From assembly GCA_021791845.1 (NCBI GenBank), contig JAJYVT010000001.1, positions 1 to 64,000 on the forward strand: a stretch of DNA of 64,000 nucleotides. The letters are read 5' to 3'. Each line of letters begins with the position of its first letter. The stretch's first letter is position 1. Shown piece after piece: positions 1 to 64,000 of this stretch. The translations under genes were made by a program, and so were the position numbers. The notes below the pieces were generated by a model. That model was not told the origin of the DNA, ran no database searches, and was given only the letters and a program-made list of their open reading frames with translations. The stretch is from Actinomycetes bacterium (lineage in GTDB: Bacteria > Actinomycetota > Acidimicrobiia > Acidimicrobiales > RAAP-2).

Positions 1-1652
<1,652 letters not shown>

Positions 1653-1814
1653 TCAACCGATCGTGCCGGCGCCCGCACCAGGGCCCGGCGCGAGCGTGCA
1701 GCGGGGGCGAGTGCGGACGATCGATTCTACCTGAGGCGGCGGTCCGATCAGCGACCGGCCGCAGCACGGAACGGTCGCCGGCGGCGGCCCGATGGGGCGG
1801 GGGCCGGTGACGGG

Positions 1815-2243
1815 TCAGCGGCGGACCACCACGTCCAGGCGCTCGAGCCGCTCTCCCGTGAGCTCGGCGATCTCCGCCACGATGCGCGGGCCCAGGGCCC
1901 GCACCTGGGTCGCCCACGCCGGCTGGTCCACCGCCACGACGAGGCGTCCGGACTCGAGGCGCAGCGGCCGGGCGTGCCGGGCCACGGCCGGGCCGACCAC
2001 CTCCTCCCAGCGCGAGAACACGGTGCCCAACGCCGACGCCGAGGTGGACGGGCGGGACGGGGGCGCAAGGCCGCGCACCACGTCGTCGAGGCTCGACCCG
2101 ATGGGCTGCGGGCCCCGGTCCACACCTCGCAGGCGGCGGCGGCGCGGCGGCGGCCGGTCCCCGCCCCCGGGGCCATCCTGGCCACCCTGGCCGCCCCGGC
2201 CGCCCCGGCCACCCCGGCCACCCTGCCCGCCCGGACCGGTCAT
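1815..2243 (-). CDS. DUF721 (DciA-like) protein
   Basis: This 142-residue protein has a C-terminal DUF721 domain (about residues 50-142) with the family pattern FSRWEEVVGPAVARHARP and a WATQVRALGP segment. DUF721 proteins between recF and gyrB are typical of actinobacteria. The related DciA proteins load or assist replicative helicase, which is a plausible but unproven role here. The first 45 residues are a Gly/Gln/Arg low-complexity stretch (GGRGGRGGRGG-like) coded by short GC-rich tandem repeats, followed by a basic RRRR patch. The ATG overlaps the recF stop as ATGA, so the two genes are translationally coupled. Confidence 0.85.
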   Translation of the reverse strand: MTGPGGQGGRGGRGGRGGQGGQDGPGGGDRPPPRRRRLRGVDRGPQPIGSSLDDVVRGLAPPSRPSTSASALGTVFSRWEEVVGPAVARHARPLRLESGRLVVAVDQPAWATQVRALGPRIVAEIAELTGERLERLDVVVRR

Positions 2244-3532
2244 CGCTCCGCCGACAGCGACCGGACGTCGACGACGACAGCCACGTCCGCGCCGTCCGGG
2301 AGCGGGCCGGCGGTGGTCAGCACCGCCTGGCCGGCCGGCAGGTGCCGGACGAGGGACCGGCTGCGCGCCGGGTCGAGCTCGGAGAAGACGTCGTCGAGGA
2401 GCAGGATGGGGGCCCACCCCAGCTGCGCCGTGACCAGGCGGTGGACGGCGAGGCGGAGAGCGAGGGCGATGCTCCGCTGTTCCCCCTGCGATGCCTGGGT
2501 GCGGGCGTCCCGGCCGTCCAGGGCGAGGGCGAGGTCGTCGCGGTGGGGTCCGACCGTCGAGACGCCTCGCCGCACGTCGTCGGCTCGCCGCTCGGCCAGC
2601 GCCTGGTCCAGTGGGCCCTCCCACGAGGGCCGGTAGCCGATCTGGACCGCCGCACCGGCGGGCGCCGGCACCCCGGCGGCCTCTTCGACGGCCTCTTCGG
2701 CCGACAGCACGGCGGCCACCCCGGCGGCCTCCCCCGGCCGCGCGCTGCCGGCCTCCCCTGCGCCGCCCACCCCCCCCGCACCGCTGCCACCGGCCAGGTC
2801 GGCGTAGGCACGGACGACCTCGGGACCCAGGGCGTCGGCGAGCGACCGCCGCGCTGCCACCACCCGGCTGCCGGTCTCCGTCAAGCGGGCGTCCCACACG
2901 TCGAGCGTCGTCTCGATCTCCGCCGTGAGCCGGCCGCCGGCCTGGCGCAACAGGGCGGCACGCTGGCGGAGGACACGGTCGAGGACGTCCAGGTCGGCGG
3001 CGGCGCGGTGGTCGAGGAGCCGGATGGCCCCGTCGAGCAGGTCCCGACGACGGGCGGGCGGCCCCTGCACGACGGTCAGGTCCTCGGGCGAGAACACCGT
3101 CACCGGGACGGCCTCGGCCAGGGCGGTCCGGGTGGACACGGGGCGCCGGTTCACGAGGGTGCGTGGCGCACGCCCGCGCACGAGCTCGCTCTCGACGGTG
3201 AGCGGCCGCCCCTCCCGGACGAACCGGGACCGGACCATGGCCCGGTCCGCGCCGGTCCGGACCATGGCCTCGCGGTCGGCCGAGCGGAACGAGCGGTGGG
3301 TGCCGAGGAAGGCGATGGCCTCCAGGATCGTGGTCTTCCCCGACCCGTTGGGGCCGGTGAGCACGGTCAGGCCGTCGGGGGCGGGGCGGAACGTCGCCTC
3401 GGCGAAGGCGCGCACGTCGTGGAGCTCGAGCTCGGCCAGGCGCGTCCCCCCGTCCCCGTCCCCGTTCCCGTCGCCGGGGGCAGGGTGCCCGGGGGCGGGG
3501 CGGGCGTCGGGGCGGTCGGGCCCGACCTCCAC
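2240..3532 (-). CDS. recF: DNA replication and repair protein RecF
   Basis: RecF is an SMC-like ATPase that acts with RecO and RecR to load RecA at gaps. Visible motifs are the N-terminal LAELELHDVRAF strand, Walker A GPNGSGKT (about 60-67), the signature SQGEQRSIALALRLA (about 348) and Walker B LLLDDVFSELD (about 378-388). The start is uncertain. The GTG chosen lies 29 bp after dnaN and gives about 30 extra Gly/Asp-rich residues before the first conserved strand; a CTG near LAELEL is the alternative. A long Gly/Ala/Glu insertion of about 45 residues sits in the middle of the protein and is not typical of the family. Confidence 0.93.
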   Translation of the reverse strand: MEVGPDRPDARPAPGHPAPGDGNGDGDGGTRLAELELHDVRAFAEATFRPAPDGLTVLTGPNGSGKTTILEAIAFLGTHRSFRSADREAMVRTGADRAMVRSRFVREGRPLTVESELVRGRAPRTLVNRRPVSTRTALAEAVPVTVFSPEDLTVVQGPPARRRDLLDGAIRLLDHRAAADLDVLDRVLRQRAALLRQAGGRLTAEIETTLDVWDARLTETGSRVVAARRSLADALGPEVVRAYADLAGGSGAGGVGGAGEAGSARPGEAAGVAAVLSAEEAVEEAAGVPAPAGAAVQIGYRPSWEGPLDQALAERRADDVRRGVSTVGPHRDDLALALDGRDARTQASQGEQRSIALALRLAVHRLVTAQLGWAPILLLDDVFSELDPARSRSLVRHLPAGQAVLTTAGPLPDGADVAVVVDVRSLSAER

Positions 3533-3561
3533 GGCTCGACCGGCGGTGGCGGCGACGCCCG

Positions 3562-4683
3562 TCAGGACACCCGGACGGGCATGAGCAGGTAGCGGAAGTC
3601 CTCGCGCCCCGCCGCCCGAACGGTCGCCGGGCGGGCCGGGTTGTCCGTCTCGATGAAGACCTCGTCGTCCGCCACGGCCTCGACGCCGTCGATCAGGTAC
3701 GACGGGTTGAAGGCGATCACCAGGTCCTCGCCCGTGTAGTCCCCGTCGACGGTCTCGCTCGCGTCGCCCACCTCTTGTGAGACGACCGTCAGGTCGACGC
3801 CACCGCTCCGCATCGACAGGCGGACCGGCGTCGTGTTGTCCCGGACGAGGAGCCGCACCCGCCGCAACGCCGCCAGCAGGGTCTCCCGCCCGACGTGGAG
3901 CCGGTTGGGATAGTGCTCGGGGATGAGCTGGCGGTAGTCGGGATAGCTGCCGTCGAGCAACCGGGTGGAGATGCGGACCGGCCCGCTGGTGAAGCTGATG
4001 TCCGACGGGGTGGCCGCCACGCCGACCTCGGCCCCCGGCCCGTCGACGTCGGTCGCCCCGGTGCCGGCGAGCCGCTGCAATTCGACCAGGGCCCGAGCCG
4101 GGACGAGGACGTCCCCCTCCTCCCCCAACGTTTTCGTGCCCTCCAGGTCCCGCAGCGCGAGGCGGTAGGAGTCGGTTGCGACCAGGCGGATCCCACGCTC
4201 CTCGGCCGTGAACAGCACGCCGGTGAGCAGCGGCCGGGCGTCGTCGGTGGACGCGGCCCGGACGACCTGGCGCAGCGCCTCGGAGAGCCCGGCGCGCGGC
4301 AGGGTGACGGTGGCCGGGTTCGGCTGGGGCAGCCCCGGGAACTCCACCACGGGGAACGAGCGCAACCCGAACCTGGCCCGGGCCGAGGAGATCTCCACCT
4401 TGTCGTCGTCGGACTCGAGGGTGACGGCGCCGGCCTCGAGGGACCGCACCACGTCGGCGGTGAGCCGGCCGGGCACCACGCACATCCCCTCTTCCAGCCC
4501 GATCACCTCCTGGCGGACCTGGATGGTGAGGTCCAGGTCCGTTCCCGTCACCTCCAGGAGGTTGCCCTGGGTCTTGAGCATCAGCCCCGACAGCACGGCG
4601 GACGACGCGCCCCGACCGCCGGCGGCCCGCCCGGCGGCGACGAGGACCTCGGCCAGTGCATCACGTTCGGACCGGAACTTCAC
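3562..4683 (-). CDS. dnaN: DNA polymerase III beta subunit (sliding clamp)
   Basis: The 373-residue beta clamp encircles DNA and holds the replicative polymerase. It has the three-domain length of the family, the N-terminus VKFRSERDALAEVL, and the C-terminal YLLMPVRVS, which resembles the family's usual MPVRL ending. I chose the GTG because AGAAAGGA (minus strand, 4691-4698) lies 7 bp upstream. A frame extension to 4710 would place this ribosome site inside the gene. It lies between dnaA and recF on the same strand. Confidence 0.95.
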   Translation of the reverse strand: MKFRSERDALAEVLVAAGRAAGGRGASSAVLSGLMLKTQGNLLEVTGTDLDLTIQVRQEVIGLEEGMCVVPGRLTADVVRSLEAGAVTLESDDDKVEISSARARFGLRSFPVVEFPGLPQPNPATVTLPRAGLSEALRQVVRAASTDDARPLLTGVLFTAEERGIRLVATDSYRLALRDLEGTKTLGEEGDVLVPARALVELQRLAGTGATDVDGPGAEVGVAATPSDISFTSGPVRISTRLLDGSYPDYRQLIPEHYPNRLHVGRETLLAALRRVRLLVRDNTTPVRLSMRSGGVDLTVVSQEVGDASETVDGDYTGEDLVIAFNPSYLIDGVEAVADDEVFIETDNPARPATVRAAGREDFRYLLMPVRVS

Positions 4684-4990
4684 CGGGTCGTCCTTTCTGG
4701 GAGGCCGCACGGCGTGGCGGCAACGGTGGCGGCAACGGCAAGACGGTGGAGCACCCGCCCCGCATCATCGGACGGTTTGAGAATTGCAGTTCTGGGATAG
4801 TAACCGTGGGGATTGTGGACGGTGCTGGAACTTCCCTGGTGGGGAGGGTGATGGGCATCCACCGTCCCGATGGCGGTGGTGGACGCGTCGAGCGCGAGGC
4901 GCCGGCCCTGGGGATTCCTGTGGACAGGTCGGACGGTCGGTCCCCAGCCTGCGCAGCGGTCGTCCACACCCGCACGTCGCCCCGACGAGG
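4684..4990. other. dnaA-dnaN spacer, candidate oriC
   Basis: This 307-bp gap occupies the place of oriC in Streptomyces and Mycobacterium. Against the actinobacterial box TTGTCCACA I see TGTGGACGG at 4814-4822 (7/9 on the other strand), TGTGGACAG at 4919-4927 (8/9) and TCGTCCACA at 4960-4968 (8/9). A relatively AT-rich patch at about 4775-4815 could unwind. Only three imperfect boxes are present, fewer than in model actinobacterial origins, so other nearby box clusters may contribute. Confidence 0.55.
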
Positions 4991-6430
4991 TCACGCGCCG
5001 TTGCGGATCTGGACGGTCAGGTCGGTCACCTGCTCGTAGAGCTGGCGCCGCTCCTTCATGTGGGTGGTGATCTTGTCCACCGCGTGGATCACGGTCGTGT
5101 GGTCCCGCCCTCCGAAGACGCGGGCGATGGCCGGGTAGCTGTAGTCGGTGAGGTTCCGCACCAGGTACATGGCGACCTGCCGCGCCGTCACGAGCGGGCG
5201 GGTGCGGCTCGGGCCGCACAGGGCGTCGACGGAGAACCCGTAGCTGGCCGCGGTGGCTTCGAGGATCATCTGCGGGGTGATGCGGCGGGGCTCGACGGCG
5301 GAGACGAGGTCGGCCAGGACCCGCTCGGCCAGCTCGAGGCTGATGGGCTCCCGGCTGAGGCTGGCGAAGGCGGTGACCCGGATCAGGGCGCCCTCGAGCT
5401 CCCGGATGTTGTTCTTCACGTGGGTGGCGATGAAGTCGAGCACGTCGTCGGGGATGTCGTCGTGGTCGGCCTCGGCCTTCTTGCGCAGGATGGCCAGGCG
5501 CGTCTCCAGGTCGGGGGGGTCGACCTCGGTGATGAGCCCCGACATGAACCGGCTGCGGAGCCGGTCCTCGAGCGTCTCGATCGACTTGGGCGGCCGGTCC
5601 GACGTGAGCACGACCTGTTTGCCGCCGCCGTGCAGGTCGTTGTAGGTGTGGAAGAACTCCTCCTGGAGCCCCTCCTTGTTCTCCATGAACTGCACGTCGT
5701 CGATGAGCAGGACGTCGCACTCGCGGTAGCGGCGCTTGAAGGCGATCGTCGTGGACATCCGCAGCGAGTCCACGAAGTCGTTCATGAACGTCTCGGTGGT
5801 CACGTAGAGAACGGTCCGGGTGGCGAAGTTCTCCTGGACGTAGTTCCCGATGGCGTGCAGCAGGTGGGTCTTGCCCAGCCCGGAGTCCCCGTAGATGAAC
5901 AGCGGGTTGTAGGAACGGCCGGGCGTCTCGGCCACCGCCTGCGCGGCGGCGTGCGCCAAGCGGTTGGACGACGCGGCCACGAAGCTGTCGAAGGTGAAGC
6001 GCGGGTCGAGCGAGACGGCGGCTCCCACCCTGGGGTTGTCCGGGGTGGACGGTGGGCGGCGGAGGGACGGGGCGGCGGCCTCCGACAAGGGCACGGCGCC
6101 CGCCGGCGTCGGCACGACGGCGGTGACCGAGCCGCCGAGCGCGCGGCGCAGTTCGTGCGCCTCGGGGGCCTCGGCGACCGGCCGCTCGGCAACCCGAAGG
6201 CGTACGGCCACTGTGTGACCCGTCGCCGAGGAGACGGTCTGGGCGATCAGGGGGAGGAAGCGGCTCTCGACCCGGTCGCGGACGACGGCGTTCGGCACGG
6301 CCAGCACCATGGTCGACCCGTCGTACGACACGGGCCGGATGCCCGAGAGCCACATCTGCCACGTCGTGTCCGATACCTGCTCCCGCAAGGGGGCGGCGCA
6401 TCTGGTCCACAGGCCACCGGTCTCGTCCAC
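4991..6430 (-). CDS. dnaA: Chromosomal replication initiator DnaA
   Basis: DnaA binds DnaA boxes and opens oriC. The 479-residue product has domain I ([18 protein letters not shown]...), a Pro/Ala linker at about 85-140, and an AAA+ domain with Walker A GDSGLGKT (181-188) and Walker [10 protein letters not shown] (239-247). Domain IV carries the signature [12 protein letters not shown] (about 443-454). The GTG at 6430 has GGAGG five bases upstream and gives a normal N-terminus. In-frame starts up to 6493 would put three DnaA-box-like sequences inside the gene, so I reject them. Those boxes suggest DnaA autoregulation. Confidence 0.96.
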
Positions 6431-6742
6431 CTGCTCCTCCGCACCCGATTGCCGTTCGTCGTCCACAGCGTGGTCCACAGGTGTGGAACACACCCCCCAC
6501 CGCGGTCGTTCGAACGTACACCGTTCGCGCCCGCCCGACTAGTGGTCATCAGCCGACCGCGGGGCCCCACCGACCGGCGGGGGACGCCACTGCGCCGTGG
6601 GCGCCGTGCCGACTAGTGTGGACGACCGCCGTCGCGTACCATCGTGGCGAGCACGCAGGTCCTGCTGGGATCTGCGGCGTGTCCGTCGCCGGTGCCCCCC
6701 AAGGTTCGCGGCATCGGCGAACGTGGCGAAAGGCTGATCTAC
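6431..6742. promoter_or_regulatory. dnaA-rpmH divergent control region with DnaA boxes
   Basis: This 312-bp gap separates the divergent dnaA and rpmH. It holds TCGTCCACA (6459-6467), TGGTCCACA (6471-6479), TGTGGAACA (6482-6490) and TGTGGACGA (6617-6625), which match the TTGTCCACA box or its complement at 7-8 of 9 positions. Three lie within 32 bp just upstream of the dnaA start. A TACCAT at 6637-6642 could be the rpmH -10. The arrangement fits DnaA autocontrol and may add to origin function; transcription starts are inferred. Confidence 0.55.
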
Positions 6743-6877
6743 GTGAAGCGCACCTACCAACCGAACACGCGAAAGCGGTCGAAGCGGCACGGCTTTCGGC
6801 ACCGCATGTCGACGCGTGCGGGCCGGGCGATCCTGAAGGCGAGGCGGCTCAAGGGGCGTCATCGGCTGACGGTCTGA
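6743..6877 (+). CDS. rpmH: 50S ribosomal protein L34
   Basis: L34 is a small basic protein of the large ribosomal subunit. The 44-residue product has the family sequence [20 protein letters not shown], followed by [23 protein letters not shown]. The GTG is chosen because L34 begins at this point throughout bacteria and an AAAGG lies about 9 bp upstream. A longer frame adds 33 unrelated residues. The gene starts the plus-strand rpmH-rnpA-yidD-yidC-jag-rsmG series. Confidence 0.96.
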
Positions 6878-6906
6878 CCCGCGACCGGCCTGGTCCTGAG
6901 ACCCCG

Positions 6907-7275
6907 ATGGCACCGGTGGTGGGAAGAATTCGCAGGCGCTCGACCTTCCGTGCATTGGCTCGGCCCGAGGGTCGCGCCTCGGAGGGGCCGGTCTCGGTCG
7001 CGTACGCCTCGATCGACGAGCACCTCGGCATGCCCCTCGTTGCCTACGCCGTGGGCCGTCCCGTGGGCACGGCCGTGGTGCGGAACCGGGTTCGCCGGCG
7101 CCTGCGGGCGGCGGTGCGGGCGGCGGCACCGGCCCTCCCGGCCGGGTCCTACCTCGTGCGGGTGAGCCCGGCGGCCGCCGCGGCCAACTGGAACGAGCTG
7201 TGCGCCGCCGTGCGGCGGGCGGCCGAAGGCGCGGCGAGCCGCGCCCAGGGGCTGGCGGCGGGGGCGTCCCGGTGA
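6907..7275 (+). CDS. rnpA: Ribonuclease P protein component
   Basis: RnpA is the protein cofactor of RNase P and helps the catalytic RNA cleave tRNA 5' leaders. The 122-residue protein carries the RNR-type motif [16 protein letters not shown] (about 59-74), which forms the RNA-binding helix, preceded by the [11 protein letters not shown] strand-turn. The N-terminus has the usual [11 protein letters not shown] segment. It follows rpmH by 29 bp and its TGA overlaps the yidD GTG. Confidence 0.94.
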
Positions 7276-7547
7276 CCGCGGTCGTCGGCACAGGGCAGCG
7301 CCGGTCGCCGGCGCAGCGTGCCGCCCTGGTCCTGCTGCGGGCGTACCAGGCGGCACGGGCGGGCAGCGTGTCCCCCTGCCGTTTCTACCCGAGCTGCTCG
7401 GCCTACGCGGTGGAGGCGGTCGAGCGTCACGGCGCGGTGGCCGGCCTGTGGCTCGCGGCCCGCCGGATCGGCCGCTGCCGTCCCTTCGGGGGGCACGGCG
7501 TGGACCTGGTCCCTGACGACCTCCGGCGGCGGCGCGGGGAGCGATGA
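7272..7547 (+). CDS. yidD: Membrane protein insertion efficiency factor YidD
   Basis: YidD is a small membrane-associated protein that assists YidC insertion. The 91-residue product has the family signature [22 protein letters not shown] with three conserved cysteines, then [29 protein letters not shown]. The GTG overlaps the rnpA stop as GTGA. Its own stop overlaps the yidC ATG, so expression of the three genes is probably coupled. Confidence 0.94.
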
Positions 7548-8659
7548 TGCGCCATCTGGCCCCCCTGCTGGCCGAGAACTCCCTGTTCAAGGCCGTTGGC
7601 GACATCTTCCATCCGCTCTTCATCGCCATCGCCGCCGTCCTGGCGTGGATCTACGGCATCGTGCCCGACTACACGGCGGCCATCGTCATCCTGACGGTGC
7701 TCATCATGGCGTTGCTCACGCCGCTCACCATCAAGAGCACCAAGTCCATGCTGGCGATGCAGGCCCTCCAGCCCGAGATGCAGAAGCTGCGGGCCAAGTA
7801 CAAGGGGGCCGAGAACCGCGAGCAGCTGAACCAGGAGATGATGCGGCTCTACCGGGAGAACGGGGTCAGCCCGACCGGCGGGTGCCTGCCCATGTTCCTC
7901 CAGATGCCCGCACTGATCGTCCTGTACGACACGATCCGGGGCCTGGCCAACACGATCAAGCGGGGCCAGACGTTCGGCACAGGCAAGAAGGTGTGCCACG
8001 CGGCGGTGTGCGCGACACCGCGCTACGTGCCGCACTCGTCGGCCATCTACCACGACCTGATCAAGACCCCGGGCGTGATGCACTCCATCGGCCTGAACCT
8101 GGCGGCCAAGCCCCTGACACACGAGGGGCACTGGTACGGCTACGTCCCCTACTTCGCCATGATCGCCGTGGCCGTCGGGCTCCAGTACTTCCAGATGGCC
8201 CAGATGACCAGGCGGAACAAGAAGAACAACGCCCAGCAGCAGGTGCCCCAGCAGATGCAGATGATGCAGCGGGTGATGCCGCTGATCTTCGCCTACATCT
8301 ACTTCCTGGTGCCGGCCGGCGTCGTGATCTACATGATCGTCTCATCGGCCATCCGGGTCCTCACCCAGGACCTGATCTTCCGGTACGGGCTGGTGGGCGC
8401 CCCCGGGGGGCGCCAGGTGGGCGGCGGCAAGGCGCCCCGGGAGGCCCCCCCGGCTCCGCCGGCGAGCGGCGGGGGTCAGGGCCCGAAGCCGGCGCTCCCG
8501 ACCGGCGGCCCGAAGGCGGGGGGTTCGGGTGGAGCACGGGCTCCGAGCGGGCGCAGGGCGGCGCGAAGGCCATCGGCGAACGGTAGTACCGACGGTAGTA
8601 CCACGCCGAAGCCGCCGCACCCCCGCTCCAAGTCGAAGCGTGAACGAAAGGCACGTTGA
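7544..8659 (+). CDS. yidC: Membrane protein insertase YidC
   Basis: YidC/Oxa1 inserts membrane proteins alone or with SecYEG. The 371-residue Gram-positive-type protein lacks the large periplasmic domain. Transmembrane segments appear at about 27-47 and 48-70 ([21 protein letters not shown]), 110-130 ([19 protein letters not shown]), 200-220 and 245-270 ([21 protein letters not shown]). The last 90 residues are a basic Gly/Pro/Ser/Lys tail ending [11 protein letters not shown], which may contact the ribosome. The tail DNA contains a GTAGTACC double motif that recurs in parB. Confidence 0.95.
8583..8603 (+). repeat. 21-bp GTAGTACC double motif, copy 1 (in yidC)
   Basis: Two GTAGTACC units separated by four bases (the second extended by A) lie in the variable tail of yidC. 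A nearly identical 21-mer, two mismatches in the spacer, lies in the linker of parB at 15067-15087 in the same orientation. I saw no other copy when reading the window. Confidence 0.6.
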
Positions 8660-9642
8660 ACGTGGAATGGGTCGAGAAGACCGGGAAGACGGTCGCTGAG
8701 GCGACGGAGCGGGCGCTCGACCAGCTCGGCGTCTCCGAGAGCGACGCCGAGCTGGTGGTGCTGGCCGAGCCGAAGACGGGGTTGTTCGGCCGGGTCCGGG
8801 GTGAGGCAAGGGTGCGGGCCCGGGTGCGGCCCGCCGAGCCCAGGCCCAAGCGGACCCGGCGCCCACAGGAACGCCGACGGGGGGAACGTTCGTCCGGCGG
8901 CACTCGTGGAGGCCGTGCACGGACCCGGGAGCGCTCGTCCGCGTCGACCGGGAGTGAGCCGGCCGCCCGCCAGGACGGCCAGGCCGCGGCGGCAACAGGG
9001 ACGGCCACCGGCACGTCCAGTGCCGCCCGCCGGCGCCAGCGGCGCCGGCGCTCGGCCGCGGCCCGGGATCGAACCACCACCAGCGGGCGCGCCGAGCCGT
9101 CGGCTCCCGAGAGCACCGAACAGAACGGGCAGCGTCGTGAGGGACCCACAAGGGAGGAGGACGCCGTGGCTGACGGCATCACGCTCGCCGAGCAGGCGGA
9201 AGTAGCGAAGGAGTTCATCGAGGGCCTCATCGGCCGCTATGGGCTCGACGCCACGGTCGAGGTGCGCGAGCTCGACGAGCAGACGGTCGAGCTGGCTGCC
9301 ACCGGCGAGGGTCTCGGACTGCTGGTCGGCCCCAAGGGTGCGACCCTGGCCGCGCTCCAGGACGTGACCCGCACCGTGGTGCAGCGACGCTTCCCGCACC
9401 GCACCGACCGGATCCTCGTTGACGTTGCCGGGTACCGCGAGCGCCGGATCGCGGCCCTGCAACGGTTCACCGAGCAGGTGGCCGCCGAGGTGCTCGAGTC
9501 CGGAACGGAGCGGGCGCTGGAGCCGATGTCGGCCGCCGACCGAAAGGTGGTCCACGACACGGTGGTGACCATCGACGGCGTCGTGTCGAGCTCGCAGGGC
9601 GAGGAGCCGAACCGCTACGTGGTGGTGGCTCCGGGCAGCTGA
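8656..9642 (+). CDS. jag: Jag/KhpB family RNA-binding protein
   Basis: Jag (KhpB) is an RNA-binding protein with Jag-N, KH and R3H domains, linked to envelope and cell-division control in Gram-positive bacteria. Residues 1-50 form Jag-N (WVEKTGKTVAEATERALDQL, then GLFGRVRGEARVRARV). An Arg/Ser/Thr-rich linker of about 110 residues follows. The KH domain contains LGLLVGPKGATLAALQDVTR and the R3H domain RRIAALQRFTEQVAAEV ... YVVVAPGS. The TTG start overlaps the yidC stop (TTGA); a GTG six bases downstream is an alternative. The linker is longer than usual. Confidence 0.9.
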   Translation: MNVEWVEKTGKTVAEATERALDQLGVSESDAELVVLAEPKTGLFGRVRGEARVRARVRPAEPRPKRTRRPQERRRGERSSGGTRGGRARTRERSSASTGSEPAARQDGQAAAATGTATGTSSAARRRQRRRRSAAARDRTTTSGRAEPSAPESTEQNGQRREGPTREEDAVADGITLAEQAEVAKEFIEGLIGRYGLDATVEVRELDEQTVELAATGEGLGLLVGPKGATLAALQDVTRTVVQRRFPHRTDRILVDVAGYRERRIAALQRFTEQVAAEVLESGTERALEPMSAADRKVVHDTVVTIDGVVSSSQGEEPNRYVVVAPGS

Positions 9643-9672
9643 GCCTGCTGGTCGCCGGCGGGTCGAGAGACG

Positions 9673-10347
9673 ATGGCGCCGGTCGACCGCCCTGGCGAAG
9701 ATGAAGTGTTGATCGAGGTGCTGGCGCGCGCCCAGGAGTTGGGCTTCATCGGTCCCGGCCCTCTGGACGAGCAGGTGGAGCACGGCCGGGCCTTCGCCGC
9801 GGCGGTGGATCGGGGCTGGGGCACGGCGGCCGGTCCCGACGCACCGCCCCGTCCTCGTCGGGTGGTCGATCTCGGCTCCGGAGGGGGCCTTCCCGCCCTC
9901 GTGATCGCCCGCTCACGGTCTGGCGTGACGTTCACGCTGGTCGAGGCCCAGCACCGTCGGGCCCAGTTCCTGGAGGAGGCCGTTGCCCGCCTGGCGCTTG
10001 GTGCGTCGGTGGAGGTGGCGCTCGAGCGAGCCGAGGTCTTCGGGCGCGATCCGGAGCACCGTGGAGCGTACGACGTGGCTACGGCAAGGGCGTTCGGTCC
10101 GCCGGCGGTGGTCGCCGAGTGCGCCGCGCCACTGCTCGCCAGCGGCGGGGTCCTGGTCGTCTCGGAGCCGCCGGGTGTCGCCGACGGGGTGCGGTGGCCC
10201 GACGAGGGTCTGGCGCTGCTCGGCATGGGGTCGGCTGCGGTGCTGGACGCGGAGGGGCGACGGTTCGCCGTCATCCCCCAACGCCGACCGTGCCCCGACC
10301 GGTACCCGCGACGGGTGGGGATCCCGGCCAAGCGACCGTTGTTCTAG
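9673..10347 (+). CDS. rsmG: 16S rRNA (guanine-N7)-methyltransferase RsmG (GidB)
   Basis: RsmG methylates 16S rRNA at G527 (E. coli numbering) using S-adenosylmethionine, and loss often gives low-level streptomycin resistance. The 224-residue protein has motif I VVDLGSGGGLPALVIA (about 57-72), FTLVEAQHRRAQFLEEAV as motif II, and the YDVATARAFGPPAVVAE segment typical of GidB. It is the last recognisable gene of the rpmH series and converges on a LAGIDADG gene. In mycobacteria the next genes are parA and parB; here about 2.5 kb intervenes. Confidence 0.92.
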   Translation: MAPVDRPGEDEVLIEVLARAQELGFIGPGPLDEQVEHGRAFAAAVDRGWGTAAGPDAPPRPRRVVDLGSGGGLPALVIARSRSGVTFTLVEAQHRRAQFLEEAVARLALGASVEVALERAEVFGRDPEHRGAYDVATARAFGPPAVVAECAAPLLASGGVLVVSEPPGVADGVRWPDEGLALLGMGSAAVLDAEGRRFAVIPQRRPCPDRYPRRVGIPAKRPLF

Positions 10348-10414
10348 ACGCCCAGGTCAAGGTGCCGTCGTCGGCCAGAACGGCGGCCGGCGCCGGCAGA
10401 GCGTTGGTCGGCCC

Positions 10415-10792
10415 TCACGCCGGGTCGGGTGGATCGGGCGCCTCGCTCGGGGCCTCCAGCTGGCCGAGCTGGCGCCGGTACTTGGCTTTCATCGTGGCGA
10501 ACCGCTCGTAGGCGTAGGCGTCGACCTCGGGCGTCAAGCGCAGATCGAGGATCGGCAGCAGCACCTCCCGCAGGAACGGGCCACGCGCCATCCACTGGAA
10601 GTAGCGCCGGCCGCCGTGGTCGTAGGGTCCGTAGAGCCGCCCACCGGGCACGGTGCGTTCGATCCAGCGGAACAGCGGGCCGTGGCGCTCGTGCATGCGC
10701 AGCGTGACCTGCGGTTGGCGCCCGTCACCACCGAAGTGGCCCTCGCCGACCAGGATGCCGACCAGGAACCCCTCTTCGAAGTCGCTCGCCAC
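10415..10792 (-). CDS. Freestanding LAGIDADG-type protein
   Basis: This 125-residue protein resembles a single-domain LAGIDADG homing endonuclease. The first helix reads EEGFLVGILVGEGHFGGDG, close to the family pattern with an acidic residue at the end. It is followed by PQVTLRMHERHGPLFRWIE, VPGGRLYGPYDHGGRRYFQW and a second helical part FLREVLLPIL. Single-motif members act as homodimers. No intron or intein is visible in its neighbours, so it may be a solo or domesticated DNA-binding protein. GTG is the only in-frame start near the domain; upstream in-frame sequence is low complexity and overlaps a parS-like site. Nuclease activity is not established. Confidence 0.72.
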   Translation of the reverse strand: MASDFEEGFLVGILVGEGHFGGDGRQPQVTLRMHERHGPLFRWIERTVPGGRLYGPYDHGGRRYFQWMARGPFLREVLLPILDLRLTPEVDAYAYERFATMKAKYRRQLGQLEAPSEAPDPPDPA

Positions 10793-10876
10793 CCGCGGAC
10801 CCCCATTTCGATCGGACGTCGTGGTCGCGCAGCGCTCCCCTGGTTGACTCCAGCGCCGCACCCCTTCTTCCCCTGA

Positions 10877-10908
10877 TTGTTTCACCGTCAGGTTACACGT
10901 GGAACATC
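10877..10908 (+). repeat. 32-bp repeat with parS-like core, copy 1
   Basis: This copy shares 28 of 32 bases with the one at 12698-12729 in direct orientation. Its second half (10891-10906) is GGTTACACGTGGAACA, 12-13 of 16 matches to the ParB site TGTTTCACGTGAAACA around an intact CACGTG. The first half contains TTTCACCGT, another half-site-like word. Position close to parAB supports ParB binding, which is inferred. Confidence 0.6.
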
Positions 10909-12647
10909 GCGGCGCGGGGGTGGGCAACGTAACAGCTTCCGAGATCGGGTAGGTGGCAGCCAGCCACCTCGGCGATCCCGACGTGCCAGCTATGCCCGCC
11001 GTCACCGCTGAACTGCTCACCGCTGATGCCGTGTCCCGTGCTCGTGCCCGTCTCTCGGGCGTCGAGCACGCGGGTGGCCGTCGCGCCTCGCTGCCGGGGC
11101 GGCCCTGGGGAGCCCGCCGGGGCGATCGCTCCTCTCGCCGAATGACCTCGGGCGACACTCCGCTCACCACCGTCACTCCGCCCCTCGACCATCACGCCAA
11201 TCTCACGGCTCGAGGGTCAGGTAGCGATCGGTGAGCAGGCGCACCCGCCCGAACCGCCACCTCGCAGAGTGCAGTGCTCTGCAACCCGTTGTCGTTCGAG
11301 CGGGCTCCCCTCGATGTTCGAGGGCGGGCTACGTCCGGAAGCGACGGCACCGTTCCATCGGGCGCCCTGGTCATGGGCGTAAGGTCGGGCGATGATCGCC
11401 GTCCGCCGAGAAGAATGGCGGGGCCGAGAAGAACGGCGAGGCCGCCTCCCCCGCTGCATCGCCCCGGAGGTCCGGCACGCCGCCGCCGTTCGCCGACCCG
11501 CGGTGCTGCCGGCAGCGGGTCGTGGAGAACGTGCCCCTTCTCGGGGAAGTTGAGCGCCTGGCACCGTTCGAACGCCTCGAGGGTCCTGCCGTACGTCGAG
11601 CACGTGCGCCGAGCCAGCTCGATGAGCCGCTCGGGCACATGGTGGGTGCGGGTTTTGTCCCGCAGGACTCCCCTGGGCGCAGGCACCCCTGGTCGAGACG
11701 TGGCGCTCCGTCCGATCCGACCCAGTCGTCGATCTCGACCTGGGCTGCCGTCCGTGCCGTCCGAGCCGAACGGGTGCCCCACCCTTCACCGATGCTCGAG
11801 CGAGTCCCTCGTTACCGGCGAGGACCACCGGCCGTCGGCGCGCCGAGCTTCGACCTCTCTGTCCTCGGACTGCCGCTGGTACCAGGCTCCCGTGCACCGA
11901 CGACCGATGGCGCCCACTCATCGGTGAGAGTGCTCGGCCTCCTCCTCCGCTCGAGTCCCGGGTCCTTTCCGACGCCCCTGCACAGGCCGGGCTTCTTCGC
12001 TCGGCGCCTGAAGGACGAGGATGGTGAGAAGTCTGGGGGTCTCGAGCAGCGGTCAAGATCGACGGGCCGCTTGCGCCGCGGCCGCTCTGCACGGATCCGG
12101 CTGGGACGTACCGTCGGGACCCCGACCCGACGGGTGCTGCTTGGTGGGGGTGTCGGCGGGGCGATCCGCCACGCGATCCGCCACGCGTACCGCAACAGAG
12201 TGTGGTCGTCGACGGCCACGAGCGTGCCGGATGGGTGGCCCGTCGGCGACGAGCAGAAGTCGCGGTACCCGCCGGCACCCGGATGCGCCGCTCGTCCCGT
12301 GCGCCATCGGCGCCGCCGTCATGAAGGGGGAGTGGCTTCGTCGTCGGAGCGCGCCACAGGAGCGCCGCCGCCGTTCTCGTTCAACGTGACGACCGGGTTG
12401 TCTCGAGGGACCCCCGGGGAAGACCGGGGCTGGGCCGACCGGCAGAGAGACGCTCCCCGGCGAAGTGGCAGGCATGGTCGAACGGGTTCGGCCTGTCGGG
12501 GCGCGACGGTCCCGGGGTGGGCCCACCAAGCGTGATGACTTCACGGCGTGTGTCCGGTAGCGGCACCGAGCCGTCCGCCGCAGCCTTGGGCCAGGGAAGT
12601 GTGGAAGCCGAAAGCACCGACCTGGTCCTGGGTCGCGGCGGAGCGTC
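10907..12647. other. Gene-poor segment between rsmG/LAGIDADG and parA
   Basis: About 1.7 kb holds several overlapping open frames on both strands but none with recognisable family motifs, good ribosome sites or actinobacterial protein-like composition. Two minus-strand stretches look somewhat protein-like: one around 11520-11680 (reading VPERLIELARRTCSTYGRTL) and one around 12180-12260 (reading TLVAVDDHTLLRYA). They may be gene remnants, but I could not assign a family. A hairpin with 7-bp arms (AGGTGGC/GCCACCT) lies at 10951-10969. No terminal inverted repeats of an insertion sequence were found. Confidence 0.5.
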
Positions 12648-12694
12648 GTGACTCCCCCCTCTTTGGTGACTCCCCCCTCTTTGGTGACTCCCCT
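12648..12694 (+). repeat. 18-bp tandem repeat upstream of parS-like copy 2
   Basis: The unit GTGACTCCCCCCTCTTTG occurs twice exactly (12648-12665 and 12666-12683). A partial third copy runs directly into the 32-bp parS-like repeat. Its function is unknown; it could be replication-slippage DNA or part of a protein-binding array. Confidence 0.8.
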
Positions 12695-12697
12695 AGG

Positions 12698-12729
12698 TTG
12701 TTTCACCGTCATGATTCACGTGGAACTTC
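12698..12729 (+). repeat. 32-bp repeat with parS-like core, copy 2
   Basis: Its second half (12712-12727) reads TGATTCACGTGGAACT, 13 of 16 matches to the consensus ParB site TGTTTCACGTGAAACA. It lies about 150 bp upstream of parA and is the better of the two candidates. Together the two copies bracket a 1.8-kb gene-poor segment. Confidence 0.65.
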
Positions 12730-12880
12730 TTTCGGCCAGGCCCACTCGAAGGCTTGACCCGAGGATTACGGCGCGAGAGGATTGACAGGTGCACGTGCGG
12801 AGCACAGGTCTGAAGGTCGATCACCGCTCCCACGGTTCTCTCGTCGGCACCGAGACGCACGCGATCCGGAGTGGTCGCAC

Positions 12881-14368
12881 GTGCGGGTAATCGGCCGAAG
12901 GAAGGCGCGGAACAACCCACCGGCACAGGAGCAACCACCGCAGCCCGAGGCGTCGGAGGCGTCGGAGGCATCGGAAGCCGAAGCGCCCGAGTGGCGGGTG
13001 ATCGGACCTCTCGAGGATGGTGGAGGCGAACGAGCCGCCGAAGAAGTCGAGGAGGCTCATCGGGCGGAGACCGCTCCGTTCGATCAGGCGGCCGAGGAAG
13101 AAGCCCCGGACGAGGAGTCGGAGCCGCCGACTTCGGTCAGCGAGGAGCCCGAGGAGGCGAGCTCTGCCGACCAGCCCACCTCGACGGCGGGAGGCACTTC
13201 TCTCGATGCGTCCGCCGAGGCGCAACCGGAGGGCGAGCCCCTGGCCGCGGGGGAGCCGGCCGTGGGGGAGCTTGCGGTGGGGGAGCCGGCCGCCGAAGAG
13301 CCGAACGCGGGGGAACCTGAACCGGCCGTCGAGATCGAGGCCGATCCCGTCGCGGAGACGGCAGCCGATCCCGTCGCAGAGACGGCGGAAGACTCTGCAG
13401 CGTACGTCGAAGTCCAGCCACCGGACCTCGGACCGGACGACGAGGTGGTCACCGAGCCGCCACCGCCAGCGGTTGCGCCAGAACCTGCACCCGTGCCCCC
13501 CTCGGGCGAGGGACGTCCACGACATGCGGCCGCGGAGGAGGATCCCGTCTCGAGTGTGTTGCAGGGTCCCGGTCCGCAGGGCCAACGGACCCTGCCGCGG
13601 GTCATGGCCATTGCCAACCAGAAGGGCGGTGTCGGGAAGACCACCACCACGGTCAACCTGGGGGCCGCCCTGGCCGAGCTCGGCTATCGCGTCCTGGTGG
13701 TGGACCTGGACCCGCAGGGGAACGCCACGACGGGCCTCGGCATCGACGCCAGGAACTTCGAGAACTCGATGTACGACGTGATCATGCACGAGACGCCGAT
13801 GGAGGACTGCATCGAGCCCACGACCGTCCGCAACCTCTTCGTGGCGCCGGCCACCATCGACCTTGCCGGGGTCGAGATCGAGCTCGTGCCGGCGTTCAGC
13901 CGCGAGCTTCGGTTGCGCAAGGCGATCGAGCGGATCGTCGACGACTTCGACTTCGTCATGATCGACTGTCCACCGTCGCTGGGGCTGATCACCGTCAACG
14001 GACTGGCGGCGGCGAGCGAGGTCCTGGTGCCGATCCAGTGCGAGTACTACGCCCTGGAGGGGCTCAGCCAGCTCTTGCGCAACGTCCACCTCGTGGCGTC
14101 GAACTTGAACGAGCAGCTCGAGGTCAGTGCCATCGTGCTCACGATGTACGACGGGCGCACCCGACTGGCCGTCGACGTGGCGGCGGAGGTCCGGCAGCAC
14201 TTCAAGGACAAGGTGTGCAGGAACGTGATCCCGCGCACCATCCGCCTGTCCGAAGCACCGTCGTTCGGGCAGCCCATCACGGTCTTCGACCCGACGTCCC
14301 GAGGGGCCATCGCCTACCGGGAGCTGGCAAAGGAGGTGAGCAATGGCGCGCCGAAGCGGGCTGGGTAA
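12881..14368 (+). CDS. parA: Chromosome partitioning ATPase ParA
   Basis: ParA is the Walker-type ATPase that moves ParB-parS complexes apart. Residues about 240-495 form the ParA/Soj domain: NQKGGVGKTTTTVNLGAALA (deviant Walker A near 248-255), VVDLDPQGNATTGLG, VMIDCPPSLG and RTIRLSEAPSFGQPI. A Glu/Pro/Ala-rich acidic tail of about 235 residues precedes it, with imperfect EPAVGE and DPVAETA repeats, and is probably disordered. Mycobacterial ParA has a much shorter N-terminus. I prefer the GTG at 12881 because earlier in-frame sequence from a TTG at 12782 is Arg-rich and lacks a ribosome site. Confidence 0.92.
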   Translation: MRVIGRRKARNNPPAQEQPPQPEASEASEASEAEAPEWRVIGPLEDGGGERAAEEVEEAHRAETAPFDQAAEEEAPDEESEPPTSVSEEPEEASSADQPTSTAGGTSLDASAEAQPEGEPLAAGEPAVGELAVGEPAAEEPNAGEPEPAVEIEADPVAETAADPVAETAEDSAAYVEVQPPDLGPDDEVVTEPPPPAVAPEPAPVPPSGEGRPRHAAAEEDPVSSVLQGPGPQGQRTLPRVMAIANQKGGVGKTTTTVNLGAALAELGYRVLVVDLDPQGNATTGLGIDARNFENSMYDVIMHETPMEDCIEPTTVRNLFVAPATIDLAGVEIELVPAFSRELRLRKAIERIVDDFDFVMIDCPPSLGLITVNGLAAASEVLVPIQCEYYALEGLSQLLRNVHLVASNLNEQLEVSAIVLTMYDGRTRLAVDVAAEVRQHFKDKVCRNVIPRTIRLSEAPSFGQPITVFDPTSRGAIAYRELAKEVSNGAPKRAG

Positions 14369-15296
14369 AGGGCTCAGTGCGCTCATCCCGCCGGAGGTGG
14401 GGAGCCAGGGCAGCGCACTGCGGGAGGTTCCGATCTCGAGCATCCGACCCAACTCGCTACAGCCGCGGGCCCACTTCGACGAGGAAGCGATGTCGTCACT
14501 GGCGGCGTCGATCCGCGAGCTCGGGGTGCTCCAGCCGGTCCTCGTGCGGACGGTCGAGGGCGACGGGGAGAGCTACGAGCTGATCGCGGGGGAGCGCCGC
14601 TGGCGCGCGGCGCGCCGGGCGGGTCTCCAGACGATCCCCGTCCTCGTTCGGGACGTGAACGGCGACGCCCACAGTCTCGAGCAGGCGCTGGTGGAGAACC
14701 TGCACCGCGAGGACCTCGGGCCGCTCGAGGAGGCCGCCGCCTACCAGCAGCTGATCGACGACTTCGGGCTGACCCACGAGCAGGTGGCGACGCGCGTCGG
14801 CAAGGGGCGAGCGACGGTCACCAACACGCTCCGGCTTCTCCAATTGCCGGCCGGCGCCCAGCGGGCTCTGGTCGAGGGGTCGATCTCGGCCGGTCACGCC
14901 CGTGCTCTCTTGGGAACCCCCGATCGGGTGTTCCAGGAAGGACTGGTGGGCCGGATCGTGTCCGAGGGGCTGACCGTCCGCCAGGTTGAGGACGTCGTGC
15001 GAGCGTCGCTCGAGGAAGTCGACCAGCTGTCGGCTGCTGAACCAGAAGTTGCTGCTGAACAGGGAAGTAGTACCGCTGGTAGTACCATGAGGCCCGTGCC
15101 GAGGCGGCTCCCGGAGCCCGGCGTCCTGGAGCTCGAGGAGCTGCTCTCGACCCACCTCAACACGCGGGTGAAGGTTGAGCTCCGCAACAGGCGTGGACGA
15201 GTTGTCGTCGAGTTCGCCACGCTCGAGGACCTCGAGCGGATCTATCGCGCCATGGTGGAGGGGGCACCGGCAGAGGTCGTCCAAGCAGGTCAGTAG
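14343..15296 (+). CDS. parB: Chromosome partitioning protein ParB
   Basis: ParB binds parS, spreads as a CTP-dependent clamp and stimulates ParA. The 317-residue protein has the N-terminal GLGKGLSALIP, the CTP-binding motifs AGERRWRAARRAG (83-86 GERR) and VENLHREDLGPLEEA, a helix-turn-helix (THEQVATRVGKGRATVTNTLRLL), and a C-terminal dimer domain. It overlaps the parA end by 26 bp with AGGAGG inside parA. The linker DNA carries the GTAGTACC double motif seen in yidC. Confidence 0.96.
   Translation: MARRSGLGKGLSALIPPEVGSQGSALREVPISSIRPNSLQPRAHFDEEAMSSLAASIRELGVLQPVLVRTVEGDGESYELIAGERRWRAARRAGLQTIPVLVRDVNGDAHSLEQALVENLHREDLGPLEEAAAYQQLIDDFGLTHEQVATRVGKGRATVTNTLRLLQLPAGAQRALVEGSISAGHARALLGTPDRVFQEGLVGRIVSEGLTVRQVEDVVRASLEEVDQLSAAEPEVAAEQGSSTAGSTMRPVPRRLPEPGVLELEELLSTHLNTRVKVELRNRRGRVVVEFATLEDLERIYRAMVEGAPAEVVQAGQ
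15067..15087 (+). repeat. 21-bp GTAGTACC double motif, copy 2 (in parB)
   Basis: Second copy of the motif found in the yidC tail, same orientation, in the part of parB coding the poorly conserved linker before the dimerisation domain. Both copies sit where protein sequence is least constrained, which would suit a DNA-level role, but no known binding protein is recognised. Confidence 0.6.
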
Positions 15297-15379
15297 CCGC
15301 GCCAACCACGCCGCGGGCCGGTCCTCGACAGGTCGGAGGGCGCGCACAACCCTCAACCGTGAAGCCTCACTTCAGCACT

Positions 15380-15408
15380 ATCCACAACCTGTGCATTACG
15401 TTGTGGAT
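15380..15408. promoter_or_regulatory. Perfect inverted pair of DnaA-box-like sequences
   Basis: ATCCACAAC and its exact complement GTTGTGGAT are separated by 11 bp. The left arm is part of CTATCCACA, 8 of 9 matches to the classical DnaA box TTATCCACA. The right arm is part of TGTGGATTG. AT-richer sequence follows (to about 15425), unusual in this GC-rich window. It may be a DnaA-binding site; a stem-loop ending parB transcription is the alternative, though no run of T residues follows. Confidence 0.55.
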
Positions 15409-15593
15409 TGTTGATTTCTCGTTGAAGTGGAGGAATCGGTCACGCAGCCGTCACGCGATGGCCCAGGGGTGTCATGAGATCGACACCTGGCGAGCGCCGC
15501 GGCTCCTTGGGCGATTGGCCGCTCCGGCCGGACCATCGGTGCGACCCGGTCCAGTGAAGTGACCGGCTGGCCTGCGTGGCCGCCGCCGTCCGA

Positions 15594-15623
15594 TTGACAG
15601 GCCCCTGTCAAAGTTGCTAACCT
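15594..15623 (+). promoter_or_regulatory. Operator and promoter of the MarR-VOC operon
   Basis: A perfect palindrome TTGACAGG-CC-CCTGTCAA spans 15594-15611. Its left end TTGACA serves as the -35 box, and TAACCT at 15618-15623 follows after an 18-bp spacer. The predicted transcription start falls on or next to the GTG of the MarR gene, so the mRNA would be leaderless. The palindrome covering the -35 box fits autorepression by the adjacent MarR protein. Confidence 0.75.
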
Positions 15624-15629
15624 TCGAGG

Positions 15630-16088
15630 GTGCCCGCTCGAACGGGGAAGGTCGCCGCGATCACCGACCTCGTGCTCGAGGTGTTCGAGCTGAACGGGCG
15701 ACTCCTTCGTGCGGGTGACAACCTCGTGCGCGACGTCGGGCTCTCGAGCGCCCGCTGGCAGGTTCTCGGGACGGTCGCAACACAGCCGGCGTCGATGGCG
15801 GCGATCGGACGACGCATGGGCCGGGCACGCCAGAGTGTGCGGGAAGTGGCCGAGAAATTGGCCGCAGAGGGCCTCGTGTCGCTCGTTCCCGACGAGTCGG
15901 ACCGAAGGGCGCCGCGGCTCGAGATCTCCGAGCGGGGCCATGAGCTCCTGCACCAGGTCGCTCCTCGCCAGATCCGCTGGGCGAGATGGCTCGCGCAGGG
16001 ATGCTCTGCGTCCGAGCTCGACACGACGGTGAAGGTCCTCCGGAGACTCGGTCTGCGGCTGGCCAGTGCGGAAGGAGACGCTCCGTGA
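15630..16088 (+). CDS. MarR-family transcriptional regulator
   Basis: A 152-residue winged-helix protein of the MarR family. The core reads SSARWQVLGTVATQPASMAAIGRRMGRARQSVREVAEKL for the helix-turn-helix (about 40-80) and LVSLVPDESDRRAPRLEISERG for the wing, with the typical D-x-R-R-A. Such regulators usually repress their own operon and release DNA on binding small phenolic or oxidising molecules. The GTG lies 7 bp after a -10 box and a perfect palindrome covers the -35. Its TGA overlaps the next gene's GTG, so the VOC protein is probably its co-regulated effector. Confidence 0.85.
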   Translation: MPARTGKVAAITDLVLEVFELNGRLLRAGDNLVRDVGLSSARWQVLGTVATQPASMAAIGRRMGRARQSVREVAEKLAAEGLVSLVPDESDRRAPRLEISERGHELLHQVAPRQIRWARWLAQGCSASELDTTVKVLRRLGLRLASAEGDAP

Positions 16089-16480
16089 GCGAGATCGACG
16101 ACCTCTACGCCGTGCGTGTGGTGACCAGAGACGCCAACGAGCACGTCCGGACCGTTCGGTTCTACGAATCGCTCCTCGGCTGTGCGCCCTTTCGCCAGTT
16201 CGGTGACGACCGCTCCATGCACCAGGCGGCATTCTTCGCCCTGGGCGACATCCAGCTGATCGTGACCCGTGAAGACGAGCCCACCCCCGAAGCCGCGATC
16301 CGCCAGGGGCCGGTGTGGCTGTGCTTCAAGACGGCCGATCCCGACGAGGCCCTTGCCGCGGCGAACCGCCGCGGTGCCGCCCTCGACACCGAGCCCGTCA
16401 CAACGAGCTTCGGCAGCAGGGCCTTCTTCTCGAACGACCCTGCAGGGCTCGCCGTCTACGTCGGGACTGGTTGGGACTGA
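16085..16480 (+). CDS. VOC-superfamily (glyoxalase/bleomycin-resistance-like) protein
   Basis: This 131-residue protein has the paired beta-alpha-beta-beta-beta layout of the vicinal oxygen chelate fold: TVRFYESLLGCAPF, then MHQAAFFALGDIQLIVTRE, then VWLCFKTADPDEALAAANRRGA and FFSNDPAGLAVYVGTGW. VOC proteins may be dioxygenases, lyases or drug-binding proteins; the substrate cannot be read from the sequence. The start overlaps the MarR stop as GTGA. A role in detoxification under MarR control is inferred from context. Confidence 0.78.
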   Translation: MSEIDDLYAVRVVTRDANEHVRTVRFYESLLGCAPFRQFGDDRSMHQAAFFALGDIQLIVTREDEPTPEAAIRQGPVWLCFKTADPDEALAAANRRGAALDTEPVTTSFGSRAFFSNDPAGLAVYVGTGWD

Positions 16481-16520
16481 ACGCCGGAGGCCGGCGACGC
16501 ATGGCGCAGGCGCGGCCCGG

Positions 16521-17516
16521 TCAGTCCCAGGGGCCGGTCGCCCAGGCCGCCAGGGCCCCGGCCAGCGCCTCGCCGAGCACGGCCCCGCGTTCCACGACGA
16601 GCGAGGCCGGGCCGATCTCCACGATCACGGCGGGCATCCGGGTCTCCCGCAGGATGGGGAGGGACATGCCGCGCTCGCCCAGGTCGGGGATGCCCAGCGC
16701 CGGGGGTACCTTGCGCTGGACGGCCTCTGCCAGCAGGCGCCCCCCGACGGACTCGTCCCGGTAGCCGGAGTAGAAGGCGGTCATGCACCCCGGCCGGTCC
16801 GGCTCCAGCCGGAGGGCGAGGAAGGCGGCGACGCCGGCGCCGTTGGCCGCCTGCGCCTGCGCCCGGTCGTCGGGGTGGTGGAGGGTCGTGACCCGGGCGC
16901 CGTGGGCGACCAGGCGGCGGCGCAGGGCGGCGGCCGGGACGGCCAGGCCGCCGGGCTCGCCGATGGCGACGTGGCGTCCCGCCAGCGTCGGGGGGGCCTG
17001 GCGCAGCCGCTCCCGGGCGACGACCGTCGACACGAGCTGCGGGGGGCCCGAGCCGCGCGCCGCCACCCGGCGCAGCTCGGCCAGCGTGTCGTGGCCGAGG
17101 ATGCCGTCCACCGGCAGCGCGGCGTTCTCCTGGAACTCCCGGAGCGAGGCGGCGGTGACGTCCCCGAAGATCCCGTCCACCCGCCCCGGGTAGAAGCCCA
17201 AGGCCGAGAGGCGTTGCTGCAGCTCCGCGACGTCGTCCCCGCGCAGCATCGGCGTGCGGCGGTAGAGGGGGCGGTCGCCGAGCGCCACGCCGGCCTCGAC
17301 CAGCGTCTGCCAGGTGTGCTGCCCGCAGATCCCGTCCACCCGCAGCCCCCGGCGCCGCTGGAATGCCTCCACGGCCGCCCGGGTGGCGCGACCGAACCAT
17401 CCGGGCGGGTCGGTCAGGGGACCGAAGCCCAGGGCGATCAGCCGCTGCTGGACGTCGGACACGGCCTCCCCGGCTCCACCTTCGAGCAGGGGCAGGACGT
17501 CGTCGGGCGCGGCCAC
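16521..17516 (-). CDS. cwlM: CwlM-like peptidoglycan-binding/amidase homologue, probably catalytically inactive
   Basis: Two PG_binding_1 repeats (about 20-75, VQQRLIALGFG ... VDGICGQHTW; and 95-150, ELQQRLSALGFYPGRVDGIFGDVT) precede an amidase_3-like domain (about 178-331). Only part of the active site remains. The usual DPGHGG is GEPGG at 186-190, the SxHxN zinc histidine is replaced in the FLALRLE stretch, and the second-motif acidic residue appears absent, while the last glutamate (VIVEIG, about 300) is kept. No signal peptide is visible. Position next to trxA-trxB equals that of mycobacterial CwlM, a cytoplasmic regulator of MurA. A GTG at 17462, with GGGGAGG nearby, is an alternative start. 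Confidence 0.82.
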   Translation of the reverse strand: MAAPDDVLPLLEGGAGEAVSDVQQRLIALGFGPLTDPPGWFGRATRAAVEAFQRRRGLRVDGICGQHTWQTLVEAGVALGDRPLYRRTPMLRGDDVAELQQRLSALGFYPGRVDGIFGDVTAASLREFQENAALPVDGILGHDTLAELRRVAARGSGPPQLVSTVVARERLRQAPPTLAGRHVAIGEPGGLAVPAAALRRRLVAHGARVTTLHHPDDRAQAQAANGAGVAAFLALRLEPDRPGCMTAFYSGYRDESVGGRLLAEAVQRKVPPALGIPDLGERGMSLPILRETRMPAVIVEIGPASLVVERGAVLGEALAGALAAWATGPWD

Positions 17517-17539
17517 CCGCGGGGGAACCGCGTCCGGGG

Positions 17540-17866
17540 CTACAGGTAGTTCGACAGCTCCTGGACCAGCTGGCCCTTGGGCTTGGCGCCGATCAGGCGC
17601 ACCTTGGCCTCCCCGTCCTTGAAGAGGATCAGCGTGGGGATGCTCATCACGTCGTAGCGCCGGGTCACGTCCAGGTTGTCGTCGATGTTCAGCTTCGCCA
17701 CCTGGAGCTTCCCCGCCTGCTCCTCGGCGATCTCCTCCAGGACGGGGGCGATCATCTTGCACGGTCCGCACCATTCCGCCCAGAAATCGACCAGCACCGG
17801 CACGTCGGCCGTCTTGACATGCTCGTCAAACGTACCGTCGTCCAACGTGACCATCTTCTCGCTCAT
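17540..17866 (-). CDS. trxA: Thioredoxin
   Basis: A 108-residue thioredoxin that reduces protein disulfides in the cytoplasm. The active site AEWCGPCKM (cysteines 33 and 36), the fold signature VPVLVDFWA, the cis-proline region VMSIPTLILFKDG and the C-terminal helix are all present. It is the partner of the TrxB encoded just upstream on the same strand, with 135 bp between them. The trxB-trxA-cwlM order is the mycobacterial one. Confidence 0.96.
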   Translation of the reverse strand: MSEKMVTLDDGTFDEHVKTADVPVLVDFWAEWCGPCKMIAPVLEEIAEEQAGKLQVAKLNIDDNLDVTRRYDVMSIPTLILFKDGEAKVRLIGAKPKGQLVQELSNYL

Positions 17867-18001
17867 CGCGCCTCTCTTCGACTCGAACGGGCCCGGCTCA
17901 ACCGTTCCCCGTCAGCTCCAACCCAACACCGGACGCGCCCGGCGTGTTCCCGCCGTCCGCAGCCGGCATCGGCCGGAGGCGGCGGCGGGGCCCTCCCATT
18001 G

Positions 18002-18961
18002 CTACTCCCCGCGCGACTCCAGCCAGCGCTCGGCGTCGATCGCCGCCATGCAGCCGGAGCCGGCGGCGGTGATCGCCTGGCGGTAGACGTGGTCCTGGAC
18101 GTCGCCGCAGGCGAACACCCCCTCCACGTTGGTCAGGGATCCGTCGTGCGTGCGGATGTACCCGTTCTCCTCGAGCTCCAACTGGCCGCGGAACACGGCC
18201 GTGTTGGGCTCGTGGCCGATGGCGACGAACAGACCGGTCACCGGGAGCTCGCCGTCCTCGCCGGTCTGGGTGTGACGGACCCGGAGCCCGGCCACCTTCC
18301 CGTTGCCCAGCACCTCGGTCACCTGGTGTGTCCAGAGGAACTCGATGTCGCCCGAGGCGAGGGCCCGCTCCTGCATGATCCGCGACGCCCGGAGCCGGTC
18401 CCGGCGGTGGACGATGGTGACCTTGGACGCGAAGCGGGTGAGGAACAGCGCCTCCTCCAGCGCCGAGTCCCCCCCGCCCACGACGGCGATGTGCTGGCCC
18501 CGGAAGAAGAAGCCGTCGCAGGTGGCGCAGGTCGACACCCCGTAGCCGAGGAGGCGGTCCTCGCCCGGGACGCCGAGCATGAGCGCCCGGGCGCCGGTGG
18601 CGACGATCAGGGCGTCGGTCTCGTAGGTCGGCTCGTCGGCCTCGGGGTCGCCCACCCACACGGCGAACGGCCGGCGGCGCAGGTCGACCCGGCTGACCTT
18701 GGCCGTGACCATCTCGGCGCCGAACCGGGTGGCCTGGGCCCGCATGGCCTCCATGAGCTCGGGCCCCATGATCCCGTCGGGGAACCCCGGGAAGTTCTCG
18801 ACCTCGGTCGTCAGCATGAGCTGGCCCCCGGGCTGGTCGCTGGTCGAGGACGGCTCGCCCTCGACGACCACCGGGCGCAGCTGGGCCCGGGCGCTGTAGA
18901 CGGCGGCGGTCAGGCCGGCCGGCCCGGAGCCTGCGATCAGGACCTTGTGCTTCGTGGGCAC
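18002..18961 (-). CDS. trxB: Thioredoxin reductase
   Basis: This 319-residue NADPH-dependent flavoenzyme reduces thioredoxin. It has the FAD motif GSGPAG (11-16), the redox pair in STCATCDG (cysteines 145 and 148), the NADPH motif [12 protein letters not shown] (about 161-172) with HRRDRLRAS, and the C-terminal FAD contact VFACGDVQD. All residues expected for activity are present. It lies upstream of trxA in the same orientation. Confidence 0.97.
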
Positions 18962-18968
18962 GGCACCC

Positions 18969-19364
18969 TCACTCGGGCCGGACGGGGGAGGGGCGCGCCG
19001 TGCGGCGCGTCCAGGCGCCGAGGCCCGCCAGCGTCAGCGCCCCGCCGAGGACGACGTAGCTCAGCCAGACGCGGTGGCCGAAGACGTACACGTCGAACAG
19101 CCGCAGCACGGCGATCGAGCCGAGGACGAGGAGCAGGGTCGCCAGCGCCGCCACCAGCAGTCCGAAGACGACGACCCGGGTCGCCAGGATGGCCGGACGG
19201 ATGGCCTTGTCGTGGATCGTGTCGACCACCAGCTGGACGGCGTCGGCCGCCTTGCGGGGCAGCTCGGCTGCCGCTTCGGCCGCCGCCGCCCCCACGGCCG
19301 GCGGGACCCCGCCTCCGCCCGACGCCGAACCGCCACCCGACCGTTCGCTGCGCGCGTCGCTCAT
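18969..19364 (-). CDS. Small two-helix membrane protein, possibly holin/YqjE-like
   Basis: The 131-residue product has a Gly/Ser/Ala-rich N-terminus, an amphipathic segment [18 protein letters not shown], and two membrane helices (about 68-92, [26 protein letters not shown]; and 100-118, [20 protein letters not shown]). It ends in a basic tail. This resembles actinobacterial phage-holin superfamily III/YqjE proteins, but the similarity is weak and no function is assigned. It ends 8 bp from trxB. The ATG was preferred to an upstream GTG; neither has a strong ribosome site. Confidence 0.6.
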
Positions 19365-19374
19365 GGGCACGACA

Positions 19375-20238
19375 CTACCGGCCACCTGCCCCGGACGGGG
19401 CGGGGAGCTGGTAGCAGACCCCGATCGCCCCTGGTCCGGCGTGGGTGCCCACGACCGGCCCGAGGTCGCAGCGCACCAGCTCGTGGGTGACCTCGATCGG
19501 ACGCAGGCGCTCGACGACGGCGTCGATGTCCGCCGCCGCCCCGTCGCAGACCGCCAGGCGCTCGAGCGGCGCCTCCCGGGCGACCTTGGCCACCAGGTAG
19601 TCGAGCGCCCGCGTCCGGGTCCGCTGCTTGGACTCCTGCTCGACCACGCCGTCGCGCACCTCGATGACGGGCTTGACCGAGAGGAGCGACCCGACCAGGG
19701 CCGCCGCGCCGCCGATGCGGCCGCCGCGCTGGAGGTGGTCGAGCGTGTCGACGATCCCGAGCACCCGGGTCCTCCCGATGAGGTCGTGGACGAGGGCGGT
19801 GACGGCTTCGAGCGGAGCGCCCGTCGCCGCCAGCTCGGCGGCGGCGAGGCAGATGAGGCCCTGGCCCATGGTCAGCGAGCGGGTGTCGATCACCTCGACC
19901 GGGATGCGCCCGTCCGTCGCCTCCGCCCCGGCCCTCGCCGCTTGGTAGGTGGCCGAGACGCCGGCGGACAGGGTGCAGCAGACGACGCCGGTCGCGCCGG
20001 CGTCGGCGGCGCGCTCGAACGCCGCCTGGAAGGAGCCCGGCGAGGGCGCCGCCGTCTCGGGGAGCGCGGGAGCCGCCTTGCAGCGTCGCCAGAACTCGGC
20101 GGGGGAGAGCTCGCGACGGTCCTGGAGCTCCTCGTGCCCGAAGCGGATGGTGAGGGGCACGACCTCGATGCCGTGCTGCTGGGCGAGGTCCTCGCTCAGG
20201 TCGCATGCGCTGTCGGTGACGACGCGGACGTCGGCCAA
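19375..20238 (-). CDS. DegV family fatty-acid-binding protein
   Basis: DegV/FakB proteins bind a fatty acid and present it to the kinase FakA in Gram-positive bacteria. The 287-residue protein starts DVRVVTDSACDLSEDLAQQHGIEVVPL, with the family motif TDSACDL. It continues with CCTLSAGVSATYQAA and IDTRSLTMGQG, whose serines line the lipid head pocket, then TLDHLQRGGRIGGAAALVGSLLSVKPVI. The TTG start is inferred from GGGAGAG just upstream and the family N-terminus. No fakA-like gene is in the window. Confidence 0.88.
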   Translation of the reverse strand: MADVRVVTDSACDLSEDLAQQHGIEVVPLTIRFGHEELQDRRELSPAEFWRRCKAAPALPETAAPSPGSFQAAFERAADAGATGVVCCTLSAGVSATYQAARAGAEATDGRIPVEVIDTRSLTMGQGLICLAAAELAATGAPLEAVTALVHDLIGRTRVLGIVDTLDHLQRGGRIGGAAALVGSLLSVKPVIEVRDGVVEQESKQRTRTRALDYLVAKVAREAPLERLAVCDGAAADIDAVVERLRPIEVTHELVRCDLGPVVGTHAGPGAIGVCYQLPAPSGAGGR

Positions 20239-20288
20239 TGGAGCTCTCCCCTCGATCCCGCGCCGTGGAGGTTGGCGGTCGCAGCAAC

Positions 20289-22460
20289 CTACCGCGGTGG
20301 CCGCGAGCGGCGGGGCCCCGAGCCGCCGATCCAGCGGCGGTCGCCCGGGTCGTCGCCGTTGTCCTCGTCGACCGGTCGATCGCGCAGCTCGTCCCGGGCC
20401 GGTCCGGCGCCCTGCCTGGGCCGCACGCCCGGGTCGGGCCGGGGACGCGGGTGCCGGCGGGCGTCCCCCTCGGGGCGGGAGCCGGACCGGGCCATGAGGG
20501 ACGCCCCCGGCACCGGCGGCGCCTTCGCCCCCCGCCCCCCCGGCGCCCTCGGCGGCACCGGCGGCACCGGCGGCACGGACTCCCCGAGACCACCGGCGCT
20601 CCCGGCGCCCCCGGTGGACGCGGCGGTGCCGGGCGGCGGGACGATGCGGACCCGCGGCCCGGGGTTGACCGGGACGCGGGTGTCGCCCCACGCCGCGCCG
20701 AGCCCGCCTCCGACGCCCCCCCTGGCCGCGTCGACCGTTGTGGCGTCGATCGGGCCGCCGGTGAGCAGGGCCACGGGGCTGGACCAGCCGCTCAGGAGGG
20801 CGGCGAGCCCGACGTACACGACGGCACCGGCCACCAGGGCCGCACCCACCCGCACGAGGAGGCCCACCCCTTGGGTGGCGCCCGACACGTTGGACACGAG
20901 GAGGACGACCACGCCCATGGCGACGCTGGCGCCGATCACCCGCCGCAGCGGCGACCAGGTTCCCCGCGGCCCCAGGGCGCCGAGCCACCGGCGGAGCACG
21001 ACGACACCGCAGACGGCGGCAACGGTGTAGGCGACGGAGAGGGAGAGGGCGAGGCCCCGGACGCCCAGGGGGTGCACCAGCGCCACCGCCAGGACGACGT
21101 TGATCCCGTTCTCCACCACGTACAGCCAGAACGCAACCCTGGTCCGCTGCATCGACTGCAGCACGCGCACGATGTAGAGGTAGGCGCAGAACCCGGGCAG
21201 CCCCAGGGAGAACATGGCCAGTGCCGCGCCCGTGTCCTCGGCGCTCGTGACCGACGTGCTGCCGTGGCCCAGCACCAGCGCCACGGCCGGCTTGGCCAGG
21301 ATCAGGAGCCCCACCGCCGCCGGCAGGATCACCGCCAGGGTGGCCCGGAGCCCGGCGGAGAGCCGTTTGCGGAAGGCGGCGACGTCCCCGGTGGCCCATC
21401 GCTCGGACAGGTCGGGGGTGACGGCGCTCATGATGGAGACGGCCACCACCGAATAGGGGACCTGCATGAACGTGTAGGCGTACGTGTACGAGGAGACGGG
21501 GTCTGTGGACAGGTGGTGCGGGACGCCGACGGCCAGGGCCAGGACCACGTAGAGCGCCGCCTGGTTGGCCACCACGAACCCGAACGTCCACCCGCCGAGC
21601 CGCACCACCGTGCGGACCGCCTCGTGGCGGGGGTCCCACCGCCAGCGCAGCCGGCCGAGGCCGATGCCGCGCAGGCTGGGGACGAGCAGCAGGGCCTGCA
21701 GGACCACCCCCAGCGTGGTGCCGAGCCCGAGGAGGAGCAGCTGGCCCGGGTGGGCCTGGGCCTCGGCGAGGGAGCGGACCCGCCCGGCGATGGCGTGGAA
21801 CCACAGCAGCACGCCGATCACGACCACGTTGTTGGCGATGGGCACCCACATGGGGGCGGCGAACCGCCGGCGGGTGTTGAGGAGCGCCTCCACCAGGGCG
21901 ATGAAGCCGTAGAGGGCCACCTGGGGGACGAACCACCGCAGCAGCGTGGTGGCCACCGACTTCTCGGCCGCCAACCGGCTCACTGTCGCCCGGGTGGCGT
22001 GGGCGAAGGCGGTGTAGGCGTCGATCACCTGGGGCGCCAGGACCCAGAAGACCACCGTCATGGTCACCAGGACGACGGCGGCGATGGTCACGACGGAGGA
22101 GATGGCGCGCCAGGCGTCCCCCTCGTCCCGGGTGGCCAGCCGGTCCACGAACACGGGGATGAACGTTGCCGCCAGCACGCCCCCGAGGACGATGTCGTAG
22201 AGCATGTTGGGGGTGGTGTTGGCCAGGTTGTAGGCGTCGGCCAGGTACCCGCTGACGGCGTAGGCGAGGGCGACGATGCGGAGCAGCCCGGTGAGACGGG
22301 AGACGGCCGTGCCCGCCGCCATGCCGAGGGCGGCCCGCTGCAGCCGCGCCGTCTGCCCGGTGCGCCCCGGCGCCGTCTGGTCCGGCGGCCCCCCGCTCCC
22401 GTTCGGACCCCGTGCGGCGAGCCGCCGTGTCCCGCCGACGGGACGGCGGTCGCCGATCAC
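20289..22460 (-). CDS. murJ: Lipid II flippase MurJ (MviN family)
   Basis: MurJ flips lipid II across the membrane for peptidoglycan synthesis. The 723-residue protein begins with a Pro/Gly/Gln-rich leader and then shows the MviN signature (GTAVSRLTGLLRIVALA, DAYNLANTTPNMLYDIVLGGVLAA), with around 14 hydrophobic segments up to about residue 560. The C-terminal 140 residues are low complexity, Pro/Gly/Arg-rich (PPVPPVPPRAP), without the kinase-like domain of mycobacterial MurJ. The GTG overlaps the DUF6049 stop as GTGA. The gap to degV is about 50 bp. Confidence 0.92.
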   Translation of the reverse strand: MIGDRRPVGGTRRLAARGPNGSGGPPDQTAPGRTGQTARLQRAALGMAAGTAVSRLTGLLRIVALAYAVSGYLADAYNLANTTPNMLYDIVLGGVLAATFIPVFVDRLATRDEGDAWRAISSVVTIAAVVLVTMTVVFWVLAPQVIDAYTAFAHATRATVSRLAAEKSVATTLLRWFVPQVALYGFIALVEALLNTRRRFAAPMWVPIANNVVVIGVLLWFHAIAGRVRSLAEAQAHPGQLLLLGLGTTLGVVLQALLLVPSLRGIGLGRLRWRWDPRHEAVRTVVRLGGWTFGFVVANQAALYVVLALAVGVPHHLSTDPVSSYTYAYTFMQVPYSVVAVSIMSAVTPDLSERWATGDVAAFRKRLSAGLRATLAVILPAAVGLLILAKPAVALVLGHGSTSVTSAEDTGAALAMFSLGLPGFCAYLYIVRVLQSMQRTRVAFWLYVVENGINVVLAVALVHPLGVRGLALSLSVAYTVAAVCGVVVLRRWLGALGPRGTWSPLRRVIGASVAMGVVVLLVSNVSGATQGVGLLVRVGAALVAGAVVYVGLAALLSGWSSPVALLTGGPIDATTVDAARGGVGGGLGAAWGDTRVPVNPGPRVRIVPPPGTAASTGGAGSAGGLGESVPPVPPVPPRAPGGRGAKAPPVPGASLMARSGSRPEGDARRHPRPRPDPGVRPRQGAGPARDELRDRPVDEDNGDDPGDRRWIGGSGPRRSRPPR

Positions 22461-24571
22461 GGCACGCCCGCCGCCGTGCGCTCGGACTGGTCCGCCGGAT
22501 GGGTGGGCGGGCGCCGGCGCCTGCGCCGCCTGGCCCGCCAGGTGCGGGCCCACCAGGTGAGGAGCACGGCCAGCGCCAGGCCGGTGAGCAGCACGCCCAC
22601 CACCGACGTGGCGGTCGACCGCACGGTCAGCTGCTCCTGCGCGATCACCAGGCCGGTGGGGGAGGTGAAGGCGACGTCCAGGGGCAGGTCGCCCGAGGAC
22701 CGCGCCAGCACGCTCACCCGCAGGGTGTTGGCCGGGTGGTCGAGCACCATGGGGTGGCTCGTCTCGGTGCGGTTGCCCGGGGGGAACGTGAACCGGGCAC
22801 CGCTCACGGTGAGCGTCCCGGTGACGGTGTACGGCGCGTGCGAGACCACGGTGATGGGGATCACGCCTGTGCGGGCCGTGAGGGTGAAGGCCTTCTCTGT
22901 GGCGATGAAGCTCACCTGGCCCAGCTGGTGGGAGAGGGCGTGCTCGAAGACGGCCACGGCGCCGGCGTGCCCGCGGGTGCTGAGCCGGTCGAACTCGGCC
23001 GCCAGCAGCAGGTGGTCCAGCTGCCCGAGGACCGCGGGCTTCCCGTCCTTCCCCTGCACCGCCTGCTCGAACTGGGTGAGCCGGATCCGGGCCTTCGACA
23101 GCGAGCGGGCGAGCGAGCGGGAGAGGGAGGGCCCGGCGCCGTTCGCCTGCAGGGTGCGGGTGCCCGCCGGGGCGACCGTCGAGAAGAACTTGTCGAGCGT
23201 CACCGGCGTCACGACGGGGTTCCCGTCCAGGCCGGCCAGGAGGGTCCGGACGAAGGTGGCATCGGGCGTCCAGCCGGGGGGCGGCACGGCGATCATGCCG
23301 CGGGCGTGCCGTGTGTACGGCCGCTCGAAGTGCACCATGGCCAGGTCGGCCAGCATCTGGGTCGCGGCCAGGGCCGGATCGGACCCGGCGTGGCGGAACT
23401 GCCCGTCGAGGAACGAGTCCGTCTGGGCGGCCTCGACCGACCGCGCGCCGAGGGCCAGCCGGAAGGTCGACGCCCACGTGACGGGGGGCGCTGTCGGTGT
23501 GGGGGCGAGCGAGCTGTCCTGCACCACCACCTGCGAGGCGCCCACCCGGGACAGGCCGGGACCGATGTCGTTGCCCACGGGGGGCAAGGCGAGCCAGGGG
23601 AGGGTCGAGCTCGTCTGCACGCCCAGCTTGTGCAGGACTGTGGCGCCGGCGGCCATCTGGGCGGTGATCTCGGTCGCCTCGCCCGCCCCCGACAACGACG
23701 CCAGGTCGACGGGGACGTAGGGCGCGGACGGCACCTCGTCCACGGACTGGTCGGCCGACATCGCCGCCACCGTCGTCACCGCCGCCCGCCCGGTGGGCCC
23801 GCTGGCAGCGAGCGCCTGGAGCGTCTCGGGCGACGCGTCGATCGTGACCGGCACGGACGGCGCGGCGTGCAGCAACCGCACCAGCTGCGCCAGCGCGCCC
23901 ACCTCGGAGCGCGAGAGCGGCTCGAGCGCCGTCCTCGGGTTGGTGGCGCCCGCCACCACCGAGACGGGCGCGCTGACCGGCACCACCCAGGCGAAGTTGA
24001 GGGGGGTGGCGCTGACCCGGGCGCTGTAGGTGAGGAAGGTGGTCAGGCGCTGGAGGACGTTGCCGGCGGCGTCGAGCAGCGCGACCCGCACCGGGTACAC
24101 CCCTGTGCATGTGCCTGTCACGGCCGTCCCCGAGCAGGCCAGGCCGAGGGCCTGCCCGCCTGTGGACGGGGCGGTGGTCACCTGGAGGTTCAGGTCGACG
24201 CCGCCGGGGGTGTGGGGGTCGGCCGGGAGCTGGGCCAGCGGGACGGGCGACGCGTCACTGAGCGGGGTGGAGCGGGGCCCGCGCTGCACCACCTGCTCGA
24301 AGTGGTCGCGCGAGTCCAGCCGCGAGTAGAGCGTCACCGCCACCTGGGCGCCCGCCGGTGCGTTCGGGGCCGAGAGGACCAACTGGAAGGTGGTGGGGGC
24401 GCCGGCGGACGCCGGCGTCACCCACTGGGTCTGGCCGTCGAGCAGGAGGGCGGGGCGGGAGCCGGCGGCCGCGCCCGCCGGCGGAGCGTGGAGCCAGAGC
24501 CCGGCGCTCCAGGCCAGCGCCGCAGCGGCGAACACCAGCGCCACGGGCCGGGCGCGCCGGCGGCTCCACAT
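22457..24571 (-). CDS. DUF6049 family secreted/membrane-anchored protein
   Basis: A 704-residue exported protein. It has a signal peptide (about 5-36, VALVFAAAALAWSAGLWL then AAGA), a large extracytoplasmic body with beta-strand-rich parts at both ends, a C-terminal membrane helix (SVVGVLLTGLALAVLLTWWA) and a cytoplasmic Arg cluster. Mycobacterial homologues lie between the NUDIX gene mutT4 and murJ; here the NUDIX gene is absent but coupling to murJ is kept. A function with MurJ in envelope assembly is inferred only from this conserved pairing. A GTG two codons upstream is an alternative start. Confidence 0.85.
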   Translation of the reverse strand: MWSRRRARPVALVFAAAALAWSAGLWLHAPPAGAAAGSRPALLLDGQTQWVTPASAGAPTTFQLVLSAPNAPAGAQVAVTLYSRLDSRDHFEQVVQRGPRSTPLSDASPVPLAQLPADPHTPGGVDLNLQVTTAPSTGGQALGLACSGTAVTGTCTGVYPVRVALLDAAGNVLQRLTTFLTYSARVSATPLNFAWVVPVSAPVSVVAGATNPRTALEPLSRSEVGALAQLVRLLHAAPSVPVTIDASPETLQALAASGPTGRAAVTTVAAMSADQSVDEVPSAPYVPVDLASLSGAGEATEITAQMAAGATVLHKLGVQTSSTLPWLALPPVGNDIGPGLSRVGASQVVVQDSSLAPTPTAPPVTWASTFRLALGARSVEAAQTDSFLDGQFRHAGSDPALAATQMLADLAMVHFERPYTRHARGMIAVPPPGWTPDATFVRTLLAGLDGNPVVTPVTLDKFFSTVAPAGTRTLQANGAGPSLSRSLARSLSKARIRLTQFEQAVQGKDGKPAVLGQLDHLLLAAEFDRLSTRGHAGAVAVFEHALSHQLGQVSFIATEKAFTLTARTGVIPITVVSHAPYTVTGTLTVSGARFTFPPGNRTETSHPMVLDHPANTLRVSVLARSSGDLPLDVAFTSPTGLVIAQEQLTVRSTATSVVGVLLTGLALAVLLTWWARTWRARRRRRRRPPTHPADQSERTAAGVP

Positions 24572-24671
24572 CGACACCCCGCGACGCTACTGCCCCCCCG
24601 TCGGGCGCCGTTGCGCACGGGCCCGGCCGACCGGGCGAGGCGCGCCGCGGGCCGGCGGTACCGTGGTCCGG

Positions 24672-26108
24672 ATGCAGAGCCCCACCGTCCCCGAGCGGTT
24701 CCGGCCGCTCGTCGAGGCCACCGCCGAGCTGGCCGAGCGGTTCGCCCGCGCCGGCCACCGGCTGTACCTCGTGGGCGGGTCCGTGCGCGACGCCTTCGTC
24801 GAGCGGCCCTCGGCCGGGGAGGCGGGCACCAGGGACGGAGACCTGGACCTCACCACCGACGCCCGGCCCACAGCGATCGAGGCCATCGTGGGCGGCTGGG
24901 CCGACGCCGTGTGGACCCAGGGCAAGCGGTTCGGCACCATCGGGTGCAAGGCCGGCGGCCGCGTATACGAGATCACCACCCACCGGGCCGAGGCCTACCG
25001 GCCCGACTCCCGCAAGCCCGAGGTCACCTTCGGCGACGACGTCGAGACCGACCTGTCGCGGCGCGACTTCACCGTGAACGCCATGGCGCTCGAGCTCCCG
25101 AGCCTGGTGCTCGTGGACCCGTTCCACGGGATCGCCGACCTGGCGGCCCGGCGGTTGCGGACCCCGCTCGACCCCGATGCGTCCTTCGCCGACGACCCGC
25201 TCCGCATGCTGCGGGCGGCGCGGTTCGCCGCCGCCTACGGCCTCAGCCCGGACCCGGCGCTGGTGGAGGCGGTGCGCGCCGGCCACCACCGCATGGCGAT
25301 CGTCTCCGCCGAGCGCATCCGCGACGAGCTCGACAAGATCATGGTCCTGCCCGTGCCGTCGGGCGCGCTGTGGTTCGTGGTCGACACCGGCCTGGCGGAC
25401 GAGTTCCTCCCCGAGCTCCCGGCCTTGCGGCTCGAGCAGGACCCCGTCCATCGTCACAAGGACGTCTTGGCGCACACCCTGGCCGTGGTGGACAAGACCT
25501 CGGCCGGCAAGGCCGGCCCGGACCGGCTGCTGCGGCTGGCGGCGCTCTTCCACGACGTTGGGAAGCCCAAGACCCGCAAGTTCGAGGACGGCGGCGTCAC
25601 GTTCCACAACCACGACCTCGTCGGGGCCCGCATGACCCGGCGGCGCATGGAGGCCCTCCGCTACCCCAAGGAGGAGATCGACGTCGTGTCCCGGCTGGTG
25701 GAGCTGCACCTGCGCTTCCACACCTACGCCCTGGGGTGGACCGACAAGGCGGTGCGACGCTACGTGCGCGACGCCGGCCCGCTGCTCGAGCAGCTGAACG
25801 AGCTCACCCGCTCGGACTGCACCACCCGCAACGCGGCCAAGGCGGCGGCGCTGGGCCGGCGGATGGACCAGCTGGAGGAGCGCATCACCGTCCTGCGGGC
25901 CCAGGAGGAGCTCGACGCCATCCGTCCCGACCTGAACGGGACACAGGTGATGACCCGCCTGGGGCTGGCCCCCGGGCGGGACGTCGGCGACGCCCTGCGC
26001 TTCTTGTTGGAGCTGCGCCTGGACGAGGGCCCGCTGGGGGAGGAGGAGGCGGGCCGCCGCCTCGACGCCTGGTGGGAGGGACGCGGCCGCCGGGAACCCC
26101 GGCGCTGA
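24672..26108 (+). CDS. pcnA: CCA tRNA nucleotidyltransferase
   Basis: This enzyme adds or repairs the 3' CCA of tRNAs. The 478-residue protein has the class II polymerase-beta head with LVGGSVRDAF (about 34-42) and the metal-binding GDLDLTTDA (56-64), then RRDFTVNAMAL and DDPLRMLRAARFAAAYG, and an HD domain (LFHDVGKPKTR, HDLVGARM). The HD domain and the location divergent from DUF6049-murJ match mycobacterial pcnA (Rv3907c). The ATG lies 100 bp from the divergent DUF6049 start. Confidence 0.94.
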   Translation: MQSPTVPERFRPLVEATAELAERFARAGHRLYLVGGSVRDAFVERPSAGEAGTRDGDLDLTTDARPTAIEAIVGGWADAVWTQGKRFGTIGCKAGGRVYEITTHRAEAYRPDSRKPEVTFGDDVETDLSRRDFTVNAMALELPSLVLVDPFHGIADLAARRLRTPLDPDASFADDPLRMLRAARFAAAYGLSPDPALVEAVRAGHHRMAIVSAERIRDELDKIMVLPVPSGALWFVVDTGLADEFLPELPALRLEQDPVHRHKDVLAHTLAVVDKTSAGKAGPDRLLRLAALFHDVGKPKTRKFEDGGVTFHNHDLVGARMTRRRMEALRYPKEEIDVVSRLVELHLRFHTYALGWTDKAVRRYVRDAGPLLEQLNELTRSDCTTRNAAKAAALGRRMDQLEERITVLRAQEELDAIRPDLNGTQVMTRLGLAPGRDVGDALRFLLELRLDEGPLGEEEAGRRLDAWWEGRGRREPRR

Positions 26109-26113
26109 GGGAT

Positions 26114-26138
26114 GCCGGGCGGGCGCGGCTCGCCCGGC
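26114..26138. terminator. Hairpin between convergent pcnA and ino1
   Basis: GCCGGGCG and CGCCCGGC form an 8-bp perfect stem with a 9-base loop, 6 bp after the pcnA stop and before the convergent ino1 stop. There is no U-rich tail, which is common for hairpin terminators in high-GC actinobacteria. Bidirectional termination is inferred. Confidence 0.5.
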
Positions 26139-26178
26139 GCGGCGGCTCCCGGTGGCGCGCCGCCAGGCGGCGCCCCGC

Positions 26179-27276
26179 TCAGGCCTCGGGCCAGCGCGGT
26201 CCGGGGTCGCCGGCGGCGAAGTCCTCCACCATCTGGAGCGCCACGTCGTCGTGGTACTGCACCGGCGGCGACTTCATGAAGTACGCCGACGGCCCGACGA
26301 GCGGCCCGCCGATGCCGCGATCGAGGGCCAGCTTGGCGCAGCGGACGGCGTCGATGATCACGCCGGCGGAGTTGGGGGAGTCCCACACCTCGAGCTTGAG
26401 CTCCAAGTTGAGCGGCACGTCCCCGAAGTTGCGCCCCTCCATGCGGATGTAGGCCCACTTGCGGTCGGCCAGCCACGGCACGTGGTCGGAGGGGCCGATG
26501 TGGACGTCGTCCGCCGGGAGGACGGTGTGCTCGATCTGGCTGGTCACCGCCTGGGTCTTGGAGACCTTCTTCGACTCCAGCCGTTCCCGCTCCAGCATGT
26601 TGCGGAAGTCCATGTTCCCGCCCACGTTGAGCTGGTACGTCCGGTCGAGGACGAGGCCGCGGTCCTCGAACAGCCGGGTCAGGACCCGGTGGACGATCGT
26701 CGAGCCCACCTGGCTCTTGATGTCGTCGCCCACGATGGGCACGCCGGCCCGGGCGAACCGCGCCGCCCACTCGGGGTCCGACGCGATGAACACCGGGATG
26801 GCGTTGACGAACGCAACCTTGGCGTCCAGGCACGCCTGGGCGTAGTGGCGCTGGGCCTCCTCGGACCCGACGGGCAGGTAGGCGACGAGCACGTCGGCCT
26901 TGGCGTCGCGCAGGGCGGCGGCCACGTCCACGGGCGGCTCGGGCGACTCCTCCACGGCGTCGCGGTAGTAGCGGCCGAGGCCGTCGAGCGTGGGGCCGCG
27001 CTGCACGGTGACGCCGAGGTCGCCCACGTCGGCGAAGCGGATGGTGTTGTTGTTGCCGGCGGCGATGGCCTTGGAGAGGTCGATGCCCACCTTGGCCGCG
27101 TCCACGTCGAAGGCCGCCACCGGGACGAGGTCCCGGACGTGGTACCCGCCCAGCACGACGTGCATCAGGCCCGGCACGACGTCGCCCTCCACCGCGTCGC
27201 GGTAGTAGGCGATCCCCTGCACGAGCGAGCTGGCGCAGTTGCCCACGCCGGCGATGGCCACCCGGATGCTGCTCAT
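26179..27276 (-). CDS. ino1: Inositol-3-phosphate synthase
   Basis: The enzyme converts glucose-6-phosphate to 1L-myo-inositol-3-phosphate with NAD, giving inositol for phosphatidylinositol and mycothiol-type compounds. The 365-residue actinobacterial-type protein has an N-terminal Rossmann start [15 protein letters not shown], then [46 protein letters not shown] and a lysine-rich catalytic part [16 protein letters not shown] lies 8 bp upstream of the ATG. It is followed upstream by a PadR regulator, as in mycobacteria (Rv0046c-Rv0047c). Confidence 0.95.
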
Positions 27277-27292
27277 CTACGGTCTCCTTGCT

Positions 27293-27341
27293 CTCGTCCG
27301 CCCCCGGGGGCGGGCTGTCCTCGTCCGCCCCCGGGGGCGGG
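27293..27341. repeat. Duplicated 16-bp palindrome upstream of ino1
   Basis: The palindrome CCGCCCCCGGGGGCGG occurs at 27298-27313 and 27325-27340, each within a 22-bp direct repeat beginning CTCGTCCG. They lie between the padR stop and the ino1 start. They could be hairpins in the ino1 leader, a padR terminator or protein sites. Confidence 0.75.
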
Positions 27342-27382
27342 ATCGTGATGCCCCGGTCCGTGCGGCCCGGGCGGGCGCCGTG

Positions 27383-28048
27383 TCATCGGGCGCCGCCCCC
27401 CACCGCCGCTGTGGCGCCCGGGGCCAGGGCGGCCCCCGGGGTGGCGGCGCTCCGCTCGGTCTCGATCAGCCGGTCCAGCCAGCCGATGTCGTGCTGCAGC
27501 GCGTCGGCCATGTGGTCCACCACCGCCCGCGCGTACACGTCCAGTGCGTCCTGGCCCCCGGCGGTCCGCACCTCGGCCAGGCGCTCTGTCAGCTGGAGGC
27601 GACGACGCTCGAGGAGGGCGAGGCGGGCCGGCGCCGGCAGGTGGCGGGCGAAGGCCAGGCGCAGGCCGAACGACCGCGGGTCGTCGGCCGCGCCCTGCCC
27701 CGTGAGCAGGTCGGCAAAGAGGCTCCGGCCCCGGTCGGTGATCCGGTAGACCTTGCGGGAGCGCCGTCCGCGCCCGCGCCGCGTGGCGCGCCGGCGGGAG
27801 CGCAGCACGGCCCACTCGCCGCTGAGGGAGCCGGTGGGCGGGACCGGTGCGGCCGGCGGCTCGACCGGCTCCAGCGCCTCGGTCGCCTCCACCGCCCCCG
27901 CCGCCTCCAGGCGGGCCAGGGCCGGGTACAGCGACCCGAACGACACGTTGGCCAGCAGCCCCAGGCCTTCCCGGAGCTGCTTGCGGATCTCGTAGCCGTG
28001 GAGGTCGCCCCGCTCTTCCAGCAGGCCCAGGATGGCCAGGTCCAACAT
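27383..28048 (-). CDS. PadR-family transcriptional regulator
   Basis: The 221-residue protein starts MLDLAILGLLEERGDLHGYEIRKQL, the PadR winged-helix signature, followed by VSFGSLYPALARLEAAGAVEA and KVYRITDRG for the wing. A C-terminal helical PadR_C region (about 125-195) mediates dimerisation. A Pro/basic insertion of about 35 residues (67-100) interrupts the wing. It lies upstream of ino1 on the same strand, as in mycobacteria, and a perfect inverted repeat lies just before its start. Autoregulation and control of ino1 are inferred. Confidence 0.9.
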   Translation of the reverse strand: MLDLAILGLLEERGDLHGYEIRKQLREGLGLLANVSFGSLYPALARLEAAGAVEATEALEPVEPPAAPVPPTGSLSGEWAVLRSRRRATRRGRGRRSRKVYRITDRGRSLFADLLTGQGAADDPRSFGLRLAFARHLPAPARLALLERRRLQLTERLAEVRTAGGQDALDVYARAVVDHMADALQHDIGWLDRLIETERSAATPGAALAPGATAAVGGGAR

Positions 28049-28057
28049 CGGATGGAG

Positions 28058-28074
28058 TATATCGATCCGATATA
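28058..28074. promoter_or_regulatory. Candidate PadR operator
   Basis: TATATCG and CGATATA form a perfect inverted repeat with a 3-bp centre, 10 bp upstream of the padR ATG. It is one of the few AT-rich words in this part. Its minus strand TATA sequence could also form the -10 region. PadR proteins commonly bind such palindromes to control themselves. Confidence 0.6.
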
Positions 28075-28165
28075 GCGGCGCGCGTGCGGGGCACGCCCCC
28101 TGCGCGCCACGGGCGCGCCACGACCATCGGCGTGGCCCCGAGAGGGGCGGCGGTAGCCTCTCGGC

Positions 28166-28603
28166 GTGACCTTCCGCTCAGGTCCGGGTGCGTCCGGTCG
28201 AGCAGCCGAGCCCGCAGGTGAAGCCCGGGTGGAGTACCGCCTGGTGCGGGACGCCGTCGTGCGGGAGGTGCGGCGCGGCCGCGTCGACGCCGTGGACGTG
28301 TGCGACGCCCACCCCGAGCTCCTGCGCGCCGCGCGCAACGTGGGCCGCCCATTGGGGGACGACTGCCCCATCTGCGGCGAGGAGCGGACGGTGCAGGTGA
28401 CGTACGTCTTCGGGGCGGGCCTGCCCCCGGGCGGCCGGTGCCCGGGCACGGCGACCGAGCTCAACCGGCTGCGCCGTCGGGCCCAGCCGGTGCTCTGCTA
28501 CGACGTCGAGGTCTGCCCGGCGTGTGCGTGGCACCACCTCCTGCGCAAGTACCCGGCCGGCGGCCGCTCGGAGCAGCGGTCGACGGGACGCAGCCGCGGC
28601 TGA
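28166..28603 (+). CDS. DUF5318 family zinc-ribbon-like protein
   Basis: The 145-residue protein matches the DUF5318 type found next to ino1-padR in mycobacteria. It has a metal-binding-like DDCPICGEERTVQVTYVFG near 70-88 and VCPACAWHHLLRKY near 117-130, giving two Cys pairs and two His. The function of the family is unknown. A TAGCCT 6 bp before the GTG could be a -10 box, giving a leaderless transcript. The region after it to panB (about 170 bp) shows nothing else. Confidence 0.78.
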   Translation: MTFRSGPGASGRAAEPAGEARVEYRLVRDAVVREVRRGRVDAVDVCDAHPELLRAARNVGRPLGDDCPICGEERTVQVTYVFGAGLPPGGRCPGTATELNRLRRRAQPVLCYDVEVCPACAWHHLLRKYPAGGRSEQRSTGRSRG

Positions 28604-28776
28604 GCCGCACCCCGGCCGCCCCGGGACGCTGGCGCCGGGCGGACGGCGCGCGACAGGATGGCCCGCGGCAGGCCGCACGCCCACGCGGCGGCACCGCCGA
28701 GCAGCTCCGACACAGGATCGGGCCGCCGGGCCACGCACCGGGGCCCGGCCGAACGAACCCGAGAGGAGGGCATGCA

Positions 28777-29709
28777 ATGGACAGCCCTACCGCTTCAACC
28801 CCCGCTCCTCCGCCCACGACCCACGCGCCCGGCGCCCCCGGCGCCCCGGTCCCGGGGTCGGGGCGTGAGCGGGTGACCGTTCCCGCCGTCCGGGCCCGGA
28901 AGCGGCGCGACGGCGCCGACCCGATCGTGATGGTGACCGCCTACGACGAGCCGGGCGCCCGCATCGCCGACGGCGCCGGCGTCGACGTCATCCTGGTGGG
29001 CGACTCGGTGGCCAACAACGTGCTCGGGTACGACGACACGTTGCACGTCACGATCGACGACATGGCACGCCACACGGCGGCGGTGGGGCGTGCCCGCCCC
29101 CGCGCCCTCGTGCTCGGCGACCTCCCCTGGATGAGCTACCACCTCACGGTGGAGGAGGCGGTGGCCAGTGCCGCCGCGCTGGTGCGTGCCGGCGCCGGGG
29201 CGGTCAAGCTCGAAGGCGGCCCGGCGAGGGCCCGGGTGATCGGCGCCATCGTCGACGCCGAGATCCCGGTGATGGGGCACCTCGGCCTCACGCCCCAGTC
29301 CGTCCTGGCCATGGGCGGCTACCGCGTGCAGGGCCGGGACGTCGACGCCGCCCGTGCCCTCGTCGACGCCGCCCGCCGCCTGGAGGAGGCCGGGTGCTTC
29401 GCCGTGGTGCTGGAGGGCGTCCCCGACGTGGTGGCGGCCGAGATCACGGCGCGCCTCTCCATCCCGACCATCGGCATCGGCGCCGGGCCGCACTGCGACG
29501 GGCAGGTCCTCGTCTTCCACGACCTGCTGGGGCTGGGGGCCGGGCCCGTGCCCAAGTTCGTGCGGCCCTACGCCAACCTGGCCGAGGTGGCCACGGCGGC
29601 CGTCGCCGCCTACGCCGCCGACGTCCGAGCCGGCGCCTTCCCCGGGGACGCCGAGACCTACCACGGCTCGCCCGAGCTGCGGGCGGCCCTCGGGCCCGCT
29701 CCGGGCTGA
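28777..29709 (+). CDS. panB: 3-methyl-2-oxobutanoate hydroxymethyltransferase
   Basis: PanB transfers a hydroxymethyl group from methylene-tetrahydrofolate to ketoisovalerate, the first step of pantothenate and coenzyme A synthesis. The 310-residue protein has an unstructured Pro-rich first 30 residues, then VMVTAYDEPGARIADGAGVD, LVGDSVANNVLGYDDT with the metal-binding DSV, AVKLEGG, VMGHLGLTPQSV and VVLEGVPD with catalytic Glu. GAGAGGAGGG lies 6 bp before the ATG. No panC or panD is in the window. Confidence 0.95.
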   Translation: MDSPTASTPAPPPTTHAPGAPGAPVPGSGRERVTVPAVRARKRRDGADPIVMVTAYDEPGARIADGAGVDVILVGDSVANNVLGYDDTLHVTIDDMARHTAAVGRARPRALVLGDLPWMSYHLTVEEAVASAAALVRAGAGAVKLEGGPARARVIGAIVDAEIPVMGHLGLTPQSVLAMGGYRVQGRDVDAARALVDAARRLEEAGCFAVVLEGVPDVVAAEITARLSIPTIGIGAGPHCDGQVLVFHDLLGLGAGPVPKFVRPYANLAEVATAAVAAYAADVRAGAFPGDAETYHGSPELRAALGPAPG

Positions 29710-29822
29710 GCCCGAGGCCGTGCCGTGCGCCGGGCCCCGGAGCGGTCGGCTAACCTCGTGGGCTGCTCGCACGCCAGCCGGCGGGCGGCACGAGGACGAC
29801 CCTGCCCCGGACCGACCGGGGC

Positions 29823-29841
29823 CCGGGTGCGACGCACCCGG
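29823..29841 (+). promoter_or_regulatory. Hairpin in the rpsF leader
   Basis: CCGGGTGC and GCACCCGG form an 8-bp stem with a 3-base loop ending 6 bp before the GGGAGG of rpsF. Nearby GGACC/GGTCC words can extend or replace it. Many rpsF mRNAs carry an S6:S18-binding leader, so this is a candidate for autoregulation, but I cannot match that motif in detail. Confidence 0.4.
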
Positions 29842-29863
29842 TCCGAAGGGAGGTGAGCCGCCG

Positions 29864-30328
29864 ATGCGGCCGTACGAAGTCATGGTCATCTTCGACACCG
29901 GTGCCGAGCCGCCGGCCATCCAGGCCGTGGTGGACCGGGTGCTCGAGACCATCCGCGCCAACGAGGGAGCGCCCGGCCACGTGGACCGCTGGGGGCGCCG
30001 CCCGTTCGCCTACGAGGTGAAGCACCGGCGCGAGGGCTACTACGTCCTGATCGAGTTCTCCGGCGTCAGCCAGACGGTCGCCGAGCTGAACCGCCTCCTC
30101 TCCCTGGCCGACGAGGTGCTGCGCCACAAGGTGATCCGGCTGTCCGACAAGGCCGTCCGCCGCGCCGCGTCGTCGGGCCCCGGCCGCACGACGGGCCGCG
30201 GGGCCCGGCCGGGCCGGGCCGAGGCGGCTCCGCCGGCCGAGACCCCGGCCCCGGCGGAGGCCGGGTCCGAGACCGTTCCCGACGCACCCGAGCGCGAAGC
30301 TGCCGCCGCCGGCGGCGCGGCCGGCTGA
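29864..30328 (+). CDS. rpsF: 30S ribosomal protein S6
   Basis: S6 binds S18 on the platform of the small subunit. Residues 1-100 show the family fold: MRPYEVMVIFDTGAE, GAPGHVDRWGRRPFAYEVKHRREGYYVLIEF and ADEVLRHKVIRL. A C-terminal extension of about 50 residues rich in Ala, Pro, Glu and Arg is not part of the core. GGGAGG precedes the ATG. It starts the rpsF-ssb-rpsR-rplI-dnaB cluster. Confidence 0.95.
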   Translation: MRPYEVMVIFDTGAEPPAIQAVVDRVLETIRANEGAPGHVDRWGRRPFAYEVKHRREGYYVLIEFSGVSQTVAELNRLLSLADEVLRHKVIRLSDKAVRRAASSGPGRTTGRGARPGRAEAAPPAETPAPAEAGSETVPDAPEREAAAAGGAAG

Positions 30329-30373
30329 GGCCGGGCGCGAGGCGACGAGAGGGACGAGAGGGAGGAGCGCACC

Positions 30374-30835
30374 ATGCCGGACAACAGCGTGACGCTGGTG
30401 GGCAACGTGACGAGGGACCCCGAGCTCCGGTTCACCAACACCGGCCAGCCGACCGCCACCTTCGGGCTGGCCGTCAACCGCCGGTGGCAGAACCGCCAGA
30501 CCCAGGAGTGGGAGGAGGCCACCAGCTTCTTCGACATCGTCTGCTGGCGGGAGATGGCCGAGAACGTGAGCGAGAGCCTCACCCGCGGCGCCCGGGTGGT
30601 CGTGTGCGGGCGGCTGGAGCAGCGGAGCTGGGAGACGCCCGAGGGCGACCGGCGGTCCAAGGTCGAGGTGGTGGCGGACGAGATCGGCCCGTCGCTGCGC
30701 TGGGCGACCGCCCAGGTGACGAAGAACGAGCGCCGGGGGCCGTCCGACGGCCCGCGCGGCGGTGGACGGCAGGCCCCGCCCCGTCAGGCTGAGGCCTCCG
30801 GCAGCGGGTACGGCTACGACGAGGAGCCTTTCTGA
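30374..30835 (+). CDS. ssb: Single-stranded DNA-binding protein
   Basis: SSB coats single-stranded DNA during replication and recruits partners through its C-terminal tip. The 153-residue protein has an OB fold ([52 protein letters not shown]), a short Gly/Pro/Gln linker, and the acidic tip YDEEPF, close to the usual DDDIPF. Its stop overlaps the rpsR start as TGATG. Confidence 0.96.
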
Positions 30836-31350
30836 TGGCACGCAGCAACTACCGGGGCGGCACGTCACGACGTGCGCCGAAGGACACCGGCCGGCGGGTG
30901 AAGAAGAAGCCGTGCGCGCTCTGCCGCGACGGCGTCGAGTGGGTCGACTACAAGGACGTCCCGCTCCTGCGCAAGTTCATGAGCGACCGGGGCAAGATCC
31001 GGTCCCGGCGCGTCACCGGGAACTGCGCCCAGCACCAGCGCGACATCGCCGAGGCCATCAAGACGGCCCGTGAGCTCGTGCTCCTTCCCTACACGCAGCG
31101 CACGGTGACCGAACGGCCGGGTGGCCGGGGCGGGCGCGGCGAGCGCGGCGACCGGGGCGACCGCGGCGACCGGGGCGAGCGCGGGGAACGGGGCGAGCGC
31201 GGGGAGCGGGGCGGCCGCGAGGGCCGGGCGCCGGCCGAGAGCCAGGCCGGTGCCGGCGCCGGTGGCGGTGCCGGTGCGGCCGCTCCGGCGCCGGCCGACG
31301 GCAACGGCGCTCCGGCGGCGGCGGCAGCGGAGACGGAGGCGGCCCGATGA
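30835..31350 (+). CDS. rpsR: 30S ribosomal protein S18 with long C-terminal tail
   Basis: Residues 20-80 are S18: [53 protein letters not shown]. The CALC and NC-x-x-H residues mark the zinc-binding form. The last 85 residues are a low-complexity tail of RGD/RGE repeats followed by Gly/Ala/Pro. S18 proteins are usually 75-90 residues, so the 171-residue length is unusual. The tail DNA is a GC-rich 9-bp-type tandem repeat (about 31120-31220). The stop overlaps rplI as ATGA. Confidence 0.94.
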
Positions 31351-31793
31351 AGGTGGTCCTCCGCCAGGACGTGGACGGCATCGGCCGCCGCGGCGACATC
31401 GTGGACGTGGCCGACGGGTTCGCCCGGAACTTCCTCCTTCCCGGGGGCCAGGGCCTCGTCGCCACCAAGGGCGTGGAGGCGCAGGCGGCCGCCATGCGAC
31501 GGGGGCGCGACCTTCGGGAGGCCCACGACCGTCAGGCGGCGCAGGCCAAGGCGACCCGGCTCGCCGGCACGACCGTGCAGGTCACCGCCCGGGCCGGCGC
31601 CACCGGGCGGCTGTTCGGGTCCGTCGGCGCGGCGGAGATCGCCGAGGCCGTCCGTTCCCAGAAGGGCGTGGAGCTCGAGCGCGGCCAGGTGCGGCTGGAC
31701 GAGCCCATCAAGGCCGTCGGGACCCACGAGGTGCCCGTGCACCTGGGCCTCGACGTCGCCACCGTGGTGATGGTGGAGGTCGTGGCCGGCTGA
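31347..31793 (+). CDS. rplI: 50S ribosomal protein L9
   Basis: L9 binds 23S rRNA near the L1 stalk and its C-terminal domain reaches away from the ribosome. The 148-residue protein has the N-terminal signature [32 protein letters not shown], a long connecting helix and a C-terminal domain containing [16 protein letters not shown] and GTHEVPVHL. It is translationally coupled to rpsR by ATGA. Confidence 0.96.
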
Positions 31794-31802
31794 CGGAACG
31801 GT

Positions 31803-31822
31803 CCGCCGGCGCCCGCCGGCGG
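31803..31822 (+). terminator. Hairpin after rplI
   Basis: CCGCCGGC and GCCGGCGG form a perfect 8-bp stem with a 4-base loop 10 bp after the rplI stop. No U tract follows. It may end the rpsF-rplI transcript, leaving dnaB with its own promoter. Confidence 0.5.
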
Positions 31823-31954
31823 TCCACGCCGGGGCCGTGCCGTCACTGCCTCCACGCCGGCGTCACACCCGTTCGCGACCATCGCGACATGCCGTTCGCC
31901 TGCCTCGACGCCCACCGGGTGGCCCGCCCCGTCGGCGTCCACAGGTCCCGCCAG

Positions 31955-31963
31955 TTCTCCACA
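31955..31963 (+). promoter_or_regulatory. DnaA-box-like site upstream of dnaB
   Basis: TTCTCCACA matches the DnaA box TTATCCACA at 8 of 9 positions about 95 bp before dnaB. A weaker GCGTCCACA lies at 31935-31943. The remaining gap to dnaB also contains GGTTTCACGT, half of a ParB-type site. Significance is uncertain with single sites. Confidence 0.35.
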
Positions 31964-32058
31964 GCAACGTTCACAGCCCTGTGCAGGGAAAAGGCATCGT
32001 GAATCCCCAGGTTTCACGTCTATCCGTCCCCAGCCTCCGTCGCCCAAGGTAGGAGGCC

Positions 32059-33498
32059 GTGGTACAGGTGCTCGACGACGACCGACCCCGCCGGATCCGA
32101 CCCGGCACGGCTGCGGGCGGTGCCGGCGCGCCAGGGTCCTTTCCCGGCGGCCTGGCCCCCGTCGGCGGGGCGGGTCCCCGGGTGCCGCCGCACGACCTGG
32201 ACGCCGAGGAGTCGCTCCTCGGCGCCATGCTGCTGTCGAGCGACGCGGTGGTGGCGGCGATCGAGACCTGCCATGCCGCCGACTTCTACAAGCCCGCTCA
32301 CGGCCACATCTTCAGCGCCGTCGTGTCGTTGTTCGAGGCGGGTGAGCCGGTCGACGCGGTGACGGTGGCCGACGAGCTGCGACGGTCCGGCGTGCTCGAC
32401 CAGATCGGGGACCCGACGCAGCTGGTCTCGCTCCAGGCGAACACGCCGTCGCTGGCGAACGCCGCCCACTACGCCCGCATCGTGGAGGAGCACGCCCTCC
32501 TGCGCCGGCTGATCGGCGTGGCCGGGGACCTGGCCGAGCTGGGCTACTCGATCCCCGACGACGTCACAGCGGCGGTGGACGAGGCCGAGCGGATGGTGTT
32601 CGACCTGGCGCAGCGGCGCACGGCCGACTCGGTCGAGTCCCTGCGGAACCTCATCGGGCCCAGCCTCGACCGCATCGAGGAGCTCTCGCACCGCAGCAGC
32701 CGGATCACCGGGGTGGCCACGGGCTACACCGAGCTGGACGAGATCCTGGCCGGCCTGCAGCCGGCGAGCCTCACCATCGTCGGTGCCCGGCCGGCCATGG
32801 GCAAGACCAGCCTCGCCCTCGGGATGCTGGCCCACGTCGGGACCGTCCTGCGCCGGCCGGCGCTGCTCTTCTCGCTCGAGATGGGCCACCTGGAGCTGAC
32901 CCAGCGGCTCCTCGCGTCGGAGGCGCGGGTCGACGCCCAGCGCATGCGGACCGGGCACCTGCACGACAACGACTGGGCCAAGGTCGGGACGGCGGTCAGC
33001 CGGTTGAGCGAGTCGACGATCTTCATCGACGAGAACCCGAACCTGACCGTGATGGACATCCGGGCCCGGGCGCGGCGGTTGAAGAAGAGCGAGGGCGACC
33101 TCGGGCTGGTGGTGGTCGACTACCTCCAGCTCATGACCGGCCGGGGGCGGGCCGAGAACCGCCAGGTGGAGGTGGCGGAGATCAGCCGGGGCCTCAAGAT
33201 CCTGGCTCGGGAGCTCGACTGCCCGGTGGTGGCCCTCTCGCAGCTCTCCCGCGGGCTCGAGGCCCGGCAGGACAAGCGCCCGATGCTGTCGGACCTGCGC
33301 GAGTCCGGCTCCCTCGAGCAGGACGCCGACGTGGTGCTCTTCATCTACCGCGAGGAGGTCTACGACCCCGAGACCCCCATCGACCGCCGGGGGCTGGCCG
33401 AGGTGATCGTGGCCAAGCACCGAAACGGCCCGACCGGCTCGGCCCACCTCGTGTTCCTGGGCCAGTACGCCCGGTTCGACAACCTCCAGCCCGTCTGA
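32059..33498 (+). CDS. dnaB: Replicative DNA helicase DnaB
   Basis: DnaB unwinds the replication fork as a hexamer. The 479-residue protein has a basic/Pro leader, an N-terminal domain (VPPHDLDAEESLLGAMLLSSDAV), and a RecA-like domain with Walker A GARPAMGKTSLALGM (about 236-250), LLFSLEMGHLELTQRLL, Walker B LVVVDYLQLM and QLSRGLEARQDKRPMLSDLRESG. There is no intein insertion, although some actinobacterial dnaB genes have one. The GTG follows the series rpsF-ssb-rpsR-rplI by 265 bp. Confidence 0.96.
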   Translation: MVQVLDDDRPRRIRPGTAAGGAGAPGSFPGGLAPVGGAGPRVPPHDLDAEESLLGAMLLSSDAVVAAIETCHAADFYKPAHGHIFSAVVSLFEAGEPVDAVTVADELRRSGVLDQIGDPTQLVSLQANTPSLANAAHYARIVEEHALLRRLIGVAGDLAELGYSIPDDVTAAVDEAERMVFDLAQRRTADSVESLRNLIGPSLDRIEELSHRSSRITGVATGYTELDEILAGLQPASLTIVGARPAMGKTSLALGMLAHVGTVLRRPALLFSLEMGHLELTQRLLASEARVDAQRMRTGHLHDNDWAKVGTAVSRLSESTIFIDENPNLTVMDIRARARRLKKSEGDLGLVVVDYLQLMTGRGRAENRQVEVAEISRGLKILARELDCPVVALSQLSRGLEARQDKRPMLSDLRESGSLEQDADVVLFIYREEVYDPETPIDRRGLAEVIVAKHRNGPTGSAHLVFLGQYARFDNLQPV

Positions 33499-33527
33499 CA
33501 CCCGGCCGGAGGCGGCCCGGTCGCGGG

Positions 33528-34370
33528 CTACGGCTCGAAGCGGAACCCGACGCCCCGCACCGTCACGATGTGGCGCGGGTTGGCCGGGTCGGGCTCGAGC
33601 TTGCGGCGCAGCCGCTTCACGTGGGTATCGAGCGTGCGGCTGTCGGCGAGGTCCTGGTCCCACCACAGGCGGTCGATGCACCAGTCCCTGGTCACGACCT
33701 GGCCCGGATGGGCCATGAGCAGTGCGAGCAGGTCGAACTCCTTGCGGGACAGCTCGACCGGCCTGTCCTCGACCGTGACCTCCCGCCGGGCCTGGTCGAG
33801 GCGGACCGGGCCCCCGCTCAGCACCTCCGCCCGGGCCACCTGGGCCGTCGGCCCCCGCCGGAGGACCGCACGCATGCGGGCCACGAGCTCGCGCAGGCGG
33901 AACGGCTTGGCCACGTAGTCCGACGCCCCGACTTCGAGGCCGACGACCACGTCGACCTCGGAGTCGCGTGCGGTCACCATGATGATCGGGACTGGCGCCA
34001 GGGCACGCATCTGCTGGCACAGCTCTACCCCCGACTGGTCGGGGAGCATCACGTCGAGCAGCACGAGGTCGGGGCGCGAGCGGTGGAAGCGCCGCAGCGC
34101 CTCGTGACCGTCGGCCGCCACCTCGACGGCAAAGCCCTCGTGGCCCAGCCCGGCGCTGAGCGCCTGGCGGTAGGACTCCTCGTCGTCGACGACCAGCACC
34201 ACCGGTCGCCGGTCCCGCACGCCGCCCGCCGGGGGCGTGGCGTGCGGGGCGCCCGCCGTGGGCATGGCGGGCGCGCCGGCCGTGCCCGGACGCGGGCCGG
34301 GCGAGACCGATGTGCCGTCGGGGGCGGGGACCGGCCGGGGCGGAGCCGGGGGGCCGCCGAGCCCCGTCAT
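33528..34370 (-). CDS. OmpR/PhoB-family response regulator (orphan)
   Basis: The 280-residue protein has a Pro/Gly/Ala-rich leader of about 55 residues and then a receiver domain. The acidic pair VDDEE lies at 61-65, the phosphorylation site LLDVMLP at Asp106 and the lysine in YVAKPF at 155. A winged-helix domain follows (ELSRKEFDLLALLMAHPGQVV, RTLDTHVKRLRRKLEPDP, IVTVRGVGFRFEP). No histidine kinase lies nearby. The ATG with GGAGGA 6 bp upstream was chosen; a later ATG at 34265 would give a normal 245-residue protein. Confidence 0.92.
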   Translation of the reverse strand: MTGLGGPPAPPRPVPAPDGTSVSPGPRPGTAGAPAMPTAGAPHATPPAGGVRDRRPVVLVVDDEESYRQALSAGLGHEGFAVEVAADGHEALRRFHRSRPDLVLLDVMLPDQSGVELCQQMRALAPVPIIMVTARDSEVDVVVGLEVGASDYVAKPFRLRELVARMRAVLRRGPTAQVARAEVLSGGPVRLDQARREVTVEDRPVELSRKEFDLLALLMAHPGQVVTRDWCIDRLWWDQDLADSRTLDTHVKRLRRKLEPDPANPRHIVTVRGVGFRFEP

Positions 34371-34820
34371 GCCGCGTCCTCCGGGTGCCCGACCACATGG
34401 AGGCCGGGCCGCCACCCGGCCGCCGGCCCGGGGTGCGGCAGCGGGCGGGCAGGGCGTGGGCCCGAGGACGGGTGCGCCGCTCGCCCCGAACAGCCCGAAG
34501 AGGAGGGCGGCGGCGCCGGGGAGCGGGGGGGATGCTCCCCGGGCGCCGCCTCCTGGCACAGGCGGGCCCACGCCCGTGCGATCGAGATGGTCACCCTCCG
34601 CCGCCGGCCCAACGGGAAGGGGACCACGTCCGCCACGCCGGAGCGGCCCGGGGCCGCGCCGCCGCCCGTCCGTGTCGCCGGCCCCTGTCCCCGGCTGCCG
34701 TCACCGCAGGCGTACCGCCCCATTGCCCGAAACGGTACGAAAGGGAGGTGAACGGGCCGCGAAGCACCCGCAACACGAAGATGATCCCGCGGTGAACTCT
34801 GCCGGTACGCTCGGCAGGCG
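34371..34820. promoter_or_regulatory. 450-bp divergent spacer
   Basis: This gap lies between the response regulator and the PPOX gene. Several long open frames cross it but none has motifs or ribosome sites. A hairpin CTGCCG/CGGCAG with a 7-base loop lies at 34799-34817, and TACGCT inside it, 10 bp before the PPOX GTG, could be a -10 box. An AGGGAGGTGAA at 34742-34752 resembles a ribosome site but opens only a short frame. Confidence 0.4.
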
Positions 34821-35303
34821 GTGACGGACGACCCCCGGCCCCCCACGCGCGGCGTGAACCAGCGCCGGGCCATCGTCATGTCGCCCGACGAGGTGGCCGC
34901 CTTCCTGGCCGAGCGCCACACCGCCACCATGTGCACCGTCAACGTGGACGGCTCCATTCACGCCGTGGCCATGTGGTACGGCTTCAGCGACGGCCGCCTG
35001 GCCGTCCAGACCAAGGCCAAGTCCCAGAAGGCGCGCAACGTGGCGCGCGACCAGCGGATGACCTGCCTGGTGGAGGCGGGGGAGCGCTACGACGAGCTCC
35101 GCGGGGTGGAGCTCGTGGGGCGGGCCGAGCTGGTGGAGGACCCGGACCGCCTCTGGGAGGTGGGCGTCAGCGTGTACGACCGCTACATCGCGCCGTACAC
35201 CGAGGCGGCGCGCCCGGCGGTGGCGGCCATGCTGCACAAGCGGGTGGCGATCGTGCTGCACGTGGAGCGCACCGTCAGCTGGGACCACCGGAAGCTGGCG
35301 TGA
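34821..35303 (+). CDS. Pyridoxamine 5'-phosphate oxidase-fold protein (PPOX)
   Basis: A 160-residue split-barrel flavin or F420-binding protein. The family core reads MSPDEVAAFLAERHTATMCTVNVDGSIHAVAMWYGF, LAVQTKAKSQKARNVARDQRMTCLVEAG and LRGVELVGRAELVEDP. In actinobacteria such proteins often use F420 or bind haem, and the specific cofactor is not readable here. The GTG is likely close to the transcription start. It stands alone and converges on a DoxX-like gene. Confidence 0.8.
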   Translation: MTDDPRPPTRGVNQRRAIVMSPDEVAAFLAERHTATMCTVNVDGSIHAVAMWYGFSDGRLAVQTKAKSQKARNVARDQRMTCLVEAGERYDELRGVELVGRAELVEDPDRLWEVGVSVYDRYIAPYTEAARPAVAAMLHKRVAIVLHVERTVSWDHRKLA

Positions 35304-35330
35304 CCGCGGCCGGACGGGGTCCGGCCAGGC

Positions 35331-35837
35331 TCAGTCGGAGCCGGCGCCCTTCCCCTTTGGCGCCGACTTCCCCTTTGCCGCCCGCTCCTTCACCTTGCGC
35401 TCCAGCTTGCGGCGCCGGCGCGACGTGAGCGAGTTGGCCATGAGGGCCAGGCCGATGCCGGCCAGCCAGGAGTCCTTGGCGATGGCCGTGCCCTCCTGCG
35501 TCGGCCGCACGCTGCCCTCCTGCCGCAGGCCGGGCGTCTTGGCGTAGAGACCGAGGAGCCCGCCGGAGAAGGCGGTGAGCCCCAGCCCGGCGAGGCCGTC
35601 CCCCACGACCAACGGCATGAGCAGCGCGCCGCCCAGGCCGACCTCGGTCGCGCCCAGCAGCTTCGTGAACTGCTCCGGCGGCAGGTTCTCCAGGAACGGG
35701 TAGACGCCGGAGGCGAAGCCGTGGAGGTGCTGTGCCGTCTCCTTCTCGGCCTTCAGCTTGTTGAGGCCCGAGTTGAGGATGAATGCGCCCGCCGCCACGC
35801 GGACGGGCAGGTTGGCCAGACGTGAGCGGTGTTTCAC
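35331..35837 (-). CDS. DoxX-like membrane protein
   Basis: The 168-residue protein has an N-terminal ARLANLPVRVAAGAFILNSGLNKL-type segment, three or four hydrophobic segments (GGALLMPLVVGDGLAGLGLTAFSGGLLGLY; SWLAGIGLALMANSL) and a Lys/Arg/Gly-rich C-terminus of about 30 residues. The layout resembles small DoxX-family proteins. Function is unknown. The GTG was chosen at the first residue before the conserved part; a GGAG lies close upstream. About 100 bp of nothing recognisable separates it from the XRE-cupin gene. Confidence 0.6.
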   Translation of the reverse strand: MKHRSRLANLPVRVAAGAFILNSGLNKLKAEKETAQHLHGFASGVYPFLENLPPEQFTKLLGATEVGLGGALLMPLVVGDGLAGLGLTAFSGGLLGLYAKTPGLRQEGSVRPTQEGTAIAKDSWLAGIGLALMANSLTSRRRRKLERKVKERAAKGKSAPKGKGAGSD

Positions 35838-35937
35838 GCTCTCCACGCTACCCACGGGCCGGACCGGTGACACGCGCCGCACCGGCCGGCCCCGGGTCCC
35901 AGCCACGCCGCGGGCCGGGTCGGGTCGGCGCCGGGCA

Positions 35938-36522
35938 TCAGGGGGCGAGGATCACCCGGAGGAACTGGACCGGCCGGGTCCCGGGGTTGCGGTAGGCGTA
36001 GGGCACGTCGGAGGGCAGGCGGAGGAGCTCACCCTGGCGGAGCGGGAGCTCGGTGGCGCCGGTCTCCACCACGAGCCGGCCGGTGCGCACGAAGAGGAGC
36101 TCCTCGCTCCCCGGCGGGTCGGCCTCGGCCTCGTACCGGGCCCCGCCGACGAGCTGCCACAGCCAGAGCTCGGTGGTCGCCACCCTCGAGCGGGCGGCCA
36201 GGAGGCGGGCGGAGCTTCCCCGCCCGTCCTCCCACACCGGCTGGCGCGCCTCGGCCCGCTCGGGGACGAGCGGCGCGACCGGTCGCTCCACCACCAGGTC
36301 GGCGAAGGCGCAGTCGAGCGCCCGGGCGAGCTTGTCCAGCGTGCCGAGGCTGGCGTTGGTCTCGCCGCCCTCCAGCATCGTGATCATCCGCCTGCTCACG
36401 CCCGAGCGCTGGCTCAGCTCATCGAGCGTGAGGTGGCGGTCCTGGCGCAGCGTCCGGATCCGGCTCCCCACGGCCCGGAGGAGCTCGGAGGCGGGCGCCG
36501 CCTCGTCCGGTCGGTCGGTCAC
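35938..36522 (-). CDS. XRE-type regulator with cupin domain
   Basis: The 194-residue protein has an N-terminal helix-turn-helix (VGSRIRTLRQDRHLTLDELSQRSGVSRRMITMLEGGETNASLGTL, about 16-60) and a C-terminal cupin (EADPPGSEELLFVRTGRLVVETG, LPSDVPYAYRNPGTRPVQFLRV, about 120-190). The cupin probably binds a small ligand. The gene is divergent from an EamA exporter with shared operator repeats between them, so it probably controls that exporter. A TATATT box about 9 bp upstream of the GTG suggests a leaderless mRNA. Confidence 0.87.
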   Translation of the reverse strand: MTDRPDEAAPASELLRAVGSRIRTLRQDRHLTLDELSQRSGVSRRMITMLEGGETNASLGTLDKLARALDCAFADLVVERPVAPLVPERAEARQPVWEDGRGSSARLLAARSRVATTELWLWQLVGGARYEAEADPPGSEELLFVRTGRLVVETGATELPLRQGELLRLPSDVPYAYRNPGTRPVQFLRVILAP

Positions 36523-36532
36523 GATGGGGCAA

Positions 36533-36562
36533 TATAGTGCACCGGACACTATACTGCACCGG
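36533..36562. promoter_or_regulatory. Shared operator between XRE-cupin and EamA genes
   Basis: TATAGTG (36533-36539) and CACTATA (36547-36553) form a perfect inverted repeat with a 7-bp centre. The same place holds a direct repeat TATAGTGCACCGG / TATACTGCACCGG (36533-36545 and 36550-36562, one mismatch). TATACT can be a -10 box for the plus strand and TATATT one for the minus strand, so a bound repressor would block both promoters. Confidence 0.7.
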
Positions 36563-36617
36563 AGAACGGCGGCCCGCCGGGCGCGCGCCCGGTGGGAGGA
36601 CGAAAGGTGGCAGGGCC

Positions 36618-37712
36618 ATGGTGAACGAGCTGCGTAGACGACCGCGGGCGGTCGCCGTCGCGCTCCTCGTGGTCACCGCCATGGTGTGGGGCACGACCTT
36701 CGTCGTGGTGAAGTCGGCCGTCGCCCACATGCCGGTGCTGGACTTCCTGGCCTGGCGGTTCCTCCTGGCCGGGGTGCTGCTCGCGGGCCTGCGCCCCCGC
36801 GCCCTGGTCCGGCTCGGCTGGCGGGGGGTGCGCCAGGGCCTCGTCCTCGGCGCGGTGCTCGCCGCCGGGTACATGCTCCAGACGTACGGGCTGCGGTCCA
36901 CGCCGGCGGCGGTCTCGGGCTTCCTCACCGGCCTCCAGGTCGTGTTCGTGCCGCTCGTGGGCTGGCTGATGCTGCGCCACCGGCCGAGCGCCCGGACCTG
37001 GGGCTCGGCCGCGGTGGCCGTGAGCGGGCTCGCCCTCCTGTCCGTGCGGGGGGCGTCCTTCGGCGCCGGCGAGACCCTCACCGTCGTCTCGGCGGCGGTG
37101 TTCGCCGTCCAGATCGTGCTGCTCGGCCGGTGGGCGTCGGTCGAGGACGCCTACGGCCTGGCGACCGTCCAGCTCCTCACGGTGGGGGCGGCGTCGCTGG
37201 TGGGTGCCGCACCGGGGGGGCTGGTGCTGCCGTCGTCGCTCGGGGTGTGGGCGGCGGTCGCCCTCACCGCCGTGGGCGCCACCGCCTTCGCCTTCGTCGT
37301 GCAGTCGTGGGCGCAGTCGCACGTGTCCGCCACGTCCACGGCGGTCGTGTACACGACCGAGCCGCTGTTCGCCGCCTTCTTCGCATGGATGGCGGGCGAG
37401 CAGATGGGGTGGGCCGTCCTCGTCGGGGGGGCGCTGGTGATCGCCGCCATGTTCGTGCTCGGAGCCGGGAGCACCGGTGCCGTCGCGCTCCCCGACCCTT
37501 CCCGTGCCGGCGCCGCGGCCGGGGGCCGGGGCGACCCCGCCGCCGCGGCCGGGGGCCGGGGCCACGCCGCCGCCGGGAGCTGGGGCCTGGCCGTGACCGG
37601 GAGCCGGGACGACGCGGTGCCGGGGAGCGCTCCGGTGTGGCTCGGCGAGCCGTCGGCGACGGACGCCGGCACCGGCCCCACGCCGGTGCAGCCCGCCGGT
37701 TCGCTCCGCTGA
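36618..37712 (+). CDS. EamA/DMT-family transporter
   Basis: The 364-residue inner membrane protein has about ten hydrophobic segments in two EamA repeats, with MVWGTTFVVVKSAV and LDFLAWRFLLAGVLLAGL early, and AFVVQSWAQSHVSATSTAVVYTTEPLFAAFFAWM in the second half. Such proteins export amino acids or metabolites. The last 90 residues are a cytoplasmic tail with repeated AAGGRG units. AAAGG lies about 10 bp before the ATG. The divergent XRE-cupin protein is the likely regulator. Confidence 0.88.
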   Translation: MVNELRRRPRAVAVALLVVTAMVWGTTFVVVKSAVAHMPVLDFLAWRFLLAGVLLAGLRPRALVRLGWRGVRQGLVLGAVLAAGYMLQTYGLRSTPAAVSGFLTGLQVVFVPLVGWLMLRHRPSARTWGSAAVAVSGLALLSVRGASFGAGETLTVVSAAVFAVQIVLLGRWASVEDAYGLATVQLLTVGAASLVGAAPGGLVLPSSLGVWAAVALTAVGATAFAFVVQSWAQSHVSATSTAVVYTTEPLFAAFFAWMAGEQMGWAVLVGGALVIAAMFVLGAGSTGAVALPDPSRAGAAAGGRGDPAAAAGGRGHAAAGSWGLAVTGSRDDAVPGSAPVWLGEPSATDAGTGPTPVQPAGSLR

Positions 37713-37798
37713 CCTGCACCGGCCGGAGCGGGCGTTTAGGCCAGGGCGGCCGTGGTATGGACGCCATGACCCATCCCCACCCTTCTGGAGGTATCCGC

Positions 37799-37891
37799 AT
37801 GGGACGCGAAGCACGTATCGGCCTGCTCTTCGGCGCCACCGCCTGCCTGTTGGCGGTGATGATCGACTGGGCCATCGAGGAGCTGAGCTAG
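37799..37891 (+). CDS. 30-residue predicted single-span membrane peptide
   Basis: The frame codes a peptide starting MGREARIGLLFGATACLLAV and ending WAIEELS: a basic N-terminus, one hydrophobic helix (about 7-24) and an acidic end. TGGAGG lies 7 bp before the ATG, a better ribosome site than many genes here. A longer in-frame start at 37757 adds a His/Pro-rich stretch. It follows the EamA gene by 86 bp. No family is recognised. Confidence 0.6.
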   Translation: MGREARIGLLFGATACLLAVMIDWAIEELS

Positions 37892-37902
37892 TCGCCCGGT
37901 GC

Positions 37903-37926
37903 GCCGCGGCCCGATCGCGCCGCGGC
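37903..37926. terminator. Hairpin between the small peptide and the SGNH gene
   Basis: GCCGCGGC occurs twice with an 8-base spacer and, being self-complementary, forms an 8-bp stem. It sits between convergent stops, so a bidirectional terminator is likely; no U tract. Confidence 0.5.
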
Positions 37927-37933
37927 GTTCAGT

Positions 37934-38923
37934 TCAGTGCGCGAGCGACCGGTAGCGGGCCACGATGGCCCGGCCGATCAGCATGTACCCCGCGGTCGTG
38001 GCGTGGATGTTGCCCACCCGGCAGTACCAGGTGAGGGTGCAGGTCCTCGCCACGGCCACGGGTACCGATCCGTAGGGGGCGAGGGTGGTCAGCTGGCTGA
38101 GGGGGATGAAGCTGCCCGCGTCCTTCGTGACGTCCAGGAAGCTGGCGTGGGCCGAGGCGTACGCCCGGGCCAGCGTGGGGTTGACGATGTCCTTGAACGC
38201 CGTGACCGACAGCTTGGCCAGCGCCTGGTCCGGATGGCCCGACGGGTACACCCAGAGGCCGAGGAGGACGTCGGGGTAGGTGAGCCCGATGAGGGGGACG
38301 TGGGGCCCGGCGGCCGCCCGAAGGCGGGACGCCAGCGCCTTCACGTTCTTCTGGACCACGGGCAACACCCCCAGCAGGCACGTGGTGGGGTTGCTCTCGG
38401 CCGCGCAATGCGTGATGTCGTTGCCGCCGATGCTGACGGTGATCAGGCCGATCTCGCCGCGGTGGTGGCGCAGGAAGGCGACGGCCGCCGCCTCCTGGGT
38501 CTGGCGGGGGTAGGCCACGGCGCCCGTCGCCGCCGTCGGTCCGTACGGCTTGGTGCAGCCGACGTGCTGCAGGATCGAGGTGGTGGTGGCGCCTCCGCAG
38601 CCGAAGTTGGCCAGGCGGAGGTGGGTGGCACGGGCCACCGTCGCCGTGTAGCCGGCCGTCGGTCCCGGCACGGGCGAGGGCTGGAACCCCACGGCGTACG
38701 AGTCACCGAGGGACACGTAGTAGCGGGTGTGGGAGTGCGTGGCGGCGGCGCCGGGCGCGGCGGCGGCGCTGGACGCCGCGGCCGCCAGGACGGAGATCCC
38801 CAGGCCGAGGGCGAGGACGCCGGCAACGAGGTGGCGGGAACGTGGGACACGGCGCCGCCAGCCGGCCCCCGGCCCTCGGCTGGGCGCTGGCAGCGGGCTG
38901 GGCGCTGAGCGGACGACGAGCAT
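37934..38923 (-). CDS. Secreted SGNH/GDSL hydrolase
   Basis: The 329-residue protein has a signal peptide (about 25-56, HLVAGVLALGLGISVLAAAASSAAAA) and the GDSL-type blocks in order: VSLGDSYAVG (catalytic Ser), NFGCGGATTTS, VSIGGNDITHC (Gly/Asn oxyanion), and NIHATTAGYMLIG carrying the final His, with Asn in place of the common Asp before IH. It is likely an extracellular esterase or lipase acting on lipids or polysaccharide acyl groups; substrate unknown. The ATG is one codon inside a GTG alternative. Confidence 0.88.
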   Translation of the reverse strand: MLVVRSAPSPLPAPSRGPGAGWRRRVPRSRHLVAGVLALGLGISVLAAAASSAAAAPGAAATHSHTRYYVSLGDSYAVGFQPSPVPGPTAGYTATVARATHLRLANFGCGGATTTSILQHVGCTKPYGPTAATGAVAYPRQTQEAAAVAFLRHHRGEIGLITVSIGGNDITHCAAESNPTTCLLGVLPVVQKNVKALASRLRAAAGPHVPLIGLTYPDVLLGLWVYPSGHPDQALAKLSVTAFKDIVNPTLARAYASAHASFLDVTKDAGSFIPLSQLTTLAPYGSVPVAVARTCTLTWYCRVGNIHATTAGYMLIGRAIVARYRSLAH

Positions 38924-39057
38924 CACCTGGGCTTAGCACCTGGCGGCGCCGGATTGCGCACAGGGCGTGCCGGCAGGGCGGGGATCGCTCCCGCAGGCGC
39001 GTGCCGACAGGAGCGGGGACGCCCTGAACATCTCGCTTGGAAAATGCAGGAGATCCC

Positions 39058-39086
39058 TTGACGGATTGGTGCGAGGGATCTATGAA
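39058..39086 (+). promoter_or_regulatory. Promoter of the first cell-wall-binding-repeat gene
   Basis: TTGACG (39058-39063) and TATGAA (39081-39086) are spaced by 17 bp, a good sigma-70-type promoter and the clearest in the window. AGATCCC and GGGATCT flanking the -35 and spacer form a 7-bp inverted repeat that could be an operator. The predicted leader is about 100 nt, of which the rest shows nothing distinct. Confidence 0.65.
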
Positions 39087-39194
39087 TGGTCCTCGCAACA
39101 ATCATGGCTTCGGCGCCAGAGTGCGACCGGGATGCCGCCGCGCTGTCGCAAGCTCACCGGGTTCGCGGCGCGGGGCAGCGCGAAAGGGGGACCG

Positions 39195-41846
39195 TTGAGG
39201 GGGATGGAGAGAAGCTGGCGCGCGCTGAGTGTCGTGGGGACGGCGCTCCTGGTGGCGGCGACGGCGTTCGGAGCAGTCGCCGGACCGCTGACGGCCGGGG
39301 CGACGACAAGCACACCGCCGTCGGGCACCCTCGCCACGACAGGCGCGATCCCGTCGATCGCGAGCACGGGGTCGAACCAGACAGCCGCGTCCATCACGAT
39401 CGGTCTGGGGACTTCCGGGGCGCTCGCAACAGGTCTAACGCTTCAGCTCGGCCTTACCACCTCGACTAATGCCGGAAGCGTGACATGGAGCAGCTTTCAC
39501 CTGACAGCGACTGGCATCCTGGTCAAGACAGATCACGTGTTCGGTTCTCGACTGAACGTGATCTTGGGAGCGAAGACCGCTGGAGTGCCCGCCACCATTC
39601 GAGTGACGGACATCTCGTACTCGACGACAGCGGCAACGGGCGCCGTGCTCGTGACGCCGACACTGGAGGGCGTCACCTTCAAACCGGCTTCCGTCACGGA
39701 CGCCACCGTGGCCGCCCCGCCGGTCCAGCCCCCGTCGATCTCGCTGACGGCCTCCGGCGCCCCGCACCTGCACGCGGGGGAGACGGGGGGCCAGGCGGGG
39801 ACATGGACACTCGAGCTCGGCGGCAACAGCACACACGACAACGGCTGGGCGTCGGGCACATCGATCACCGTCACCGTCGCCCCGCCGTCCGGCACCAACT
39901 GCAAGGGGACAGCGGACCTGTACTTCGCCGGACTCCCCACGGTGTCGGTCAGCTCGTCGACGGGCGTGTCGGTCGCACCGACGCTCTCGGCGTCCCTCGC
40001 TGCTTCGGGGACCTGCTCGACAAGCAGGCCGAACGAGCTCCGGATCACGCTGACCGACGGCGGCACCTTCGACACGTCGTCGGCGGGAGCGGTCACGATC
40101 GCGGTCACGGGCGTGAGCTACACGGTCGGGAGCACAGCTGCGGGCGTGGGTTCGGGTGCCGTCGCCGTGCAGGTCGCGTCCACGACCGGCAGCACCACAA
40201 TCGCCGACGCCAACGCGGCCAACGCCATGATCGGCGGCCTCTCCGTGGTCGCCGACACACCGTCGGTCACCGTCTCTCCGTCGGCGTACGACGCCGCGAT
40301 CAGCCCTGTGACCGTGGAGGCGACCGCACCGGTGCCGGTTCCTGCCGGCTCCATCTGCCTCTCCCTCAGTGGGGGAGCGTTCGACAGCGGGGCGGCGCCG
40401 ACGGCGAAGGTGACGTCGGGGAGCGAGACGGTGAGCCCCACGGTCACGTTCCAGGGCACCAGCACGACAGGCGCCGCCGACGCCGTCGTGGACGTGACGG
40501 CGGCATCGAGCGGAGGCGGGGCCATCTCGGTCTCCGGTCTCATGGTGGACGCGCCCTCGACACCTGGCCAGGTGATGGTCACCGCCACGTCGGGCACGAG
40601 CGCCTCGTGCGCCCACGACACGACAGTGGTGGGCTCGGCGACGGCGTACATCGTGGCGCGGGCCACAGTCGTGACCCAGATCTACGGCCCGACAGCGGAC
40701 GCCACGGCGGCGGCCGAGCTGGAGCACCAGTTCGATGCCAAGGGCACAGCGTGCCCGGGGCGATCCGGGGCCCGGCCCGTCGTGCTGGCAACGGACGCCA
40801 ACTACCCCGACGCCCTCGCCAGCGCCTACCTGGCGGGCCACCTGCAGACCGGTGAGCTGCTCACCCCCACCGCCAGCCTGTCGGCGGTCACCGCCGACGC
40901 CATCCGGGAGGAGGGCATCACCAACGTGTACGTGGTGGGCGGTCCGTTGGCCGTCAGCACAGCGGTCGTGAAGCAGCTGGAGAGCACGCTCGCCTACAAC
41001 TGCGGGGGCACCAGCCCGATCACAGCGGCGCACCCCGTCTACGTCCAGGTGACCCGCATCTACGGGCAGACGTTGTACGACACCGCCCAGTGGGTCGCCG
41101 AGTACCCGAGCGCCACACAGGTGGGGACCGTGGACGTGGCCGGCGCCTACGGCTCGGCCAACCGTGCCGGCGGGACGGGCCTCTACAACGACACGGCAGG
41201 ATCGGCGTCGAGCGCGCCGCCGACGGCGACCCCTCTTCCGACGGCGATCGTGGCGACCGGCCGGTCCTTCCAGGACGCCGAGTCGGCGGGGGTGCTCTCC
41301 TACGCCGACCACCTCCCCATCCTCCTCACGACAACCACCACCCTGTCGCCTGAGGTGGCGTCGGCGATCAGCGCCCTGCAGATCGAACAGGTCGTCGTGA
41401 TGGGCGGTCCGCTCGCCGTCTCCGATGCCGTGGTGACAGCCCTCGAGTCGCTGGGCGTCTCCGTGCTGCGGATCGCCGGGCAGACTGCCACCGACACCGC
41501 GGTGCAGCTCGCCGACTTCGAGATGGGGTCGTCGACCGGGCACGTGGGGCTCGCCTGGAGCGGGACCGGCGGCGTTGCCGTGGCCCGAGGCAACTACTAC
41601 AGCGACGGGCTGGCGGGCGCCGTCGTGGCCGCCGGCCAGTCCCACACCTCGTCGGGGCGGCCCGAGCCGCTCCTGTTGACCGTCGACCCGACCACAGTCG
41701 GTCCCTATCTGACTGCCTTCCTCGAGCGGGCGGGGACGGGTGGCATCGACGGCAACCGGTCGGACACCGTCACCACGCTCACGGTGCTCGGCGGCCCCGA
41801 CGCGGTGTCCAAGACAACCGTCCAGTCGATGCGCAACGACCTGTAG
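39195..41846 (+). CDS. Large secreted protein with cell-wall-binding repeats (CW_binding_2)
   Basis: The 883-residue product has a signal peptide (about 6-35, RALSVVGTALLVAATAFGAVAG), a Thr/Ser/Ala/Gly-rich beta-type region of about 460 residues, and three C-terminal CW_binding_2 repeats (about 490-883). These carry PVVLATDANYPDALASAYLA, VYVVGGPLAVSTAVV, VVVMGGPLAVSDAVV and TVLGGPDAV. In clostridia such repeats attach proteins to the wall through anionic polymers; the ligand here is not known. TTG was chosen because AAAGGGGG lies 4 bp upstream; an ATG at 39204 is possible. Confidence 0.83.
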   Translation: MRGMERSWRALSVVGTALLVAATAFGAVAGPLTAGATTSTPPSGTLATTGAIPSIASTGSNQTAASITIGLGTSGALATGLTLQLGLTTSTNAGSVTWSSFHLTATGILVKTDHVFGSRLNVILGAKTAGVPATIRVTDISYSTTAATGAVLVTPTLEGVTFKPASVTDATVAAPPVQPPSISLTASGAPHLHAGETGGQAGTWTLELGGNSTHDNGWASGTSITVTVAPPSGTNCKGTADLYFAGLPTVSVSSSTGVSVAPTLSASLAASGTCSTSRPNELRITLTDGGTFDTSSAGAVTIAVTGVSYTVGSTAAGVGSGAVAVQVASTTGSTTIADANAANAMIGGLSVVADTPSVTVSPSAYDAAISPVTVEATAPVPVPAGSICLSLSGGAFDSGAAPTAKVTSGSETVSPTVTFQGTSTTGAADAVVDVTAASSGGGAISVSGLMVDAPSTPGQVMVTATSGTSASCAHDTTVVGSATAYIVARATVVTQIYGPTADATAAAELEHQFDAKGTACPGRSGARPVVLATDANYPDALASAYLAGHLQTGELLTPTASLSAVTADAIREEGITNVYVVGGPLAVSTAVVKQLESTLAYNCGGTSPITAAHPVYVQVTRIYGQTLYDTAQWVAEYPSATQVGTVDVAGAYGSANRAGGTGLYNDTAGSASSAPPTATPLPTAIVATGRSFQDAESAGVLSYADHLPILLTTTTTLSPEVASAISALQIEQVVVMGGPLAVSDAVVTALESLGVSVLRIAGQTATDTAVQLADFEMGSSTGHVGLAWSGTGGVAVARGNYYSDGLAGAVVAAGQSHTSSGRPEPLLLTVDPTTVGPYLTAFLERAGTGGIDGNRSDTVTTLTVLGGPDAVSKTTVQSMRNDL

Positions 41847-41851
41847 CGGCC

Positions 41852-41914
41852 CCCGCCATGCCCGCCATGCCCGCCATGCCCGCCCTCGCCGCCCCCGCCG
41901 CCCCCGCCGCCCCC
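41852..41914 (+). repeat. GC-rich 9-bp tandem repeats
   Basis: Three copies of CCCGCCATG (41852-41878) are followed by three of GCCGCCCCC (41888-41914), directly after the stop of the surface-protein gene. They fill half of the 132-bp gap to the convergent ybaK-like gene. No function is apparent. Confidence 0.85.
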
Positions 41915-41978
41915 GCGGCCCGCACGTCACCTGACCGCCGGCGCCCTCCCCGGCGGGTGCTCCGTCCCGCCGCCCACG

Positions 41979-42545
41979 TCAGGCGAGCGGCCGGGCCAGG
42001 TCGGACAGGACCTCGGCGCCGGGGAGGGCGCCAAGGGCGGCGCCGGGCAGCACGAGCTTCGACCGGCGGACGCCGCTCCCCACCACCACCCGGGGCGCGG
42101 CGGCGACGGCCGCGTCCACGAGGAGCGGCCAGCTGCCCGGCAGCCCCACCGGGGTGATGCCGCCGTGCTCCATGCCGCTCTCGTCCACCGCCGTCTCCAT
42201 GGCGGCGAACGACACCTTTCGAGCCCCCAGGTGCCTGCGGACGGCACCGTTCACGTCGGCCCGGGTGGACGCCAGGACCACGCAGGCGGCCAGCCAGGCG
42301 CGGCCCTCGCGGCGTGCCGCCACCACCACGCAGTTGGCCGACTCCTCTGCCGACACTCCGTAGCGGTCGCAGAAGGCAGCCGTGTCGGCCAGGTCCGGGT
42401 CGATGGCCGCCACGCCCACCCGCCCGGCCTCCGGCCACCCGGCGAGCGCCTCGCGCACCGGCGGGGCGAGCAGCTCGGGGTGGGCCAGGGCGGAGCGCAC
42501 GTCCAGGGTGCCGATGCGGTCGGTCCAGGGAGAGGGAGCGGCCAT
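41979..42545 (-). CDS. YbaK/EbsC-family aminoacyl-tRNA deacylase
   Basis: A 188-residue member of the YbaK/ProX editing fold, which hydrolyses mischarged tRNAs such as Cys-tRNA(Pro). Recognisable parts are ANCVVVAARREGRAWLAACVVLASTRADV, the LGARKVSFAAMETAVDESGMEHGGITPVGLPG block with conserved Lys and GGI-P-x-G, and VVVGSGVRRSKLVLPGAAL. Which tRNA it edits cannot be told from sequence. It lies 18 bp downstream of the BrkB gene on the same strand. Confidence 0.88.
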   Translation of the reverse strand: MAAPSPWTDRIGTLDVRSALAHPELLAPPVREALAGWPEAGRVGVAAIDPDLADTAAFCDRYGVSAEESANCVVVAARREGRAWLAACVVLASTRADVNGAVRRHLGARKVSFAAMETAVDESGMEHGGITPVGLPGSWPLLVDAAVAAAPRVVVGSGVRRSKLVLPGAALGALPGAEVLSDLARPLA

Positions 42546-42563
42546 CGGGCCAGCCTAGGGAAG

Positions 42564-43682
42564 TCAGGAAGGCGCGGGCTCGGCCGGGCGCTGCGCCTGC
42601 TCCGCTCCGAGGGCCGAGCCGTTGGGCGATCCGTTGGGCGAGCCGGCTGGGAGCCGCCGCTCGTAGCCGACCGCCGACAGGTCGACGGCGCCGCCGCCGG
42701 CCAGGTACTCCTCGGCCGACATGGGGGCGCCCCAGATGCGGGTGACGACCTCCTGCTCCGGCCGTCGCTGGCTCTGGACGACCTGGTTGGCCAGTGTGCG
42801 TTGGTCGGCGGCGGTCAGCGGCGGGTGCATGAGCGCCCGCGGCCACAGCTTGCCGGCCAGCACGGCGTTGATCTCGGCCGCGTAGACGGTCACCTGGGCG
42901 CCGAGGTAGATCCAGGCGATGAGGCCCAGGACGGTGCCGAAGGTGCCGTACACGGCGTTGTCGCCCTTCAGGTAGTGGTTGACCACGAACCCCCCGGCCG
43001 CCTGGAGGAGGGTCCAGGCGATCCCGGCGAAGACGGACCCGGCCACGAGCTGGCGCGTCCGCACCGGCGACGGGGTCAGCACCCGGAAGGCGGCGACGTA
43101 GAGGCCGACGTTGCCCGCAGCCGCCAGCACCTCCGCCACCGCCTCCGCCCACAGGCTGTGGCCGCCGAAGGTGCCGAAGCTCGAGAGCGTGGTGGTGACG
43201 ATCAGGCCGATCCCCAGCGTGGCCAGGAAGAGCAGGCTCCGGAGCATCCGGGGGACGAACCCGGGTCGCTCGGGCCCCGGGACGTTCCACACCTGCTCCA
43301 TCGTGTACAGGCCGGTGCCCGCCAGGCCGGTCGTGCCGTAGACGAGGCCGACGATGCCGATGGCCAGTCCGAAGGCGGAGTTGCGCTTCATCACGTGGAT
43401 GTTGCGCGACAGGTCGCTCCCGATGATCGGGAACTGCGCGAAGGCGGAGTGGGCGACGTGCCGTCGGAGCGACGGGTCGTTGGCCAGCACCAGGGCCAGG
43501 ATGGTGACGAGGAGGAGCAACAGCGGGAAGACCGTGGTGAACAGCGAGTAGGTGAGCTGCACGGTGAGGTTGCCGCCGTTGTCGTTGCCGTACTTCTTCA
43601 CCACCCCGTAGAGGAAGGCGAGCGGCCCGTGCCGCTGCTGGAAGGCGTCCACGCGCCGGACGGTCCGCTGGACGGCGTTCAT
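42564..43682 (-). CDS. YihY/BrkB-family membrane protein
   Basis: The 372-residue protein has a family-typical N-terminus (QLTYSLFTTVFPLLLLLVTILALV), about six membrane segments and YGTFGTVLGLIAWIYLGAQVTVYAAEINAVL near 255-285, the most conserved part of YihY proteins. The last 80 residues are hydrophilic with a short SPNGSPNGS duplication. Once annotated as ribonuclease BN, the family has no proved function. It may share a transcript with the ybaK-like gene. Confidence 0.88.
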   Translation of the reverse strand: MNAVQRTVRRVDAFQQRHGPLAFLYGVVKKYGNDNGGNLTVQLTYSLFTTVFPLLLLLVTILALVLANDPSLRRHVAHSAFAQFPIIGSDLSRNIHVMKRNSAFGLAIGIVGLVYGTTGLAGTGLYTMEQVWNVPGPERPGFVPRMLRSLLFLATLGIGLIVTTTLSSFGTFGGHSLWAEAVAEVLAAAGNVGLYVAAFRVLTPSPVRTRQLVAGSVFAGIAWTLLQAAGGFVVNHYLKGDNAVYGTFGTVLGLIAWIYLGAQVTVYAAEINAVLAGKLWPRALMHPPLTAADQRTLANQVVQSQRRPEQEVVTRIWGAPMSAEEYLAGGGAVDLSAVGYERRLPAGSPNGSPNGSALGAEQAQRPAEPAPS

Positions 43683-43787
43683 CGTGTCCCCCCGGGTCCG
43701 CTGGTGAGCATGGTGGCGCGGTACCCGTGCCGCCCAGATGTAACCCCGCCTGCAGCGCCGCCAGCGGGCGACGGCGACGCCGCGGCG

Positions 43788-44249
43788 CTACGGCAGGCCG
43801 AGATGCTGGCGCGCCGCGTGGGCGCTGAGCTGCTCCAGCACGGGCAGGGTGGCGAGGAGCGCCTTGCCGTCGCTCCGGGGGAGGAGCGCGATCAGCGCGG
43901 TCAGCGTCTCGATGCCGGAGTCCCGCCGGCTCGTCAGGTAGCGCCTCCCGGCCGGCGTGATCTCCACCAGGACGGCCCGCCGGTCGCCGTGGTCGCGGCG
44001 CCGCGTCACCAGGCCCCCCCGCTCCAGCCCGGAGACAACGCCCGACATGGAGGGCTGGGAGACGCCCTCGATCGCCGCCAGCTCGGTGATCCGCTGCGGT
44101 CCGCAGAGGTCGAGGGTGACGAGCGTCAGGCTGGCCGTCATGCCGACGTCCCGCGCCCCCGAGCGCACGACCGAGACCATCAGCCGCAGCAGCGCCTCCG
44201 CCAGGCGGCGGTAGGAGGGGTCCTGTTCAGTGAAGTCCGGGTGGTTCAT
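43788..44249 (-). CDS. MarR-family transcriptional regulator
   Basis: This 153-residue winged-helix protein has LTLVTLDLCGPQRITELAAIEGVSQPSMSGVVSGLERGGLVTRR as the helix-turn-helix and HGDRRAVLVEITPAGRRYL as the wing. It is distinct from the MarR at 15.6 kb. An AT-rich imperfect palindrome lies 30-45 bp upstream. It is divergent from the EAL gene, so it may regulate itself, that gene, or the BrkB pair about 100 bp downstream. Confidence 0.86.
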   Translation of the reverse strand: MNHPDFTEQDPSYRRLAEALLRLMVSVVRSGARDVGMTASLTLVTLDLCGPQRITELAAIEGVSQPSMSGVVSGLERGGLVTRRRDHGDRRAVLVEITPAGRRYLTSRRDSGIETLTALIALLPRSDGKALLATLPVLEQLSAHAARQHLGLP

Positions 44250-44275
44250 TGCGGCAAGCAGGGATCTCGTGGTAC

Positions 44276-44293
44276 TGTATAGGCAGTCTTATA
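44276..44293. promoter_or_regulatory. AT-rich imperfect palindrome upstream of the second MarR gene
   Basis: TATAGGCAGTCTTATA (44278-44293) has TATA arms with matching G and C positions, MarR-operator-like in size. The minus-strand TATACA at 44276-44281 could be the -10 box of the MarR gene. The rest of the gap to the EAL gene (to 44485) holds no clear signal. Confidence 0.45.
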
Positions 44294-44485
44294 GAAGTTT
44301 ACACCAACGCTCACAGGCATTCTGCATGCAGCGTGCTCCGGTCTGGGCGGGGCAGAGGGACGGGGTGAGGCCAGTGGTGATGACGCCGGGGTTGGGGCTG
44401 TCGGTTGCACCTGGGGGGAAACTACACGATTCCGACGCCCCGGCGGTGCCGGATCACGACGCCCCGGCGTGAGACGGGCCGGCCC

Positions 44486-45523
44486 ATGACCGACGCGGCA
44501 GCCAGCGCGGCGCCGACGGGCGGCGACGCCATTGCCGACCGGGTGCGCAACGCCCTGGCGGCGCGCGCCTTCCGGATCGTGTACCAACCCATCGTCGACC
44601 TCGCCGAGGGCGTCGTGGTGGCGGTCGAGGCGCTCTCCCGGTTCACCGCCGAGCCCTACGGCCCGCCGGACGTCTGGTTCGCCGACGCGTGGCAGGTGGG
44701 GATGGGGGCCGAGCTCGAGCTGGCGGCCTTCGAGGCCGCATTGGCCGACCTCCACCACGTCCCGGCGGGCTGCCGGGTGGCGGTCAACCTCAGCCCCCCG
44801 GTGATCGCCCATCCGGACCTCCTGGGCTACGTGGCGGCCGCCGGCCCGGCCCGGGTCGTCATCGAGCTGACCGAGCACGTCGCCGTGCACGACTACGACC
44901 GCGTGCGCTCGGCGGTTGCGATCTTGCGCGGGCGGGGGGCGAAGCTCGCCGTCGACGACATGGGCGCCGGCTTCGCCAGCTTCCGGCACATCGTGAAGCT
45001 GGCACCCGACATCATCAAGCTCGACCGCGAGCTCGTCAGTGGCATCGACGCCGACCCGGTCCGTCGTAGCGTTGCCACTGCCATGGTCAACTTCGCCAGC
45101 GACGTGGGCTCGGACATCGTGGCCGAGGGCATCGAGACCCGCGGCGAGCTCGAGGCGGTCCGGGCCCTCGGCATCCGCTACGGCCAGGGCATGCTCCTCG
45201 GTGCGCCCGGACCGGTGGAGTCCCTTTCGACGTCCACACCCTTCCCCCTGCCCGACCCCCGGCCGGAGCCCTTGTCCGACCCTTCGCCCGACCGCCAACC
45301 GGCGGCCCTGCGCCCGAGGCCGCACCCGCCCGCCGGCCACGACCACCTGGCGGCCACGGCGGAGGCGCTCTCCCGGCTGGTCGAGGCCGCCGGGCACGGC
45401 GACCTCAGCGCCGAGCCGGCCGAGCTCGCCACCCTCGACCAGGCCGTGGCGGCCATCGCTCGCATCGCGGCGCGCCACGGCGCCCCCGAGCCCGTGGCCG
45501 CCCCGGGGGCGCCATGGGCATGA
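44486..45523 (+). CDS. EAL-domain cyclic-di-GMP phosphodiesterase
   Basis: EAL proteins hydrolyse cyclic di-GMP. Residues about 25-255 contain VEALSRF (the EAL motif), VAVNLSPPV, VVIELTEH, LAVDDMGAGFASF (DDFG-type, Phe to Met), IIKLDRELV and IVAEGIETRGE, so the metal and catalytic residues are present and activity is likely. A Pro-rich linker and a C-terminal 60-residue Ala/Glu helical part follow. No GGDEF or transmembrane part is present. It overlaps the fliG start by 10 bp, tying c-di-GMP turnover to the flagellar switch. Confidence 0.9.
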   Translation: MTDAAASAAPTGGDAIADRVRNALAARAFRIVYQPIVDLAEGVVVAVEALSRFTAEPYGPPDVWFADAWQVGMGAELELAAFEAALADLHHVPAGCRVAVNLSPPVIAHPDLLGYVAAAGPARVVIELTEHVAVHDYDRVRSAVAILRGRGAKLAVDDMGAGFASFRHIVKLAPDIIKLDRELVSGIDADPVRRSVATAMVNFASDVGSDIVAEGIETRGELEAVRALGIRYGQGMLLGAPGPVESLSTSTPFPLPDPRPEPLSDPSPDRQPAALRPRPHPPAGHDHLAATAEALSRLVEAAGHGDLSAEPAELATLDQAVAAIARIAARHGAPEPVAAPGAPWA

Positions 45524-46521
45524 ACCTGACCGGACCGCAGCGGGCGGCCGTCGTGTTCGCCCAGCTCGACGACACGCGGGCCCAGACGCTCCTCCGGGTC
45601 CTTTCGGAGAACGACGTGGTGCGGCTCCTGGCCGAGGTCGCCACCCTGCCGGCCATCGGCCACGACGACGTCATCGAGGTGATGAGCGAGTTCACCACCC
45701 AGGCCGCCGCCTACCGCCAGGTGCGCCAGGGCGGCATCGAGGTTGCCCGCCGCTGGCTCGAGGAGCGCCTGGGCCAGCACAAGGCGGCGGAGATCCTCTC
45801 CGAGCTCGAGACCTTCAGCACCACCCAGCCGCTCGACTACCTCAACTTCATCGACCCGGCCCAGATCGCCGGGTTCCTCCAGGACGAGCACCCGCAGGTG
45901 TCCGCGGTGGTGCTGGCCAACATCGACTCGGAGCGCGCCGCCCGGGTCATCGACCGCTTCCCCGAGCAGCTGGCCACCGACGTCGTGCGGCGGATCGCCA
46001 CCATGGGCGCCATCCCTCCGGCCGTGGTCCAGCAGATGGCCGAGAGCCTCGAGAGCCGGCTCGCCAACCTCCGGCGGTCGGGGTTCGGCGACAGCGTCGT
46101 GGGCGGGGTGGCGACGGCGGCGGCGGTGCTGAACAACGTCGACCGGGCGGCGGAGCAGGAGGTGCTGGCCCGGATCGAAGCCAGCGACCCCGAGCTGGCC
46201 GAGCACATCCGCAACGAGATGTTCGTGTTCGACGACGTGGTCCAGCTCGACGACGGGACGCTGCAAGTGGTGCTGCGCAACGTCAACCTGCGGGACATGG
46301 CCCTGGCCATCAAGACGGCGACCCCCGACGTGCGGGACAAGTTCGTCCGCAACCTGTCCGAGCGCGGCGCCGCCGACCTGGAGGAGGAGCTGACGTCGCT
46401 CGGGCCGCAGCGCCTCTCGGCCATCGAGGCGGCGCAAACGGCGGTGGTGAAGGCGGCTCGGGAGCTGGCCGAGAACGGGACCATCACACTCGGACGGGCG
46501 GGCGACGAGCTCATCATGTGA
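45514..46521 (+). CDS. fliG: Flagellar motor switch protein FliG
   Basis: FliG couples the stator to the rotor of the flagellum. The 335-residue protein shows the N-terminal LTGPQRAAVVFAQLDDTRAQTLLRVL, the middle-domain DYLNFIDPAQIAGFLQDEHPQVSAVVLANI (EHPQ motif) and the C-terminal NEMFVFDDVVQLDDGTLQVVLRNVNLRDMALAIK with the torque-related charged helix ending EELTSLGPQRLSAIEAAQ. It is full length. No other flagellar gene lies in the window, so this is an isolated or split locus. ATG at 45520 is an alternative start. Confidence 0.93.
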   Translation: MGMNLTGPQRAAVVFAQLDDTRAQTLLRVLSENDVVRLLAEVATLPAIGHDDVIEVMSEFTTQAAAYRQVRQGGIEVARRWLEERLGQHKAAEILSELETFSTTQPLDYLNFIDPAQIAGFLQDEHPQVSAVVLANIDSERAARVIDRFPEQLATDVVRRIATMGAIPPAVVQQMAESLESRLANLRRSGFGDSVVGGVATAAAVLNNVDRAAEQEVLARIEASDPELAEHIRNEMFVFDDVVQLDDGTLQVVLRNVNLRDMALAIKTATPDVRDKFVRNLSERGAADLEEELTSLGPQRLSAIEAAQTAVVKAARELAENGTITLGRAGDELIM

Positions 46522-46533
46522 CGGCCCCGCCCG

Positions 46534-47739
46534 TCACCGGCCGGCGGGCGGGCCCTCCGCGCACCGCAGCGCCGCCAGCTCGGAGTCGCGGTCCCGCACC
46601 TCGGCGGCGATCGCCGATGCCGCGCTGGGGAACCCGCGCCAAGCGGTCGCCCACCCGATGGGCGCGGCGCCGCCGTCGGCGAGCAGCGCCTCCTCCACCA
46701 GCACCGGCGCCCCGCAGACGAGCGCCAGGTTGAGGGCGTCGCTGGGGCGGGCGTCGACCTCGCCCGCCCCGCCGGGCCCGCCGACCCGGACCACGGCGTA
46801 GAAGGTGTCCTCGGCCAGCGTGGTGACGCGCACGTCCAGCACGCGCCCCCCTGCCGCCCCGACCAGCCCGGCCGCCATGGCGTACGTCATGGGCCGCGGC
46901 GTCTCCAGGGACTCGAGGGTGCAGGCCAGGGCCGTGGCCTCCGCCGCGCCGACGTAGATGGCGAGACGGCGGTCGCCCGTCACCTCCTCGAGCACGACCA
47001 CGTGGAGCCGCCCGCCCGGGCCCTCGCGCTCGGAGCGGCGGACCTCGGCCACGCGGGCCGGCACCCAACTGGGCGCGGCCGGGGGTTCGGTGGAACGTGG
47101 CATGGCGGTGGCCTCCTTCGTGGTCGGGTCCGAACGTGACGTGGCCGCCCCGGGTGCGAGCCGGCGCAGCAGGTTGGCCCGTGCCTGGTGGAGCCGGGCC
47201 TTGACCGCCCCGGCGGTGATCCCGAGCTGGTCGGCGGCCTCCAGGTGGCTCCGGTCACCCCAGTAGAAGGCGAGGACGGCCGCCCGCTGGCCGGGGGGGA
47301 GCGATGCCACCGCCCGCCGGACCTCGCGTGCGGCCGCCTCGGCCTCGGCCCGTTCGGCCGGCCCGCTCTCGTCGGCCGGGAGGTCGAGCGGTGGCGGGAG
47401 CAGGGCGACGGTCTCCCGTTGCCAGCGGCGGGCGACGTTGAGGGCGATGCCGGCGAACCAGGCGCCAAAGCGGTCCGGCGACCGCAGCCGCTCGAGGCCC
47501 ACCAGCGCGGTGACCGCCTCCTCCTGGACGGCGTCGGCGGCCGCACCGTCCCCGAGCATGTGCGCCACCAGGGCGAGGGCCATGGGCCGGTGCCGCCGCA
47601 CCAGGGCGGCGAAGGCGTCGCGGTCGCCGGCCAAGGCGGCGTCGACGAGCGCCGCGTCGTCCCGCTCCCGGCCGCCCGAGTGCTCGCCGTGCCGGGCACG
47701 GCGGCGGAGGCGGGGGTCGTCACGACCGGCGGGTCCCAT
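46534..47739 (-). CDS. ECF sigma factor fused in frame to a bifunctional-nuclease domain
   Basis: Residues 25-195 are an ECF-type sigma factor: region 2 (AFAALVRRHRPMALALVAHM, AVQEEAVTALVGLERLRSPDRFGAWFAGIALNVARRW) and region 4 (SLPPGQRAAVLAFYWG, EAADQLGITAGAVKARLHQARANLLRRL). Residues 240-370 are a DUF151/BFN domain (LAIYVGAAEATALACTLE, PRPMTYAMAAGLV, DTFYAVVRV, EVDARPSDALNLAL). No stop or shift separates them. The linker contains its own ribosome site and ATG (47103), which would make a free 189-residue nuclease. No anti-sigma gene is adjacent. Confidence 0.88.
   Translation of the reverse strand: MGPAGRDDPRLRRRARHGEHSGGRERDDAALVDAALAGDRDAFAALVRRHRPMALALVAHMLGDGAAADAVQEEAVTALVGLERLRSPDRFGAWFAGIALNVARRWQRETVALLPPPLDLPADESGPAERAEAEAAAREVRRAVASLPPGQRAAVLAFYWGDRSHLEAADQLGITAGAVKARLHQARANLLRRLAPGAATSRSDPTTKEATAMPRSTEPPAAPSWVPARVAEVRRSEREGPGGRLHVVVLEEVTGDRRLAIYVGAAEATALACTLESLETPRPMTYAMAAGLVGAAGGRVLDVRVTTLAEDTFYAVVRVGGPGGAGEVDARPSDALNLALVCGAPVLVEEALLADGGAAPIGWATAWRGFPSAASAIAAEVRDRDSELAALRCAEGPPAGR
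47103..47116 (-). promoter_or_regulatory. Internal ribosome site and ATG for the nuclease domain
   Basis: Within the sigma-nuclease frame, AAGGAGG (minus strand, GGAGG at 47112-47116) lies 8 bp before an in-frame ATG at 47103. Spacing and match are as good as any gene in the window. It suggests separate translation of the nuclease domain from the same mRNA. Confidence 0.65.
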
Positions 47740-47927
47740 GTCCCATAGTGCCCCCGGAGCCGGGTCGGGTTAGCTGCGCTCCCCGCAGGGCGGCCGGCGA
47801 CGGGCCTCTACGCTGCAAGCCCGGACCCCCGACCGAGCAATGGGAGGGCAGGAGTGGCGGACTGGACGGGCATGCGGGCGGCGCCGGGCGTCCCCGGGCC
47901 GCCGGCCGCCGCCCCAGGGGGTCGCCG

Positions 47928-49112
47928 GTGACCTGGGTGGTGTGGGCGCTCGGCCTCCTCGTCGTGGTGCTGACGGCGGCGAACGTCGTCTTCACCATGG
48001 TGCTGCCGCGCCGGCCCTTCGGCATCGACCGGCTCACGCTGGTCCTCAACCGGAACGTGCTGCGGACCTTCCGCTGGCTCTCGCGCTTCGCCCCGACCTA
48101 CGAGGCCAAGGACGCCATCCTCGCCCCGGCCGGCCCGGTGGCCCTCGTGGTCCAGCTCCTGGTGTGGGCGGCGGGCCTCACCGTGGGCTTCGGGCTCATG
48201 GTCACCGGCGACCACCACTCGCTGGGCGACGGCCTCCTGCAGTCGCTGGCCTCCGTCTTCACGGTGGGTGCGGCCCACCCGGGCGGTGTCCCGGAGCCGG
48301 CGATCGACGTGGCCGCCGGCGCCATCTGGGTGGTCGTGGTCGCGCTCCAGATCGCCTACCTGCCCACCCTCTACGGCGCCTTCAGCCGGCGCGAGTCGCT
48401 GGTGGCCCTGCTCGAGAGCCGGGCCGGGCTCCCGGCGTGGGGCCCCGAGGTGCTCATCCGCCACCAGCTGGTCGGCATCATCGACACCCTGCCCGACCTG
48501 TACGCGTCGTGGGAGGAGTGGTCGGCGGACGTGGCCGAGAGCCACACCACCTACCCGGTGATGCTCCTCTTCCGGTCGCCCGAGCCCTGGTACTCCTGGG
48601 TGCTCGGGCTCGTCGCCGTGCTCGACGCCGCCGCCATCCACCTGGCCGTCGCCCCCAGCAGCGCCAGCTCCCAGGCCCGGTTGTGCCTGCGGATGGGCTT
48701 CACCGCCCTGGACCGCATCGCCGCCACCCTGGGCTGGGCGGTCGATCCCGACCCGAACCCCGAGGGGCCGATCGACCTCACGTTCGCCCAGTTCGCCGAG
48801 GCCCTCTCGCTGCTGGCGGAGGCGGGGTTCCCGGTCGAGCGCAGCGCCGAGGAGTCCTGGCCCGACTTCCGTGGGTGGCGGGTGAACTACGAGGCCGTCG
48901 CCTACCGCCTGGCCGACGCCCTCACGGCACCCCCGGCACCCTGGTCCGGCCCCCGCCGGCACCTCCGCACAGGGCCGGTCGCACCCCGCCGCCCGCCCCA
49001 GCGCCACCCGGGCGAGAAGTCGGGCTCGCGCAAGCGGTACGCCCACGTGGTGGTGGGTGCCCGTCCCGCCCGCCGGGGCCGCGGCCCGGCCCGGCGCCGC
49101 CCCGCCGGCTGA
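47928..49112 (+). CDS. Integral membrane protein of unknown function
   Basis: The 394-residue protein has membrane segments at about 3-25 (VVWALGLLVVVLTAANVVFTMVL), 60-85 (VALVVQLLVWAAGLTVGFGLMV), 125-147 (AIWVVVVALQIAYLPTLYGAF) and 223-243. Between the second and third lies LLQSLASVFTVGAAHPGG, which resembles the pore-loop position of two-helix ion channels but lacks a TVGYG filter. A soluble helical middle part and a basic Pro/Arg C-terminus follow. AGGGGG lies 7 bp before the GTG. No family is assigned. Confidence 0.7.
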   Translation: MTWVVWALGLLVVVLTAANVVFTMVLPRRPFGIDRLTLVLNRNVLRTFRWLSRFAPTYEAKDAILAPAGPVALVVQLLVWAAGLTVGFGLMVTGDHHSLGDGLLQSLASVFTVGAAHPGGVPEPAIDVAAGAIWVVVVALQIAYLPTLYGAFSRRESLVALLESRAGLPAWGPEVLIRHQLVGIIDTLPDLYASWEEWSADVAESHTTYPVMLLFRSPEPWYSWVLGLVAVLDAAAIHLAVAPSSASSQARLCLRMGFTALDRIAATLGWAVDPDPNPEGPIDLTFAQFAEALSLLAEAGFPVERSAEESWPDFRGWRVNYEAVAYRLADALTAPPAPWSGPRRHLRTGPVAPRRPPQRHPGEKSGSRKRYAHVVVGARPARRGRGPARRRPAG

Positions 49113-49181
49113 CGCCGCCGGATCCTGCGCCGCCCCCCCACGCGCTGACGCCGCGACCGGACCCAGCCCCGGCGGCGCCCG

Positions 49182-50213
49182 TCAGCCTGCCGGCGCGGAC
49201 CGCCCGCCCGCCGGACCCGCCCAGGGCGGCGGGGGTGCGGTCAGCCGGGGGAGGGGCGAGCGCACGCGCCCGAACCGACCGTCGTCGTCCGTCCACGAGC
49301 GGTGGGCGGCCGTGAGCTCGGCCCGGTCCCGGCCGACGTAGTTCCACCACATGAGGACCGGCTCGGGGAACGGCACGCCGCCCACGAGCAGCACCCGGGC
49401 CCGGGCGTCCGCCTCCACCGCCAGCTCGTCCCGCCCCGTGCCGAGGTAGGCGAGCGTCCCGGGCTCGACCACCGGTCCGGTCGCCGGCCCGATCGCCTGT
49501 CCGGTCGCCGGCCCGATCGCCGGCCCGATCGCCGGCCCGCCCAGGCGGACCCGGCCCTCCAGGACGACGAGGGCGTGCTCCGACGCCGGGTCGAGCGGGA
49601 GCTCGGACCGGCCGGGACCCAGGTCCAGCTCGGCGCCGACGTGGTCGGTGTCCCGCCGGGCGGGGGAGGTGGCGCCGGCCAGTCCGCCCACCAGCACGGT
49701 GGCCCTGGCCGCGCCGAGCTCCACCACCGGGAGCTCGGGATGGTGCTCGAAGGCGGCCGGCCCGTCACGGGTTGCCGACGGCTGGGCCACCCAGAGCTGG
49801 ACGCCGCGGACCCGGCTGCGCGAGGGACCGGTGGCCTCCTCGGCGTGGGACACCCCGTGACCGGCCGTCATCAGGTTGAGCTGCCCCGGCCGGACGACCT
49901 GCTCGGAGCCCAGGCTGTCGCGGTGGAGGACCTCGCCCTCGACCAGCCACGTGACCGTCTGGAGCCCCATGTGGGGGTGGGGGCCCACGTCCAGGCCCGT
50001 TCCGCCGGGCACCCCGGTTCCCGGCCCAGGTCCCATGTGGTCGGCGAAGCACCAGGCACCCACGAGGCGGCGCCCCCGCTGCGGAAGGAGCCGGCGGACC
50101 TCGACGCCGCCCACGTTGGCGCGCCGGCCGGCCAGCAGGTCGACCGACGCGGGCTCGGGCGCCCCGGCCACCGGGACGTCCGAGACGTCGGCCGTCGTGA
50201 CCGGTCCGCTCAC
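49182..50213 (-). CDS. Pirin family protein
   Basis: Pirins are bicupin iron proteins; some degrade quercetin and others act as regulators. The 343-residue protein has the N-terminal cupin with RRLVGAWCFADHMGPGPG, DVGPHPHMGLQTVTWLVEGEV and MTAGHGVSHAEEA, carrying the metal-binding His-x-His and Glu residues. The C-terminal cupin contains EHALVVLEGRVRLGG and a WWNYVGRDRAEL end typical of Pirin_C. An insertion of GPAIGPAIGPATGQ-type repeats (coded at 49471-49540) interrupts the second cupin. The gap upstream to 50391 shows only an AT-richer patch at 50350. Confidence 0.9.
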   Translation of the reverse strand: MSGPVTTADVSDVPVAGAPEPASVDLLAGRRANVGGVEVRRLLPQRGRRLVGAWCFADHMGPGPGTGVPGGTGLDVGPHPHMGLQTVTWLVEGEVLHRDSLGSEQVVRPGQLNLMTAGHGVSHAEEATGPSRSRVRGVQLWVAQPSATRDGPAAFEHHPELPVVELGAARATVLVGGLAGATSPARRDTDHVGAELDLGPGRSELPLDPASEHALVVLEGRVRLGGPAIGPAIGPATGQAIGPATGPVVEPGTLAYLGTGRDELAVEADARARVLLVGGVPFPEPVLMWWNYVGRDRAELTAAHRSWTDDDGRFGRVRSPLPRLTAPPPPWAGPAGGRSAPAG

Positions 50214-50391
50214 GCCCTCGTTCTACCAGGGTGCCCGACGGTGGTCTCGGCCGGGGTCGCCCCTCGGCGCGAGGGCCGTGGCACCGGGCCGGGACAGTTG
50301 ACGTGGCGCCGAGCACCGGGGAGACTGCGGTCGGAGAACCGTTGGGAAGAGCAAATTGTTGTCGGTTGTCGGTCGGAGAGCGGGGGGCCAC

Positions 50392-53142
50392 ATGCGGGCG
50401 TTGACCGGCGGGCGTGGAGCCCTTCTGGGCGCGGTCCTCATGGCGGCGAGCGCCGCCGGCACGCTGGTGGTTCCGTCACCGGCCGCCGCCGCGACCACCC
50501 TCACCCTCTACGTGCGCAGCGGGGCGACCGGCACCTCGTGCACAGGGCCCGGCGCGACGGCGTGCGGCTCGATCCAGACAGCCGTCGCCGGGGCGGCGAC
50601 CCACGCCGGAGCCGACGTCACGGTCACAGTGGGGCCGGGCACCTACCACGAGCGCACAATCTCGGTCGACGCCTCGACGCTCGCATCGCTCGATGTCGTG
50701 GGAGCGGGAGCGACGTCCACGACGGTCACATCCGAGGGAGGGCAGGGCTTCTCCGTCACCGCCGGCACCGTCTCCGTCGAGGGGCTCTCGGTCGACCGCG
50801 CCGCAGCGGCGTCCAGCGCCGGCGGCGGCATGCTCGTCACCGGAGGCAGCACCGTCGCGCTCGCCGACGACACGTTCGCCACAGACTCGGCGCTCACAAG
50901 CGGCGGTGTGGACGTGGCGTCCGGCCACGCCACCGTCACCGATGTCACGTTCCTGCGGGACCACGGCGCACAGGGTGGGGGCATGGGCGTCGGACCGACG
51001 AGCTCGGCGGTCGTCACGGGCACCACCTTCACCACGGACGCCGCCCACGACGGCGGCGGAGTGGCCGCCCTCGTCGGAAGCTCGGTGACGCTCGCCGGCG
51101 ACACCTTCACGACAGACCGCGCCACCACAGACGGCGGGGACGTGTGGGCCGACGGAGGCACCCTCCGCTTGACCAGTGACACCGTGGCGCGGGGCAATGC
51201 GCGAACAGGTGGCGGGGTGGGCATCGTCGACGGCGCCACAGCCGCCTTGTCCAACGACACCTTCACCAACGACCTCGCGGTGTCCACAACAGGTCGTGGC
51301 GGGTACGGCGGCGGCGTCTTGCTGCGCGGTGCCACCGCCACCCTCACCGACGACCAGTTCTCGCCGGACTACGCCACCTCCACAGGCAGCGGCATCACAG
51401 TCACACACAGCACAGCCGTCCTCTCGAGCGACACGTTCGCCACAGACTTCGTGAAGGACGTCGGATCGATCGTGAAGGTTGGCAACGGCACGGCCACGCT
51501 CGTCAACGACACCCTCGCACTCGACGGGGCAGCGACAGCCGGCCGCTTGGTGGGGGCCTTCGCCAGCGTCGTCACCTTGAGGAACGACACCCTCTCGACA
51601 GATGCGGCCCCAACAGGCGGCGGGATCCTCAACACATCGTCGGTCGTCCGGGCCGCCAACTCGATCTTCGCCAACGCCTCGTGCGCAGGAGCGGTGACCG
51701 ACCTCGGCTCCAACGTCGAGACCGGAGACTCGTGCGGCTTCGGCGCGACGAGCATCAACACAAGCACCTCGATCAACCTGGGGCCGCTCGCCGCCAACAC
51801 ATCGGCCGGGCCCACCACCCGGGCCATCGGGAAGACAAGCTCGGCCTTCGAAGCGGTCCCCCCGTCCTCGTGCACACCGCTGGTCGACGAGCGTGGCAAG
51901 CCCCGCCCCGGCGTGCCCGGCCACAACTGCGACGCCGGCGCCTACGAGTACCAAGGGCACCAGGGGGTCTCGGGCCGGGCCGTCACCGCCGAGCGCATCT
52001 TCGGGCAGACGGCGGACGGGACGGCCGCCGCCGAGCTTGCCTCCGCCTTCCCACCCGGGGCCTGCCCGGGGACGGCCGGGGACCGGCCGGTGGTGCTCGC
52101 CACCGACCAGAGCCCCTCCGACGCCCTGGCGAGCGCCTATCTGGCAGCAGCGTTGGGCACGGGGACCCTGCTCACGCCGAGCACCTCGCTCGCTCCGGTC
52201 ACGGTCCAGGCCCTCAGGAGCGAAGGCATCACCCGGGTCTACGTGGTGGGCGGGCCCCTGGCGATCTCGACCGCGGTGGTGGACGAGCTCGGGGCCACCC
52301 CGGCGTACCGCTGCGGCGGCACCGGGGCCACCGGCACGAACCTCGAGGTCACCCGCATCTTCGGGGCCACGGCGCCGACAACGGCGGCCAGGATCGCGGC
52401 CACCCCGCCGGCGGACTTCGTCGGCCGCCTCGACCTCTCGGGCGCCTACGGGGGGACCAACCCGAGCGGGGGGGTGGGCCGGTTCAACACCACGGCTGGG
52501 GGCGCCTCGGACGCCCCGTCGCGCCCCGGGGCCCTTGCGACCGCCATCGTGGCCACCGACCGGAGCTTCCAGGACGCCGAGTCGGCGGCCGCCCTCTCCT
52601 ATGGCGCCCACGTGCCGGTCCTGCTGACCACACCCGGATCGTTGCCCGCGTCCACCCGAGGGGCCCTCGTGGCCCTGGGGATCACCCAGGTGGTCGTGAT
52701 GGGCGGGCCCCTGGCGGTTGCCACATCGGTGGTCGGCGCGATGCGGGCGCTCGGGATCTCGGTGCTGCGGGTGGCGGGCGCCGACGGCACGGCCACCTCG
52801 GTCGCCTTGGCCGGGCTCGAGACGGCCCCGGCGTCCCTTGGGAGCGGACTGGGCTGGGACGCCCGAACACCGGGCTTCGTGGTCGCCCGCGGCGACTACT
52901 TCGCCGACGGCCTGGCCGGGGCGGTCGTGGCCGCCCATGGGCGCCACGCCTCGGGACCGGTCCCGCTCCTTCTGACGAAGGACCCGTCGACACTCGGGTC
53001 GGCGCTCGGCTCCTATCTCCGCCACGCCGGCGCCACGGGCATCGGCGCCCAGCGGCGGCCCGCCGCCTTCCTCGTCGTCCTGGGGGGACCCGAGGCCGTG
53101 ACGCCCTCGGTCGTGAGCACGATGGAGTCGGACCTCTCGTAG
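50392..53142 (+). CDS. Secreted beta-helix protein with cell-wall-binding repeats (CW_binding_2)
   Basis: The 916-residue product has a signal peptide (about 8-35), then a right-handed beta-helix-type region of about 500 residues with recurring SNDTFTND- and SSDTFATD-like turns roughly every 22 residues. A Cys-containing EYQ-type end leads to three CW_binding_2 repeats (about 530-916). These share motifs with the protein at 39-42 kb: PVVLATD, DALASAYLA, VYVVGGPLAISTAVV, IVATDRSFQDAESA, VVVMGGPLAV and DGLAGAVVAA. GGAGAG and a G-run precede the ATG. A wall-attached adhesin or polysaccharide-active protein is inferred. Confidence 0.83.
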   Translation: MRALTGGRGALLGAVLMAASAAGTLVVPSPAAAATTLTLYVRSGATGTSCTGPGATACGSIQTAVAGAATHAGADVTVTVGPGTYHERTISVDASTLASLDVVGAGATSTTVTSEGGQGFSVTAGTVSVEGLSVDRAAAASSAGGGMLVTGGSTVALADDTFATDSALTSGGVDVASGHATVTDVTFLRDHGAQGGGMGVGPTSSAVVTGTTFTTDAAHDGGGVAALVGSSVTLAGDTFTTDRATTDGGDVWADGGTLRLTSDTVARGNARTGGGVGIVDGATAALSNDTFTNDLAVSTTGRGGYGGGVLLRGATATLTDDQFSPDYATSTGSGITVTHSTAVLSSDTFATDFVKDVGSIVKVGNGTATLVNDTLALDGAATAGRLVGAFASVVTLRNDTLSTDAAPTGGGILNTSSVVRAANSIFANASCAGAVTDLGSNVETGDSCGFGATSINTSTSINLGPLAANTSAGPTTRAIGKTSSAFEAVPPSSCTPLVDERGKPRPGVPGHNCDAGAYEYQGHQGVSGRAVTAERIFGQTADGTAAAELASAFPPGACPGTAGDRPVVLATDQSPSDALASAYLAAALGTGTLLTPSTSLAPVTVQALRSEGITRVYVVGGPLAISTAVVDELGATPAYRCGGTGATGTNLEVTRIFGATAPTTAARIAATPPADFVGRLDLSGAYGGTNPSGGVGRFNTTAGGASDAPSRPGALATAIVATDRSFQDAESAAALSYGAHVPVLLTTPGSLPASTRGALVALGITQVVVMGGPLAVATSVVGAMRALGISVLRVAGADGTATSVALAGLETAPASLGSGLGWDARTPGFVVARGDYFADGLAGAVVAAHGRHASGPVPLLLTKDPSTLGSALGSYLRHAGATGIGAQRRPAAFLVVLGGPEAVTPSVVSTMESDLS

Positions 53143-53255
53143 CGCCGAACGGCGCGGCGCCTCTCTAGGATCGCGGGCACCGTCACCGGCCCCTCCCGCC
53201 GCCCGGGGGAGGTGGCCCGACGGCCTGGAAGCTGCGTGGAGCGCCTGGAGGCTGC

Positions 53256-54203
53256 GTGAAGCTCGGCCGGCGACTGATCGAGGAGCTGCGGGTCGAGCCG
53301 GGCTCGCCCGCCCGGCTCGGGGAACGGAGCACGTCGGCGATCGAGTCGCCGTTGCCCGGCGCGACCGGCGCGCCCGGCGGGTCCCGCGCTCCCGGCTCGG
53401 GCGTGGCCCGTCGCACGGTGGCCGAGCGGGACCTCGACGCCTTCCGGGCCGAGCTCGACTCGGCCCAGCGGCTGCTCTACGCGGCCGACCGGTGGGCGCT
53501 CCTCGTCGTGCTCCAGGGGGTGGACGCGGCCGGGAAGGACGGCACCATCAGGCACGTCATGTCCGGCGTCAACCCGCAGGGCTGCCAGGTCGTCTCGTTC
53601 AAGGAGCCGTCACCCCTCGAGCTGCGCCACACCTTCTTGTGGCGGTGCAGCGCGGCGCTCCCCGAGCGCGGCCGCATCGGCATCTTCAACCGGTCCCACT
53701 ACGAGGAGGTGATCGTGGTCCGGGTGCACCCCGAGCTCCTGGACGCCGAGCACCTGCCGTCGCGACCTGCGGCCGACGCCCGGGGCGACGGGCTGTGGCA
53801 GGAGCGGTTCGAGGACATCAACGGGTTCGAGCGCCACCTGAGCCGCAACGGCACCCGGATCGTCAAGTGCTTCCTCCACGTCTCGAGAGAGGAGCAGCGC
53901 CGGCGACTGCTCCAGCGCCTGGACGACCCGTCCAAGCAGTGGAAGTTCTCCCCGTCCGACCTGCGGGAGCACGAGCGCTACGCCGAGTACCAGGCGGCCT
54001 ACGAGGAGGCGCTCACCGCCACGTCCACCCCGTGGGCACCGTGGTCCGTGGTCCCCGCCGACCACAAGCCCACCATGCGGGCGCTGGTGGGGGGCCTCAT
54101 CGTCCACGAGATCGACCGCCTCCACCTGGCGATGCCGACCCCGGCCGCAGCGGACCGCCCGCAGCTCGACGCCGCCCGCCGGGCGCTCGGGCGCGAGCCC
54201 TGA
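53256..54203 (+). CDS. ppk2: Polyphosphate kinase 2 family protein
   Basis: PPK2 enzymes move phosphate between polyphosphate and nucleotides. The 315-residue protein has Walker A LQGVDAAGKDGTIRH (87-100), NPQGCQVVSFKEPSP, the lid/Walker B part RIGIFNRSHYEEVIVVRVHPE, and KCFLHVSREEQRRRLLQRLDDPSKQWKFSPSDL. It is a single-domain form. Whether it prefers NMP or NDP cannot be settled from the sequence. The GTG lies 113 bp after the surface-protein stop. Confidence 0.9.
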   Translation: MKLGRRLIEELRVEPGSPARLGERSTSAIESPLPGATGAPGGSRAPGSGVARRTVAERDLDAFRAELDSAQRLLYAADRWALLVVLQGVDAAGKDGTIRHVMSGVNPQGCQVVSFKEPSPLELRHTFLWRCSAALPERGRIGIFNRSHYEEVIVVRVHPELLDAEHLPSRPAADARGDGLWQERFEDINGFERHLSRNGTRIVKCFLHVSREEQRRRLLQRLDDPSKQWKFSPSDLREHERYAEYQAAYEEALTATSTPWAPWSVVPADHKPTMRALVGGLIVHEIDRLHLAMPTPAAADRPQLDAARRALGREP

Positions 54204-54213
54204 CGCGGGCTGC

Positions 54214-54241
54214 GGGCTCCGGGCTCCGGGCTCCGGGCTCC
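54214..54241 (+). repeat. GGGCTCC heptamer tandem repeat
   Basis: Four exact copies of GGGCTCC follow the ppk2 stop. With the rest of the gap to 54399 there is no other clear signal except the ribosome site of the next gene. Confidence 0.85.
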
Positions 54242-54399
54242 GTGTGCCGGGGCCCGGGCGCACCGGGTGCCGGAGGCCGGGCTCGGAGGCGCGCCTCATC
54301 CAATCCCTCCGGGGCCCTGGGCCGTACAGAGGGGAGGCGGGCCGCACCAGCGTGGCCCGCACCAGAGCCCACGAGCCAGCAGATCCCGAGGAGGTCCAC

Positions 54400-54954
54400 A
54401 TGAGCCGACTGTCCGTCCGAGTCGCGGCGATCGCCGGAGCGGCGTGCCTGACCTGCGCCGGCTCGGTCGCGCTGGCCCCGGGCGCGGGGGCCGTGGCGTC
54501 GCACCATGCCAAGGGCCATGCCAAGGGCACCGTCCACGTGGCCAAGGTCTCGGGCCACAAGGTCCTGGTCACGTCGTCGGGCATGACGCTGTACGTGTTC
54601 GGCAAGGACCACCACAAGGCACCCACCTGCACGGCCTCCTGCGCCGCCGTCTGGCGGCCGCTCGTCGTGCGCACCAAGCCGATCGCCGGCCCGGGGGTGA
54701 AGAAGGGCATGCTCGGGACGGTGCGGACCAAGAACGGCAAGCGCCAGGTGACCTACGACCACTGGCCGCTCTACACCTTCGCCGAGGACACGTCTCCGGG
54801 CCAGCACCATGGCCAGGGACTCGTGTCCTTCGGCGGGAAGTGGTCCACCATCGGGGCCACCGGGAAGTCCCTGATCTCGGTGACGTCCTCCTCGAAGCAC
54901 TCGTCGTCGGGCGGGTCGGGCAGCTCGGGCGGCGGGTCGGGAGCCAGTTGGTAG
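54400..54954 (+). CDS. Secreted YX4D-repeat protein (Lipoprotein_15-like)
   Basis: The 184-residue protein has a signal peptide (VRVAAIAGAACLTCAGSVAL, ending near AGAVA at about 32) and two copies of the secreted-repeat motif: TLYVFGKDHHKAPTCTASCAAVWRPL (about 62-88) and PLYTFAEDTSPGQHHGQGLVSFGGKW (about 122-147). This is the YX4D motif of a family with unknown function, often encoded beside ECF sigma genes. The end is a Ser/Gly linker without a membrane anchor. GAGGAGG lies about 5 bp before the ATG. Confidence 0.85.
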   Translation: MSRLSVRVAAIAGAACLTCAGSVALAPGAGAVASHHAKGHAKGTVHVAKVSGHKVLVTSSGMTLYVFGKDHHKAPTCTASCAAVWRPLVVRTKPIAGPGVKKGMLGTVRTKNGKRQVTYDHWPLYTFAEDTSPGQHHGQGLVSFGGKWSTIGATGKSLISVTSSSKHSSSGGSGSSGGGSGASW

Positions 54955-55007
54955 GCGGATTCGGGGCGCCGGCAATCCGTTCGGCGACCAGCGCCGTACC
55001 CTATGGC

Positions 55008-55598
55008 GTGCGCCGTATCGGCCCGCGGGTCGAGGACCTGCCCGACGAGGCCCTCCTCGCCGGCTTCGCCGCCGGCGACCCGGAGCTGGCAGCGGCGTTC
55101 GTGCGCACCTTCCAGTCGAAGGTCTACGGAGTGGCTCGCCGCATCGTCGCCGACGCCGGCACCGCGGAGGACGTGGCGCAGTCGACGTTCGAGCGGGCGT
55201 GGCGCCATGCCCGCACCTACGACCCGCGCCGCGGATCAGTTGGCGCCTGGCTCGGCATCATCGCCCGCAACCTGGCGATCGACGCCGTCCGCGTCCGGCC
55301 GGTGGTCCCGGTGGACGCGACAGCGCTGCTCCGGGCCATGACCGAGGAGGACGGCGGCGCCTCGCGGCCCGAGCGGGCCGCCCTGGAGGCCGAGTCGGTC
55401 ACGACGCTGCGCGCCGCCCTCCGCCAGCTCCCGACCGAGCAGGCGCGGGCCATCGTGCTGGCCGGGATCGCCGGGCTGTCCGCCAACCAGGTCGCCGCCA
55501 ACGAGCGCATCCCGCTCGGCACCGCCAAGACCCGGATCCGCACGGCGATGCTGAAGCTGCGGTCGGGCCTCCACCAGGACGGACCCGACCATGCATGA
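55008..55598 (+). CDS. ECF-family RNA polymerase sigma factor
   Basis: The 196-residue sigma factor has region 2 (AAAFVRTFQSKVYGVARRIVADAGTAEDVAQSTFERAWRHARTYDPRRGSVGAWLGIIARNLAIDAVR) and region 4 (RQLPTEQARAIVLAGIAGLSANQVAANERIPLGTAKTRIRTAMLKLR). It overlaps the anti-sigma gene by 8 bp. The GTG start falls directly after a GTACCCTAT sequence, so the mRNA may be leaderless. It lies 53 bp after the secreted YX4D gene, a likely target or partner. Confidence 0.92.
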   Translation: MRRIGPRVEDLPDEALLAGFAAGDPELAAAFVRTFQSKVYGVARRIVADAGTAEDVAQSTFERAWRHARTYDPRRGSVGAWLGIIARNLAIDAVRVRPVVPVDATALLRAMTEEDGGASRPERAALEAESVTTLRAALRQLPTEQARAIVLAGIAGLSANQVAANERIPLGTAKTRIRTAMLKLRSGLHQDGPDHA

Positions 55599-56250
55599 CC
55601 TGCCGTGCGCCACCTGTCGTGACCTGTGCCCCGAGGTGGCACTGGGAGCGGCGAGCGCCGAGGACCGGGCGGACGTCCTCGCCCACGTCGAGCGGTGTGC
55701 CGGGTGCGCCGCCTTGCTGCGGTCGATGACCGACGTGGGCGACGGCCTCGCCGCGTTGGTCCCGCCCATGGAGCCCCCGCCCGGTTTCGAAGGGCGCGTC
55801 CTCTCGGCCATCCGGGAACGGGGCGGGAGGGCACGGCCGGCGTTCGGCCAGCGCCTGCGATCCCGGCCCCTGACGGTCGCGGCGGCCGTGGCGGCAGCGG
55901 TCGCGCTGGCCGCCGGGGGGTGGCTCGTGGGGGAGACGACGTCGGCACCCTCGTCCGCGGCGGTGACGTCGGCTCTGGTGTCCCGGCAGGGAACCGCCGG
56001 GACGGTCGTGCTCGTCTCGGGGGTGCGCCCGTGGATCTCGATGACCTTCCACGTCGGCAGCGCCAGCGGCTCGGTCGAGTGCGAGGTCCAGGACGCCAGC
56101 GGCCGGCTGGTGGCCCTGGGGACCTTCCCGATCGTCCACGGGTACGGGTCCTGGGCAGGGCCGCTGCCGCAGGGCACGACCGTCCGCGGGGCCTGGGTGG
56201 TCACTCCCGACGGGCGGATGCTGGCCTGGTCCGCCATCTCCGGCGGCTGA
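55591..56250 (+). CDS. Membrane anti-sigma factor with zinc-finger motif
   Basis: The 219-residue protein has an N-terminal anti-sigma domain with the zinc motif HVERCAGCAALL (His-x3-Cys-x2-Cys, about 31-38), a cytoplasmic linker, one membrane helix (about 93-115, LTVAAAVAAAVALAAGGWLVG) and an extracytoplasmic beta-rich domain resembling RskA/anti-sigma-K ends. It should hold the upstream ECF factor inactive until a signal arrives. The 8-bp overlap indicates coupled production at equal levels. Confidence 0.9.
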   Translation: MHDLPCATCRDLCPEVALGAASAEDRADVLAHVERCAGCAALLRSMTDVGDGLAALVPPMEPPPGFEGRVLSAIRERGGRARPAFGQRLRSRPLTVAAAVAAAVALAAGGWLVGETTSAPSSAAVTSALVSRQGTAGTVVLVSGVRPWISMTFHVGSASGSVECEVQDASGRLVALGTFPIVHGYGSWAGPLPQGTTVRGAWVVTPDGRMLAWSAISGG

Positions 56251-56325
56251 GGGCGCGACCCGCCGTCACCCGCCAGCGTCAGCCGCCGACCGGCTGCGTC
56301 ACCCCCCGGCGCCGCCTTGGCGCCG

Positions 56326-57012
56326 TCAGCCGCCGGCGTCAGCCGCCGCTGGGGCTTGGCCGCCGCCGACCACGGCGATCAAGGACTTGGGGAGCCCCAG
56401 CACCCGCTCGCTGAGGATCGTCGCGTCGGGGAAGTACCAGGCGAGCTGGGTCCGCGAGAGCAGGTCGATCTCGAGGACCTCGCGGACGGCGTCCCGGACG
56501 TCGGAGGGGAACCCGCTCGGGCGGAGGGGCCATCGCTTGACCAGCGCCGCCCGGATCCCGGGAGGGAGGAACTGGCCGCCGGGCAGCATCCAGTGCGGCT
56601 CCATCGGGAAGTAGCGGTTCGGCGTCTGGACCCACGCCCGAGGCGCCGCCTTCCGGACGGTGTCGGCGAACTGCTGCCGGCGAACGTGGCCGCCCACGTG
56701 CTCGATGGTCGAGTTGGAGACCACGAGGTCGAACCGGGCGGAGCGGACCTCGGCCGGGGGATCGCAGGCGTCCCCGGCGACCGACGTCACCCACGAGAGG
56801 TCCGTCTGCTGGCGGTACTGGTTCAGGAGCACGACCGACGACGGCTTGACCGGCGCCGACCGCCAGTAGTGCTCGGTGCCTCCGAGGTCGAGCACGGACA
56901 TGGCCTCGAGCCCGGGGAAGGTGGTGGCGAGCCGCTCGGCCCGCCGCCGGCGCGCCCACGCACCCAGGGAGACGTCGCTCGACTCGTCGGCCACCAGCCT
57001 TCGAAGTGCCAC
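56326..57012 (-). CDS. SAM-dependent methyltransferase (class I)
   Basis: The 228-residue protein has motif I MSVLDLGGTEHYW (about 39-51), SVAGDACDPP and FDLVVSNSTIEHVGGHVRRQQFADTVRKAAPRAWVQTPNRYFPMEPHW, the second part of the fold. The QTPNRYFP and MEPHWMLPGGQFLP stretches occur in methyltransferases of polysaccharide or envelope pathways, so an envelope substrate is possible but not shown. The GTG has GAGAGG just upstream. The C-terminus is Ala/Gly-rich and comes from GTCAGCCGCC repeats. Confidence 0.85.
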   Translation of the reverse strand: MALRRLVADESSDVSLGAWARRRRAERLATTFPGLEAMSVLDLGGTEHYWRSAPVKPSSVVLLNQYRQQTDLSWVTSVAGDACDPPAEVRSARFDLVVSNSTIEHVGGHVRRQQFADTVRKAAPRAWVQTPNRYFPMEPHWMLPGGQFLPPGIRAALVKRWPLRPSGFPSDVRDAVREVLEIDLLSRTQLAWYFPDATILSERVLGLPKSLIAVVGGGQAPAAADAGG

Positions 57013-57148
57013 GGCTCCTCTCTGCGACCCGTTCGGCCCCCGTCCCGGGGGCTCCAATGCCCGATGGAGGCAACAGCGTAGGGCGACCGGCGCGCGCCGC
57101 GGGGACAGCCGGGCGTGAGGGCCGGGGCGACCGGGTACCGCCCACCGG

Positions 57149-58147
57149 GTGATCGCGACCATCGGCCTCTCGCTCGGCGCGGCTCTCTTCCTGGCCGTGG
57201 GCTTCGTCGTCCAGCAGCACGCCGCCGCCGAGGAGCCGGCGAGCGAGCGGCTCAGCTTCCGCTTGCTGGTCAAGCTGGTGCAGCGGCCCCTGTGGCTCGG
57301 CGGCGTCGCGGCACAGGCGGCGGGCCAGGTGCTCGGGGCGGCGGCACTGGGGTCGGGGCCGCTCGGCCTCGTCGAGCCGGTGATGGCCACCAACCTCCTG
57401 TTCGCCCTGCCGCTGGCGTCGGCGTGGAACCGCAGGCGCTTCGGCGCCCGGGAGTGGCTGGGGGCGGCGGCCCTCATCGCCGGATTGGCCGTGTTCATCG
57501 GCGTCGGCGATCCGCACGGGGGGACGACGGCGCACCTGCCGTGGCCGAACTGGGTCCTCTCGGGCGGCGTCATCGTGGTGCTCGTGGCAGGCGTCGTCGC
57601 CGTCGGCCGCCGCCGCCCGGCCACGCAGCAGGCGACGATCCTGGCTGCCGGGGCAGGGATGCTGTACGGCCTCCAGGATGCGCTGACCCAGCGGACCATG
57701 GCCGTCCTCGGGCACGGGTTCGTCGCGGTGGTGGTCAGCTGGCCGGCGTTCGCGCTGGTGGCGGTGGCGATCATCGGGATGCTGCTGGCGCAGTCGGCGT
57801 TCGAGGCCGCCCCGCTGTCGGCGTCGTTGCCGGCCATCACCGCGGTCGAGCCGATCACCGGGATCGCCTTCGGCATCGGCGTGTACCGCGAGTACCTGGA
57901 CCTCACGGGCTGGGCCCTCGGCGTCGAGCTCGTCGGCCTCGCGGTGGCGATCCTCGGCGTCTATCTGGTGGCGGCCTCCCCGCTCGTGACCGGGGCGGCG
58001 GCGACCCCCTCCTCCGCCGGTCGCCGGTCGGCCGGGCGGACCGGGCGGCCCGGGCGGCCCGGGGGGGCCGGGGGGGCCGGCACCGGTCTTCAGGCGTCGC
58101 CGGCGACCGCCCGCTCCCCCGGCCCCGAGCGCGCCGGCGAGGGGTAG
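57149..58147 (+). CDS. DMT-superfamily membrane transporter
   Basis: The 332-residue protein has about nine membrane segments (ATIGLSLGAALFLAVGFVVQQ; VLGAAALGSGPLGLVEPVMATNLLFALPLASAW; FAVVVVSWPAF-type helices; SASLPAITAVEPITGIAFGIGVYREY). The order and the VEPVMATNLLFALPL / AVEPITGIAFG pair fit the DMT/NIPA-like group rather than classical EamA. The last 60 residues are a low-complexity Gly/Arg/Pro tail from GC-rich repeats (58035-58085). Substrate unknown. Confidence 0.78.
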   Translation: MIATIGLSLGAALFLAVGFVVQQHAAAEEPASERLSFRLLVKLVQRPLWLGGVAAQAAGQVLGAAALGSGPLGLVEPVMATNLLFALPLASAWNRRRFGAREWLGAAALIAGLAVFIGVGDPHGGTTAHLPWPNWVLSGGVIVVLVAGVVAVGRRRPATQQATILAAGAGMLYGLQDALTQRTMAVLGHGFVAVVVSWPAFALVAVAIIGMLLAQSAFEAAPLSASLPAITAVEPITGIAFGIGVYREYLDLTGWALGVELVGLAVAILGVYLVAASPLVTGAAATPSSAGRRSAGRTGRPGRPGGAGGAGTGLQASPATARSPGPERAGEG

Positions 58148-58160
58148 CGCACGGCGGCGG

Positions 58161-58649
58161 TCAGAGCTTGTAGCCGAGCTCCCGCAGGAGGTGCTTGCGG
58201 TCCGCCTCGTCGGCGTCGGTCTCGATGCCCGCGGGCGGCAGGCCGTCGACCACCCCGATGACCGCCCGGCCCAGGTCCGTCTCGGCGACGAGCACCTCGA
58301 GGGGATTGGCGGTGGCGGCGAACACCGTGCACACCTCGGGGACCTGCTTGACGGCCCCGAGGACCGCGATCGGGAAGCCGCCGCGCAGGTAGGCGACGAA
58401 CACATGGCCGGCCCCGATCGCCTCGGCGTTGCGCGTGGCCAGGGCGACCAGGTCGGGGTCGTTGCCGGAGCGGCGGATGAGGCACTTGCCGGACGCCTCG
58501 CAGAACGAGACGCCGAAGCGGAGCTGGGGCCCGGCCCCGGCCAGCGCCTCGTGGAGGTCCTCGACGGTCTTGATGAAGTGGGCCTGGCCGACGATGACGT
58601 TCACGCCATCGGGCATCTCCAGGGGTACGGCGCTCAGTTGGATGTCCAC
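58161..58649 (-). CDS. Adenosine-specific kinase family protein
   Basis: The 162-residue protein matches the adenosine-specific kinase family (PF04008): NVIVGQAHFIKTVEDLHEALAGAGPQLRFGVSFCEASGKCLIRRSGNDPDLVALATRNAEAIGAGH, then VAYLRGGFPIAVLGAVKQVPEVCTVFAATANPLEVLVAETDLGRAVIGVVDG. The family name rests on an archaeal structure, and its true role in bacteria is unsettled. GGAG lies 8 bp before the GTG. The start lies inside the end of the ACP gene (16-bp overlap), so the two are co-translated. Confidence 0.88.
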   Translation of the reverse strand: MDIQLSAVPLEMPDGVNVIVGQAHFIKTVEDLHEALAGAGPQLRFGVSFCEASGKCLIRRSGNDPDLVALATRNAEAIGAGHVFVAYLRGGFPIAVLGAVKQVPEVCTVFAATANPLEVLVAETDLGRAVIGVVDGLPPAGIETDADEADRKHLLRELGYKL

Positions 58650-58984
58650 GTGGTCGCTCCTTTGCCCGTCGTCGAGTGGGTCGGGTCCGTCGCGCGGGCC
58701 GCGTCCGCGGGCGGCGCCGGGTCCCGTGCGTCCGTTGCGCCGGCCGCGTGCCGGTGCAGGTAGCTGGCGCACCCCTCCAGGGTGGCGAGCTGTGGGTAGT
58801 CGCGCTCGGGGATCTCCACGCCCGTGCGCTCGTGGAGCCGCACCACGAAGTGGAGGAAGTCGAGGGAGTCCAGGTCGAGGGCTTCCTGGAGCGTCTGGTC
58901 CGGTCCCACGGCATCGGGGTCCCGGTGCGGCGCCACCTCCTGGAGCACCCGCCGGGCGACGGCGCGCGCCTCGTCGCGGCGCAT
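58634..58984 (-). CDS. Acyl carrier protein
   Basis: A 116-residue carrier protein. The core LQEALDLDSLDFLHFVVRLHERTGVEIPERDYPQLATLEGCASYL (about 35-80) contains the phosphopantetheine-attachment serine in LDSLDF. A Pro/Ala/Thr-rich tail of about 35 residues follows the core and overlaps the kinase-like gene. It is not next to fab genes, so it is probably a specialised carrier. ATG chosen; a GTG 45 bp upstream only adds a Pro-rich stretch. Confidence 0.86.
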   Translation of the reverse strand: MRRDEARAVARRVLQEVAPHRDPDAVGPDQTLQEALDLDSLDFLHFVVRLHERTGVEIPERDYPQLATLEGCASYLHRHAAGATDARDPAPPADAARATDPTHSTTGKGATTWTSN

Positions 58985-59161
58985 GGGGCCCGGCCGCGAG
59001 GACGGCACCGGTCGAGGACCTTGCGGCACGGCATCAGCCTGGGCCCGGGCGCCTGGTCGCCCCCAGGGCCGAACGTCCTGTTCGGCCGGGTGCCCGGGCC
59101 CGCCGCCGGCCTGGGCGGCGGGCGTCGGACCCGCCGCCGGGTGCCCGGGCCCGCCGAGGGT

Positions 59162-60184
59162 TCAGCGCTGGCGCGACCGGTACTCGTCGGCGACGGACCG
59201 CAGGCGCCGGTGCGTCGCCTCGAACACGTCGCGTTCGGGGAGCCACCGCTTGGCGAGCTTGGCGACCGACGTGTAGTTGGTGTCCACGACGTTGGCGATC
59301 GGCGCCTCGACCGCCTGGCTCACGAGTTGGTAGGCGTCGAGCACGTCGAGTCCGAAGTCCTGGTTGAGCCACCCGACCATGTCCGCCTGCGCGATGCGGA
59401 AGGCGTCCTCGAGCGGGCGTGCGGAGCCGGTGGTCATGAGGTGGGTGTCGCTCTCGATCCTCGGCCACGGACAGGGCGCGCCCTTCACGAGGTCGACGGC
59501 GATGACCGTGTCCATCGCGCACTCGACGGCGACGCCGCAGGTCTCGCCCTCGCCCTGGCGGGCGTGCCCGTCACCCAGCGAGAGCAGGGCGCCTGGGACG
59601 TTGACGCCCAGGTAGCAGGTCACGCCCGCCCGCAGCTCGGGCGTGTCCATGTTGCCGCCGAAGGCGTCGGGGACGAGGGCGCTGCGCACCTCGAGGTTGG
59701 CCGGCGCGACGCCGAGCGTGCCGTGCATCGGGTCCATCGGCAGGTCGACCGCCCAGGAGCCGTTGCGCGCCTCGAACCGGCAGGTGCGGTTGGCCCGGTC
59801 GAGCCGCCACATCCAGACGACCTCGGGCAGGGGCTCGTGGAGGAGCGCCGTCGTGTGCGTGGCGGTCAGCGCCCCGAAGAGGGGCACCGTGGTGGACGCC
59901 GCCCAGTCCCGGGCCGGCTCGATCGAGACGAAGTGGACCGCCACCGTGTCACCGGGCTCGGCGCCCTCCACGTAGAACGGGCCGGTCTGGGGGTTGAGGA
60001 AGGGGAACTCGCACACCTCGCTCACCAGGTCGCGCTCGGAGCGGACGCGCCCGGCAAAGCAGTCCTCGGTCCACACCTCGAGCACGGTCCCGGGCCGGAC
60101 GCGCCGGACCGGGGCCACCCCGCCGAACGTCCAGGCGTACTCGCCGGGCTCGGGCCGGTACTCGAGGATCTCGACCTCGCTCAT
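59162..60184 (-). CDS. Acetamidase/formamidase family protein
   Basis: The family hydrolyses formamide or acetamide to the acid and ammonia. The 340-residue protein has EDCFAGRVRSERDL, FLNPQTGPFYVEGAEPGDTVAVHF, MHGTLGVAPANLEVRSALVPDAFGGNMDTPELRAGVTCYLGVNVPGALLSLGDGHARQGEGETCGVAVEC, which is the FmdA/AmdA core. The substrate is uncertain. It lies 177 bp upstream of the ACP gene on the same strand, with no other recognised amide-metabolism gene near. Confidence 0.92.
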   Translation of the reverse strand: MSEVEILEYRPEPGEYAWTFGGVAPVRRVRPGTVLEVWTEDCFAGRVRSERDLVSEVCEFPFLNPQTGPFYVEGAEPGDTVAVHFVSIEPARDWAASTTVPLFGALTATHTTALLHEPLPEVVWMWRLDRANRTCRFEARNGSWAVDLPMDPMHGTLGVAPANLEVRSALVPDAFGGNMDTPELRAGVTCYLGVNVPGALLSLGDGHARQGEGETCGVAVECAMDTVIAVDLVKGAPCPWPRIESDTHLMTTGSARPLEDAFRIAQADMVGWLNQDFGLDVLDAYQLVSQAVEAPIANVVDTNYTSVAKLAKRWLPERDVFEATHRRLRSVADEYRSRQR

Positions 60185-60477
60185 GCCGGCACCCGTGCCC
60201 GTGCGCCGGCGGCGGACCACCCAAGAACCGCGACCACCGTCTCGGACATTCGGCGCACCCCGTTTCTCCCTGAGCGGCGCACGTTCTACCACGCACCCTC
60301 GGGCACCGCCGGGAGGCCGCCGGCGCTCGGCGACCGCTGCAGTCCCCGTTCCTCCGGTAGCCTGCCCCGGTCCGGTCGCCGTGCTGGGAGTGCGGCTGCC
60401 TCGTGGGGGAACGGGCTCGGCGGAGGTGGAGCGTCCCCGGCTGCGCCGTCGTCGAAGCGCCGTCGGGCCTACCCGGA

Positions 60478-61134
60478 ATGGGAGTGCGAGTGGAACACCT
60501 CGTCGTCAGCCAGATCACCCGCCACGGCTACCTGGCCGTGTTCGTGCTCATGGTGCTCGAGTCGGCCTGCATCCCGATCCCGAGCGAGGCCGTGATGCTG
60601 CTGGGCGGTGCCCTGGCCGCCGGGATCACCGTGGCCGGGGTCCACTCCCACCTCAACGTGGTGGCGGTGGCGCTGGTGGGCACGGCGGCCAACGTGGTCG
60701 GCGCGCTCATCGCCTACGCCGTCGGCCGGGCGGGCGGGCGGCCCCTGGTCGAGCGGTGGGGCCGCTACGTCCTCATCCGCCGCCACGACCTGGACCGGGC
60801 CGAGCGGTTCTTCGCCCGACACGGGCGCCCGGCGGTCCTCATCGGGCGAGTGCTGCCGGTGGTGCGGACCTTCATCAGCCTGCCCGCCGGGATCGCCGAG
60901 ATGCCCGTCGGCCAGTTCACGGCGCTGACCGCCGTCGGCAGCCTCCCGTGGACGTTCGCGCTGGCGTTCGCCGGCTACGCGGTGGCCGGCAACTGGCAGT
61001 CCGTGTCATCCGCCTTCACCCCCGTCTCCATCGCCTTCGGCGTCCTCATCGTGGCGGCGATCGCCTGGTGGGCCGTCCGGCGGGCGCGTGGTGGCGGCGC
61101 CGGGTCCGGCGTCGTGCCCGGCGAGGGGAACTGA
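60478..61134 (+). CDS. DedA family membrane protein
   Basis: The 218-residue protein has the DedA/SNARE-associated signature: ESACIPIPSEAVMLLGGALAAG near 25-46, ANVVGALIAYAVGRAGGRPLVERWGRYVLI with the G-Y/R core, FFARHGRPAVLIGRVLPVVRTFISLPAGIAEM and FTALTAVGSLPWTFALAFAGYAVAGNW. DedA proteins help recycle undecaprenyl phosphate and keep the proton gradient. The ATG was chosen; GTGs two and four codons later are possible. Confidence 0.92.
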   Translation: MGVRVEHLVVSQITRHGYLAVFVLMVLESACIPIPSEAVMLLGGALAAGITVAGVHSHLNVVAVALVGTAANVVGALIAYAVGRAGGRPLVERWGRYVLIRRHDLDRAERFFARHGRPAVLIGRVLPVVRTFISLPAGIAEMPVGQFTALTAVGSLPWTFALAFAGYAVAGNWQSVSSAFTPVSIAFGVLIVAAIAWWAVRRARGGGAGSGVVPGEGN

Positions 61135-61167
61135 CCGGGCCCGAGCCCGCCGCCGGCGGCGGCCGGG

Positions 61168-61791
61168 CTACTCCAGCGGCCCGGGGTAGGCGGCCTCGGC
61201 CTTGTCCGCCAGCTTGTTCGTCGAGCGCCGCACGGCGAGGAGCACGCCCACGATGACGACGACCGCCAGCACCCCGAGCACGATGTCGATCTTGCCCGAG
61301 AGGTGCTGGAGGGTCGCCCCCGCCTGGTACGAGGCGAAGGTGTAGATCCCCGCCCAGAGGATGCCCCCGGCGGCGTTGGCGGGGAGGAAGCGCCGCCAGA
61401 GCATGCGGCTCGTGCCGGCGAGGAAGGCGGCGTAGGTCCGCAGGACCGAGACGAACCGGCCGAAGAAGACGACCTTCGTCCCGTGGCGGTCGAAGATGTA
61501 GCGGCCGACCTTCAGCTTGCGCTCGTCCAGGCGCACCTTGGAGCCGTACCTGCGGGCCAGGCGGTACCCGCCCTTGTCCCCGATCCAGAAGCCGACGTTG
61601 TCGCCGGCGATGGCGGCGACCGAGGCGACGGCGAAGATGATCCAGGGGTTGAGGTGGTGGGTCTGTCCCGCGTAGGCGCCGGCCACCACGAGCGCCGTCT
61701 CACCCGGCAGGGGGACGCCCAGGCTCTCGGCCGCCACGAGCAGGAACACCGCCCAGTAGCCGAGGGTCGAGACCAGGTGGTCGACGTTCAC
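61168..61791 (-). CDS. DedA family membrane protein (second type)
   Basis: This 207-residue protein belongs to another branch of DedA: ESLGVPLPGETALVVAGAYAGQ near 22-43, AIAGDNVGFWIGDKGGYRLARRYGSKVRL, YIFDRHGTKVVFFGRFVSVLRTYAAFLAGTSRMLWRRFLPANAAGGILWAGIYTFASYQAG. It converges on the first DedA gene across 33 bp. Both contain the essential acidic and Arg residues. Together they suggest lipid-carrier recycling in an active envelope. Confidence 0.92.
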   Translation of the reverse strand: MNVDHLVSTLGYWAVFLLVAAESLGVPLPGETALVVAGAYAGQTHHLNPWIIFAVASVAAIAGDNVGFWIGDKGGYRLARRYGSKVRLDERKLKVGRYIFDRHGTKVVFFGRFVSVLRTYAAFLAGTSRMLWRRFLPANAAGGILWAGIYTFASYQAGATLQHLSGKIDIVLGVLAVVVIVGVLLAVRRSTNKLADKAEAAYPGPLE

Positions 61792-61807
61792 GGAGTGCCC
61801 GCGCCGG

Positions 61808-62335
61808 TCACCGGAGCTCGCGGGCCCCGTAGACCCGCTCGGCGAAGTCCTCCAGCAGCTGGACGCAGTCCTTCAGCCGCTGCTCGCCGTTGGTGGCCGA
61901 GCCGGCCACGAACAGGTCCTTCGCCCGCAGGTCCCGGTACCAGCGCCGGAGCCGGTCGACGTGCTGCTGGTGCTCTCCGAGCTCCGCCAGCGTGCGGGGC
62001 CCGGCCTCGTTCGCACGACGCAGCTCGGTCCGGGCACGCTCGCACTCGGCGCAGAACTCGACCCACTCGGCCTCGCGCTCGGCGGTGTAGAGCGCCTCCA
62101 GCGTCGCCAGGGTCTCCTCCCCCGCCCCCACCTCGAAGCAGAGGGCCTGGCCGCCCGACCGGCGCACCAGCGCCGTCGCCCGCTCGAGGCCGTGGTCGAA
62201 GCGGTCGCCCACCGGGACCGCCCAGGTCGCCGACTGCAGGGCCACGGCCCCCACCCGGCGGAGCTCCCGCCACACGGCCACCCGGTGGCGCGACTGGTCT
62301 CCGGCCAGACGATAGGTGAGGACCCGCCACTGCAT
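61808..62335 (-). CDS. ChrB-N-like protein
   Basis: The 175-residue protein starts MQWRVLTYRLAGDQSRHRVAVWRELRRVGAVALQSATWAVP, the pattern of the ChrB N-terminal domain from chromate-resistance regulators (S-x-x-R-V-x-x-W-R-x-L-x-x-x-G). The rest is helical (EWVEFCAECERARTELRR, RLRRWYRDLRAKDLF). The C-terminal ChrB part and a chrA pump gene are absent. Many actinobacteria carry this stand-alone form with unknown role. A TAGCAT box about 15 bp upstream suggests a very short leader. Confidence 0.8.
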   Translation of the reverse strand: MQWRVLTYRLAGDQSRHRVAVWRELRRVGAVALQSATWAVPVGDRFDHGLERATALVRRSGGQALCFEVGAGEETLATLEALYTAEREAEWVEFCAECERARTELRRANEAGPRTLAELGEHQQHVDRLRRWYRDLRAKDLFVAGSATNGEQRLKDCVQLLEDFAERVYGARELR

Positions 62336-62428
62336 GTAACCAATGCTACAGGTTCGATCCGTGATCTGAGCTACGGTATCTGCCGACGTCCGTTCGCGCT
62401 CTGGTCACGTCCGTCACGGAGAAGCCCC

Positions 62429-63286
62429 ATGGATCACCTCGCCGCCGTCCAGATGCCGCCCCGGGCCCGCCTGGTGCCGCTCCTCGCCGACGTCCGTGGC
62501 GTCCACGGCGTCCACGGCGTGCGAGTGCTGCCGCCCCAGGGCCTCAACACCTCCATCTACCTGGACCTCAACCACTTCTCCCGGCAGACGGCGTGGGCGC
62601 ACGGCTTCATGCACACCTACGCCCTCTGGCTCGGCCCGGTGGCCCTGGCCGCCGTGTTCGTTGCCGTCTTTGCCGTCGCCTGGTGGCGGCGGGCACCGCG
62701 GGTCGCAGCGCTCCTCTTCCTCGGCGGCGTCGGGACGATCGTGGCCCTCGGCCTCAACCAACTGGTCGCTCATGCGGCCAAGGAGCTGCGGCCCTATGCC
62801 ACCCACCCCCACGTGCTCGTCCTGGTGACGAGAACGAGCGACTACTCGTTCCCGTCGGACCACTCGATCGTTGCCGGCGGCCTGACGGCCTCGCTCCTCC
62901 TCCTGCTCGGCGGCGAGGTGTGGCGGCACCGGCGGCGGCCGGTGGTGGGGCTGGCCGACGTCGGTGCGAACCGCACGCGCGTCCCGGGCGTTGTCGTGGC
63001 CCTCGCAGCGGTCAATGTCGTCCTCGGGCTCTTCCTGTGCTTCGCCCGGGTGTACGTGGGCGCCCACTACCCCGGCGACGTGGTGGCGGGCTACCTGCTG
63101 GCATCGGCGGTCGTGGTGCTCGTCGGGTTGCTCCGGCCCCTGGCCTACCGGGCGGTGGACGTCATCGAGCCCACGATTTTCGGGGTCCTCGTGCGCCGCC
63201 CGGTTTCGGCGGCCGCCCCCGACCGGGGGTCCGGGGCGATGCTCCGTTCGACCCCGGATACCCGTCGGCAGGGGCACCTGCAGTAG
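62429..63286 (+). CDS. PAP2-superfamily phosphatase (possible undecaprenyl pyrophosphate phosphatase)
   Basis: The 285-residue membrane protein has the three PAP2 phosphatase motifs: KELRPYATH (K-x5-RP-type), YSFPSDHSIVAGG (P-S-x-H) and ARVYVGAHYPGDVVAGY (S/A-R-x5-H-x3-D). Five or six membrane helices surround them. The middle His resembles BcrC/UppP2-type enzymes that recycle the lipid carrier of peptidoglycan, but other lipid phosphates are possible. The first 40 residues are hydrophilic and contain a VHGVHGV duplication. The ATG has GGAG about 8 bp upstream. Confidence 0.87.
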   Translation: MDHLAAVQMPPRARLVPLLADVRGVHGVHGVRVLPPQGLNTSIYLDLNHFSRQTAWAHGFMHTYALWLGPVALAAVFVAVFAVAWWRRAPRVAALLFLGGVGTIVALGLNQLVAHAAKELRPYATHPHVLVLVTRTSDYSFPSDHSIVAGGLTASLLLLLGGEVWRHRRRPVVGLADVGANRTRVPGVVVALAAVNVVLGLFLCFARVYVGAHYPGDVVAGYLLASAVVVLVGLLRPLAYRAVDVIEPTIFGVLVRRPVSAAAPDRGSGAMLRSTPDTRRQGHLQ

Positions 63287-63393
63287 CAGGATCGCCCGGC
63301 GCCGCCCGGCGCTGCAGGGCGCCGCACGGCGCTGCGGGGCGCCGCTCACCCACGTTGCCGGGCCCGACGCCCATCGGGTAGGCAGTGACGGCC

Positions 63394-64000
63394 ATGGACC
63401 CCGCTCTGGAGCGCCGCTACCGAGCCCGCAGCCTCTGGCTCGATCAGATGCCGGGGACGCTCACGCCCCGACCGTCGCTCACCGGCGACACCGTGTGCGA
63501 CGTGGCGATCGTGGGGGCGGGGTTCACGGGGCTGTGGACCGCCTACTACCTGAAGCGCCACCAGCCCGACGCCCGCGTCGTCGTGCTGGAACGGGAGATC
63601 GCCGGCTTCGGGCCGTCCGGGCGCAATGGGGGATGGGCGTCGTCCCGCATCGCCGGCAGCTGGAGCGTCTATGCCCGCCGGCACGGGGAGGACGCAGTGC
63701 GTCGGGCCGAGCGGGAGACCTTCCGGGCCGTCGACGAGATCGGCCGGGTGGTGGCCCGCGAGCGGATCGACTGCGGCTTCAGGAAGGACGGCACCCTGAC
63801 CGTCGCCGTGACGGCGCCCCAGGCGGCGCGCACCCGGGCCCAGCTGGAGGCCGCCCGCCGGCACGGGCTGGGCGAGGACGACCTGCGGCCGCTCGAACCG
63901 GGCGAGCTCGAGCGGCTCGTCCGTGTGCCGGGCTGCCGGTCGTCCCTCTTCTCGCCCCACTGCGCCCGGGTCGACCCGGCGCGGCTGGCGCGTGGGCTGG
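63394..64000 (+). CDS. FAD-dependent amine oxidoreductase (DAO type), 3' end outside window
   Basis: The visible 202 residues are the start of a DAO-family oxidoreductase. They contain SLTGDTVCDVAIVGAGFTGLWTAYYLKRHQPDARVVVLERE (FAD-binding GxGxxG and Glu, about 30-70), and GPSGRNGGWASSR typical of the gamma-glutamylputrescine/glycine oxidase-like group (PuuB, OrdL). The substrate is not readable. The gap to the PAP2 gene has short GC hairpin repeats (GCGCCG/CGGCGC, 63300-63345). Confidence 0.88.
   Translation, partial: MDPALERRYRARSLWLDQMPGTLTPRPSLTGDTVCDVAIVGAGFTGLWTAYYLKRHQPDARVVVLEREIAGFGPSGRNGGWASSRIAGSWSVYARRHGEDAVRRAERETFRAVDEIGRVVARERIDCGFRKDGTLTVAVTAPQAARTRAQLEAARRHGLGEDDLRPLEPGELERLVRVPGCRSSLFSPHCARVDPARLARGL

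Follow-up and report, generated by a model that had tools for sequence, protein, structure and literature searches.

ECF sigma factors are a major means by which bacteria switch gene programmes, and, to our knowledge, the control of those ECF factors that work without an anti-sigma factor is largely open. Members of the group that carry C-terminal extensions are known (PMC8999054). The gene described here resembles them in having an ECF core, no adjacent anti-sigma gene and an extra folded, possibly regulatory domain at its C-terminus. Unlike them, it carries as its C-terminal domain BFN/DUF151, which is unmentioned in that review, and it has an internal start from which that domain could be made alone.

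BFN domains usually occur on their own. Known examples are TM0160 and Rv1829, in which they form dimers (PMC7249048), and the plant proteins BBD1/2. Asp, His and Thr have been reported as putative catalytic residues of TM0160 (PMC7249048), a triad proposed from the crystal structure only, and nuclease activity has been shown for plant BBD proteins (PMC7249048). In the literature that we searched we found no nuclease activity for a bacterial BFN, and nothing relevant that connects BFN proteins to transcription termination or to Rho. In the present gene, the domain has the same fold as TM0160, Rv1829 and BBD1/2 and likewise keeps the Asp of the RPSDA motif, but it differs from them in that BFN domains of its type are joined to a sigma factor, have the His replaced in seven of eight cases and form a separate clade.

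A third point of comparison is RpnL/RpnS, where an internal start yields a C-terminal product that binds the full-length protein and inhibits it (PMC10327210). The likeness lies in the internal start for a C-terminal domain and in the dimerising kind of domain that is involved. Rpn, however, is a toxin-antitoxin nuclease, whereas here the protein is a sigma factor, whose inhibition by the short product is hypothetical. Neither a sigma-BFN architecture, that is, a BFN extension on an ECF factor, nor a conserved internal start in an ECF factor with a C-terminal extension was found in the literature searched; for the architecture, the main ECF re-classification paper (2021) lay outside that literature.

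The sigma-BFN gene and its relatives

The gene lies at 46534..47739 on the minus strand of the window, the whole 64,000-nucleotide stretch of DNA analysed here. It encodes 401 amino acids in one open frame of 401 codons (47739->46537), which runs from the ATG at 47739 to the stop at 46536-46534; the start is backed by a conserved promoter that ends 5 nt 5' of the ATG. The sigma part is an ECF factor by its domains, given that region 2 (residues 46-108; 47416..47604, minus strand) and region 4 (residues 138-190; 47170..47328, minus strand) exceed the curated cut-offs of PF04542 Sigma70_r2 (34.9 bits against 24) and PF08281 Sigma70_r4_2 (54 bits against 25.7), with no sigma domain between them. 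It also matches TIGR02937 (68.8 bits, cut-off 42.9). Residues 248-357 (46669..46998, minus strand) form the BFN/DUF151 domain, and membership of this family is indicated both by the PF02577 BFN_dom score (91.9 bits, cut-off 27) and by the fold, the modelled domain resembling the TM0160 structure 1vjl with a TM-score of 0.82 by target (Foldseek). BFN_dom is the only C-terminal domain detected with Pfam; the SnoaL-like domain of ECF41-type proteins is absent. In the AlphaFold2 model (mean pLDDT 86), an unstructured linker separates two confidently predicted domains. This flexible linker, at about residues 198-222 (47074..47148, minus strand), is delimited by pLDDT, which is below 50 at residues 198-216, and by in-frame length variation among homologs.

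The first-pass annotation had read the locus as ECF regions 2 and 4 followed by a BFN domain in a single frame, and this is borne out by the stop-free translation, by Pfam and by seven homologous fusions. The latter are spread over seven further genomes of Actinomycetota, each with the full-length fusion in one frame, at 41-48% identity to the window protein. Two separate genes might still have been merged by a sequencing or assembly error, as the window comes from a draft assembly of 160 contigs. However, the one-frame fusions of the seven other genomes exclude a sequencing artefact, a missed stop or a frameshift at the linker, and close relatives with separate genes were not found among the genomes searched; we consider such an error vanishingly improbable.

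The spread of the fusion is rare and patchy. Two of the seven fusions (L001 and L002) are in Actinomycetota metagenome genomes. Three more (in G101, G088 and G073) represent all three sampled genomes of their class, G134 is the only one of 35 genomes in its family to have the fusion, and G849 is alone in having it both among the 395 genomes of a large class sample and among the 22 of its family. The window genome excepted, the fusion was found neither among 60 relatives nor in the rest of a 248-genome sample of the order; the genus of the window organism, taken as a comparison set, lacks it and was therefore uninformative. A mobile or viral element was considered as the carrier and rejected: the viral contigs searched encoded no relative, and none of the plasmid records searched held the fusion.

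In the sigma tree, all fusions and one sister gene, L075, form a single clade (100/99). In the BFN tree, all fusions and one degenerate copy, L083, form a single clade (100/100) apart from the stand-alone BFN domains, and the well-supported pairs branch alike in the two trees. Judged from these sequences, the sigma-BFN fusion is real and old. The clade of nine genes considered below, eight BFN fusions and L075, comprises about five or six independent lineages and comes mostly from metagenome assemblies. Genome searches found no unfused close relative of the sigma part, eight being joined to BFN and that of L075 to another module. L075 (L075:1231-2055, minus strand) shares the promoter of the fusions and likewise has an SD-ATG inside the gene, and its short non-BFN module has no Pfam match; two small ORFs downstream (113-415 and 434-853, minus strand) have Cys-rich ends that resemble peptide precursors by eye. 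The sole stand-alone member of the fusion-type BFN clade that was found is L083 (L083:1423-1938, minus strand, in G667), shortened and altered, with RCSD replacing RPSD, and likely a decayed copy; G667 also carries the intact fusion L002.

That no anti-sigma gene adjoins the window gene, as had been noted at first, was confirmed, and none was recognised beside the other fusions or beside any family member examined. The neighbours vary by genome: an alpha/beta hydrolase and a prolyl oligopeptidase, a GDSL lipase and an FtsX permease, a SpoIIE-type phosphatase and an MFS protein, or a glyoxalase and an AHSA1 protein, the two neighbours of L115 being without a Pfam match. In the window, an EAL-domain gene that overlaps a complete fliG (44405-46521, plus strand) converges on the sigma-BFN gene with 12 bp between the stops. 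On the other side is a divergent ORF without a Pfam match (47748-49112, plus strand), the true start of which is probably later than listed, because the listed start falls inside the sigma promoter. Further along, a long secreted-looking ORF (50356-53142, plus strand) ends in CWB2 cell-wall-binding repeats.

An internal ribosome site at the junction

A GGAGG 8 bp upstream of an in-frame ATG at 47103 had been noted in the first reading, and the site proved to be slightly stronger than described. The Shine-Dalgarno sequence is AAGGAGG (47112..47118, minus strand), with an 8-nt spacer to the ATG and a duplex energy of -11.0 kcal/mol, a strength against the anti-SD that is equalled by only 0.4% of the in-frame ATGs inside genes that served as controls (224 in all). 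Translation from this ATG predicts a free BFN protein of 189 amino acids (46534..47103, minus strand).

SD-like sites within GC-rich genes arise by chance at a few percent. Among the nine genes, the junction ATG is preceded by an SD at 5-8 nt in every case, with duplex energies of -7.3 to -11.7 kcal/mol; among the 224 control ATGs, 8.9% have a site of -7.3 kcal/mol or below, and only seven follow GGAGG or AAGGAG. All nine genes have the mark of a gene within a gene, namely a conserved in-frame internal ribosome site with a start. In the seven fusions that were aligned, the sole invariant linker residue is Glu209, which is encoded by the GAG of the internal SD, and the remaining linker is barely alignable. 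The linkers are 15 to 41 amino acids long, all in frame and free of stops. Folding of the mRNA at the internal SD was uninformative (unpaired probability 0.28-0.79).

One could envision that only the fusion is made and that the SD-ATG inside the gene is left over from a time when BFN was a separate gene behind the sigma gene in an operon. The ATG is indeed placed exactly at the expected start of a BFN protein. However, a relic should decay, whereas the SD is kept in nine of nine genes despite a poorly aligning linker and shifts in spacing of 5-8 nt, and we think that this explanation is very unlikely. Both products appear to matter, because the linkers stay free of stops and the SD persists; stops would be tolerated if the separate products alone were needed, and the SD could decay if the fusion alone were. 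The conservation of the SD-ATG across a diverged clade supports the original proposal that one gene could yield a fusion and a free BFN. Two products from the sigma-BFN gene are, on this evidence, well supported, and we strongly infer that the free BFN is made from the internal start.

The BFN domain of the fusions

The fused BFN domains depart from the putative catalytic Asp-His-Thr of TM0160. The conserved Asp of RPSDA is kept in all eight (Asp334 in the window protein), but the putative catalytic His is replaced in seven (Tyr286 in the window protein), L107 being the one fusion that retains it, and the Thr is replaced in three. The His is present in 39 of 40 stand-alone BFN domains. The first-pass annotation had labelled the domain a nuclease, and the loss of the His in seven of eight fusions, against its retention in nearly all stand-alone domains, speaks against that label, as does the literature searched, in which activity is reported for plant BBD proteins only (PMC7249048). 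Because the His is lost while the triad itself is only a proposal from a structure, the nuclease reading is lowered, short of exclusion; on these residues, calling the fused BFN a nuclease is not warranted. The proposed role in nucleic-acid turnover is weak in turn, as it follows from the unsupported nuclease reading. What stands of the first interpretation is the fusion, the internal start and the absence of an anti-sigma gene.

A garA-merR-bfn cluster is found across Actinobacteria (PMC6683498). The window genome (G000) also has a cluster of this type, and the fused BFN, unlike the BFN of the cluster, lies outside it. The canonical stand-alone BFN of the window organism (L111:2394-2924, plus strand) keeps the His (RPMTHD) and adjoins a MerR-like gene. 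Because this genome retains a canonical BFN and the His is lost in the fusions, the fused BFN is a diverged paralogue.

A conserved promoter and a proposed control circuit

Upstream of all nine genes is a putative promoter, STAACC-N17-SAC(T/C)N(T/C), in which the spacer is always 17 nt. In the window, the −35 element CTAACC is at 47768..47773 (minus strand), and the −10 element CACTAT is at 47745..47750 (minus strand), 5 nt before the ATG; STAACC is present in nine of nine members. Information per column is 1.83 bits in the −35 element, 1.54 in the −10 element, 0.74 in the spacer and 0.41 in the upstream flank. CTAACC is combined with CACTAT in five members and GTAACC with a −10 of the GAC type in the other four, and these C/C and G/G forms track the branches of the sigma tree. 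The motif was found in none of 32 other ECF genes used as controls. The start codon is located 3 or 5 nt past the −10 element in eight of the nine genes, and L044 has the promoter without a leaderless start; the arrangement suggests leaderless translation of the full-length sigma.

Two related promoter patterns were used to scan the whole assemblies of eight genomes. In the window assembly, G543, G088 and G073 both patterns matched at this gene and nowhere else, and in G134 the same held for the second pattern; the extra matches in G666 and G667 were about as numerous as those from a reversed-pattern control. No other convincing targets, and hence no wider regulon, were found with the two patterns in the eight genomes; draft assemblies and strict patterns could conceal further ones. 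A conserved, apparently private promoter upstream of all nine genes is new. Because this promoter is conserved in nine of nine genes, private in most genomes and absent from the control ECF genes, the sigma-BFN gene is probably self-activated. A self-recognised promoter with matching −35 and −10 elements is usual among ECF factors, though not required of them. Autoregulation with a very small regulon would be the simplest reading, and we strongly infer that the promoter is recognised by the product of its own gene; it could instead be read by another sigma.

The explanation that we favour, with a probability as a whole of about 0.5, is that the gene encodes an ECF factor that activates its own expression and has its regulator, the BFN domain, built in. 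The sigma-BFN protein would recognise CTAACC-N17-CACTAT directly 5' of its own gene and transcribe the gene; the fusion would be translated from the leaderless start, and ribosomes would also initiate at the internal SD to give free BFN from the same mRNA. The fused BFN, with its putative His gone, would be a sensing or pairing module more than a nuclease. Free BFN would be expected to dimerise with the fused BFN domain and thereby to adjust the activity of the fusion, and the pairing would damp or release the positive feedback, standing in for an anti-sigma factor. Such pairing is plausible because BFN dimers are known (PMC7249048) and RpnS/RpnL provides a precedent (PMC10327210). The last step alone, that free BFN pairs with and controls the fusion, is one that we hold tentatively, at slightly less than even odds.

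Two other scenarios assign the BFN domain a different task. One scenario is that the sigma serves to activate the gene that encodes it and that the free BFN is the working product, a nuclease or other effector acting on nucleic acids, with positive feedback setting its dose; the fusion would then be mainly a sigma with a passive tail. The conserved internal SD, the private promoter, the retained Asp and a BFN fold that is intact in the model are consistent with such an effector; the lost His and the Thr replacements are not, and a passive fusion would tolerate stops in the linker, of which none was seen despite the length changes. We regard this scenario as unlikely. Alternatively, BFN might be a tether that brings an RNA/DNA-acting domain or partner to RNA polymerase at the promoters of this sigma, with the free form competing. 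The long maintenance of the fusion and the flexible linker would suit a tether, but the patterns used gave no convincing promoter targets besides its own, and the putative catalytic site is altered, so that we find it distinctly unlikely.

The C-terminal module is BFN in eight members, whereas L075 has another one, which is likewise preceded by an internal SD. The self-activating sigma with a built-in regulator might thus exemplify a class of ECF factors whose own gene is the main or only target and in which the role of an anti-sigma factor falls to a C-terminal domain that is made from an internal start, binds the sigma and controls it, the module being exchangeable; this generalisation is possible but rather doubtful. 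For ECF control without an anti-sigma factor, the family may offer a compact answer, in which about 1.25 kb hold a switch, a promoter and a candidate regulator. It would tie to transcription a poorly understood domain that occurs across bacteria and plants, and it would be an example of a second protein from one gene that annotation would miss.
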